Assembly: GCA_020631335.1 (NCBI GenBank)
Contig: JAHDHK010000016.1
Span: 1-37,853 of the forward strand
Length of the DNA stretch: 37,853 nucleotides
DNA from: Chromatiales bacterium
Lineage (GTDB): Bacteria; Pseudomonadota; Gammaproteobacteria; Granulosicoccales; Granulosicoccaceae
Direction of reading: 5' to 3'
In this document: piece after piece, positions 1 to 37,853 of the stretch
How the letters are laid out: each line of letters begins with the position of its first letter
Numbering within the stretch: position 1 is the first letter of the stretch
Position numbers and translations under genes: made by a program
The notes under the pieces: generated by a model
Told to the model about the DNA's origin: nothing
What the model saw: only the letters and a program-made list of their open reading frames with translations
Database searches by the model: none

Positions 1-1
1 C

Positions 2-46
2 GGCAGATCGTCTACCTGGGGCTGGGACACAGCTTACAAAGGGTAG
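2..46 (+). CDS. Possible 3' end of upstream formate dehydrogenase subunit gene (partial)
   Basis: The window opens inside a short open frame that ends at TAG 44-46. Its last residues are rich in Trp, Gly and Asp (ending WGWDTAYKG), which is more protein-like than the other two frames. Because a small lipoprotein gene and the formate dehydrogenase cytochrome b subunit follow on the same strand, I infer that this is the end of an upstream formate dehydrogenase subunit, perhaps the iron-sulfur beta subunit. Only about 14 residues are visible, so neither frame nor identity can be proven. Confidence 0.35.
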   Translation, partial: GRSSTWGWDTAYKG

Positions 47-69
47 GGTGAAGTCAGCGTTAAATAATC

Positions 70-100
70 AGGGCGGTCCTCGTGGCCGCCCTTGTTGTTT
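70..100 (+). terminator. Terminator-like hairpin between upstream gene and the lipoprotein gene
   Basis: A 7-bp perfect stem (AGGGCGG at 70-76, CCGCCCT at 86-92) with a 9-nt loop is followed by a T-rich run TTGTTGTTT. It lies between the upstream stop and the next start. It could be a partial terminator that lowers expression of the two distal genes, or a stabilising 3' structure. Confidence 0.5.
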
Positions 101-130
101 GAACACAAGTATCTCTTTGGGGGGGATTAC

Positions 131-337
131 ATGAATAGTCGTATCTCGGTAACGGTGGCGTCTTTGTTTGCTGTTGCATTGTTAACTGGTTGTCAGTCCA
201 CTTCTGATCAGCCAGCCAGTTTTGATGCAGACAGCTATGAGTACAAAGGGGCATCTGATCCACTGCTTGCAGTGCCATCTTCAGAACGTGCGGGCGAGCT
301 CGGCAGCCGGTTTGATCTGATTCAGGCTCGACAATAA
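131..337 (+). CDS. Small lipoprotein in the formate dehydrogenase operon
   Basis: This is a 68-residue protein with a lipoprotein signal. A hydrophobic segment (about residues 7-19) ends in the lipobox L-T-G-C with Cys21 as the lipidated residue, followed by a short polar Ser/Asp/Glu-rich domain. The ATG at 131 is chosen because a G-rich ribosome binding site (run of G at 119-125) sits just upstream and the signal peptide starts there; an upstream in-frame non-ATG start would put 13 extra residues before it. The gene ends 18 bp before the cytochrome b subunit, so the two are probably cotranscribed. No known enzymatic motif is visible. A role in assembly or anchoring of the dehydrogenase is inferred from position only. 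Confidence 0.75.
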   Translation: MNSRISVTVASLFAVALLTGCQSTSDQPASFDADSYEYKGASDPLLAVPSSERAGELGSRFDLIQARQ

Positions 338-355
338 TAATCTGGTGAGGAAACT

Positions 356-1471
356 ATGCGAAAGAAAACAGATCCGGCGCGTGTAAAGCGTCGCAAGAAA
401 ATCGCAGTCTGGAGTTTTGCTTTGATCATGCTGGCGTCGCTGGTTGCGCCGTTCGGTGGATTTGTCATTACTGCACTCGACAGCTCTGCCGTTGCTCAGG
501 AAAAGCCGGCTGACAGCAATCCGCGATCCAACTACTGGCGAGCGGTTAAAGGCGGTGTTGACGGCGTCAGTACAGTTCAGGGTGCCGAGACCGGTGTGCT
601 AATCAATCAGGGCGGTACCGACTGGACGAACTTCCGTCAGGGGCCTGTGTTCAAGAATCTGCCATGGATCGTGTTGGGTATGTTGGTGTTGGTGACTCTC
701 TACCACTTGATTCACGGTAAGAATAAACTGGAGAAGCGTCCATCCGGTATTCTGGTCAAGCGCTGGTCGGGTTTTGAGCGGCTGGTACACTGGGTAACTG
801 CAGTGTCGTTTATCTGCCTTGCGATCACCGGGTTAAGCATGCTGCTCGGCAGGACCGTGCTGCTGCCTTTGCTCAGCGGGATCGAAGGTGGTAAGGCAGC
901 CTTTGCAGCCTGGTCGCAATTTGCCATACAGCTGCATAACATCATGGGGCCCGTGCTGAGTGTGGGTATCGTGCTGATGATCGTTATGTGGATCTGGTTT
1001 AACTTTCCCGGAAAAGGTGACTGGGGCTGGATCAAGGCAGGTGGCGGTCTGGTTGGCAACAAGCATCCAAGCGCAGGTCGGATGAACTTCGGCGAAAAAG
1101 TGTGGTTCTGGGTAATCTGTACTTTCGGTCTGGTCGTGGTTGTCTCTGGTGTTGTACTGGTGCTGCCGTCGTTCCCGTCAATGGCTGAATATGTACCAAT
1201 GACGTTTGATCGTAACAACATGGCCGAAGCCAACCAGTTTCATATCATTGCGGGGCTGATCTGGATGGCGATTGCTATCGGCCATATTTATATAGGTACT
1301 GCCGGTACTGAGGGCGCACTGCAGGGTATGTCTACTGGTTACGTAACGGCTGAGTGGGCTGAACAGCACCACAACCTTTGGTTCGACAAGCTGCAGCGTC
1401 AGGGCAAAGTGCCACGTCAACCCGATCGATATGCGAGAGGCCACAATGCAGTGAGGCAACGCTCTCTGTAG
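356..1471 (+). CDS. fdhC: Formate dehydrogenase cytochrome b556 (gamma) subunit
   Basis: This 371-residue integral membrane protein matches the gamma subunit of periplasm-facing formate dehydrogenases, which carries haem b and passes electrons from the iron-sulfur subunit to quinone. A basic N-terminus and a first hydrophobic segment (about 17-40) are followed by a polar region, then membrane segments near 102-118, 143-165, 190-215, 250-272 and 295-317. Candidate haem-ligand histidines lie in RLVHW, QLHNIMG, NQFHIIAG and GHIYIG, typical of the FdnI/FdoI family. It is longer than E. coli FdnI (about 217 residues) because of the N-terminal extension seen in Shewanella/Pseudomonas-type FDH. An RBS-like GAGGAAAC precedes the ATG. 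It is the last gene of its operon, with a strong terminator 15 bp downstream. Family assignment is firm; the symbol follows the FdhABC convention. Confidence 0.9.
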   Translation: MRKKTDPARVKRRKKIAVWSFALIMLASLVAPFGGFVITALDSSAVAQEKPADSNPRSNYWRAVKGGVDGVSTVQGAETGVLINQGGTDWTNFRQGPVFKNLPWIVLGMLVLVTLYHLIHGKNKLEKRPSGILVKRWSGFERLVHWVTAVSFICLAITGLSMLLGRTVLLPLLSGIEGGKAAFAAWSQFAIQLHNIMGPVLSVGIVLMIVMWIWFNFPGKGDWGWIKAGGGLVGNKHPSAGRMNFGEKVWFWVICTFGLVVVVSGVVLVLPSFPSMAEYVPMTFDRNNMAEANQFHIIAGLIWMAIAIGHIYIGTAGTEGALQGMSTGYVTAEWAEQHHNLWFDKLQRQGKVPRQPDRYARGHNAVRQRSL

Positions 1472-1486
1472 TCTTCGACGGTATCT

Positions 1487-1517
1487 AAAAATAGCGGGCC
1501 AGGCCCGCTATTTTTTT
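1487..1517 (+). terminator. Strong rho-independent terminator after fdhC
   Basis: A 13-bp perfect stem (1487-1499 with 1503-1515) with a CAG loop and a GC-rich centre (GCGGGC/GCCCGC) is flanked by A and T runs. The arms end in A5 and T7, so it should work in both directions. It closes the formate dehydrogenase operon. Confidence 0.9.
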
Positions 1518-1560
1518 GCCTGTAGTAAACTGATGCTGTCTATTTGCGAGTATCCCTTCA

Positions 1561-2109
1561 TTGGATAAGTTTCCTGAAACCGTTATTGAAATGATGAGCT
1601 CCGGCGGCTCGACTGTTACCTGTCTGCCGGTACAGCTCGATGATGCTGATATCAGTAGCTGGCAGAGTGCCTTTTTCTTCCGGCTTGGCGGACGGGAGTC
1701 GCTAAACGATATCAAGCTGCTGAAAGAATCCACTGAAGCTTTTGCGCTCGGAATGGAAACAGACCTCATCGAACACGCTAATGCGACGGTAGTATTGCTG
1801 CGGCTGCAGGTTTTTACGCAAGAAAACGATCCGCTGGTAGGCGAAGTGTTGCTGACCCCGGGGGGGGCTGAAACTCATTACGAAGTTCTTGGTTTACTTG
1901 GAGAGCAGGATTCTCTAACGTGGTTTTTCGCTGATCAGAACTATCAGGTTATTCACCAGCAACGCCAGCCGCTGACCAGGCCATGGCAGGAAGAATTTCT
2001 GGCATTGAGGTCGGAAGCCTTTAAGCGCGATGCAGTTATCCGGCTGGCAGGGAAATACAGTGCGCAAACAGCTTTTGCCGAAGTTGTTTCTCATTATGCG
2101 TTGCGCTGA
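1561..2109 (+). CDS. Conserved-looking protein of unknown function, upstream of an ankyrin protein
   Basis: This 182-residue soluble acidic protein has no signal peptide or membrane segment. I do not recognise the family. It has alternating hydrophobic strands (for example around residues 78-88 and 94-101) and a charged C-terminal helix. The longest frame starts at a TTG (1561); an ATG at 1591 is an alternative and neither has a good ribosome binding site. It ends inside the start of the next gene (stop 2107-2109, next ATG 2096), which suggests translational coupling with the ankyrin protein. The frame is open and codon use resembles its neighbours, so I consider it real. Confidence 0.6.
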   Translation: MDKFPETVIEMMSSGGSTVTCLPVQLDDADISSWQSAFFFRLGGRESLNDIKLLKESTEAFALGMETDLIEHANATVVLLRLQVFTQENDPLVGEVLLTPGGAETHYEVLGLLGEQDSLTWFFADQNYQVIHQQRQPLTRPWQEEFLALRSEAFKRDAVIRLAGKYSAQTAFAEVVSHYALR

Positions 2110-2869
2110 CAAAATCGGTTGTATTTTCGGGCTGTTGCTTTTGCAGTTCAGTACCGGATTGATTTTCACTGTTGCCTCTGCGTCGGAGCCGGTTACCTGG
2201 CAGCGTGCAATAGATCGGGACGATGCTGCTGCAATCCGCCGGTTAATGCCCAATACTGATATTGCAGATACGAATGAAAAAGGTAAATCGGCGTTGATGT
2301 CCGCTGCCAGACTGGGTGATCTCGAATTACTGGAAGCTTTGCGAGACCGTGGGCTGAAGCTGACAGATCGCTCTAAAACTGGTGGTACCTCTTTGATGTA
2401 CGCGGCACTGGGTAACCAGTTGCCGATGATCAGGTACATTCATGCCGAGATAAACGACCGCCAGTTTCTCGATGCGCGCAGTACCAATGGCTGGACAGCG
2501 TTAATGATTGCTGCTGCTAAAGGGTTTGATGGATCAGTACGCACTCTTGTGGAGCTTGGTGCAGATCCATCCCTGGCAGATGCGTATCAATGGACTCCGT
2601 TGATGCGGGCTATTGATAACCGGCATAAATCGGTTGTGCAGTTTCTGGGCGGCCGTGCAGATGCTCAGGTTAACGCGGTCAACGAAAATGGCTCAACGGC
2701 ATTGCACATCGCAGCATTGAAAGGCGATCAGTTCAGTGCCGCGCTATTGCTGGACAGGCCCGATATTATGCCCGCGATAACGGATAATACCGGTAGGAAT
2801 GCCCTGGAAATTGCGCTGACAAATGGCAATACAGAACTCGCTGAGCTTATTCGTCGCCACATCAAGTAG
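2096..2869 (+). CDS. Exported ankyrin-repeat protein
   Basis: The 257-residue protein has an N-terminal signal peptide (hydrophobic about 7-27, cleavage likely after ASA near residue 29) followed by ankyrin repeats filling the rest. Recognisable repeat cores are KSALMSAARLGD (about 64-75), TSLMYAALGNQ (98-108), WTALMIAAAKGF (133-144), WTPLMRAID (166-174) and TALHIAALKGD (201-211). Ankyrin repeats mediate protein binding, so this is probably a periplasmic binding or inhibitor-type protein; the partner is unknown. The ATG at 2096 is chosen because it places the signal peptide at the N-terminus; the frame is open further upstream. It overlaps the preceding unknown gene by 14 bp. In some bacteria periplasmic ankyrin proteins accompany catalases (AnkB), but no such partner is here. 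Confidence 0.8.
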   Translation: MRCADKIGCIFGLLLLQFSTGLIFTVASASEPVTWQRAIDRDDAAAIRRLMPNTDIADTNEKGKSALMSAARLGDLELLEALRDRGLKLTDRSKTGGTSLMYAALGNQLPMIRYIHAEINDRQFLDARSTNGWTALMIAAAKGFDGSVRTLVELGADPSLADAYQWTPLMRAIDNRHKSVVQFLGGRADAQVNAVNENGSTALHIAALKGDQFSAALLLDRPDIMPAITDNTGRNALEIALTNGNTELAELIRRHIK

Positions 2870-3205
2870 TCCCTTACAGTAACCTGCCGGTGCGGCTGGG
2901 CAGCAAATTATCACTATTCGTAACGATCTTCGCAGTCCTGAGCTTTGTTTGAAGATATCCTGCTAGGTTGAGCGCTTTGTCCAATCAATTGTGGCTAAGC
3001 ATTTTATTTGAAAGGTTCTGAGAGACTGAGCGGCAAAACCTCTGCGGTTTCACACGCGTCCTGGCGATACGTTTTCATCGATTATTTCTGTTTGAGATTA
3101 ACTAACTCAGAGTCTTAAATGATCCTGGAAGCCTTCCGGCGATGGTGCGTATCCACAACACCGGCTACACGCTCAGGCTCCTGATTTTAGAAAAGTTAAG
3201 TATTT
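2870..3205 (+). other. Intergenic region, 336 bp, with one promoter candidate
   Basis: No protein of convincing length is seen on either strand, and no terminator with a T-run is visible after the ankyrin gene. The only feature I can support is a sigma70-like promoter at 3092-3120 reading into the hydroxylase gene. Confidence 0.5.
3092..3120 (+). promoter_or_regulatory. Candidate sigma70 promoter for the hydroxylase gene
   Basis: TTGAGA (3092-3097) and TTAAAT (3115-3120) are separated by 17 bp, a good match to the -35/-10 pattern. The implied leader before ATG 3206 is about 80 nt. Confidence 0.5.
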
Positions 3206-4195
3206 ATGCTGACAGATATACCCGCGCGTCTCCTGGCTGAGATCAGTGATGCCCTTCACTCAATTTTTATGATGTCGCATAGCCGGCATTTCTGGTTTTA
3301 TATGCTGTGCTATCTGCTGATAGCGTTTTTTGTGTATACCGCCTCCGCTGAAAGAAACAAAAATACCTCGTTCTGGAGGTTTCTTTTCCCATCGAATATC
3401 TACACGCATCCATCTGCATTGATGGATCTGAAGATCTGGCTGGTAGTGGTGATCGTTGTTTATTCGGGGGTATTTGCTTTGATGTTCGGCTTGATCCACT
3501 CCGTCACAGTCGTGCTGAATAACGTGCTTGATCTGTTCTGGGAGCCCTCCGTATCGTCCGAGGCACCGGACTTTTTCGATCGTGTTATCTATACCCTTGT
3601 GTACACCTGCTGTATAGATTTCGGTTTCTTCTTAATGCATATGTGTCAGCACAAAATATCCTGGTTGTGGTCATTTCACAAAGTGCACCACTCCGCATCT
3701 GTGCTAACGCCATTTACCGCGAATCGACACCACCCGGTAGATTATTTGATGCACGCTTTTTGTGCTTTCTTTATGGGAGCGCTCGCGACGGTTTTATTCT
3801 CAAGATACCACGGCACCAGTGTGGATGCGGTAACCTTGTTTAATACCAGTGCTATTCATTTTTTCTACTATATGACGGCAAATGTACGTCATTCACATAT
3901 CTGGCTAAGTTTCGGACCGCTGAACAAATTGTTTGTAAGTCCGGCAATGCATCAGATTCATCACAGTATTGCACCTGAGCATTACGACAGGAACTTCGGG
4001 TTTGTTTTTTCTATCTGGGACGGGTTATTCCGTACTCGTTATCTCCCGGTAGCACAGGAGTCTGTTGTGGTCGGGCTGAATGCAAGTGAAAAAGGATATT
4101 CCAGTTTTTTAGATGCAATGGTTCGGCCTTTTGCCGAGTGTTTCGAGCAAATGAGGTCGTTACAAAGCTGGCGTAGACGCCGGCCGATACCATAA
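3206..4195 (+). CDS. Fatty acid hydroxylase / sterol desaturase superfamily membrane protein
   Basis: This 329-residue membrane enzyme belongs to the di-iron fatty acid hydroxylase superfamily (PF04116-type), which uses O2 to hydroxylate or desaturate lipids. Hydrophobic segments lie near residues 29-47, 77-103 and 125-145. The histidine boxes that bind iron are visible: H145xxxH149, H158xxHH162, H175H176, H228xxH231 and H249xxHH253. All expected clusters are present, so it is probably active. The natural substrate (fatty acid, sterol, hopanoid, ether lipid or carotenoid) cannot be read from the sequence. A promoter candidate lies 85 bp upstream. A small exported protein follows after 80 bp with its own likely promoter, so the two may not share an operon. 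Confidence 0.85.
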   Translation: MLTDIPARLLAEISDALHSIFMMSHSRHFWFYMLCYLLIAFFVYTASAERNKNTSFWRFLFPSNIYTHPSALMDLKIWLVVVIVVYSGVFALMFGLIHSVTVVLNNVLDLFWEPSVSSEAPDFFDRVIYTLVYTCCIDFGFFLMHMCQHKISWLWSFHKVHHSASVLTPFTANRHHPVDYLMHAFCAFFMGALATVLFSRYHGTSVDAVTLFNTSAIHFFYYMTANVRHSHIWLSFGPLNKLFVSPAMHQIHHSIAPEHYDRNFGFVFSIWDGLFRTRYLPVAQESVVVGLNASEKGYSSFLDAMVRPFAECFEQMRSLQSWRRRRPIP

Positions 4196-4222
4196 GCAGT
4201 GTTACAAACTGTGTCGTAGCGC

Positions 4223-4250
4223 TTGGAAACCGCGTTGATAATAGTAGGAT
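4223..4250 (+). promoter_or_regulatory. Weak candidate promoter for the small exported protein
   Basis: TTGGAA (4223-4228), a 16-bp spacer and TAGGAT (4245-4250) precede the start at 4276. An inverted pair GTTACA/TGTAAC (about 4201 and 4255) flanks it. Confidence 0.3.
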
Positions 4251-4275
4251 AAGTGTGTAACAACAGGAGTAAGCC

Positions 4276-4761
4276 ATGCTTAACGTACACTTTGATCCGA
4301 AAAAAAGACAAACCATTAAACTACTAACCGGTGCGGCGCTGGTTGCGGGAGTTCCAGCCGTTTCAATGCCGGCCGGTGCTTTTGACGCTGAAGCAGATGT
4401 CCAGGAAGTCAACATAAATGCGGTGAATGCCGAGCTAAGTTTCAGTCTTCATGTGGATGAACAGGCAGTCCTTAAAATGGCTAACAATACTGATCGATTG
4501 TTAATCGTACGTCATGTGCATCCTGGAATTGTGCATGCCGGCAGGCATACGTTTGATATTAACGCTGCGTTTGAGAGAAGTGCGTATGCGATATCTGCGG
4601 GGCACACGAGAAGCGTTGAGTTGAAACCGATTGATCCACTGGTGGGTGAGGTAGAGTTTTCACGATCGCAGTATCGCAATATGCCACAGCGTATTGTCTC
4701 TCTTACCGGAAGCGATAAGCACGGCATGCTGGTTAACTCTACCCGCAGTTTCTACGCGTAA
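4276..4761 (+). CDS. Exported protein of unknown function
   Basis: This 161-residue protein has a clear RBS (CAGGAGTAA, 4264-4272). Its N-terminus KKRQTIKLLTGAALVAG resembles a Tat-like or Sec export signal, with a possible cleavage after PAGA (about residue 34). The mature part is beta-rich with the segment LLIVRHVHPGIVHAGRHTFDIN, rich in His, which could bind metal; this is speculation. No family is recognised. The genes on both sides are not obviously related, except that the hydroxylase-type enzyme lies just upstream on the same strand. Confidence 0.7.
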   Translation: MLNVHFDPKKRQTIKLLTGAALVAGVPAVSMPAGAFDAEADVQEVNINAVNAELSFSLHVDEQAVLKMANNTDRLLIVRHVHPGIVHAGRHTFDINAAFERSAYAISAGHTRSVELKPIDPLVGEVEFSRSQYRNMPQRIVSLTGSDKHGMLVNSTRSFYA

Positions 4762-5084
4762 AAGAGCGATTTTACGACCAGTGAAAGCAGCACTCCGGTG
4801 CACACCTGCCAGGTTACTGGCAGGTGATTGCCGGGGGGCACAAGCATTGTTCTTTTGCATCCGGGCTGCGTAGAACCAAAGAAAAAATTCATCTTTTTGT
4901 AGACTGCAAAGCCAGTGGTGGTTTGTCGATTAATACTGCAGATTTTAATACGGTTAATTGGTTCATTGCGCTTTTCGCTGTCGTGGGTTGCTTTGCTTTA
5001 GTCTGTCGCTTGACGACTAAATGATCGTTTTTTTTGGGGCAGCATTGCCGTTATTTATAAAAGCATCAAGGCAAGCAGATTGAA
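4762..5084 (+). other. Intergenic region, 323 bp
   Basis: It contains a perfect 10-bp hairpin (4803-4826). A 66-codon GTG/ATG-type frame (4824-5024) would encode a hydrophobic C-terminus (WFIALFAVVGCFALVC) but has no convincing ribosome binding site, so I do not call it. This region is the 3' flank of the leftward LacI-type gene. Confidence 0.4.
4803..4826 (+). terminator. Perfect 10-bp hairpin downstream of the exported protein gene
   Basis: CACCTGCCAG (4803-4812) pairs fully with CTGGCAGGTG (4817-4826) around a GTTA loop. It has no U-run directly after it, so it may be a 3' stabilising structure or a weak terminator. Confidence 0.45.
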
Positions 5085-6119
5085 TCAGGTATCGGAATCG
5101 CTATACACCACTGATTGTAATGCGCCGGGGTGGATTCCGTTCAATGAATCGATGACCTGTTGCGCGAGTTCTTTTCCTGCCAGTGTCATATCTTCGTTGA
5201 CGATTTCTATGTCTTTACGAAAGCGAGGCAGAATATTCACGTTTTGCTTTGAGACTATGTCGACCTCGTGACCGACCTTCAAGCCAGCTTTTTCAAGACC
5301 GCAACAGATAGCGATAGTTGATCCACCGCTCAACGAAATGATTCCATCTGGTCTGTGAGCGGATGAAAACAGTCTGTGTGACTCGACTTCAATTTCATCA
5401 AGTGAATTTTCGATGTTGAATGGTAGTTTTCTAAAAGGCTTCAGCGCGTGTTGTTTGATGGCTTGGTTGTAGCCCTGCATTGTATGCCGGTGGTAAGTCA
5501 GTTCTTCCGGAGGTGCTACCACTGCTATGTTTGATCGCCCCTTCAGCACAAGTCGATCGATGGCCTCCATCATGTATCTTTCGTTGTCAAAATCATGGAA
5601 CGGATGTACCACGCTGCCGTTTGTGCGACCGTGGGTAGCAAAAGGCACGCGTCGCTTGTGTAAGTAATTAACCCTCGGGTCGTCAGGATGTGTTCTGGAC
5701 AGGATGATGCCATCAGCTGAGCGGGTCTCAACGATGTACCGAATACTCTCCAGTGGACTCTTGTCGCGGCTGTGAGGAGTTATTGTCAGGTGGTATGGGG
5801 TGCCGCTAAGTGTCTCTGCGATCCCCCTGACCAGGTGTGAAGTCAGCCCCATGATCTCTTCTTCGAGACTTAGGGCGAGGGTAATTACATTGGTTTTGCC
5901 GGTTCTTAATCCAACACCCGCCCGGTTTGGTGTATAGCCGACCTCGTCCGCTACCAGTCGCACTCTCTGCTTGGTTCGCTGACTTATGTCCGGGGCATCC
6001 TTGAGCGCCCGCGACACGGTGGTCACGCCGAGGTTGGTCATACTGGCGATCGTTTTAAGTGTGGGTCTGTGTGCTGTTTGCGCCGTGCCCGGCGTATTCC
6101 CTTGTTGTTTTTTTACCAT
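5085..6119 (-). CDS. LacI/GalR-family transcriptional regulator of the sugar locus
   Basis: This protein of about 344 residues has an N-terminal LacI helix-turn-helix and hinge (PTLKTIASMTNLGVTTVSRALKD and ISQRTKQRVRLVADEVGYTPN, residues about 20-65), followed by a periplasmic-binding-protein-like effector domain. It is of usual family length. It is divergent from the ABC importer operon and almost certainly controls it, probably as a repressor released by a sugar ligand. I chose the start at 6119 (MVKKQQGN); an upstream in-frame start at 6140 would add seven residues. The C-terminal domain shows SADGIILSRTHPDDPRVNYL and RPDGIISLSGGSTIA, typical of this fold. The effector cannot be deduced, but the glycosidases in the locus suggest a mannoside or xyloside. 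Confidence 0.88.
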   Translation of the reverse strand: MVKKQQGNTPGTAQTAHRPTLKTIASMTNLGVTTVSRALKDAPDISQRTKQRVRLVADEVGYTPNRAGVGLRTGKTNVITLALSLEEEIMGLTSHLVRGIAETLSGTPYHLTITPHSRDKSPLESIRYIVETRSADGIILSRTHPDDPRVNYLHKRRVPFATHGRTNGSVVHPFHDFDNERYMMEAIDRLVLKGRSNIAVVAPPEELTYHRHTMQGYNQAIKQHALKPFRKLPFNIENSLDEIEVESHRLFSSAHRPDGIISLSGGSTIAICCGLEKAGLKVGHEVDIVSKQNVNILPRFRKDIEIVNEDMTLAGKELAQQVIDSLNGIHPGALQSVVYSDSDT

Positions 6120-6150
6120 CGAATTTGCTGTATCCCTCAACGATTACCGC

Positions 6151-6179
6151 TTGCACAGTGCCCTGAGGGGTGGTTAAAT
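6151..6179 (+). promoter_or_regulatory. Candidate promoter of the sugar importer operon
   Basis: TTGCAC (6151-6156) and TTAAAT (6174-6179) are 17 bp apart, in the gap between the divergent regulator and the binding-protein gene. Confidence 0.45.
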
Positions 6180-6205
6180 CTGTGGACCTACAACGTTACA
6201 GATTT
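6176..6205 (+). promoter_or_regulatory. Candidate LacI-type operator overlapping the promoter
   Basis: An inverted repeat with perfect 8-bp arms, AAATCTGT (6176-6183) and ACAGATTT (6198-6205), overlaps the -10 region and start of transcription. Within it the palindrome AACGTT (6192-6197) has the central CG typical of LacI-family operators. The position fits repression by the divergent regulator; which element is bound is inference. Confidence 0.4.
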
Positions 6206-6224
6206 TTGGAGGATGCAACAAGCG

Positions 6225-7460
6225 ATGAAAATAAAACAATCTATTTCCGGCCTCGCAGCGGCCATCTCATTCGGACTTTGTGCCTCTGTACAGGCCACAG
6301 AACTCGAGGTCACGCACTGGTGGACATCAGGTGGAGAAGCCGCAGCGGTTTCTGAATTTGCGAAAGCGTTTGATGCCACGGGTAATAAATGGGTCGATGG
6401 AGCCATTGCCGGATCGGGTGGTACCGCAAGGCCCATCATCATCAGCCGCATACTCGGCGGTGATCCGATGGGTGCAACACAGCTCAATCACGGGCGTCAG
6501 GCGGAAGAACTGATTGAAGAAGGCTTGCTTACCGATCTCACTGATCTGGCGGACAAGGAAGGCTGGAGAGATTTTGTTAATCCAAGCTCGCTGCTTGATG
6601 CCTGTACCCTGGATGGTCGCATCTACTGTGCGCCAGTCAACATTCACTCCGGGCAGTGGTTGTGGTTAAGTCATGGTGCTTTTAAAGAGGCGGGCATAGA
6701 TGTACCCCAAAACTGGGCTGAGTTTGTTGCCGCAGCTCCGCAACTTGCTGAGGCCGGTATTCTTCCACTGGCGATGGGGCAGCAGGGCTGGCAACAAAAT
6801 CTAGCCTTCGGTACCATCACGGTCGCTGTGGCGGGGATGGAAGCGTGGACGGAAGTCTCAGTCAATAAGAACGCAGAAGTGGCTGCCGGTCCTGTCTACA
6901 AAGAGGTTTTTGAAGCGGCAGCAGCTGCGCGTGAGCTTGCGAAAGGTTCCAATGTACAAGACTGGAACATGGCGACTAACCTTGTGATTACAGATAAGGC
7001 CGGTGGTCAAATCATGGGCGACTGGGCGCAAGGCGAGTTTCAGGTTGCCGGCCAGGTTGCCGGTGAAGACTACACCTGTCTGCCGGGTCTCGGTGTCAAC
7101 GAGATCCTCGACACTGGTGGTGATGCTTTCTATTTCCCGGTCGTTGACGATGAAGAAACCCAGAAAGCACAGATGGAACTGGCGTCACTGCTTGTTTCAC
7201 CGAAAGTGCAGGTTGATTTCAACCTGAAAAAGGGATCACTGCCGATTAGAGGAGACATCGATCTCTCCACTGCTAACGACTGTATGCAGAAAGGTTTGAA
7301 GATTCTTGCAGCCGGCAATGTACTGCCATCAGGCGACATGGCGTTATCACCGGACACTCAGACTCAGATCGAAGACCTGATGGCTGAGTTCTGGTCGACT
7401 GACATGTCTGCTGCGGACGCTCAGGCGAGCTACGCTGCTATCATTGAGGATGCCGAGTAG
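6225..7460 (+). CDS. Sugar ABC transporter, periplasmic substrate-binding protein (CUT1 type)
   Basis: The 411-residue protein has a Sec signal peptide (MKIKQSISGLAAAISFGLCASVQA, cleavage about residue 24). The mature start ELEVTHWWTSGGEAAAVSEF is typical of solute-binding proteins for glucose/mannose-type CUT1 importers (GtsA-like). It captures a sugar or oligosaccharide in the periplasm and delivers it to the two permeases downstream. The ATG at 6225 is preferred because it begins the signal peptide and has GGAGG 12 nt upstream; an ATG at 6213 adds four residues but lies directly on the GGAGG. It is the first gene of the operon. A strong hairpin after the stop probably gives this gene higher expression than the permeases. 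The exact ligand is unknown. Confidence 0.92.
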   Translation: MKIKQSISGLAAAISFGLCASVQATELEVTHWWTSGGEAAAVSEFAKAFDATGNKWVDGAIAGSGGTARPIIISRILGGDPMGATQLNHGRQAEELIEEGLLTDLTDLADKEGWRDFVNPSSLLDACTLDGRIYCAPVNIHSGQWLWLSHGAFKEAGIDVPQNWAEFVAAAPQLAEAGILPLAMGQQGWQQNLAFGTITVAVAGMEAWTEVSVNKNAEVAAGPVYKEVFEAAAAARELAKGSNVQDWNMATNLVITDKAGGQIMGDWAQGEFQVAGQVAGEDYTCLPGLGVNEILDTGGDAFYFPVVDDEETQKAQMELASLLVSPKVQVDFNLKKGSLPIRGDIDLSTANDCMQKGLKILAAGNVLPSGDMALSPDTQTQIEDLMAEFWSTDMSAADAQASYAAIIEDAE

Positions 7461-7484
7461 ATAAAACCCGTTGGCTGCGGCTGT

Positions 7485-7509
7485 TGTCAGAGGCGATCTG
7501 CCTCTGACA
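7485..7509 (+). terminator. Intercistronic hairpin after the binding-protein gene
   Basis: TGTCAGAGGC (7485-7494) pairs perfectly with GCCTCTGACA (7500-7509) around a GATCT loop. It has no U-run, so it is better read as an mRNA-stabilising or attenuating element between the binding protein and the permeases, as known for malE-malF. Confidence 0.6.
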
Positions 7510-7537
7510 GCACGCCGCTGTCTGACTGGTTCCCACC

Positions 7538-8434
7538 ATGCCCACCGAAGCGAACAGGCCATCGAGGCTTTTTAACAACCTCTCGGCAAAAATAGCCTCT
7601 ATACCGATGATACTGACCGTTCTGGTCGTCTTCGTCGGTGGAACAACGTGGACCGTTGTTCACTCGTTTACCAAATCCAAGTTGCTACCCAAACTCAATT
7701 TTGTTGGTCTGGATCAGTATGAACGCTTGTGGGGTACGCGACGTTGGCTGGTGTCAATTGAAAATCTGGCGATGTACGGTGCATTGTCACTGATATTTAC
7801 GCTGGTGATCGGGTTTACTCTGGCGGCCCTGCTGGACCGGAAAATTCGTGGCGAAGCGGTATTCCGCACAATTTTTCTCTACCCGTTTGCGCTCAGCTTC
7901 ATCGTTACCGGGCTCGCGTGGCAGTGGATACTCAACCCGGATCTCGGGGTGCAGCAGGTAGTCAGGGATCTCGGCTGGACAACTTTTGAGTTGAATCCAC
8001 TGAACAATCCGGAAACTGTCATGTATGGCATCCTGGTGGCGGGTCTGTGGCAGGGTACAGGCCTGATCATGGTCATCATGCTCGCGGGTCTGCGAGGTAT
8101 CGATGAAGATATATGGAAAGCTGCACGGGTTGATGGCATCGGTACCACGAAAACCTATGTGAGAATTATCATCCCGATGATGCGCCCGGTTTTTGTGACC
8201 GCACTGGTGCTGATCGCCAGTGGAATAATCAAACTCTATGATCTGGTGGTCGCGCTGACAAACGGCGGACCGGGGTTGTCTTCCGAGGTGCCGGCAAAGT
8301 ACGTCATTAACTATATGTTCAGAGCCCAGAATCTGGGGCAGGGCTTTGCCGCATCGACAATGATGCTGGTGTCGGTGGCGATTATATTAATACCCTGGGC
8401 GTTTCTTGAATTTGGTGGGAAAAAGCGTGGCTGA
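7538..8434 (+). CDS. Sugar ABC transporter permease, MalF/UgpA type
   Basis: This 298-residue inner-membrane protein has about six membrane segments (for example residues 20-40, 72-95, 104-128 and 270-290). The cytoplasmic EAA loop that docks with the ATPase reads WKAARVDGIGTTKTYVRIIIPMMRP (about residues 193-217, with the conserved Ala and Gly present). With the next gene it forms the channel of a CUT1 importer. It starts at ATG 7538, 77 bp after the binding-protein gene, and overlaps the next permease by 8 bp, which suggests translational coupling. Confidence 0.92.
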   Translation: MPTEANRPSRLFNNLSAKIASIPMILTVLVVFVGGTTWTVVHSFTKSKLLPKLNFVGLDQYERLWGTRRWLVSIENLAMYGALSLIFTLVIGFTLAALLDRKIRGEAVFRTIFLYPFALSFIVTGLAWQWILNPDLGVQQVVRDLGWTTFELNPLNNPETVMYGILVAGLWQGTGLIMVIMLAGLRGIDEDIWKAARVDGIGTTKTYVRIIIPMMRPVFVTALVLIASGIIKLYDLVVALTNGGPGLSSEVPAKYVINYMFRAQNLGQGFAASTMMLVSVAIILIPWAFLEFGGKKRG

Positions 8435-9320
8435 TCTCAACAGTGATCCGCAGGGGCCTCGTCCACGCCGGGTATTTTCCCGTACCAACATTATGCTGTA
8501 CGGCACACTGATAGTCGTGGCGCTGTACTACCTGTTGCCGTTGTACGTGATGATTGCGACTTCCCTCAAAGGCATGCCGGAAATAAGACTCGGCAATATA
8601 TTCGCACCACCTGTCGAAGTGACCTTTGAGCCCTGGGTAAAGGCCTGGTCAACCGCTTGTACCGGAATCAACTGCGATGGTCTGAGCCGGGGGTTCTGGA
8701 ACTCTGTACAAATACTTGTGCCGTCCGTAATTCTGTCAATCGCGATTGCTTCGATTAACGGCTACGCGCTGGCGCGCTGGCGCTTTAAAGGCTCGGAGCT
8801 GTTTTTTTCCATATTGATTGTCGGCGCTTTCATACCTTATCAAACCATGCTTTACCCTCTGGTCATCATTTTGAGAGAGATCGGTCTGATGGGAAGTTTA
8901 TGGGGCTTAGTGCTGGTACATACCATCTTCGGTATGCCGATATTGACGCTGTTATTCCGGAATTACTTTGCGGCAATTCCTGAAGATCTTCATAAAGCAG
9001 CGAGAGTCGATGGTGCGGGATTTTGGGGTATCTACTTTCGAATCATGTTGCCTATGTCTCTGCCGATTTTTGTCGTTGCGATGATCCTGCAGGTGACAGG
9101 CATATGGAACGACTTTCTGTTTGGTGTGATTTACACAAAACCTGATACTTATCCGATGACGGTGCAGCTTAATAACATCGTTAATTCTGTGCAGGGTATT
9201 AAAGAATATAACGTCAACATGGCCGCCACCCTGCTGACTGCAGCAGTGCCATTGTTACTGTATTTTGTATCGGGAAAATTATTTGTCCGTGGTATCGCTG
9301 CAGGAGCAGTCAAAGGATGA
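8427..9320 (+). CDS. Sugar ABC transporter permease, MalG/UgpE type
   Basis: This 297-residue inner-membrane protein has a first membrane segment at about 25-45 and further segments towards the C-terminus. The EAA motif LHKAARVDGAGFWGIYFRIM (about residues 189-208) marks it as a MalG-type permease. The GTG at 8427 is preferred, with GGTGGGA 6 nt upstream, and it overlaps the end of the first permease. A TTG at 8406 would add seven residues without a better RBS. It overlaps the ATPase gene by ATGA. Confidence 0.92.
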   Translation: MADLNSDPQGPRPRRVFSRTNIMLYGTLIVVALYYLLPLYVMIATSLKGMPEIRLGNIFAPPVEVTFEPWVKAWSTACTGINCDGLSRGFWNSVQILVPSVILSIAIASINGYALARWRFKGSELFFSILIVGAFIPYQTMLYPLVIILREIGLMGSLWGLVLVHTIFGMPILTLLFRNYFAAIPEDLHKAARVDGAGFWGIYFRIMLPMSLPIFVVAMILQVTGIWNDFLFGVIYTKPDTYPMTVQLNNIVNSVQGIKEYNVNMAATLLTAAVPLLLYFVSGKLFVRGIAAGAVKG

Positions 9321-10426
9321 CACAACCAGTCTCACAGGCTAACTCAGTAGAAGTTCAGAACCTCGACCTGTCCTTTGGCGCGCTTGAAGTATTAAAAGGA
9401 TTGAACCTTGAGATTCCTCAGGGGGAGTTTCTGGTATTGCTCGGTTCTTCCGGTTGTGGAAAATCCACGCTGTTAAACTGCATAGCCGGTCTGTTGGAGG
9501 TGAGTGGCGGAAAAATATTTATTCAAGGTAAAAACGTTACCTGGGCAGAACCGAGTGAGCGCGGGATTGGCATGGTGTTTCAGAGCTATGCGTTGTATCC
9601 GCAAATGACGGTAAAAGGAAATCTGTCTTTCGGACTGAAAAATCAACGAATGCCGAAGGCTGAGATCGAGCAGCGCGTAGCAAGAGCAGCGGAGATTTTA
9701 CAGATTGAACCGCTATTGAATAGAAAGCCCGGAGCATTGTCTGGTGGCCAGCGCCAGCGTGTGGCGATTGGTCGTGCACTGGTGAGAGATGTCGATGTCT
9801 TTCTGTTTGATGAGCCGCTTTCTAATCTCGATGCAAACCTGCGCACAGATCTTCGCGTGGAGCTTAAAAGACTGCATCAGCGGCTCGGCAATACCATGAT
9901 TTACGTGACCCATGATCAAATCGAAGCGCTGACACTTGCCGATCGTATCGCTATCATGAAAGACGGTTTGATTCAGCAGATCGACAGTCCGAAAGGGATT
10001 TACAACACACCGTGTAACCGGTTTGTGGCAGGTTTTATCGGCTCACCAAGCATGAATTTTGTTAAAGGTGTGTTGGTCAGTCAGGAGGGTCAATGGGTTT
10101 TTGAGGCGCAGGGACTATCTGTACCCCTGGCTGGTTATGACTTTATTCAAACACCCTCAAACAACCTCCCGGTAGAGCTCGGTATAAGACCTGAACACAT
10201 TGCCATTGCTGGCAATGCCATGGATCAGCCGGTGCAACTGTCGTTGACGGTGGATCTGGTAGAGCCGATGGGAGCAGACACTGTTATCTGGAGTGAGCTG
10301 GCTGGTGCGCCTTTCACCATTCGGGCTGATTCGGATGTTGCAATAGACACCACAAGTACACTGACCGCCGGGTTTAATCCATCCAGAGCTTCCATTTTTA
10401 ACTCAGAAACCGGTTTGCGTGTCTGA
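9317..10426 (+). CDS. Sugar ABC transporter ATP-binding protein, MalK/UgpC type
   Basis: The 369-residue ATPase powers the importer. Walker A GSSGCGKST is at residues 43-51, followed by the Q-loop (VFQSYALYPQMT), signature LSGGQRQRVAIG, Walker B VFLFDEPLSNLD and H-loop YVTHDQIEAL. The C-terminal third is the OB/TOBE regulatory domain of the MalK group (ELGIRPEHIAI). All catalytic motifs are intact and the length is normal. It starts four bases before the end of the second permease. A terminator follows at 10484, separating the importer from the catabolic genes, which may have their own promoter or rely on read-through. Confidence 0.95.
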   Translation: MTQPVSQANSVEVQNLDLSFGALEVLKGLNLEIPQGEFLVLLGSSGCGKSTLLNCIAGLLEVSGGKIFIQGKNVTWAEPSERGIGMVFQSYALYPQMTVKGNLSFGLKNQRMPKAEIEQRVARAAEILQIEPLLNRKPGALSGGQRQRVAIGRALVRDVDVFLFDEPLSNLDANLRTDLRVELKRLHQRLGNTMIYVTHDQIEALTLADRIAIMKDGLIQQIDSPKGIYNTPCNRFVAGFIGSPSMNFVKGVLVSQEGQWVFEAQGLSVPLAGYDFIQTPSNNLPVELGIRPEHIAIAGNAMDQPVQLSLTVDLVEPMGADTVIWSELAGAPFTIRADSDVAIDTTSTLTAGFNPSRASIFNSETGLRV

Positions 10427-10483
10427 ATATAAGGCCTGTAAATCGTGTTTTAGTGTTGCCTGTAACCTCGACAATCAATTGAT

Positions 10484-10514
10484 GCAGAAGCCACCGACGG
10501 GTTTCTGCGTTTTT
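10484..10514 (+). terminator. Rho-independent terminator after the importer genes
   Basis: GCAGAAGCC (10484-10492) pairs with GGTTTCTGC (10500-10508) with one G-U pair and a 7-nt loop, followed by GTTTTT. Confidence 0.65.
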
Positions 10515-10589
10515 AACCGGCGTTGCGTGTTCGATGTCAGCGCAGTAGGAATTCGACCGGATCAGCCGCCACTTATTTCAATAACCATT

Positions 10590-10615
10590 GATCAATCATG
10601 GGTAACAAATTGATC
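10590..10615 (+). promoter_or_regulatory. Inverted repeat upstream of the isomerase-like gene
   Basis: GATCAAT (10590-10596) and ATTGATC (10609-10615) are separated by 12 bp, 27 bp before the start of the next gene. It may be an operator for the second half of the locus. It does not share sequence with the inverted repeat at 6176-6205. Confidence 0.3.
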
Positions 10616-10641
10616 TGCGATAGACGATCGGAAAAATTACG

Positions 10642-11394
10642 ATGAAAAATCTTGCTTGCCAGCTTTACAGCGCCCGTAGCATGCCCCTGGAGGATGCATT
10701 GCCTGTCATTGCAGAGGCCGGGTATACCGAAGTAGAGGGTTATCGTGAGAATGTGAAAGACCCTGTACATCTGCAGGCACTTTTACAGCAGAACGGATTG
10801 CAAATGGTGTCTTTGCACGTCGGTTTTGATGCGCTCAAAAATAACCTGAATGAGACGCTGGAGCTCGCGCGGGAATTGGATATCAATCATCTGGTGTGCC
10901 CCTATCTTGAAGCTGAGGAGCGTCCGGCAACGAAGAATGGATGGAGTGATATTGCCGCAGAGCTATCGGATATCAATGCTGAAATAAACTCAGTCGGGCG
11001 GGATTTTGCCTGGCACAACCACGATTTCGAGTTCATCCGGCTGGCAGACGGCTCTCTGCCGATCCGCACACTGCTGGATGAGGTTCCTGATATGTACTGG
11101 GAGGCGGACATAGGATGGATTGCGCGGGTAGGGCAGGATGCCGCGTCCTGGATACGCACCTATGTCGATCGTATCAGTGCTGTGCATTTAAAAGACATTG
11201 CTGCCGACGGTGAGTGCGCCGATGAGGATGGATGGGCGGATGTCGGCCATGGCACGATTGACTGGTCGGAGGTGACCGGTGAGTTGTCGCGATCTGATTG
11301 TGAGTTGTTTATCGTCGAGCACGATAACCCGTCTGATGTGACACGATTCATTCAGCGCAGCTACCGTGCTATCTCAGCATGGAATTTTAGCTGA
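10642..11394 (+). CDS. Sugar phosphate isomerase/epimerase family TIM-barrel protein
   Basis: This 250-residue cytoplasmic protein has the xylose-isomerase-like TIM-barrel fold (AP endonuclease 2 superfamily). Likely metal-binding positions are the Glu in TEVEGYRE (about 30-37), His in WHNHDFEF (about 128-135), Asp in EADIGWI (about 153-159), His in AVHLKDIA (about 178-185) and Glu in FIVEHDNP (about 228-235). The set is complete, so the enzyme is probably active. Proteins of this type isomerise or epimerise sugars or keto-sugars, often next to Gfo/Idh/MocA oxidoreductases, as here. Its substrate is unknown; I infer a product of the mannoside/xyloside pathway. Confidence 0.85.
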   Translation: MKNLACQLYSARSMPLEDALPVIAEAGYTEVEGYRENVKDPVHLQALLQQNGLQMVSLHVGFDALKNNLNETLELARELDINHLVCPYLEAEERPATKNGWSDIAAELSDINAEINSVGRDFAWHNHDFEFIRLADGSLPIRTLLDEVPDMYWEADIGWIARVGQDAASWIRTYVDRISAVHLKDIAADGECADEDGWADVGHGTIDWSEVTGELSRSDCELFIVEHDNPSDVTRFIQRSYRAISAWNFS

Positions 11395-11428
11395 CTCTAA
11401 TCTATCTCATCTGTCTGGAAAGAAAGTT

Positions 11429-12553
11429 ATGAATGTGGGTGTCATTGGATGCGGCAATATTTCTGCGGCGTATCTTCAGCTTGCCGGTCTGTTTAACGGG
11501 TATCACATCTCGGCTGTTGCGGATATTAATCCGGATGCAGCGCGCGCCCGTGCTGATGAGTTTGGTATTGCGGCGTTTACGGTAGACGATCTGCTGCAAC
11601 AGACTGACATTGAGTTAATTGTAAATCTTACTGTACCGGTTGCTCACTTCGATGTATCGCACCGATGCTTAAAGGCAGGAAAGCATGTCTATTCTGAAAA
11701 GCCTTATGTGCTGTCTCTTGATGAGGGGCTGACACTCAATCGGTTTGCAGATGATAATAACCTTCGAATAGGCTCAGCCCCCGATACGTTTCTGGGTGGT
11801 GCGCACCAGGTGGCGCGAGAGTATCTTGAGTCCGGTGCTGCCGGAGAGATCATAGGCGGTTGTTGTGCGGTGCAGTCCAGTGGTATGGAGAGCTGGCACC
11901 CCGATCCCGATTTTTTCTTTCAAGTCGGTGGTGGTCCGGTACTCGATATCGCACCGTATTACGTCAGTAACCTGGTTCAGTTGCTTGGCCCGGTAAAAAG
12001 CGTGGTCGCAATGGGTAGCCGACCCAGAGAGTTCCGGCTGATCACCAGTGAGCCCAGAGCCGGAGAGAAAATCAAGGTTGAAGTAGACACATCAGTCCGT
12101 GCAATACTTCAGTTTGACAACGGCGCGCAGGTCTCCGTTGTAGCGAGTTGGGATGTGATTGCGCACGAGCAGAATCACATTGAGCTGTATGGTACGAAAG
12201 GCACTATCTATGTCCCTGATCCCAATCGCTTTGGCGACACCTTGAGGGTGAATGACGGCGTCATTGAAAACGAATTGCAGCCTTTGCCAACGCTGGGACA
12301 AGCGAATTTCGAAGACGCGAATGGAAATTTCATTGCCAACTACCGGGGGATCGGGCTGGCAGATATGGTGGCTGGCATTTCAGAGAATCGACCACATCGA
12401 TGCAGCGGGCAGCTGGCATTACATGTAATGGAAGTACTGACCGCAATCCTCAGTGCAGCGGATGAGCAGCGTGTTGTCGAACTGACCACACATTGTGAAC
12501 GGCCGGCTATGCTCACCGATAACGAGGCGAAAGCACTGGTACGTGCGGCATGA
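11429..12553 (+). CDS. Gfo/Idh/MocA family NAD(P)-dependent oxidoreductase
   Basis: The 374-residue protein has an N-terminal Rossmann domain (GVIGCGNISAAYL, residues 4-16) and the family motif EKP (90-92), whose Lys is catalytic, followed by the alpha/beta substrate domain. It oxidises or reduces a sugar or sugar derivative with NAD(P). The ATG at 11429 puts the Rossmann motif at the N-terminus and has a GGAAAGAAAG purine tract upstream; the frame is open further up. It lies 34 bp after the isomerase-like gene and overlaps the glycosidase gene by ATGA. Such pairs perform oxidation/epimerisation steps on unusual sugars. Confidence 0.9.
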   Translation: MNVGVIGCGNISAAYLQLAGLFNGYHISAVADINPDAARARADEFGIAAFTVDDLLQQTDIELIVNLTVPVAHFDVSHRCLKAGKHVYSEKPYVLSLDEGLTLNRFADDNNLRIGSAPDTFLGGAHQVAREYLESGAAGEIIGGCCAVQSSGMESWHPDPDFFFQVGGGPVLDIAPYYVSNLVQLLGPVKSVVAMGSRPREFRLITSEPRAGEKIKVEVDTSVRAILQFDNGAQVSVVASWDVIAHEQNHIELYGTKGTIYVPDPNRFGDTLRVNDGVIENELQPLPTLGQANFEDANGNFIANYRGIGLADMVAGISENRPHRCSGQLALHVMEVLTAILSAADEQRVVELTTHCERPAMLTDNEAKALVRAA

Positions 12554-14196
12554 TTCAAAACCCGATTCTGACCGGATTTAACCCTGATCCGTCAATTTGT
12601 CGGGTCGGGGAAGACTATTACATAGCGACGTCGACGTTCGAATGGTATCCGGGTGTGCAGATTTATCATTCGCGTGATCTAATAAACTGGTCGCTGGTGG
12701 CAAGACCTTTGAACCGCGCCACACAGCTGGATATGCGTGGTAATCCGGATTCGTGCGGGGTATGGGCGCCGTGTTTAAGCTATAGCGATGATCAATTCTG
12801 GCTGATCTATACAGACGTCAAGCGCTTCGATGGTAACTTCAAAGATGCTCATAACTACCTGGTGACATGTGCTGCGATAGATGGTGACTGGTCGGACCCT
12901 GTATATGTCAACTCCAGCGGTTTTGACCCGTCACTTTTTCATGATGATGATGGTCGCAAGTGGTTTTTAAATATGGTGTGGAATCACCGCGCTACATCAT
13001 TGGGGCAGAGTCCCTTGCATAGCCCTTTCGGCGGCATTCTTTTGCAGGAGTACTCGGTTGAGAAACAGCAGCTGATCGGTGAGTCGAAGCTGATCTTCAC
13101 CGGCAGCGATCTGGGATTGGCAGAGGCGCCGCATCTGTTTAGACGTGGCGGTTATTATTATCTCGTGGTCGCCGAAGGGGGCACTGGTTATGAGCATGCA
13201 GTAACCCATGCCCGCGCTACATCAATTGACGGGCCTTACGAGTTACACCCGGACAAATATCTGCTGCGTTCAACGCCGGGTGCACCTCTGCAGCGAACCG
13301 GTCATGGGCAATATGTGGAAACGCCGGCTGGCGAGTCCTATCACACTTACCTGTGTTCCCGACCTATCCAGGGTGTTGGACGCTCGCCACTTGGCCGTGA
13401 GACGGGTATCGAAAAATGTGTTTGGTCAGACGATGGCTGGTTGCGTACGCAATCCGGTACACAGACTGCCAGACTGGAAGTAGAGCCTCCTGCAATCGCA
13501 GCCGCTCAAATCCATACCGACTCCAATGCCGATGCCGAAAGGCAATCGGCAACTGATCAGGATACTGCTGTGGTTTACCGCTTTACCAATGCAGAACTGC
13601 CAGTGGATTTCCAATGGCTGCGGACTCCGTACCCGGAGCGACTGTATTCGCTTAGTGCGCGTGCCGGTTTTCTGCGACTTTACGGTCGTGAGTCTATAGG
13701 TAGCTGGTTTGAGCAATCGCTGGTCGCACGCCGGCAGCAACATTTGAGTTATACCGCTTCAACGACACTTGAATTCAGTCCGGATACTTTTCAGCAAAGC
13801 GCTGGTTTGATCGCCTACTATAACCGTCACAAGTTTTATTATCTGCAGCTGACCCGTGATGAGGCGGCCGGTCGGGTTGTCGGTATTATGCTGTGCAATG
13901 GAGACTATCCTGAGTGTGCCCTGACGTATCCTGTCGAATCGGTGCCGCTTGCTGACAATGGTGAACCTGTCTCTTTAAAATGTGTGGTTAATCAGGCAAG
14001 TTTACAGTTCTACTACCGCAGTCAGTCTGACTGGATAAGTATCGGTCCTGTCCTCGATGCGTCTTTGTTGTCTGATGAAGGTGGTCGAGGGGAACATGCT
14101 TCATTCACCGGCGCATTTGTCGGCATGGTGGCATTTGACACATCAGGGCAGGCAAAACCTGCGGACTTTTCTGAATTTACTTATGAACCGGCATGA
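12550..14196 (+). CDS. Glycoside hydrolase family 43, beta-xylosidase type
   Basis: The 548-residue enzyme has an N-terminal five-bladed beta-propeller and a C-terminal beta-sandwich (about 350-548) as in XynB-type GH43 beta-xylosidases. Catalytic residues are recognisable: base Asp13 (NPDPS), pKa-modulating Asp126 (FDPSLF) and acid Glu192 (LAEAPH). It removes terminal xylose, or possibly alpha-L-arabinofuranose, from short oligosaccharides. It has no signal peptide, so it acts in the cytoplasm on imported sugars. It overlaps its neighbours by ATGA on both sides, so the four catabolic genes are a tightly coupled unit. Specificity cannot be decided between xylosidase and arabinofuranosidase from sequence alone. 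Confidence 0.92.
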   Translation: MIQNPILTGFNPDPSICRVGEDYYIATSTFEWYPGVQIYHSRDLINWSLVARPLNRATQLDMRGNPDSCGVWAPCLSYSDDQFWLIYTDVKRFDGNFKDAHNYLVTCAAIDGDWSDPVYVNSSGFDPSLFHDDDGRKWFLNMVWNHRATSLGQSPLHSPFGGILLQEYSVEKQQLIGESKLIFTGSDLGLAEAPHLFRRGGYYYLVVAEGGTGYEHAVTHARATSIDGPYELHPDKYLLRSTPGAPLQRTGHGQYVETPAGESYHTYLCSRPIQGVGRSPLGRETGIEKCVWSDDGWLRTQSGTQTARLEVEPPAIAAAQIHTDSNADAERQSATDQDTAVVYRFTNAELPVDFQWLRTPYPERLYSLSARAGFLRLYGRESIGSWFEQSLVARRQQHLSYTASTTLEFSPDTFQQSAGLIAYYNRHKFYYLQLTRDEAAGRVVGIMLCNGDYPECALTYPVESVPLADNGEPVSLKCVVNQASLQFYYRSQSDWISIGPVLDASLLSDEGGRGEHASFTGAFVGMVAFDTSGQAKPADFSEFTYEPA

Positions 14197-16625
14197 CAAA
14201 AAGCATCGGGCTGAACAACGACTGGACACTCAGGCAGGCTGATGCAGAAAAGCGTGTCCCGTTTACAATACCGGGAGATGTTCATTCTGCATTATTGCTG
14301 GCTGGTGAAATTCCCGAGCCATACTATCGAGATAACGAATACGCGGTTGACTGGGTAAACCGGACGCAATGGATTATTGAGCGTGACTTTACGATTGATT
14401 CCAGGTATCCGGCCAATCTACTCATACTCGATAGTGTCGATTGTATTGCCGATATCTATGTGAATACCCGACTGGTCGGGCGTGTCCAGAACCAGTTTGT
14501 TCGCTACTGCTTTGATATATCCGATGCAATTGAAAACGGTGTCAATACACTGAAAATACACTTTCTGGTAGCCCGTGACTATGCTGCCCGAAAGCACAGT
14601 GAAGCGCCTTTTGAAGTGCCGTATTTGTCCTGGAACTGTCGAATACCGCATACCAATTTTCTGCGTAAAACACCGTGCCATGCCGGCTGGGACTGGAATA
14701 TCTGCCTGATGCCGATGGGCGTCTATGGTGGCGTAAAGATCGAGCAGAGTAATGATTATGTTATCGATGATTACAGTATTAATCAGCACTGGCGCGGGAA
14801 CTCGGTATCAGTTGCCGTAAACCTTGGGATAACATCGGTAGACACAATGGATGTCAGTTGTGCGTTTGGGTTATGCGGCCAGCGCACGGAAATGCGAACA
14901 ACAATAAATTCAGGTCAGAACTCGGTTAGCCTTGCCGTCGAATTACATGAGCCTGAAAGATGGTGGCCTGCCGGCAGCGGCAGGCAGACACTGCACGACT
15001 TAACTATTGAGGTGAACGGGCAGCTTATAAAGCGTCGGATTGGGTTAAGACAGACACGTGTTGTTCAGCTTCCCGATGCCGATAGCGCCGGTTCAGGGTT
15101 TGCGTTTGAGATTAATGGCGCGCCGGTGTTCGCTAAGGGAGCCAACTGGATTCCTGCTGACGCGTTGCCTCAGCGTGGAACCCCTGCGGTTGTTCGCGAA
15201 CTGTTGCAGTCGGCAGTCAGTGCTCATATGAATATGCTTCGGGTGTGGGGTGGCGGGCAATATGAAGCTGACTGGTTTTATGATCTTTGCGATGAGCTGG
15301 GCATAATGATCTGGCAGGATTTTATGTTTTCCTGCAACCATTACCCTGCCTTTGATCGCGAGTGGCTTGATCTGGTACGCGTAGAAGCCCGTCAACAGCT
15401 GCGTCGTTTGTCAAAGCATGCCTGCATCGTACTTATTTGTGGTGATAACGAACTGGTTGGTGCACTGAAGTGGTGGGATGTTACCCGTGATAACCGAGAT
15501 CGTTATCTTGCAGTGTATGATCGACTGAATCACACGCTTGAACAAGCCGCTGAAACCGAGCTACCCACTATTGATTTCTGGCCAAGCTCACCCTCTGCCG
15601 GACGTCTTGATTTCGATGATGGCTGGAAGAATGACGCGGCAGGTGATATGCACTTCTGGGATGTATGGCACGAAGCGAAGCCATTTTCAGCGTATCAGGA
15701 TATCCATCCGCGATTTTGTTCGGAATTCGGTTTTCAGTCATTTCCTTCATCAGCAGTGGTTGATACCTTTGCCCGGGCGCAGGATCGCAATGTGTCTTCT
15801 AAGGTAATGGATGTGCACCAGCGCAATGTCGGCGGTAACGCGCGAATTGTTGAAACTCTGGTGCGCTACTTTTCATTCCCTGATTCTTTTGAACGAATGT
15901 TGTATTTGTCACAGTGCCAGCAGGCGATGGCAATCAGGACGGCGGTCGAATATTGGCGCTGCCTGCGGCCACACTGCATGGGTACGCTGTACTGGCAGCT
16001 AAACGACACCTGGCCGGTGGCATCCTGGGCGTCCCTCGAATACGGTGGCGGATGGAAGCTGTTGCACTATGCCGCCCGGCAGTTTTTTGCGCCTGTACAT
16101 GTTGCTATTGTGCCGGGGCATGAACGTTTTGATACCCATGGAAAGTTGTTGTTAAATGTCGTCAATGATGAGCGCGTGGATGTTAATTCAGATATACGAT
16201 TAAGTGTAGTCACGGTAGACGGCGCAACAATAAGCAGTCAGCAATACCAACAGTCTGCAATTGCAGCGTCGGTGACCCGGGTTTGTGAACTGCACAAAGC
16301 TGATGTTCCCGAGAATTGCTACCTCAGTGTTACCTGGACGCTGGCCGACGGCCGCACAGGCAGTAACGAATACTGGCCCAGGCCGTACAAAGACTATCAA
16401 CTGCCGGTTCCCGCAATAAAAGTTTCACAGCCGGATGCAGACACCATCGAGCTGAGTACAGATAAACCGGCGTATTTCGTGACGCTGAACCTCGGAGGGA
16501 AAGATGTGTATTCCGATAACGGATTTACACTGCACCCTGACATACCTCGGCGACTGACAGTAGGATCCCGACTAAAGAACCCTCGTATTCCGACTGTCGA
16601 CGGTCTTGATATTCAGCATCTTTGA
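14193..16625 (+). CDS. Glycoside hydrolase family 2, beta-mannosidase type
   Basis: The 810-residue enzyme resembles bacterial beta-mannosidases (for example the N-terminal WTLRQAD...FTIPGDVHSALLLAGEI and the RDNEYAVDWVNRT region). It has an N-terminal sugar-binding jelly roll (1-185), an Ig-like domain, a TIM barrel (about 305-600) and C-terminal beta domains. The acid/base is Glu420 (CGDNELVG) and the nucleophile Glu511 (FCSEFGFQSFPS). It releases non-reducing beta-linked mannose. Without a signal peptide it should be cytoplasmic. It is the last gene of the coupled unit. The pairing with a GH43 xylosidase suggests a substrate carrying both beta-mannose and xylose or arabinose. Confidence 0.92.
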   Translation: MTKSIGLNNDWTLRQADAEKRVPFTIPGDVHSALLLAGEIPEPYYRDNEYAVDWVNRTQWIIERDFTIDSRYPANLLILDSVDCIADIYVNTRLVGRVQNQFVRYCFDISDAIENGVNTLKIHFLVARDYAARKHSEAPFEVPYLSWNCRIPHTNFLRKTPCHAGWDWNICLMPMGVYGGVKIEQSNDYVIDDYSINQHWRGNSVSVAVNLGITSVDTMDVSCAFGLCGQRTEMRTTINSGQNSVSLAVELHEPERWWPAGSGRQTLHDLTIEVNGQLIKRRIGLRQTRVVQLPDADSAGSGFAFEINGAPVFAKGANWIPADALPQRGTPAVVRELLQSAVSAHMNMLRVWGGGQYEADWFYDLCDELGIMIWQDFMFSCNHYPAFDREWLDLVRVEARQQLRRLSKHACIVLICGDNELVGALKWWDVTRDNRDRYLAVYDRLNHTLEQAAETELPTIDFWPSSPSAGRLDFDDGWKNDAAGDMHFWDVWHEAKPFSAYQDIHPRFCSEFGFQSFPSSAVVDTFARAQDRNVSSKVMDVHQRNVGGNARIVETLVRYFSFPDSFERMLYLSQCQQAMAIRTAVEYWRCLRPHCMGTLYWQLNDTWPVASWASLEYGGGWKLLHYAARQFFAPVHVAIVPGHERFDTHGKLLLNVVNDERVDVNSDIRLSVVTVDGATISSQQYQQSAIAASVTRVCELHKADVPENCYLSVTWTLADGRTGSNEYWPRPYKDYQLPVPAIKVSQPDADTIELSTDKPAYFVTLNLGGKDVYSDNGFTLHPDIPRRLTVGSRLKNPRIPTVDGLDIQHL

Positions 16626-16757
16626 ATCGCTCACTCATATCACGCTCGGGTACTTTTTGCTAAAGTAAAGCTGTATCGCGTCGGTGCGCTTTGCTGTGAT
16701 TCGGGGAGAGACGGGTATATATTACTTATGTAGCATTTCAATTCTCTTCAATCAGCA

Positions 16758-16802
16758 CCGGTAGTGACTGCTACACGTAATTTAAGGCAGGTAAACTACC
16801 GG
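16758..16802 (+). other. Nested stem structure upstream of riboflavin synthase
   Basis: CCGGTAGT (16758-16765) pairs with ACTACCGG (16795-16802), and inside it CTGC pairs with GCAG around a 15-nt loop. The stem is followed by a T-rich stretch (TTCTGTTTTGATTGTTT). It could terminate the glycosidase operon or form a leader element. It does not match the FMN riboswitch consensus that I know. Confidence 0.4.
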
Positions 16803-16898
16803 CGGTTCTGTTTTGATTGTTTGTCAGACGGGTCGGCATACTGTTCTTGTGATGTAATACGGTGGTTCCAGGTTTACGCAGCGTGAGTGGAGAATCTA

Positions 16899-17594
16899 TT
16901 GTTCACGGGTATTGTGCAGGGCATTGCTGAAATCAGTTCAGCTAAAGATAGTGGTGGTATCAGAACATTTGAAATCGCTTTTCCGGATGGTTTCTGTGAT
17001 GGTCTGGAAATAGGGGCCAGTGTGTCGGTTGATGGTGTATGCCTGACCGTAACGACGCTCATCGCTGACAACCGGGCATCGTTCGATGTTATGCAGCAGA
17101 GCCTGAATGTCACCACACTGGGTGATTTCTATGCGGGTGCGCGCACAAATGTAGAAAGAGCAGCCAAGGACGGCGCGGAAATCGGTGGGCATCCGTTGTC
17201 TGGTCACATCGATTTTCGCGCTACGATCATCGACATAAAACGTATGGAAGACAATTTCCAAATGCGCATTGGTGTTGATCCCGAATGGCTGAAATACATT
17301 TTTCCCAAGGGCTATATTGCGATTAACGGGGCCAGTCTTACTATTGCTGAAGTGAATAAATCAGAAGCCTGGTTCGAGGTGTGGCTGATACCCGAAACGC
17401 TGAGAATGACGACCTTCGGCGAAAAGCAAATCGGTGCACGACTGAACATTGAGATAGAGCGTGAAACGCAGGTTTTCGTCGACACGATTCGCGAAACGCT
17501 TGAAGAAAATCTAGGGCCACTGTTACCGGCACTGGAAAAGCTTTTACAGGAGCAGGGCGTGGATATTGGTGGTCTTGCCTTGCCGAAGAAATAG
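16899..17594 (+). CDS. ribE: Riboflavin synthase alpha chain
   Basis: The 231-residue protein has two similar lumazine-binding halves (FTGIVQG start, GHPLSGHID near the end of the first half, KGYIAINGASLTI at the start of the second). It dismutates two 6,7-dimethyl-8-ribityllumazine molecules to riboflavin in the cytoplasm. The start at TTG 16899 gives the canonical M-FTGIVQG N-terminus and sits 6 nt after GGAG; a GTG at 16887 would add four residues. The first half has SLNVTTLGD where most family members have (E)TLRxTxLGD, and the protein carries about 20 extra C-terminal residues. It is alone, not in a rib operon, as is common in gammaproteobacteria. Confidence 0.9.
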   Translation: MFTGIVQGIAEISSAKDSGGIRTFEIAFPDGFCDGLEIGASVSVDGVCLTVTTLIADNRASFDVMQQSLNVTTLGDFYAGARTNVERAAKDGAEIGGHPLSGHIDFRATIIDIKRMEDNFQMRIGVDPEWLKYIFPKGYIAINGASLTIAEVNKSEAWFEVWLIPETLRMTTFGEKQIGARLNIEIERETQVFVDTIRETLEENLGPLLPALEKLLQEQGVDIGGLALPKK

Positions 17595-17692
17595 GTGTTT
17601 TCAGTTTCGTTCCGACCCTGCCAGGCGGGAACGATGCGTTGTGATGTGCTGTTGGATGATTTGCTCAACCTCTTTGTCCGGAGCTGTGGTAT

Positions 17693-18472
17693 ATGAATGA
17701 TGAAGTACCTTTGCACGGTGGCAACACTAACGAGTCAGTGGTCCGCAAAGGTATGACTGTGCGCAGGCAGCAGCATCGATGCAGTGATTCGGTACATGAA
17801 CTGCTGGATCATCTGCGCAGGCAGGGGTATCGTTATTCGCCTGCGTTTCTCGGGATTGATGAACTTGGGCGGGAAATTCTCGAGTTCATTCCGGCTGATA
17901 CCGGAGCATTTGGATATGTGTGGCAAAGTGATTCAATATTACAAGCCATCGCTCATATGCTGCGAGAGTATCACCAGGCAACAGCGGGTTTTGATTTTAC
18001 AGCCTGCGAATGGCTTTACAGCTACCCGGACAGCAGCAGGCACGAGGTCGTGTGCCACAATGATTTTGCGCCATATAATATGCTGTTTAAAGATCGGCAG
18101 CCGGTGGCGATTATTGATTTTGATCTAGCAGGGCCGGGGCCGAGATTGCGGGATCTTGCTTATGCGGCGTATTGGTGCGTGCCCCTTTCATTTAATTCAG
18201 CTGAGCTTAGAGGCTATACTCAAAGCGATATCTCTGCCGGCAGTAGAAGGTTGCGTGCTTTTTGTCAGGCATACAATACAAAAGACTATCAACAGCTTTT
18301 CGATTTGGTCGCAGAAGTGCTTCTGCATATGAGTTGTCGTGATTCGATTGAGGCAATGCTGGGCAATCAAACTGCAGAAAAGCTCGAACGCGACGGGCAT
18401 CCGGAGCACTGGCACTGTGAGTATCAGGCGTTTATGGCAAACAGGATATCATTGAAAAATAATCTTTTTTGA
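17693..18472 (+). CDS. APH-fold phosphotransferase (aminoglycoside phosphotransferase superfamily)
   Basis: This 259-residue kinase-like protein has the short N-lobe of a subfamily with VVRKGMTVRR and GREILEFIP. The catalytic loop CHNDFAPYNML has Asp124 and Asn129, and the metal motif AIIDFDLAGPG has Asp142/Asp144. The C-lobe ends in a helical region. It should transfer phosphate from ATP to a small molecule. Family members act on aminoglycosides, choline, homoserine and sugars, so resistance should not be assumed. The start at 17693 is 98 bp after ribE with an inverted repeat (17608-17633) between them. Confidence 0.82.
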   Translation: MNDEVPLHGGNTNESVVRKGMTVRRQQHRCSDSVHELLDHLRRQGYRYSPAFLGIDELGREILEFIPADTGAFGYVWQSDSILQAIAHMLREYHQATAGFDFTACEWLYSYPDSSRHEVVCHNDFAPYNMLFKDRQPVAIIDFDLAGPGPRLRDLAYAAYWCVPLSFNSAELRGYTQSDISAGSRRLRAFCQAYNTKDYQQLFDLVAEVLLHMSCRDSIEAMLGNQTAEKLERDGHPEHWHCEYQAFMANRISLKNNLF

Positions 18473-18753
18473 TCGACCTCTGTACCCCGGGTAAAACACT
18501 ATTAGCCGTATACAACATTGACCGGTGATTAACAGTGTTGAGCATGTGCGCCGTTCATTAAATGTTTACTGCAAATTCCACTACTCAGCCGTTTTTACGC
18601 TTGATCGCGCTTTTCTTTACTATTGGCAACTCAATGTTATTCATAGAGAATGAGTAACTCCGGTAAGAGGCCACGTGCGCCGGCCTGCAACGCTCAGGTT
18701 TACGTGGGCAAGAACCGCCTGCCCGGGGCAGAAAATTACACAAGGTAAATACT

Positions 18754-19776
18754 ATGGCATCTGCGAATCACAGTGGATTTAAAACAAGAGCGCTGGGCAA
18801 TACAGCATTGCAGTTATCGGAACTGGGGCTGGGGTGTGCCGCCATGGCGGGGAATCACCGCCCGGTAACAGAGGAAGATAATCGAGGGGCGATAGAAGAG
18901 GGGCTTCAACAAGGCCTGACTTTTGTCGATACCGCGCCGTTTTACGGCTTTGGCCGTTCAGAACACTATGTGGGGGATGCCATTCGTGGACGGGAAGGAC
19001 TGGTGTTGTCTACCAAAGCCGGACGGTTGCTCAAGCCTGAGCCTGCCCCTGCACCGGTACAGGCGGAATGGCCTGGCAGCTTTCCGTTTAACCCGGTATA
19101 CGATTACACCTATGACGGTGTAATGCGTTCTTATGAAGACAGTCTGCAGCGAATCGGTACAAGCAAAATTGATATTCTGCTGCTGCACGATATCGGTGTC
19201 ATGCAGCATGGTGAGGCATTGAATAAAACGTTGTTCGCAGATGCAATGTCCGGTGGATACAAAGCCCTTGATGAGTTGCGCAGTGCCGGTGAAATATCCG
19301 CAATCGGTTTGGGAGTGAATGAAAAAGAAGTCTGTATTGAGGCGATGAAGCACGGTCATTGGGACGCATTTTTACTGGCTGGAAGATACACACTGCATGA
19401 GCAGTCCCCGATGGAAGATCTGTTTCCCGAGTGTGAAAAAGCCGGTACCGGCATCATTCTCGGTGGTCCTTTCAATTCCGGTATTCTGGCGGGTGGTGAC
19501 ACCTGGAATTATGCCAAAGCGCCGTCGGCAGTGGTGGAAAAGGTGACCAGCATTCGCCGGGTGTGCGATGCACACGAGATACCCATCGCCGCTGCTGCGC
19601 TTCAATTTCCGCTGGGCAGCGCGTTGGTGGCGAGTGTTATTCCCGGACCTCGGTCACGAGAAGAGATGAAGCAGATTGCCGAATGGTTTTCGATCGATAT
19701 ACCGCCATCATTATGGAGTGATCTGAAATCCGAAGGATTGCTCGACGCTGCCGCACCAGTGCCGCAGGCACGATGA
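18754..19776 (+). CDS. Aldo/keto reductase, D-threo-aldose/fucose dehydrogenase-like
   Basis: The 340-residue TIM-barrel oxidoreductase has the AKR tetrad: Asp59 (FVDTAPFYG), Tyr64, Lys88 (LSTKAG) and His145 (LLLHDIG). The C-terminal NADP(H)-binding part has VIPGPRS. The insert RLLKPEPAP with FPFNPVYDYTYDGVMRSYEDSL is characteristic of D-threo-aldose 1-dehydrogenase/L-fucose dehydrogenase relatives, also annotated as pyridoxal 4-dehydrogenase. It likely oxidises an aldose to a lactone. ACAAGGTAAA precedes the ATG. It overlaps the next gene by ATGA, so both are expressed together. Confidence 0.85.
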   Translation: MASANHSGFKTRALGNTALQLSELGLGCAAMAGNHRPVTEEDNRGAIEEGLQQGLTFVDTAPFYGFGRSEHYVGDAIRGREGLVLSTKAGRLLKPEPAPAPVQAEWPGSFPFNPVYDYTYDGVMRSYEDSLQRIGTSKIDILLLHDIGVMQHGEALNKTLFADAMSGGYKALDELRSAGEISAIGLGVNEKEVCIEAMKHGHWDAFLLAGRYTLHEQSPMEDLFPECEKAGTGIILGGPFNSGILAGGDTWNYAKAPSAVVEKVTSIRRVCDAHEIPIAAAALQFPLGSALVASVIPGPRSREEMKQIAEWFSIDIPPSLWSDLKSEGLLDAAAPVPQAR

Positions 19777-20813
19777 CCAACGCAAAGGCAATCACCGGGT
19801 TATTGTACCCTGTGGTGCAAGCGCCGATGGCCGGCGTGCAGGGCAGCAGGCTGGCTATTGCCGTATCGGCGGCTGGCGGGCTTGGATCGCTGCCCTGCGC
19901 AATGTTATCGGCGACGCAGATCGAGTCAGAAATCAAAGCAATCCGATCGGCAGGTATTGAGTGTTATAACGTCAATTTTTTCTGTCATAAACCATTACGT
20001 TACAGCACAGCTCAGGCAGAGCGCTGGTTGTCAGCACTGGCGAATCATTTGCAGCAGCTTAATGTTTCACCCGATGCAATAACCGCCGGCAGTGGACGAA
20101 GTCCGTTCAGCCATGAACTTGCCGATGTCATCGAGCCGTTTAAACCGCCTGTGATCAGTTTTCATTTCGGCTTACCTGATGCAGATATCCTCGAGAGGCT
20201 GAAAACCTGGGATGTCTGTATTATTTCAACTGCAACAACCGTACGTGAGGCGCAATGGCTGGAAAGTCAGGGGGTCAGCGCTGTCATCGCGCAGGGGCTT
20301 GAAGCAGGCGGGCACCGGGGTATGTTTCTCAGTGATGACCTGACTACCCAATCGGGTACTTTTGCTTTACTTCCGCAGGTCGTCAGTGCTGTCGACGTAC
20401 CGGTGATTGCCGCTGGCGGCGTCAGTACAACGCAGGGAGTGAGTGCAGCGCTTTCCATGGGGGCAACAGCGGTACAGGCGGGTACAGCGTTTTTGTTATG
20501 TGATGAAGCGGATACCAGTGAACTTCATCGAGCGCAATTACAAAGTGATGCGGCACTCCATACTGCTATTACGAATGTTTTCTCGGGGAAACCTGCGCGA
20601 AGTATCGTCAATAAAGCGGTCAGGGAAATCGGCCCTATCTGTGATGCGGTGATGGATTTTCCGCATACCGCTAATGCAATGGCTGTACTGAGATCCAAAG
20701 CCGAGGCTTGTGGTAGCGCAGACTACACTCCCCTGTGGTGCGGTCAGAATGCATCGGGCTGTCGGTCGGTGCCAGCGCTTGATCTGGTTAAGGAGCTCGT
20801 CGGCGCGGTATAA
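19773..20813 (+). CDS. Nitronate monooxygenase family flavoprotein
   Basis: The 346-residue FMN TIM-barrel protein belongs to the nitronate monooxygenase (2-nitropropane dioxygenase) family. Family hallmarks are VVQAPMAGVQG near the N-terminus, VIAQGLEAGGHRG (catalytic-region His), VIAAGGVSTTQGVSAAL and MGATAVQAGTAFLLC for phosphate/FMN binding. It oxidises nitronates such as propionate 3-nitronate. Coupling to the aldose-dehydrogenase-like gene by an ATGA overlap is notable but unexplained. It converges with the histidine kinase gene with only 27 bp between them. Confidence 0.88.
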   Translation: MTNAKAITGLLYPVVQAPMAGVQGSRLAIAVSAAGGLGSLPCAMLSATQIESEIKAIRSAGIECYNVNFFCHKPLRYSTAQAERWLSALANHLQQLNVSPDAITAGSGRSPFSHELADVIEPFKPPVISFHFGLPDADILERLKTWDVCIISTATTVREAQWLESQGVSAVIAQGLEAGGHRGMFLSDDLTTQSGTFALLPQVVSAVDVPVIAAGGVSTTQGVSAALSMGATAVQAGTAFLLCDEADTSELHRAQLQSDAALHTAITNVFSGKPARSIVNKAVREIGPICDAVMDFPHTANAMAVLRSKAEACGSADYTPLWCGQNASGCRSVPALDLVKELVGAV

Positions 20814-20840
20814 CTTTGAGTTTGCTTGGTGTTACTAATT

Positions 20841-22688
20841 CTACGCTGCGCGTGGAAATTGATGCTGATCTTCTAGCGCGTCAGTCAGTACGTCAATCAA
20901 TTCGTTTCTGTCGATTGGTTTGCTCACATAATGTGACATGCCGGCGTCCAGACAGCGTTTTTTATCGCCACTCATTGCGTTGGCAGTGACAGCAATAACG
21001 GGGAGCGATTTTGCCAGCGGATGATTCATGTTTCTAATCGCTGCGGTAGCTGTGTAACCATCCATTTTCGGCATATGGCAATCCATCAGAATCGCCGAAA
21101 ATCGTTTTCGCTTACTTGTTGAATCGTTGAGCAGGTTTTCTTTTACGGCGTCGAGGGCCTGCTCTCCGTCATCCACCAGAGTGACCTGAAGACCAAGATT
21201 TTCAAGCATGGTGAAAGCAACTTCCTGGTTGACGAAGCAGTCTTCTGCGAGCAGTACGTGCTCGCCGCAGAAGCTATGTTTTGTATGTTCGTTTTGTTCC
21301 GTACTATGTGCGATACCTGAGGTGTCTGTGGAAAATTCACACAGCACAGTAAAGCACGATCCCGCGCCCGTTTGACTGGTCACGGATAAGTCACCGTTCA
21401 TCAATGATGCAAGACGTCTGGCAATTGCAAGCCCGAGGCCGGTGCCTCCGTAACTACGGGTTGTCGATCCATCTGCCTGTGAGAACTCTTCGAAGATAGT
21501 GTCCAGCTTGTCAGAGGGAATTCCTATACCGGTATCCTTAACCTGAAAGCGAAGCGTGGTCAGTTTCTCTTCCGCGTTATGTGAATGCCGGTCCAGTATA
21601 ATGTCGACACCACCCTTTGAGGTGAACTTGATAGCGTTACCGACAAGGTTGATAAGTATCTGTTGAAGCCTTAGCGGGTCGCCGACGACCAGTTCTGGAG
21701 TTTCACTGTCGAAAGTTACTGAGAGCTTCAGGTTTTTTTCAGTGGCATTGCTTTGAAGCAGGGATACCACCTGATTGACGGTAGATTTCGGGTCGAACTC
21801 TACCGATTCGAGTTCAATTTTTCCGGACTCTATTTTTGAAAAATCCAGTACTTCATTAATAATCGTCAGCAGAGACTGCGCTGACTTTTGGATGGTGCGG
21901 GCGTAGTGTTGCTGGCGATTGTTGATCTCGGTATCCAGCAACAGCTGTGTCATACCCAGCACACCGTTCATGGGCGTTCGTATCTCGTGACTCATGGTGG
22001 CCAGAAACTCGCCCTTGGCTTTTGATGCGCACTCAGCTCTTTTGATGGCTGACTCGAGTTCGGTATTCTGTTCAGATAAATCTCTGACCAGATGTTTGTT
22101 TTCTATTTGCAGTGCCAGCGTCTCGGCCAGTGTTCTCTGATGGTGACGCCCCAGCAGCGTAAGCCCGGCTAAATAGAGTAGTGCCGGTGCCACCGTGCCG
22201 GTATAGCCCTCAACAGGCGCCCACAGGAACAAGCCTAGCACCGGTAAAAGACAAGGGTAAAGAAAAGCAAAGAATGCAGTGTTCCAGGCGCCGTAACCGG
22301 CCACCGCGCCGGCGGCCAGGGCAATGGGAAACAACAATAGTTGGATTTGGTGCGCCGGTGGCATATCACTGTGCCACAGTAGTGTGATGGCTCCCCAGTG
22401 AGCGCCCGCCATAAAAATAGTGACGGCGTAAACAGCGCATCTTTTGTGGAATACCTGAACATCTGCCATACCCTGTCGGGCATAATAAATTGCTGCAAAG
22501 CGCATGGCGGCAACCGCAATTCCGGCGAGCAACCACAGGGTCAGATTTTCAGTAGCTACGTTGTTATGAAGCAACCAGGCGGCAAGTATCATCGCGCAAC
22601 TACTGATGATTACTGTCTTATATCCTCCTAATATCAACGACTTGAGTCGTTGCCGAAGGACTTCCGGAGAATCGGTTGTTATGCTCAC
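20841..22688 (-). CDS. Hybrid sensor histidine kinase/response regulator
   Basis: The 615-residue inner-membrane signalling protein starts with about six membrane segments (residues 24-180) and a coiled coil (185-225). HisKA follows with phospho-acceptor His234 (TMSHEIRTPMNG), then HATPase with N-box (NLVGNAIKFT, about 347-356), G1 (DTGIGIP) and G2 (GGTGLGLAI). A C-terminal receiver has Asp536 (LMDCHMPKMDG) and Lys590 (SKPID). All catalytic residues are intact. The input signal is unknown; no periplasmic domain is obvious, so it may sense the membrane or an intramembrane ligand. Output may pass to a separate phosphotransfer protein not present here. It lies 103 bp downstream of the Rieske-like gene on the same strand. 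Confidence 0.93.
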   Translation of the reverse strand: MSITTDSPEVLRQRLKSLILGGYKTVIISSCAMILAAWLLHNNVATENLTLWLLAGIAVAAMRFAAIYYARQGMADVQVFHKRCAVYAVTIFMAGAHWGAITLLWHSDMPPAHQIQLLLFPIALAAGAVAGYGAWNTAFFAFLYPCLLPVLGLFLWAPVEGYTGTVAPALLYLAGLTLLGRHHQRTLAETLALQIENKHLVRDLSEQNTELESAIKRAECASKAKGEFLATMSHEIRTPMNGVLGMTQLLLDTEINNRQQHYARTIQKSAQSLLTIINEVLDFSKIESGKIELESVEFDPKSTVNQVVSLLQSNATEKNLKLSVTFDSETPELVVGDPLRLQQILINLVGNAIKFTSKGGVDIILDRHSHNAEEKLTTLRFQVKDTGIGIPSDKLDTIFEEFSQADGSTTRSYGGTGLGLAIARRLASLMNGDLSVTSQTGAGSCFTVLCEFSTDTSGIAHSTEQNEHTKHSFCGEHVLLAEDCFVNQEVAFTMLENLGLQVTLVDDGEQALDAVKENLLNDSTSKRKRFSAILMDCHMPKMDGYTATAAIRNMNHPLAKSLPVIAVTANAMSGDKKRCLDAGMSHYVSKPIDRNELIDVLTDALEDQHQFPRAA

Positions 22689-22791
22689 TAGTCACATCAT
22701 ATTCCTGCACCACACGATGTAGCGGTCGATCGGGCCAACTCTTCAGAAAACGTGCGTTATTTCTCGTTGTCGGGTGATGCGTGTTGGATTG

Positions 22792-23526
22792 TCAACACTT
22801 GATGGTTTGACCGGAATAGTCTGCCAGTTTACGGATAGTTGAGGATTTTCCGACAGGCTTTTTAGGGTCAGTTACGCGGTGTTCCATGGATGCCCGGAAA
22901 CCGAACTTATCGAAAAAGCGTTCGTACATTTCGCCACCATAACTGGCGGTGGCAAACAGGTGGCCGGTAGATTCTTCTGTTTGAAGCTCTATGGCAGCCA
23001 GTGGTTGCGGGGCGGGGCCGGACAGAACGCGAGCGCCGTCGCGCGGGTCGTAAATACTCCGCTCAGAGCAGCACGAAATCACACCGGTGCGCTCTTCATT
23101 TTTACCTTCACGGTTATAAAAAGAAACTGTGTCATGGCGATAGTTGATGAACGAAATTTCTTTTGCCGGATGACTCATTTTGTGGGAGCAAATGGCTGAG
23201 TAGGCAACGACAGAGCGATCGGGCCCGACACCTCCCCGCCAGTCGTATTGTTTGCCGCCACTGTCCGTTAGTGCAGAAGCGGCGGCAGAAGTACCAAGGT
23301 TAATAAGAAAACACGGTGTAGTGACGAAGGGATAAAAGAATAAATAGGGCTCGCCTGCGTCCAGTGTGGCGGCGGTGATCGGCTGCTTATTGTTATCCAG
23401 TAACTGCGCCCTCGGATAGTGCACTTTGTCTTCTGCGCGAAGCGGCAGCTGTGCACCGGCAAAAGCCCCTGCGATCATGGAGCTGCATAGTCGGGTGAAT
23501 TCACGCCTGTTCAATGAGTCTGCCAT
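22792..23526 (-). CDS. Tat-exported Rieske-like protein with altered cluster ligands
   Basis: The 244-residue protein has a twin-arginine signal (NRREFTRL, residues 6-13, then a hydrophobic stretch) and a Rieske-fold domain. The first box is C113-S-H115-K-M-S118, so both first-half ligands (Cys, His) are present. The second box reads C152-C-S154-E155-R-S-I-Y-D, where the family consensus is C-P-C-H-G-S-x-Y-D. The His ligand is therefore replaced by Glu, and both disulfide cysteines (118, 154) are Ser. The tail GARVLSGPAPQPLAAIEL matches Rieske proteins such as arsenite oxidase small subunits. No partner oxidase is adjacent. It may bind an unusual cluster or none. Confidence 0.75.
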   Translation of the reverse strand: MADSLNRREFTRLCSSMIAGAFAGAQLPLRAEDKVHYPRAQLLDNNKQPITAATLDAGEPYLFFYPFVTTPCFLINLGTSAAASALTDSGGKQYDWRGGVGPDRSVVAYSAICSHKMSHPAKEISFINYRHDTVSFYNREGKNEERTGVISCCSERSIYDPRDGARVLSGPAPQPLAAIELQTEESTGHLFATASYGGEMYERFFDKFGFRASMEHRVTDPKKPVGKSSTIRKLADYSGQTIKC

Positions 23527-23704
23527 TGTGCATCTCCGCTCGTGTTTGCTTTGCCTGGATATCGAACCAATTAGATCAGGATTATATACGTGTTGTTTCG
23601 CTTATGAATCATTCATTTACAGATATAGATTGAGGTTTCAACAGCGTCCATTGTCTGTGAACTGATTCACAAGTGCCGGCCGTCATCTTTTTTACACTTG
23701 GACA

Positions 23705-23721
23705 CGCTACAAAAAGTAGCG
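23705..23721 (+). promoter_or_regulatory. Small perfect hairpin in the leader of the transposase-derived gene
   Basis: CGCTAC (23705-23710), loop AAAAA, GTAGCG (23716-23721). It lies 33 bp before the start codon and could be an RNA hairpin or a protein-binding palindrome. Confidence 0.3.
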
Positions 23722-23754
23722 GGTGGTAGAGAAGTAACAAGGGGACCGGGACAT

Positions 23755-24405
23755 ATGTATGCCGTAAAAAACAGATATTACAAACATTCAAAGCTTGATG
23801 AACAGCGATTTCGTAAAATACTGGAGCTGTTTGCCGACGACCTCACCGCTGTAGAAGTGGCGAATCAGACCGGCGTGAACGTACGTTCGGTGAATTCGAT
23901 ATTTCTAAAGTTGCGCGACCGTATTGCCCAATGGTCTGAGGCCATTGCGTCGGCTACCCCGGGGCTGAATGCTGTAGGCGGCCCGAAGACAATGGATGGA
24001 TCGATTTCCGGATATTTGCAAAGCGAGAGTGATGGCGTCATCGGCATTCGAATGTTTGTGAATGAAGATCAGGTGTACTGTTCATTGCTAACGGCCAACC
24101 CCGTGCAGTCGATGCAGGAAAAAGAAAAGAACATCTGGCGGGAGTATCCGATTGGTATCGATGTTCGGCGTGACATGCGGCTGAAAATAAAAAGTGAAAC
24201 CTATCAGCGCGCGTATGCAGAAAAAGACATTGAGCGCATAGAAGCGTTCGGGCATTTCCTGCGACAGCGCTTAAGTAAGTTCAAAGGTCTGCGACGCGAA
24301 AAGTTCTATTGCCACTTAAAAGAGAGCGAGTATAGATATAACAACCGTGGCGGAGAATTGTACCCGTTGTTACTCGGGATGCTGGGTGAGAGCCCGATCG
24401 AATAG
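23755..24405 (+). CDS. IS1595-family transposase-derived protein lacking the DDE core
   Basis: The 216-residue protein starts with KNRYYKHSKLDEQRFRKILELFADDLTA and an HTH (about 31-56) like IS1595/IS1016-group transposases. It ends with RLSKFKGLRREKFYCHLKE and SEYRYNN, matching the family's C-terminus. The middle that should carry the catalytic acidic triad (VDE..., HSDGW..., NGIEGFW) is shortened and altered: only IEAFGHF resembles the last motif. The protein is intact, has its own RBS (AAGGGGA, 10 nt upstream of ATG 23755) and a strong terminator. I see no terminal inverted repeats. It looks like a domesticated, non-transposing DNA-binding protein rather than a live element. The alternative upstream TTG start is less likely. 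Confidence 0.7.
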   Translation: MYAVKNRYYKHSKLDEQRFRKILELFADDLTAVEVANQTGVNVRSVNSIFLKLRDRIAQWSEAIASATPGLNAVGGPKTMDGSISGYLQSESDGVIGIRMFVNEDQVYCSLLTANPVQSMQEKEKNIWREYPIGIDVRRDMRLKIKSETYQRAYAEKDIERIEAFGHFLRQRLSKFKGLRREKFYCHLKESEYRYNNRGGELYPLLLGMLGESPIE

Positions 24406-24424
24406 TAGCGTATGTGACCACGCC

Positions 24425-24452
24425 GCCTCGCCTGCAGTGCGAGGCAATTTTT
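24425..24452 (+). terminator. Rho-independent terminator after the transposase-derived gene
   Basis: GCCTCGC (24425-24431) pairs with GCGAGGC (24439-24445) around a 7-nt loop, followed by AATTTTT. Confidence 0.85.
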
Positions 24453-24485
24453 GTATGTGCCACGGTAAAGGCAAGAGATTGCCCA

Positions 24486-24848
24486 ATGGCCGTGCCCGCA
24501 GAATTGTTTGATACCTTGCTGCTATTTCTTGCTGCTATCTTATGCGTCAGTAGTGATTGCGTACGCCAACTTTTCGAACCCGAATGGGTACAAGGCAGGC
24601 CACTCACATTCAATGGGAGTTTCCGGCAGGATGGTGTGGATGCTTGTCGTATTGCAGGACTGATTTGTGAGAGGGCTGCCGATTGTGCTCCAACATCCAG
24701 AATCCTTTCCCGACGTATTTTCACTTCACTACAAACATATGGTTATAGAAGCTATCTGCCGACTCGACATTCGTCTATGGTGATTGCTTCAAATACATTG
24801 GCTGGTTATTTAATTAAAAATTACCGGCAGGTTTTAGCTGCTGGGTAA
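24486..24848 (+). CDS. Possible hypothetical protein
   Basis: A 120-codon open frame begins at ATG 24486 after the terminator. It encodes a hydrophobic segment (LLLFLAAILCVSS, about 11-23), then a Cys-containing polar part. I do not recognise the family, and there is no strong ribosome binding site. A comparable open frame exists on the opposite strand, so coding is uncertain. It otherwise fills a 545-bp gap in which I see nothing else. Confidence 0.3.
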   Translation: MAVPAELFDTLLLFLAAILCVSSDCVRQLFEPEWVQGRPLTFNGSFRQDGVDACRIAGLICERAADCAPTSRILSRRIFTSLQTYGYRSYLPTRHSSMVIASNTLAGYLIKNYRQVLAAG

Positions 24849-24951
24849 GGTCAGCAGGTTCACAGTCGAAATTCAAAATTGTTTGATAGTTGATGGCCGC
24901 ATGGTTTGTTTCAACTGGGCGACTCGACATTGAACAACTGTGATTGCGCTG

Positions 24952-25614
24952 TTAAGGCGCCAGCCGATCAATGATCCATTGGTTTTCATTTCTTGAGTAT
25001 CTGAAGCGATCATGTGAGCGGCTCGGTCGACCTTGCCAAAACTCAAATGCTGCTGGTAGCAGACGGTAACCACCCCAGTTAGCAGGTCGGGCTAGCTCGT
25101 CCACCGGATGGGCTTGTTTTAATTCAGCAATGCGGCTGGCCAGCCATGCCTGATCAGGGACTACCTGCGACTGTGGTGATGAGGCAGCGCTGTATTGACT
25201 GCCCTGAGGTCGGGATTTGAAATAGCGATCTGATTGTTCGACCGATACTTTCTCTACACTGCCCTCGATACGAATTTGCCTTTCAAGTTCCGGCCAATAA
25301 AAAAGTATCGCTGCGTTTGGATTGTCGGCAAGTTCCTGACCTTTACGACTTTCGTAACCGGTGTACCAGCAGAATCCCTCTTCATCAAACTGTTTTAACA
25401 GAACAATGCGAGCTGACGGGATGCCCGAAGGAGTTGCCGTTGCGAGTGTCATGGCGGTAGCGTCTGTGATGCCGCTGTTCTGTGCGTCCTGCAGCCAATG
25501 AGTGAACATGTCCAGCGGGTTCGGCTGAAGGTCGGCACGGTGTAGTTCCGAGCGCTTGTATTCGGTGCGCTGAGCGTGCAGATCACCCTGGCTTGTTGAT
25601 TGGATTTCGTTCAT
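24952..25614 (-). CDS. pdxH: Pyridoxamine/pyridoxine 5'-phosphate oxidase
   Basis: The 220-residue FMN enzyme oxidises pyridoxamine or pyridoxine phosphate to pyridoxal phosphate in vitamin B6 salvage. Motifs match PdxH throughout: ATPSGIPSARIVLLKQFDEEGFCWYTGYESRKG (FMN binding), YFKSRPQGSQ, WGGYRLLP, FEFWQGRPSRSHDRFRY and the C-terminal WIIDRLAP. I chose ATG at 25614, which gives a length close to E. coli PdxH (218). An ATG at 25647 would add 11 residues; neither has a clear RBS. It is divergent from yajQ across a very short gap (30-63 bp), so their promoters must overlap. Confidence 0.93.
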   Translation of the reverse strand: MNEIQSTSQGDLHAQRTEYKRSELHRADLQPNPLDMFTHWLQDAQNSGITDATAMTLATATPSGIPSARIVLLKQFDEEGFCWYTGYESRKGQELADNPNAAILFYWPELERQIRIEGSVEKVSVEQSDRYFKSRPQGSQYSAASSPQSQVVPDQAWLASRIAELKQAHPVDELARPANWGGYRLLPAAFEFWQGRPSRSHDRFRYSRNENQWIIDRLAP

Positions 25615-25677
25615 GTTTTTACGTGCGGTAGGTTTACTGGTTATCATAGCGTTTTTTTTACATGACCGGAGACGGGT

Positions 25678-26160
25678 ATGCCTTCATTTGATGTAGTCTC
25701 GGAAATAGATTCGCATGAACTCCAGAATGCCGTAGATCAGGCAAATCGTGAGATTTCCAATCGCTTCGATTTCAAGGGAACCGATGCGAGAATCGAGCTG
25801 GCTGAGTCAGTGATGACATTGATCGCAGACAGTGATTTTCAGGTTCAGCAAATGCAGCCAATGATTCTACAGAAACTCAGTAAACGGGGGATTGATGTAA
25901 AGGCACTCGATCTGGGTGATATTCAAACCTCCGGACAGAAAGCCCGCCAGGTAATCACTGTTCGTCAGGGCATAGATAAAGAGACAGCCTCAAAAATTGT
26001 CAAGGCAATAAAGGCTTCCAAATCGAAAGTGCAGGCAGCAATTCAGGGTGAGCAGGTGCGAATTACCGGCAAAAAGCGTGATGACCTGCAAGGAGTAATC
26101 GCGATGCTTAAGGATGGCGACTACGGATTGCCTTTACAGTACAACAACTTTCGCGATTAA
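25678..26160 (+). CDS. yajQ: YajQ-family nucleotide (cyclic di-GMP)-binding protein
   Basis: This 160-residue cytoplasmic protein is close in length to E. coli YajQ (163). It starts MPSFDVVSEID and has the family segments ELQNAVDQANREISNRFDFKG, LAESVMTLIADSDFQVQQM, GQKARQVITVRQGIDKETAS and VRITGKKRDDLQGVIAMLK. Family members bind nucleotides; in Xanthomonas and Pseudomonas a homologue binds cyclic di-GMP and acts in gene regulation. CGGAGACGGGT precedes the ATG. Confidence 0.93.
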   Translation: MPSFDVVSEIDSHELQNAVDQANREISNRFDFKGTDARIELAESVMTLIADSDFQVQQMQPMILQKLSKRGIDVKALDLGDIQTSGQKARQVITVRQGIDKETASKIVKAIKASKSKVQAAIQGEQVRITGKKRDDLQGVIAMLKDGDYGLPLQYNNFRD

Positions 26161-26221
26161 CAGCTCGACGGCATTTATAGTCTTGCATTTACAGTGAACC
26201 ATCAGATGCCTTCGCGGCAGG

Positions 26222-27046
26222 TTAACCCGCGATGGGGTGGTAGATGTCGTATCGGGTGTTGGCTGATTTTATCTCACCCACAGGCGAAGGCCCGGGAATC
26301 GGTGCTGCAGTTGCCGGTCTCTTGACGACCACCCGGTTTAACGCAGTGCGCAGTGCCGCGTCGAGTAATCGGCGGTTATCTGTGTCTGCCTGTTTCTGAT
26401 CGGCATCAAGCAGTCTCTTCAGCGTCTGCATTTCTTTTTTTGCAGCTGCGGATTTTCCAGATTTCGGATACATCGGGTCGAGGTATATTGTGTGTGGTCG
26501 ATCAATCTCCGGCCATGCGCCGGGCAGATCTGCGCTGTCTGCGAAGTGCACGTGCATTCTATTTGCGATGTCTGCCATTGTCTCGTCTGCCATGGCGCGA
26601 TCAATAGCGTCACGGAGCAGTTCGAACACCACTCTGGAACGCTCTAGCATAACCACCCGACACCCGAGTGATGCAAAAACAAAGGCATCCCTGCCGAATC
26701 CGCCGGTCGCATCGCAGACTGCGCTCTCTGTGCTTTGAAGCTTCTTTGCGTTAACGGCCCGTGCCACTGGCTGGCCGAATCCACCACCAAAGCGCTGTCT
26801 GTGTACATTGCTGCCGTTACAAAAATCGATAGCTACCTCGACCGCCGGGTGGACGGTGTTGTCCCTCAGGGTTAATACCTCCCGGTCAAAGAACAGGGAG
26901 TAGTCTCCATCGTCGGTGCGGGCTTTTGCAACAAGCGGGAAACCATTGCGAGTCGCAATTTCCCGGAGTTTTTCCTCCTGTTGCTTGTTGTTAATGCAAT
27001 TCACAATCATTGGCGATATTGCCTGGTGTTCGTCTGCGTAGTTCAC
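26222..27046 (-). CDS. rsmJ: 16S rRNA (guanine1516-N2)-methyltransferase RsmJ
   Basis: The protein of up to 274 residues is an SAM-dependent methyltransferase that modifies G1516 of 16S rRNA. Family motifs: QRFGGGFGQPVARAV, VCDATGGFGRDAFVFASLGCRVVMLERS (SAM binding), IYLDPMYP (catalytic motif IV) with SAAAKKEM, and RVVVKRP. The longest frame starts at GTG 27046; an ATG at 27010 (MIVNCINN) is equally possible because neither has a clear RBS. The C-terminal part carries a Pro/Ala-rich insert (TAAPIPGPSPVG) like the loop in other members. Confidence 0.9.
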   Translation of the reverse strand: MNYADEHQAISPMIVNCINNKQQEEKLREIATRNGFPLVAKARTDDGDYSLFFDREVLTLRDNTVHPAVEVAIDFCNGSNVHRQRFGGGFGQPVARAVNAKKLQSTESAVCDATGGFGRDAFVFASLGCRVVMLERSRVVFELLRDAIDRAMADETMADIANRMHVHFADSADLPGAWPEIDRPHTIYLDPMYPKSGKSAAAKKEMQTLKRLLDADQKQADTDNRRLLDAALRTALNRVVVKRPATAAPIPGPSPVGEIKSANTRYDIYHPIAG

Positions 27047-27430
27047 TCAGTACTTTTGTTCAATTAACTTTGTCTAACACTATATAGTGCAATCGACCGC
27101 GGGTCGGATAAAGCCACAAGGTATCAGAAGCATCGGCTGCAGGCAGCGCTAAATGAATTGTAAACGGAGGCATGTCTGCCCGTCAGATATCAAACCTGCG
27201 AGCTCGCATTGATTTTATTGCCTTTGCCGGGATCAACTACCCGAACCCCAAATGCTGTTAAGTGGCAGCGCGGGCGACTGGCAGGGAGAAAAAGTATGGC
27301 AACGTTTTGAACGGTATTGCCTGTTTGATCGTATTAACAGGTCGACATGCCGCTTCAGGCATGATGCTGGACGTGGCTGCATCAATTGCTCAGAATTCCA
27401 GGTTAACCCGCTGTCGAATCCGGATTTGTT
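27047..27430 (+). other. Region of 384 bp between rsmJ and the Rieske-like gene
   Basis: It holds a perfect 12-bp palindrome CACTATATAGTG (27078-27089) that overlaps a possible -10, with TTGTTC (27056-27061) as a poor -35. The palindrome-like CGACC-GCG-GGTCG lies at about 27093-27105. Two small frames follow (27172-27261 and 27252-27434). The second overlaps the Rieske-like gene's TTG start by four bases. Coding for the small frames is unproven. Confidence 0.4.
27172..27261 (+). CDS. Possible 29-residue leader peptide
   Basis: A short frame with an excellent ribosome binding site (GGAGG 1 to 5 nt before the ATG, rather close) encodes MSARQISNLRARIDFIAFAG and nine more residues ending in two cysteines. 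It overlaps the next small frame by 10 bp. No family is recognised. It could be a leader peptide or chance. Confidence 0.2.
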   Translation: MSARQISNLRARIDFIAFAGINYPNPKCC

Positions 27431-27434
27431 TTGA
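27252..27434 (+). CDS. Possible 60-residue small protein coupled to the Rieske-like gene
   Basis: The frame encodes an Arg/Cys-rich peptide (WQRFERYCLFDRINR, then GRGCINC). It begins inside the previous small frame and ends with TGA overlapping the TTG start of the Rieske-like gene. The chain of overlaps argues weakly for translational coupling. All three forward frames are partly open here, so coding is not secure. Confidence 0.2.
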   Translation: MLLSGSAGDWQGEKVWQRFERYCLFDRINRSTCRFRHDAGRGCINCSEFQVNPLSNPDLF

Positions 27435-28018
27435 ATCAACCGCACACTACTGATAACAGCCGTCGACTGATGCTTCGCGTTATCGTCAAACTGATGCTGG
27501 CGTTTGCAGCGCTGGTGGCTCTGTGGGTCATACTCTCACCACTTTTCAGAACAAACGTGCAGGTCAATGTTAAACCCGTAGAGACAGTGATTGATGTTTC
27601 TGAAATTGCCGAAGATTCCATTGACATCATGGAGTGGTTTGATAAACCCCTTATTATAGCCCGGTGGTCCGATGTGACGCTCAATCGACTACAGGCCATA
27701 CCTTATAACGGGCTTCGTGACGCTGATAATAAAAATTCGCTGCAACCCGACACCACAGACAAGCTGCAGCGCAGTGTCGCCCCCGGCTGGTTTGTGGCTA
27801 TCGGTATTGGTACTTCCAGTGGATGCGCACTCGCGTACCAGCCTGAGATCTTGAACAACCGGGAGAACGCTGTGTTTGTCGATCCCTGTGATGGCAGTCG
27901 ATACGACTTTGCCGGCAGGGCGTTAAGTGGCAGTGTCGCTAAAAAGAATATTCCTGTGCCACACTGGCGGATTGATGGCAGCAGAATTGTTGTGAGCACA
28001 GAACCGGTCAGACCGTAG
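27431..28018 (+). CDS. Membrane-anchored Rieske-fold protein lacking all iron-sulfur ligands
   Basis: The 195-residue protein has an N-terminal membrane anchor (about 13-39) and the layout of the Rieske subunit of the bc1 complex: hinge, IDVSEIAEDSIDIMEWFDKPLIIARWS, then the cluster-binding fold. The box that should be C-T-H-L-G-C reads G127-T-S129-S-G-C132, and the box that should be C-P-C-H-G-S-R-Y-D reads D151-P-C153-D154-G-S-R-Y-D. All four cluster ligands (Cys, His, Cys, His) are gone, but the two disulfide cysteines and the surrounding fold residues are conserved. The fold is therefore kept under selection without a [2Fe-2S] cluster. The start is a TTG (27431); an ATG at 27470 would shorten the anchor. 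No cytochrome b or c1 gene is adjacent. Function unknown. Confidence 0.75.
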   Translation: MNQPHTTDNSRRLMLRVIVKLMLAFAALVALWVILSPLFRTNVQVNVKPVETVIDVSEIAEDSIDIMEWFDKPLIIARWSDVTLNRLQAIPYNGLRDADNKNSLQPDTTDKLQRSVAPGWFVAIGIGTSSGCALAYQPEILNNRENAVFVDPCDGSRYDFAGRALSGSVAKKNIPVPHWRIDGSRIVVSTEPVRP

Positions 28019-28169
28019 GTGTCGCCATTCGTGAAACGCTTTTTCTTAATCTTCGGGGCAAAGGTGCTGTAGCGAAGCTGACGGCCAAAGTGTCATCGCC
28101 GATAGTTATTTAGTGAATTCAAATGTAATTGCTGACAGCAACGCCTGAACGATAGTTTTCGCATCACGG

Positions 28170-28370
28170 CTAATAATGAGGTGGCAGAGTCTCTTCCGAA
28201 ACCGGGGCGAGCGGTGAATCCATGGATTCAAGCCTGCGTTTGTATTCTTCAATTTTTCTCACCAGCACATCAATTGTCTGCTGCTGGTCTATCACTACGT
28301 TATTGAGCTGTTCAACGGTCAACTCGAGATCCATCAACTTCAATTCTACTGCTTCTATTCTTTGATCCAT
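28170..28370 (-). CDS. slyX: SlyX family protein
   Basis: The 66-residue protein consists of an N-terminal coiled coil (EAVELKLMDLELTVEQLNNVV) followed by the family's short tail ending PPHY, the SlyX hallmark. SlyX function is not well defined; in enterobacteria it lies near slyD/fkpA. It follows the MreB-like gene on the same strand after 120 bp. Confidence 0.88.
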   Translation of the reverse strand: MDQRIEAVELKLMDLELTVEQLNNVVIDQQQTIDVLVRKIEEYKRRLESMDSPLAPVSEETLPPHY

Positions 28371-28490
28371 ACTGTCGCCACCGGCCGGGGTAATTCGCTG
28401 TATTGTGCACTAACAAAAACACTGATGACGCGCTAAATTAACGCGCTGTTGTGTTTGCGTGCATGTCGCACTCCCGCAGGCGCAGTGCTA

Positions 28491-29543
28491 TCAGGCCGGA
28501 TCCGACGCCCTTGAAGTGCCATGGATTCTGGACAGCAACACTGCACCGCCACTCACCGCAAGGGCAGCCGGGTTACTGGCAATTTGAACCGGGCAGTTGC
28601 CGGCTTCCATCACCAGTTGATCTATCTGCGCCAGTTGTGAGCCGCCACCGGTTATGATGATGGCAACGTTTTGTTGTGGATTGCGGAACTGGTAAGGCAG
28701 TGCCTGGACTGCAGCGCTGAGCGCCTCGCTTGCCCGTTGCATCGCCGGCTGAAGTAATTCGCAGGCAACCTCTGTGGTCAGGGTGAAATTCGCGTAGTCG
28801 TTTTCTGCGATCTGTAATCCCCGCATCTGGCATGAGTTGCGGAGTTGCTGCCCGAGCGAAGATGTCATTGCACGTCCGACCAGATGCTTGGCCTGTTGTG
28901 CCTGTGGTTTTGAAACGTAAAGTCCGTAACGTTCTCGGATGCCCCGGGCCATTGCGTCGTCGAGCATATCGCCGCCGAAAGGCAGTGAATAGGCAGCCAC
29001 GATTTCGTTGAATTGCATGGCATAGAGCCTGGCGGCGCGCGCCCCGAGATCCAGCAGCATCTGCGGATGGCTATCCTCGACAGACAATCCTGCACCAACG
29101 GCGCAGGCGATGGCGTTGTCCACCAGATGAACCCTCGATGCGCCGGCGGTAAAACAGGCATGCTTGAGGTCATCGGTGAGCAATTGGGATATGCCCGGCG
29201 GGATGTTCAATAATACTACCGGTGCTTTGCCGAGCATGCCGCCTCGACGCAACGCTGAAAAGTAATGTCTCAGCATCTGCGAGGTGTAGCCTAGCGGGTT
29301 GCGATCGTCTGATTGCAGCACGCGAATCAGCCGGCTGGATGAAGACTCTGCAGCCGCAGTAATCGCGTCTCTGCCGAACTTGCTCATCGCGTTGCTGCCG
29401 CCGGTGCGATGCTGCATGTCGAGCAGTCCGACCGAGGGCTCATCAAGTATGAGTCCGTCGGTTTCATGAGCAATTCGAATGTGATGACCGCCCAGATCCA
29501 CCGAGATGCGTGTGGCTTTCGGTCCGGGTGATTTCCTGAACAT
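28491..29543 (-). CDS. Degenerate MreB-like actin-fold protein at the gatCAB locus
   Basis: The 350-residue protein follows the MreB pattern from end to end: MFRKSPGP start, SVDLGGHHIRIAHETDGLILDEPSV, a QMLRHYFSAL helix, VLLNIPPGISQ, VHLVDNAIACAVGAGLSV, and C-terminal IIITGGGSQLAQIDQLV. The nucleotide-binding residues are altered. Phosphate-1 loop is DLGGHH (16-21) instead of DLGTAN, phosphate-2 is DLGARAARLY (165-174) instead of DIGGGTTEV, and EEP in the catalytic region is VDN. Only the adenosine motif TGGG is kept. It is divergent from gatC exactly where mreB lies in Pseudomonas-type genomes, but mreC and mreD do not follow. ATP hydrolysis and filament formation are doubtful. Confidence 0.8.
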   Translation of the reverse strand: MFRKSPGPKATRISVDLGGHHIRIAHETDGLILDEPSVGLLDMQHRTGGSNAMSKFGRDAITAAAESSSSRLIRVLQSDDRNPLGYTSQMLRHYFSALRRGGMLGKAPVVLLNIPPGISQLLTDDLKHACFTAGASRVHLVDNAIACAVGAGLSVEDSHPQMLLDLGARAARLYAMQFNEIVAAYSLPFGGDMLDDAMARGIRERYGLYVSKPQAQQAKHLVGRAMTSSLGQQLRNSCQMRGLQIAENDYANFTLTTEVACELLQPAMQRASEALSAAVQALPYQFRNPQQNVAIIITGGGSQLAQIDQLVMEAGNCPVQIASNPAALAVSGGAVLLSRIHGTSRASDPA

Positions 29544-29776
29544 AGCTTTCCCGTGATGCCGCGATTTCTAACGAGTATAGTTGGGCGCTGTGCTTTCGCC
29601 AGCGCACTTGCTGTGTGTGTATCGTGAGCAGCCTCAGCCGCTATTGGGTGTTGCCGGCGGGTTGTCCGAAAAGCATCGGTATTTTTTTCGGGCAGCCCGG
29701 ATTTCGACAGAGCAGCAACGTTAATCCGGCAGGGTGATCTGTGTTAAATTAGGCGTTTTTCCTGTTGGACATCTGC

Positions 29777-30064
29777 ATGGCTGTTGATGAAAAAACCGTG
29801 GCCGAAGTGGCCCATCTTGCCCGGCTTCAAATTGACGGAGAGCTTGTCTCGGAGTACGCCCGGGAGATGTCAAATGTACTGGCACTGGCTGAGACCATGA
29901 ACGATATCGATACCAGTGATGTTGAGCCCATGGCGCACCCTACGCATGCGGTACAGCGTCTGCGTGACGATGCGGTCACCGAAACCAATCAGCGTGAGGC
30001 CTTTCAACAATGTGCGCCTTCAGTTGAAGCAGGCTACTACCTGGTGCCTCAGGTGATTGAGTGA
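29777..30064 (+). CDS. gatC: Aspartyl/glutamyl-tRNA amidotransferase subunit C
   Basis: The 95-residue subunit stabilises GatA in the GatCAB complex, which converts Glu-tRNA(Gln) and/or Asp-tRNA(Asn) to Gln-/Asn-tRNA. Family pattern: VAEVAHLARLQIDGE and MNDIDTSDVEPMAHPTHAVQRLRDDAVTE, with C-terminal GYYLVPQVIE. The ATG at 29777 is the canonical start; an in-frame TTG at 29765 exists. It is the first gene of gatC-gatA-gatB, which indicates indirect charging of tRNA(Gln)/tRNA(Asn) in this organism. Confidence 0.95.
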   Translation: MAVDEKTVAEVAHLARLQIDGELVSEYAREMSNVLALAETMNDIDTSDVEPMAHPTHAVQRLRDDAVTETNQREAFQQCAPSVEAGYYLVPQVIE

Positions 30065-30114
30065 CCGGTTGCCCGCTCTACCGCTGACACTCCCAACTCA
30101 AACGGCCCCACATC

Positions 30115-31572
30115 ATGCATACTCATTCCATCGCCGCAATTCGCAGACATTTGTCGAACGGCGACTACTCCAGTAAAGAGCTTTGTGCGCACCTGCTCGC
30201 CCGCATTAAGCAGTTAAATGAAACCAACAACGCTTTCATCGAAATCACTGAAAAAGAAGCGCTGTCAGCGGCCGAACAGGCCGATAACACCCGCGCATCG
30301 GGTGGTGCCGCTTCTTTACTCGGGGTGCCGTTAGCGCACAAAGATATTTTTTGCACCAAACACGTCCGCACCAGTTGCGGGTCTAAAATGCTCAAGAACT
30401 TTGTTCCGCCTTATGATGCAACCGTGGTGGATAAGCTGGCTGCAAGTGGTGCGATCACGCTTGGCAAGACCAACATGGATGAATTTGCAATGGGGTCATC
30501 CAACGAAAACAGTCACTTTGGATCGGTGGCCAATCCATGGGATAACGCACGTGTGCCCGGTGGTTCTTCCGGTGGCAGTGCCGCTGCGGTTGCAGCGCGT
30601 ATGGTGCCTGCAACTACCGGCACAGATACCGGTGGTTCGATAAGACAACCGGCCGCATTCTGCGGTATTACCGGAATCAAACCGACCTACGGCAGAGTGT
30701 CCCGTTATGGCATGGTGGCTTTTGCGTCCAGTCTCGATCAGGGCGGTCCGATGGCCACTACCGCTGAGGACTGCGCTTTGTTACTTGAATCGATGGCAGG
30801 ATTCGATGAGCGTGACTCCACCAGCATCGATCAGCCGGTAGATCAATACAGTGCCGAACTGAACCGATCTCTTGATGGTTTACGTGTAGGGCTCCCCCGA
30901 CAGTATTTCTCCAGTGATCTTGATGCCCCCATCGCCGATGCGTTGCAACAGGCCATTGAAGAACTAACCAGGCTTGGCGTGTCATTCGTAGAGGTGGATC
31001 TTAAAAATCAGTCGCTTGCTGTACCGGCGTATTATGTGGTGGCACCGGCGGAATGCTCATCGAATTTATCACGCTTCGACGGGGTTCGTTACGGCCATCG
31101 TTGTGACGGACCTGTCGATCTTGAAGACCTTTACAAGCGATCGCGCGCAGAGGGGTTCGGTCGCGAAGTGAAACGCAGGATTCTGATAGGCACGTATGCG
31201 CTTTCAGCCGGTTACTACGACGCTTATTACCTGAAAGCGCAAAAGGTACGTAATCTGATCTCACAGGATTTTACGCAGGCTTTTGAAAACGTCGATGTGA
31301 TACTTGGTCCAACCACGCCGACACCCGCTTTCAAACAGGGTGAAAACAGCGACGATCCGGTAGCGATGTATCTTAACGATATTTTTACCATTCCAGCCAA
31401 CCTGGCCGGACTGCCTGCGTTATCTGCGCCTTGCGGGTTTGTTGAAGGATTGCCTGTCGGGTTGCAGTTAATTGGTAATTACTTTGATGAAGCGCGATTG
31501 TTGAATATCGCCCATCAGTTTCAGCAGGTGACCGACTGGCATTTGCAGATGCCTGCTGATATCCGCGCCTGA
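30115..31572 (+). CDS. gatA: Aspartyl/glutamyl-tRNA amidotransferase subunit A
   Basis: The 485-residue amidase releases ammonia from glutamine or asparagine for the transamidation. The Ser-cisSer-Lys triad is intact: Lys76 (PLAHKDIFC), Ser151 ([12 protein letters not shown]) and Ser175 ([11 protein letters not shown]), with the same spacing as in the S. aureus enzyme. Length is normal. It starts 50 bp after gatC and is followed by gatB after 40 bp. Confidence 0.96.
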
Positions 31573-31612
31573 AGTTGCCCCTTGAGACCCCACGAGTAAC
31601 AGGTACAAAATA

Positions 31613-33049
31613 ATGCAATGGGAAACAGTTATCGGTCTTGAGATTCATGCCCAGCTTGCGACAAAAAGCAAGATTTTCTCGGCAAGCTCAACCGACTTCG
31701 GGGCCGAACCCAACACGCAGGCTAACGCAGTGGATCTCGGGATGCCCGGTGTTCTGCCGGTGTTGAACCGCGAGGCGGTACACATGGCGATCAAGTTTGC
31801 GCTTGCCACCGATGCCGACATCGGTTACCGAAGTGTGTTTGCAAGAAAAAATTATTTCTACCCGGATCTGCCTAAAGGGTATCAGATTTCCCAAATGAGT
31901 CTGCCGATCGTTGGCCGGGGGAGTGTCGACGTCACGCTCGATGACGGTGCAGTGAAAAAAGTCGGTCTGACCCGGGCGCACCTCGAAGAAGATGCGGGTA
32001 AGTCTGTCCACGATGCGTGGCAGGGACAGACCGGAGTTGATTTGAATCGCGCCGGAACACCGTTGCTGGAAATAGTCTCTGAGCCCGATATGCGAAGCGC
32101 TAAAGAGGCGGTGGCTTATGCGCGCAAGATTCACTCTATTGTGCGATATATAGAAATCTGTGACGGCAACATGCAGGAGGGATCTTTCCGTTGTGATGCC
32201 AATGTCTCTGTCCGGCTCTCCGGTGAGAAAGAGTTCGGTACCCGTGCTGAAATAAAGAACGTTAATTCTTTTCGCTTTCTTGAGCGCGCCATTAACTTTG
32301 AGGTCGAGAGGCAGATAGACATTCTCGAGAGTGGTGGTGAAGTTATTCAGGAAACACGTTTATACGATGCAGACAAAGACGAAACACGTTCTATGCGCAG
32401 TAAAGAAGAGGCTAACGATTATCGTTATTTCCCTGATCCCGATTTATTGCCTGTAGTGGTAGAGCAGTCGCTGGTAGAGCAACTCAAACAAACATTACCC
32501 GAGCTTCCCGAAGCGCGTAAAGCCCGGTTGATGCAGGAGTTAAAGTTACCGGAGTACGACGCAGCGGTTATTACCGCAGATAAAGCGACCGCTGACTTCT
32601 TTGAATCTGCACTCGACGCCAGTGGTTGCACTGCCAAGCTTGCAAGCACCTGGGTGACAGGAGAGTTGTTCTCGCGGTTGAACAAAGATGGTCTCGATTT
32701 AAGCGAGTCGCCGGTGGATGTTGAACGCTTCAGCGGATTGCTTGCGCGTATGCATGACAATACCATCTCGGGAAAAATCGCCAAGCAGGTGCTGGATCAG
32801 ATGTGGGGTTCCGGTTCGACTGCCGATGAAGTCATTGACCAGGAAGGTTTGCGACAAATCTCTGATTCATCCGAGATAGAAAAGATGATTGATGATGTGA
32901 TTGCTACTAATCCTTCTCAGGTCGAAGAGTATCGGGCAGGTAAAGAGAAGTTGCTTGCGTACTTCGTCGGGCAGGTGATGAAGGCGTCACGGGGCAAAGC
33001 GAACCCCGGTCAACTCAACGAGTTGCTCAAGCAAAAGCTCAACAGTTAG
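31613..33049 (+). CDS. gatB: Aspartyl/glutamyl-tRNA amidotransferase subunit B
   Basis: The 478-residue subunit binds and activates the mischarged tRNA with ATP. It starts [21 protein letters not shown] and has [61 protein letters not shown] and a C-terminal YqeY-like helical domain ending [16 protein letters not shown]. All are typical of GatB and intact. It is the last gene of the gat operon. Confidence 0.96.
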
Positions 33050-33177
33050 CATTTTTCATTGCGCGCCAGTACTGACGATGTAAGGTTTACAACCCCTGAC
33101 CGCAGCCCGGCGTGAACGTCGAACAGGCTGGTGAAGTGTTAGCCAGTCAGTAATATCTTCTGTCACTGTTCAGCGTT

Positions 33178-33205
33178 ACAAGTGTTAATATATCTGTACA
33201 CTTGT
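33178..33205 (+). promoter_or_regulatory. Perfect inverted repeat between gatB and the SPOR protein gene
   Basis: ACAAGTGT (33178-33185) and ACACTTGT (33198-33205) are separated by 12 AT-rich bases and followed by TTTGTT. It may be an AT-rich terminator for gatB or an operator near the promoter of the next gene (TTAATAT lies in the spacer). Confidence 0.4.
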
Positions 33206-33274
33206 TTTGTTCCAGCTACGGGTGTATTTATATTGTCATGACGCAATGTTGCGGTTAATTCCGACAAGGAGTCG

Positions 33275-34438
33275 ATGGTGTTCGGGATCAGGCGGTTGAA
33301 ACGTAGATACAGACGGTTCCGGTATAACAATCAGGCGCGTTTTCCCCGTCTGTTTGTCGTGTACGACATGATAAAGCTGCCATTACAGATTCTGCTGGTA
33401 GCACTTCCGTTATGGGTAGTCGTCGGTTTGTACAACGAACATTTTTCCTTTGAAGCACAAACACAGCAATCACGCTTGCTCTCAGCTAACGATAGCAGTG
33501 TGGAGAGCGGTGTCGCGCGCAATACAAACCCCGAGGATTCGCCTTTAGCGGGGATGGCAGTACCCATTGTTCGAAACCAGCCGGCATTGCAAATCGGGAG
33601 TGAGGCTGAACTATCTGCAGATCAGCAGGCCATTCTGAATGTTCAGGATACCGGCGAAGAGTTTGATCTGTCACCTCCGAAAAGAATCGATGCAATCGCC
33701 TCTAACCCTCAAGTGCTCGCCGAAAATAAACTGCTTAAAGACGCAATGGCGGTACTCGGTGAAAACACCGGTGATGAAGCCAAGGCCATCGCTGAAGTCA
33801 CGACCGGCGGTGCAACCTTACCCGCAGGATCAAATGGAACTTTGGCGGGAACGACTGACCCGGTGGGGAATTCAGCTGCCAGCGGCCCTGAGCTGATCCG
33901 CAATGATCACAACGTATTGGTCAAAACGGTTCCGGTATCTGTTATTCGGGAGCTCCCGGATAACGCTAAGCCACCGGTAACCGAGCCGTTGTTTCAGTCA
34001 GACAAACAGACAAAGCTCACCGCGGTGATGGCACAGCTCTCAGGTCCGGTGGATATTCACCGTGATGACAACATGGTTGAGTCTGTTGTAATAGAGCCTG
34101 TGGCAGACAGGCCGGTCTCGGTGCGCGGCAGAGACTGGCTGGCAGCGCAGGATGATCGTAGCTATGTCATTCAGCTGGAATCATCTGCTAACAGCGGCAT
34201 CATGGAAGAAAAAGCGCTGGAGCTGTCGGTAGCCGATGATCTGGCAATCTATCCGTTTGTTGTGTCACGACAGGGTGAGGTGATCTACGGGCTTTCCTAC
34301 GGATTGTATGAGACGCTCGGACAGGCCAGAAAGGCCAGCGCTGAGTTGCCGGATGAGCTGGTTAGGTTTGGCACCTGGATCCGGCGGGTGGGTACATTGA
34401 AGCAGCAAATGAAGGTCGTTGAGCAGTCAGCTGAGTAG
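33275..34438 (+). CDS. SPOR-domain membrane protein
   Basis: This 387-residue protein has a basic cytoplasmic N-terminus, one membrane anchor (about 36-52), a long low-complexity periplasmic linker (55-280) and a C-terminal SPOR domain (about 288-378: DRSYVIQLESSANSGI, FVVSRQGEVIYGLSYGLY, ARKASAELPDELVRFGTWIRRVG). SPOR domains bind denuded septal peptidoglycan, and proteins with this layout (DamX type) work at the division site. The order and lengths resemble DamX rather than FtsN. It is near a disabled MreB-like gene, which fits a cell that relies on septal growth. AAGGAG lies 5 nt before the ATG. Confidence 0.85.
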   Translation: MVFGIRRLKRRYRRFRYNNQARFPRLFVVYDMIKLPLQILLVALPLWVVVGLYNEHFSFEAQTQQSRLLSANDSSVESGVARNTNPEDSPLAGMAVPIVRNQPALQIGSEAELSADQQAILNVQDTGEEFDLSPPKRIDAIASNPQVLAENKLLKDAMAVLGENTGDEAKAIAEVTTGGATLPAGSNGTLAGTTDPVGNSAASGPELIRNDHNVLVKTVPVSVIRELPDNAKPPVTEPLFQSDKQTKLTAVMAQLSGPVDIHRDDNMVESVVIEPVADRPVSVRGRDWLAAQDDRSYVIQLESSANSGIMEEKALELSVADDLAIYPFVVSRQGEVIYGLSYGLYETLGQARKASAELPDELVRFGTWIRRVGTLKQQMKVVEQSAE

Positions 34439-34552
34439 GTAGTCTGTCGATCTGTCAGGCTTACACTCCATGGCTGCACAAATATTACTTTTAGTTAACG
34501 TTGTGACTGGTATTTGATACACTTGGGCAAAATCGCCGCAGCCCAGGTTGAC

Positions 34553-35119
34553 ATGCGAACCTTCACTTTTTCTTTGTTGTTGTTATTCACTCCGCTTTCA
34601 TTTGCTGCCGGCCCACTCGCGCTACCTGTAACTGTCTCCGGTTTTCTGGAGCGTCAGTCCATTTCGCTATCCGGTGAAAAGTTTGAGCCGGTGCTTGCCG
34701 GTGCAACTCTGGGCGCCTGGATTTATGAAGGTATCGGGATTGAGATTGGGTACGGTGCCAGCATCAGTGATGATACGGTCGCCAGTTTGGCACTTGAAAC
34801 AAACTCGCAGTGGTCAGTCGGTGTTCGCTTCGAATCAGCACCGATTGACGGTATTGCTGCCTATGCGTTGTTTGCCGTATCAAGCGTGTCGATAAATTCC
34901 CGTTTTACTGCCGGAGTGGCTTCATCCGAAGACAGTCACTTTCGCGGAGCACGCGGCGTATTCGGCCTGACCTTTCCGCTGCGTAGCCGCTGGGCAGTAG
35001 ATGCAGCTTTTGTCCGTCACGAATATGATGACGATTTCGGCATCAACGGGGTGCGTATCGGGCTGCGCTATAACGTCAATAATGTAAGACCGCGTGCAAG
35101 GCGAGGATGGTGGCAATGA
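34553..35119 (+). CDS. Outer-membrane beta-barrel protein
   Basis: The 188-residue protein has a signal peptide (MRTFTFSLLLLFTPLSFA, cleavage about residue 19). The rest is alternating amphipathic beta strands with Gly/aromatic girdles (LGAWIYEGIGIEIGYG, GVFGLTFPLRSRWAVDAAF, RIGLRYN), as in 8-stranded OmpA/OmpW/porin-like barrels. The last residue is Trp-Gln rather than Phe. ATG 34553 is chosen because it begins the signal peptide. It overlaps the next gene slightly, so they are coupled. Confidence 0.75.
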   Translation: MRTFTFSLLLLFTPLSFAAGPLALPVTVSGFLERQSISLSGEKFEPVLAGATLGAWIYEGIGIEIGYGASISDDTVASLALETNSQWSVGVRFESAPIDGIAAYALFAVSSVSINSRFTAGVASSEDSHFRGARGVFGLTFPLRSRWAVDAAFVRHEYDDDFGINGVRIGLRYNVNNVRPRARRGWWQ

Positions 35120-36354
35120 GGATTCTGTCAGGCAGTTGTGCGATTATGCTGGTCGGAATGCTGGTGGCCTGCGACAGCGACAACGATGCAAAGCAACTGC
35201 GCAATCGCGTTACGGTCGCAACTCAAAACTACGATGCGGTGGAAATCCGGTCGGCGAGTGATGTACTGGAAGCCGATACGCTGAGCGCGTTAACGCTATG
35301 GGCCGGTAATGGTGAGCCATCTATTGAGCATACAACTGATGCAATCTGGGCAAGCAATGCTGTTGATATTGCGAAAGTCAGTAGTGCGGGTCTGGTGTCG
35401 GCGCTGGCCGACGGCAATGTGACGATCAGTGCGCAATTCGGCTCCTTAACCGCGACTAGAGTCCTGCGTGTTTCTTCAGCGCCGTTAACCAGCATTTCGC
35501 TGGATGCGCCGGCAACTTTAGACGAATGCGAGAGTGTGCAGATTTCGGCAACCGGTTTGTTTGCTGCGGATGACGGCAGTGAGCGCAATATCACCGATGC
35601 TGTGTCATGGTCTGTCAGTAACACTCCGGCCACCGTTGGTGTTTTCAGTAGTGTCACCCCCGGGTTGTTTCGCAGCAGCAATACCGGCTCTGCGGTGATC
35701 ACTGCAACCAGGGGAAGCATAAGCAGGCAGGCAACTATCGCGATCGCTGATAATCTTGAGTCGCTGACATTGCTTCCGGTATCTCCGGTACTGTCTACTT
35801 CAAGGCCGACTGTGTTTTCAGTTACTGCCGGCTACAATAACAAGGATGCAACACCGGATATTTCCGATAACGCCTCATGGGTAATAGCAGATACCGGCAT
35901 AGCCAGTATAGATAATACTTTACCCGGCAAGGGTACACTGAACCCGTTTGCCAACAGTAACACCACCATGACGGTCTCCTGTGGCGGGCAACAGGTTGTC
36001 CGGTCGTTGGAAATCGGTGATCCGAGTATTGTAGAAAGTATAAAGTTCGGTCGCGAGGATAATCCTTTCTCCTTTGATTATCAGGGTAGTGAAATCATTG
36101 TTCAGTTGCGAGCTGTTGCAGTGCTACAGACGCAAAACGAAGAAACAATCACCGAAGATGTTGACTGGATTGTTCAGTCACGTGACGACGGCACCCCTAT
36201 TACGCTTAGCAACGATAGCGGCTCCAAAGGCCAGCTAACGGTGAGAGGGCGCGGTAGCATTACGGTTCGCATTGAGTACGACTTTGACAGCGACCGCTTC
36301 AATGAAGACGACAGTACTTTTAACAAGCCGACTCTGACCATTAATGTACTTTAG
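35116..36354 (+). CDS. Ig-like (BIG2-type) lipoprotein
   Basis: This 412-residue protein has a lipoprotein signal (MRILSGSCAIMLVGMLVACDSD, lipobox LVAC, Cys19). It is followed by repeated bacterial Ig-like domains with the pattern TDAIWASNAVDIAKVSSAGLVSALADGNVTISA (about 70-105), then a second (about 125-205) and further beta domains. Such modules occur in surface and adhesion proteins. ATG 35116 is preferred because GAGG lies 11 nt upstream; ATG 35107 would give three more residues. It is coupled to the barrel protein upstream, so the pair may work together at the outer membrane. Asp/Asn-rich loops could bind calcium. Confidence 0.8.
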   Translation: MRILSGSCAIMLVGMLVACDSDNDAKQLRNRVTVATQNYDAVEIRSASDVLEADTLSALTLWAGNGEPSIEHTTDAIWASNAVDIAKVSSAGLVSALADGNVTISAQFGSLTATRVLRVSSAPLTSISLDAPATLDECESVQISATGLFAADDGSERNITDAVSWSVSNTPATVGVFSSVTPGLFRSSNTGSAVITATRGSISRQATIAIADNLESLTLLPVSPVLSTSRPTVFSVTAGYNNKDATPDISDNASWVIADTGIASIDNTLPGKGTLNPFANSNTTMTVSCGGQQVVRSLEIGDPSIVESIKFGREDNPFSFDYQGSEIIVQLRAVAVLQTQNEETITEDVDWIVQSRDDGTPITLSNDSGSKGQLTVRGRGSITVRIEYDFDSDRFNEDDSTFNKPTLTINVL

Positions 36355-36516
36355 TCAACCCGACCGGGCGACTGTGTCAGGCCGGTGCGGTTGGGTCTGT
36401 GTGCGTTGTTCTTAACCTGCATTCGTACCGATGACTGCCCTGTAGCAATCTGATTGCAATACCGCGTACTTCAATTTAGTCTTCAGGCGGTCATTTATAC
36501 CTGAGGACCGGCTCCG

Positions 36517-37161
36517 GTGCCTTCTACAGACTTGTTACTCGCACTGTTGGCTGCGGCCCTTGTGGTCGCTTACATGCCGGGGCCCGCGCTTCTTTACGCT
36601 GCTGCACAAACACTTGCACGCGGTCGCAGGGCCGGCTTAATGGCGGCATTAGGCCTGCACATCGGCGGCTATGTGCATGTGATCGCCGCGGCTGCCGGAT
36701 TATCTGCGCTTCTCCATGCGGCGCCCGCCATGTACACCATTCTTAAACTGATCGGTGCCGGATACCTGATTTATCTGGGCGGGGGAATGCTATTGCGCGC
36801 GATGACCGCAAATCAGGTTGTTGAGAAACCTGTCGTTGTGAACAGTACAACCGCACGCCAAGTGTTTGCTGAAAGTGTCGTCGTTGAAATACTCAATCCT
36901 AAAACGGCTTTATTTTTTATTGCCTTTCTTCCCCAGTTTGTCGATCCGGCGGCGCAGTTCCCGCTCTGGATACAGTTTCTGATTCTCGGGACTCTGGTAA
37001 ATCTAGTGCTCGCATCAGCTGATTTATTGTGTGTTTTTTGTGCTGGAATATTTATTGACAGGTTAAGGCAGTCGAGTCGGATTGCCAGGCTCGCTGAAGG
37101 TCTTGGAGGAGGATTGCTAATCACACTGGGAGTCAACATTGCGATGCAGCGAAGCCAGTGA
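36517..37161 (+). CDS. LysE/RhtB family amino-acid exporter
   Basis: This 214-residue inner-membrane protein has about six membrane segments and the family motifs YMPGPALLYAAAQTLARGRRAGLMAALGLHIGG (about 20-52), YLIYLGGGMLL and VVEILNPKTALFFIAFLPQFVDP. It exports amino acids or derivatives; the substrate (homoserine, threonine, lysine) cannot be told. It starts with GTG 36517. Confidence 0.9.
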   Translation: MPSTDLLLALLAAALVVAYMPGPALLYAAAQTLARGRRAGLMAALGLHIGGYVHVIAAAAGLSALLHAAPAMYTILKLIGAGYLIYLGGGMLLRAMTANQVVEKPVVVNSTTARQVFAESVVVEILNPKTALFFIAFLPQFVDPAAQFPLWIQFLILGTLVNLVLASADLLCVFCAGIFIDRLRQSSRIARLAEGLGGGLLITLGVNIAMQRSQ

Positions 37162-37206
37162 CAATGCCTGCTGTTTGATTGGCAATAACAACAATCAGGC
37201 AGGCAT

Positions 37207-37734
37207 ATGCCCGTTATGAAATCGATTAATATTCAATTCTTTGATTCGCCTTATGGCGAACTGATAATAGGGTCTTATGAGGGTCAGTTATGTCTGTGTG
37301 ACTGGCGCTATAGAAAAAAACGGGCTGCTGTCGATGCGAGACTCAAGCGTGGGCTTAATGCCGGTTTCGTAGAGGCAACGGATCCGCTGCTGCAGCAAAC
37401 GGTGGAACAGTTAACTCAATATTTTCAGCGAAAGCGAAAAGTATTTACGCTTCCGTTGCTGTTGGTGGGGTCGGCGTTTCAGAAGCAAGTCTGGCAAAGC
37501 CTGCTGACTATCCCTTTTGGTCAGACCAGCACCTACATCAAGTTGGCAGAAACTTATGGAAACAGTCTGGCTGTCAGAGCGGTAGCGGGAGCTAACGGTG
37601 CCAATGCCATTTCTATTATTGTTCCCTGCCACCGGATTATCGGCAGTGACGGAAAGCTTGTGGGTTATGCGGGAGGATTGTCAGCTAAGCAGCGTTTGCT
37701 CGAGCTGGAAATGAACCGGTCATTCCAGTTCTAA
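37207..37734 (+). CDS. ogt: Methylated-DNA--protein-cysteine methyltransferase (Ogt type)
   Basis: The 175-residue suicide repair protein transfers O6-methyl from guanine to its own Cys. The active-site motif IVPCHRIIGSDGKLVGYAGG has acceptor Cys141, and the DNA-binding helix region has FQKQVWQSLLTIPFGQT and VRAVAGANGAN. Length fits Ogt/AdaB. An ATG at 37216 is an alternative start. It is followed by 119 bp with no further gene seen. Confidence 0.92.
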   Translation: MPVMKSINIQFFDSPYGELIIGSYEGQLCLCDWRYRKKRAAVDARLKRGLNAGFVEATDPLLQQTVEQLTQYFQRKRKVFTLPLLLVGSAFQKQVWQSLLTIPFGQTSTYIKLAETYGNSLAVRAVAGANGANAISIIVPCHRIIGSDGKLVGYAGGLSAKQRLLELEMNRSFQF

Positions 37735-37853
37735 TACCAGTGATTGTTCGGATAGAAAATTCGATGTTGGCGCTGTCTGTTGCCTTTAGATCATTAAATG
37801 TAGTGCGTGGTTCTGGTGGTGACAAGCCGATGTGCTTTTATTGAGTATCTGTT
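37735..37853 (+). other. Window end without a gene
   Basis: I see no convincing coding frame or terminator in these last 119 bp. Confidence 0.5.

What the first reader, a model, noticed from the sequence alone, without database searches (positions are those of the whole stretch)
28491..29543. Relic MreB at the gatCAB locus with the nucleotide pocket lost and no mreC/mreD
The protein is MreB-like along its length, yet the phosphate-1 loop (DLGGHH), phosphate-2 loop (DLGARAARLY) and the catalytic EEP (VDN) are changed. It sits divergent from gatC, where mreB lies in Pseudomonas-type genomes, but slyX follows it instead of mreC and mreD. This looks like decay or repurposing of the rod-shape system in a lineage that may be coccoid. 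An intact, well-conserved frame argues for a retained non-filament role.
Basis: partly seen in the sequence, partly recalled or inferred. Interest (0 to 1): 0.75.

Follow-up and report, generated by a model that had tools for sequence, protein, structure and literature searches.

The report
Orphan MreB outliving its elongation machinery
A group of marine bacteria has lost the cell-elongation machinery but still keeps, under selection, a strongly altered copy of its actin-like protein MreB whose ATP-splitting residues are gone, which suggests that a bacterial actin was given a new job.

Summary
Confirmed: the minus-strand ORF at 28491-29543 encodes a 350-aa MreB homologue with rewritten phosphate loops and no catalytic Glu, divergent from gatCAB and followed by slyX. 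It is the only full-length MreB found in the genome; MreC, MreD, RodA, PBP2, RodZ and ZapD were not found. The same holds for the 13 held congeners and one sister-genus genome (15 in all). In the same family (records named Granulosicoccaceae), 2 genomes keep mreB-mreC-mreD at this locus and 31 of 48 have no MreB. A four-gene tree implies two independent elongasome losses; MreB survived only one. It is the positional orthologue of mreB, not a paralogue and not decaying: 15 of 15 frames are open, omega is 0.11, although relative to four other genes it evolves about ten times faster than canonical MreB. The triad E140/T167/E169 is gone and new residues are fixed (R23, D79 in 15 of 15; R172 in 14 of 15), while adenosine-side motifs (GGG, K219) remain, so 'pocket lost' is too strong. 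Inter-protofilament residues and the amphipathic start are not kept. Best reading: a catalytically dead MreB kept as a scaffold, perhaps for the divisome. Closest precedent: Spiroplasma MreB3. Function and cell shape are untested.

The parts
28491..29543 (-). Divergent orphan MreB (called MreB* here), 350 aa
29475..29498 (-). Phosphate loop 1, residues 16-23 (DLGGHHIR); D16, G18 and R23 invariant in 15 of 15; canonical is DLGTANTL
29298..29315 (-). Residues 77-82 of the new PxQxDxxN motif (D79 15 of 15, N82 14 of 15), in place of canonical DGVIADF
29181..29183 (-). Residue 121, position of C. crescentus V118 (inter-protofilament contact); V in 0 of 15, V in 17 of 17 canonical
   Evidence: role of V118 from passages of PMC4051119
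29115..29117 (-). N143, position of the catalytic Glu (C. crescentus E140); E in 0 of 15
   Evidence: role from passages of PMC9597168 and PMC4051119
29028..29051 (-). Phosphate loop 2, residues 165-172 (DLGARAAR); A170 at T167, R172 at E169; R172 in 14 of 15
28884..28889 (-). K219-H220; K219 kept in all MreB compared (15 of 15 and 17 of 17), H220 in 15 of 15 MreB* (8 of 17 canonical)
28680..28682 (-). Residue 288, aligned to C. crescentus S283 (intra-protofilament contact); acidic in 10 of 15 MreB*, in 0 of 17 canonical; the register in this loop is not certain
   Evidence: S283D makes CcMreB monomeric (passages of PMC4051119)
28641..28649 (-). G299-G301 of the kept adenosine-side motif TGGG
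28170..28370 (-). slyX, directly after MreB* where mreC would be
   Evidence: Pfam SlyX 62.7 bits
29765..30064 (+). gatC, divergent neighbour (mechanical TTG start)
   Evidence: Pfam GatC 63.4 bits
30115..31572 (+). gatA
   Evidence: ORF, named by sequence and place; homologue beside MreB* in 15 of 15
31613..33049 (+). gatB
   Evidence: ORF, named by sequence and place; homologue beside MreB* in 15 of 15

Best explanation
MreB* is the vertically inherited orthologue of mreB that stayed at its ancestral place beside gatCAB when the rest of the elongasome (mreC, mreD, rodA, the PBP2 gene, rodZ) and zapD were lost in the line leading to two genera of Granulosicoccaceae. Shown here by computation: orthology by position and tree, absence of partners in the searches, loss of the hydrolysis motif, fixation of a new residue set, purifying selection. 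Inferred: it no longer hydrolyses ATP at a normal rate, does not form the canonical antiparallel double filament, and is kept as a static actin-fold adaptor, most likely holding or timing part of the division machinery that used to lean on MreB. Behind the last step: Veyrier and colleagues (PMC4498754) note that elongasome parts touch the divisome in E. coli and suggest that those kept in cocci may still localise or time the divisome.
For: Synteny: G018 has gatBAC | mreB-mreC-mreD-hydroxyacid dehydrogenase-slyX and G021 the same with its contig ending inside gatA; MreB* genomes have gatA, gatB and gatC on one side in 15 of 15 and slyX on the other in 14 of 15, the 15th contig (G005) ending there; five of five MreB-less loci looked at read gatC | slyX with no gene between. 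Absence of partners in the family outside g6: MreC 0 of 23, MreD 0 of 23, RodA 0 of 23 over cut-off, PBP2 0 of 23 over cut-off; full-length RodZ-type HTH hits only in the two g6 genomes among 48; ZapD 1 of 48, G018. Census: 17 of 48 have MreB: 14 of 14 g1 and 1 of 1 g5 of the divergent kind, 2 of 2 g6 canonical (scores). Selection: omega 0.110 in 14 g1 genes against 0.071 in 17 canonical genes; pN below pS in 91 of 91 pairs. Hydrolysis triad: E140 and T167 kept in 0 of 15, E169 in 1 of 15; the motif matters for Pi release in Spiroplasma MreBs (PMC9597168 passages). Fold kept: Foldseek ranks MreB or Mbl entries 1-25 also for a model built without canonical rows.
Against: No experiment; nothing here shows what MreB* binds. 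The divisome link rests on literature about other bacteria. Adenosine-side motifs are kept and R23 could bind phosphate, so a slow or nucleotide-switched filament is not excluded; Spiroplasma MreB3 still polymerises without the motif. The membrane loop keeps two hydrophobic residues in 13 of 15, so membrane binding may persist. Absences rest on draft genomes, 77-98% complete in g1, and the MreD model rang in only 5 of 14 control genomes and missed Caulobacter, which has mreD (recalled), and G030. Eleven non-g6 genomes, G000 among them, have a partial HTH_25 hit just over the Pfam cut-off.
Confidence: 0.6

Rival explanations
1. MreB* is still a polymerising cytoskeletal filament, slow and stable because hydrolysis is lost, working like Spiroplasma MreB3 without MreC/MreD.
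For: Spiroplasma MreB3 lacks the same motif yet forms double filaments (PMC9597168 passages). Fold, adenosine-side motifs and the hydrophobic loop are kept.
Against: The inter-protofilament position V118 is not V in 15 of 15 and is polar or charged in 8 of 15; the intra-protofilament position S283 is acidic in 10 of 15, and S283D makes CcMreB monomeric (register of that loop uncertain). The N-terminal amphipathic sequence is gone.
Confidence: 0.25
2. A relic in slow decay: kept only because too little time has passed since the elongasome was lost.
For: It evolves fast: MreB distance over four-gene distance averages 4.20 in 105 MreB* pairs against 0.37 in 6 canonical pairs, and 31 of 48 family genomes have no MreB.
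Against: 15 of 15 frames open, omega 0.11, pN below pS in 91 of 91 pairs, 52 columns kept in at least 14 of 15, some of them new (R23, D79, R172) rather than ancestral. The genomes are deeply split (synonymous sites saturated in 50 of 91 pairs), so neutral decay should have broken it.
Confidence: 0.04
3. A paralogue or horizontally acquired actin-like protein, with a canonical mreBCD elsewhere.
For: Low identity to canonical MreB, 23-29%.
Against: Only full-length MreB in the genome and one MreB at E 1e-20 or better in each of 13 congeners; exact ancestral place; MreB* subtree follows the main groupings of the four-gene tree; no MreC, MreD, RodA or PBP2 found.
Confidence: 0.02
4. MreB* is a nucleotide-free pseudo-actin whose cleft is locked by new salt bridges among R23, R172, D79 and N82, serving as a rigid platform.
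For: These four positions lie in or beside the two phosphate loops and the 77-82 loop and are nearly invariant. G017, the sister genus, has R23 and D79 but E at 172 and T at 82, so the set arose in steps.
Against: No coordinates could be inspected, so contacts are not shown; adenosine-side motifs are conserved, which is unexpected if no nucleotide binds.
Confidence: 0.25

Closest known systems
Canonical proteobacterial MreB (C. crescentus, E. coli)
   Same: Fold, length, genomic place beside gatCAB in the relatives examined, GGG motif, K219, first Asp and Gly of both phosphate loops, hydrophobic loop
   Different: No E140/T167/E169 triad, loop consensus rewritten, VERRA helix and amphipathic N-terminus gone, 4-residue insertion within 226-242, no MreC, MreD, RodA, PBP2 or RodZ found
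Spiroplasma MreB3
   Same: Natural MreB lacking the E...T-X-[D/E] hydrolysis motif, in a cell without the elongasome's cell-wall role
   Different: One of five MreB copies in a wall-less helical swimmer; Asp and Lys at the first two motif positions there, Asn/Ala and small residues plus Arg here; here a single copy in a bacterium that keeps FtsI- and FtsW-type division proteins
Elongasome loss in Neisseriaceae and Moraxellaceae cocci
   Same: Loss of mreCD, pbpX, rodA, rodZ as a set, and of yacF/zapD in Neisseriaceae (passages of PMC4498754)
   Different: There mreB is deleted with the rest, or the whole machinery is kept; here one lineage keeps a remodelled mreB alone
FtsA and PilM (actin-fold relatives)
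   Same: Actin fold; weak Pfam hits below cut-off
   Different: Score far below MreB; MreB locus and MreB as the nearest fold

Membership tests
MreB | Sequence family (Pfam MreB_Mbl) | tested here: met
   145.1 bits against 27
MreB | NCBIfam subfamily cut-offs for MreB (TIGR00904, NF010539) | tested here: not met
   128.8 against 365.75 and 146.1 against 293
MreB | MreB/actin fold | tested here: met
MreB | Orthologous position beside gatCAB | tested here: met
MreB | Hydrolysis motif E140...T167-X-[D/E]169 | tested here: not met
   0 of 15, 0 of 15, 1 of 15; kept in 17 of 17 canonical
MreB | Works with MreC, MreD, RodA, PBP2, RodZ | tested here: not met
   none found in G000 or its 13 congeners (RodZ, where only weak partial HTH hits occur); draft genomes
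MreB | Amphipathic N-terminal helix for membrane binding (Gram-negatives) | tested here: not met
   LRGxF-type start absent in 15 of 15 by eye; residues 1-9 coil, pLDDT 54 for 1-10
MreB | Hydrophobic membrane loop | tested here: met
   two hydrophobic residues at 103-104 in 13 of 15
MreB | Antiparallel double filaments | not testable with these tools
   positions V118 and S283 are not kept, but no filament assay
Spiroplasma MreB3 | Lack of the hydrolysis motif | tested here: met
Spiroplasma MreB3 | Asp and Lys at the E140 and T167 positions | tested here: not met
   N/A/G/R and S/G/A/H/N here
FtsA | FtsA family score | tested here: not met
   25.7 bits against 31.8; 29.2 against 175.85

The most novel reading that the evidence does not exclude
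A bacterial actin has outlived its cytoskeleton: after losing every known Rod partner, MreB was turned into a single-copy, ATPase-dead pseudo-actin with its own residue set (R23, D79, N82, R172), working as a static, probably monomeric adaptor of the division machinery. A sister group lost the elongasome independently and dropped MreB, giving a natural experiment on which MreB function is separable from rod shape.
Probability: 0.35. Interest if true: 0.85.

Novelty: new variant of a known kind. Interest (0 to 1): 0.7.

Why it matters
MreB is read in genomes as the mark of rod shape and of the Rod complex. Here a conserved MreB orthologue persists with neither its catalytic residues nor its partners, so annotation by name would mislead, and a function of MreB apart from elongation can be studied free of it. 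The family offers three states at one locus (mreBCD, mreB* alone, none), two of them reached by independent losses, which makes the old question of what elongasome proteins do in non-rod cells directly testable.

Tried and rejected
Considered and rejected: paralogue with mreBCD elsewhere; pseudogene; FtsA or PilM member; misassembly (15 genomes agree).

Led nowhere or weak: promoter and terminator scan of 28000-30200 gave no promoter-like site (shuffles 1.2) and one terminator-like site (shuffles 1.9). A class-wide scan of 369 genomes with the MreB* profile showed no second MreB* lineage: G000 scored 492 bits, the next best 251, but G000 was the only g1 genome with a match in that sample, is itself in the profile, and an independently altered MreB elsewhere need not score high. 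That position 288 acidity mimics S283D is kept only as suggestive, since the loop register is uncertain. Literature searches for MreB in Granulosicoccus (0 papers) and for MreB without MreC, loss of MreB in cocci, or degenerate MreB (listings read) showed no description of this case; the library holds open-licence PMC papers only.

Results against my reading: the MreD model rang in only 5 of 14 control genomes and missed one class genome that has MreB and MreC (G030). The RodA model has one sub-cut-off hit in 21 of 23 family genomes outside g6 and the PBP2 model a 276-323-bit sub-cut-off hit in 22 of 23; I read these as FtsW and FtsI from score and single copy. The HTH_25 model passes its cut-off in 13 of 48 genomes; 11 of these, G000 included, are partial hits (about 33-36 of 62 positions, at most 26.8 bits) that I read as other HTH proteins. 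The four-gene tree puts g1+g5 with genomes of two other families with support 70, which does not affect the two-loss inference; several genomes lack one or more of the four genes. My first neighbourhood print left slyX out in G006, G007 and G012 because of an overlap filter; a direct check found it. In the MreB tree the split between MreB* and canonical has support 100 and g1 against G017 has 76; one search printed 76 for the wrong node after re-rooting.

Full report
Observation. The minus-strand ORF 28491-29543 is open over 350 codons, matches Pfam MreB_Mbl over nearly its whole length (145.1 bits, E 3e-42) and misses the NCBIfam cut-offs for MreB by a wide margin. The neighbours are gatC, gatA, gatB on the + strand and slyX downstream on the - strand.

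Genome-wide check. The window is contig C182, bases 1-37853, of a 5.58 Mb draft of 368 contigs, 93.5% complete. The Pfam MreB model gives one full-length hit; the other four are partial hits in longer frames (413-658 codons), which I read as FtsA- and DnaK-type relatives from frame length and position. MreC: 17 of 40 genomes examined have it; in the window's family (25 of the 40) only the two g6 genomes do, 0 of the other 23. MreD: 16 of 40, in the family again only g6. RodA: over its cut-off in 16 of 40, in the family only g6; of the other 23, 21 have one hit of 277-304 bits, read as FtsW, and G001 and G007 have none. PBP2: over cut-off in 17 of 40, in the family only g6. RodZ: HTH_25 hits over the whole domain (80 and 70 bits) only in the two g6 genomes among 48; 11 other genomes, G000 among them, pass the 24.6-bit cut-off with partial hits of at most 26.8 bits. 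ZapD: 1 of 48, G018; G021, 80% complete, has none. Controls of the same searches: MreC rang in 8 of 14 named genomes, RodA over cut-off in 4, PBP2 over cut-off in 6, MreD in 5, ZapD in 1.

Who carries what. All 48 held genomes of the family were searched with an MreB alignment: 17 have MreB at E 1e-20 or better and 31 do not. The 17 are 14 of genus g1 (the window's), 1 of g5 and 2 of g6; the 31 are 27 of g4, 3 of g2 and 1 of g3. In the Pfam search the g6 proteins score 480-484 bits and the g1 and g5 proteins 130-188. Granulosicoccus on kelp is described as coccus shaped and in pairs or tetrads (passages of PMC9238374 and PMC8944128). So the shape evidence concerns, most likely, a genus without MreB; the shape of g1 is unknown.

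Three states of one locus. In G018 the order is gatBAC | mreB, mreC, mreD, a D-2-hydroxyacid dehydrogenase gene, slyX, an uncharacterised gene, a SAM methyltransferase gene; G021 is the same, its contig ending inside gatA. In the MreB* genomes gatA, gatB and gatC lie upstream in 15 of 15 and slyX follows in 14 of 15 (in G008 cut by the contig end; the contig of G005 ends before it); the uncharacterised gene follows slyX in 13 of 13 loci that reach so far. In five MreB-less loci examined (G014, G016, G019, G020, G023, of 31 such genomes) gatC and slyX are adjacent in 5 of 5. This makes MreB* the positional orthologue of mreB and shows clean removal of mreCD in one line and of mreBCD in another.

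History. A tree of GatA, GatB, FtsI and FtsW (28 genomes, 1844 columns, with missing pieces in several) supports g1+g5 (100), g2+g3+g4 (100) and g2+g3+g4+g6 (100). Since g6 keeps the whole elongasome and groups with the MreB-less genera, the elongasome was lost at least twice, and only the g1+g5 line kept MreB. In the MreB tree the MreB* proteins are split from canonical MreB with support 100 on a long branch (1.33), and their subtree repeats the main groupings of the four-gene tree.

Selection and rate. Fifteen of 15 frames are open. Omega (MG+F3X4) is 0.110 for 14 g1 genes and 0.071 for 17 canonical genes. Among the 12 nearest pairs, 8 have finite dS, with dN/dS 0.069-0.186; gatA in the same 12 pairs gives 8 finite values of 0.020-0.053; over all 91 pairs pN is below pS in 91, and 50 are saturated. 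MreB distance over four-gene distance averages 4.20 (2.37-5.79, 105 non-independent pairs) in MreB* and 0.37 (0.33-0.41, 6 pairs) in canonical MreB. So it is fast but constrained.

What changed in the protein. Of 157 columns kept in at least 16 of 17 canonical MreBs, 38 keep the same residue in at least 12 of 15 MreB* and 69 have the canonical residue in at most 1 of 15. Hydrolysis triad (roles from passages of PMC9597168 and PMC4051119): E140 position N 7, A 6, G 1, R 1; T167 position S 6, G 5, A 2, H 1, N 1; E169 position R 14, E 1. New or newly fixed residues: R23 and D79 in 15 of 15, N82 and R172 in 14 of 15, also A52, C130, L126, G201 and A314 in 15 of 15. By loop register R23 stands where actin has K18 and R172 where actin has H161; the H161 equivalence is in PMC9597168, the K18 one is recalled. 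Kept: D16, G18, D165, G167, D192, K219, G299-G301 in 15 of 15; that the last two are adenosine-side motifs is recalled. Filament contacts: V118 position V in 0 of 15; S283 position acidic in 10 of 15 against 0 of 17, register uncertain. The amphipathic N-terminus is absent by eye, the hydrophobic loop keeps both hydrophobic residues in 13 of 15.

Mechanism. Shown: orthology, orphan state as far as the searches reach, loss of hydrolysis residues, purifying selection. Inferred, in falling order of confidence: no normal ATP hydrolysis; no canonical antiparallel double filament; a static adaptor role; the divisome as the client. The last follows a suggestion in the Discussion of PMC4498754 (that section read in full) that elongasome proteins kept in cocci may still place or time the divisome.

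Comparison. Spiroplasma MreB3 is the nearest known MreB without the motif; it still polymerises and hydrolyses slowly (passages), which is why a stable-filament rival stays open. Neisseriaceae and Moraxellaceae lost mreBCD, pbpX, rodA and rodZ in the history of their cocci, with yacF lost first in Neisseriaceae (passages of PMC4498754), while a second coccoid Neisseriaceae lineage kept the elongasome (passages of PMC9395523). Retention of mreB alone, remodelled, was not found in print in searches (listings read).

Noticed in passing
L062:4533-5501 (G018) and its G021 counterpart: A D-2-hydroxyacid dehydrogenase gene sits between mreD and slyX in the two canonical genomes and is missing from the locus where mreCD are missing; it was not sought elsewhere in those genomes.
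   Followed up: partly
window 27431-28018 (+): A 195-aa protein without any Pfam hit is conserved beside slyX in 15 of the 19 loci compared, g6 included, and in the five MreB-less loci.
   Followed up: no
window 33275-34438, 34514-35119 and 35107-36354 (+): Two proteins after gatB have no Pfam hit; the first has homologues in 3 of 19 loci, the second in 14. A protein with a Big_2 domain follows, also in 14.
   Followed up: no
family-wide, 48 genomes: ZapD was found in 1 of 48 genomes, in line with the loss of yacF/zapD that accompanied coccoid shape in Neisseriaceae (PMC4498754).
   Followed up: partly
G390 and 26 other g4 genomes: The g4 genus, probably Granulosicoccus itself, has no MreB hit in 27 of 27 genomes.
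   Followed up: partly
P0001 residue 130 and equivalents: A cysteine is invariant in 15 of 15 MreB* where canonical MreB has Ala in 15 of 17; no role known.
   Followed up: no
G004, G005, G012 gatA: The gatA alignment passes one TAA in three congeners; perhaps just the natural end of the gene, not examined.
   Followed up: no
G000:C96:5748-5846 and similar frames in G002, G008: A weak partial HTH_25 hit lies in 205-codon frames of three g1 genomes; read as an ordinary HTH protein, not checked further.
   Followed up: no
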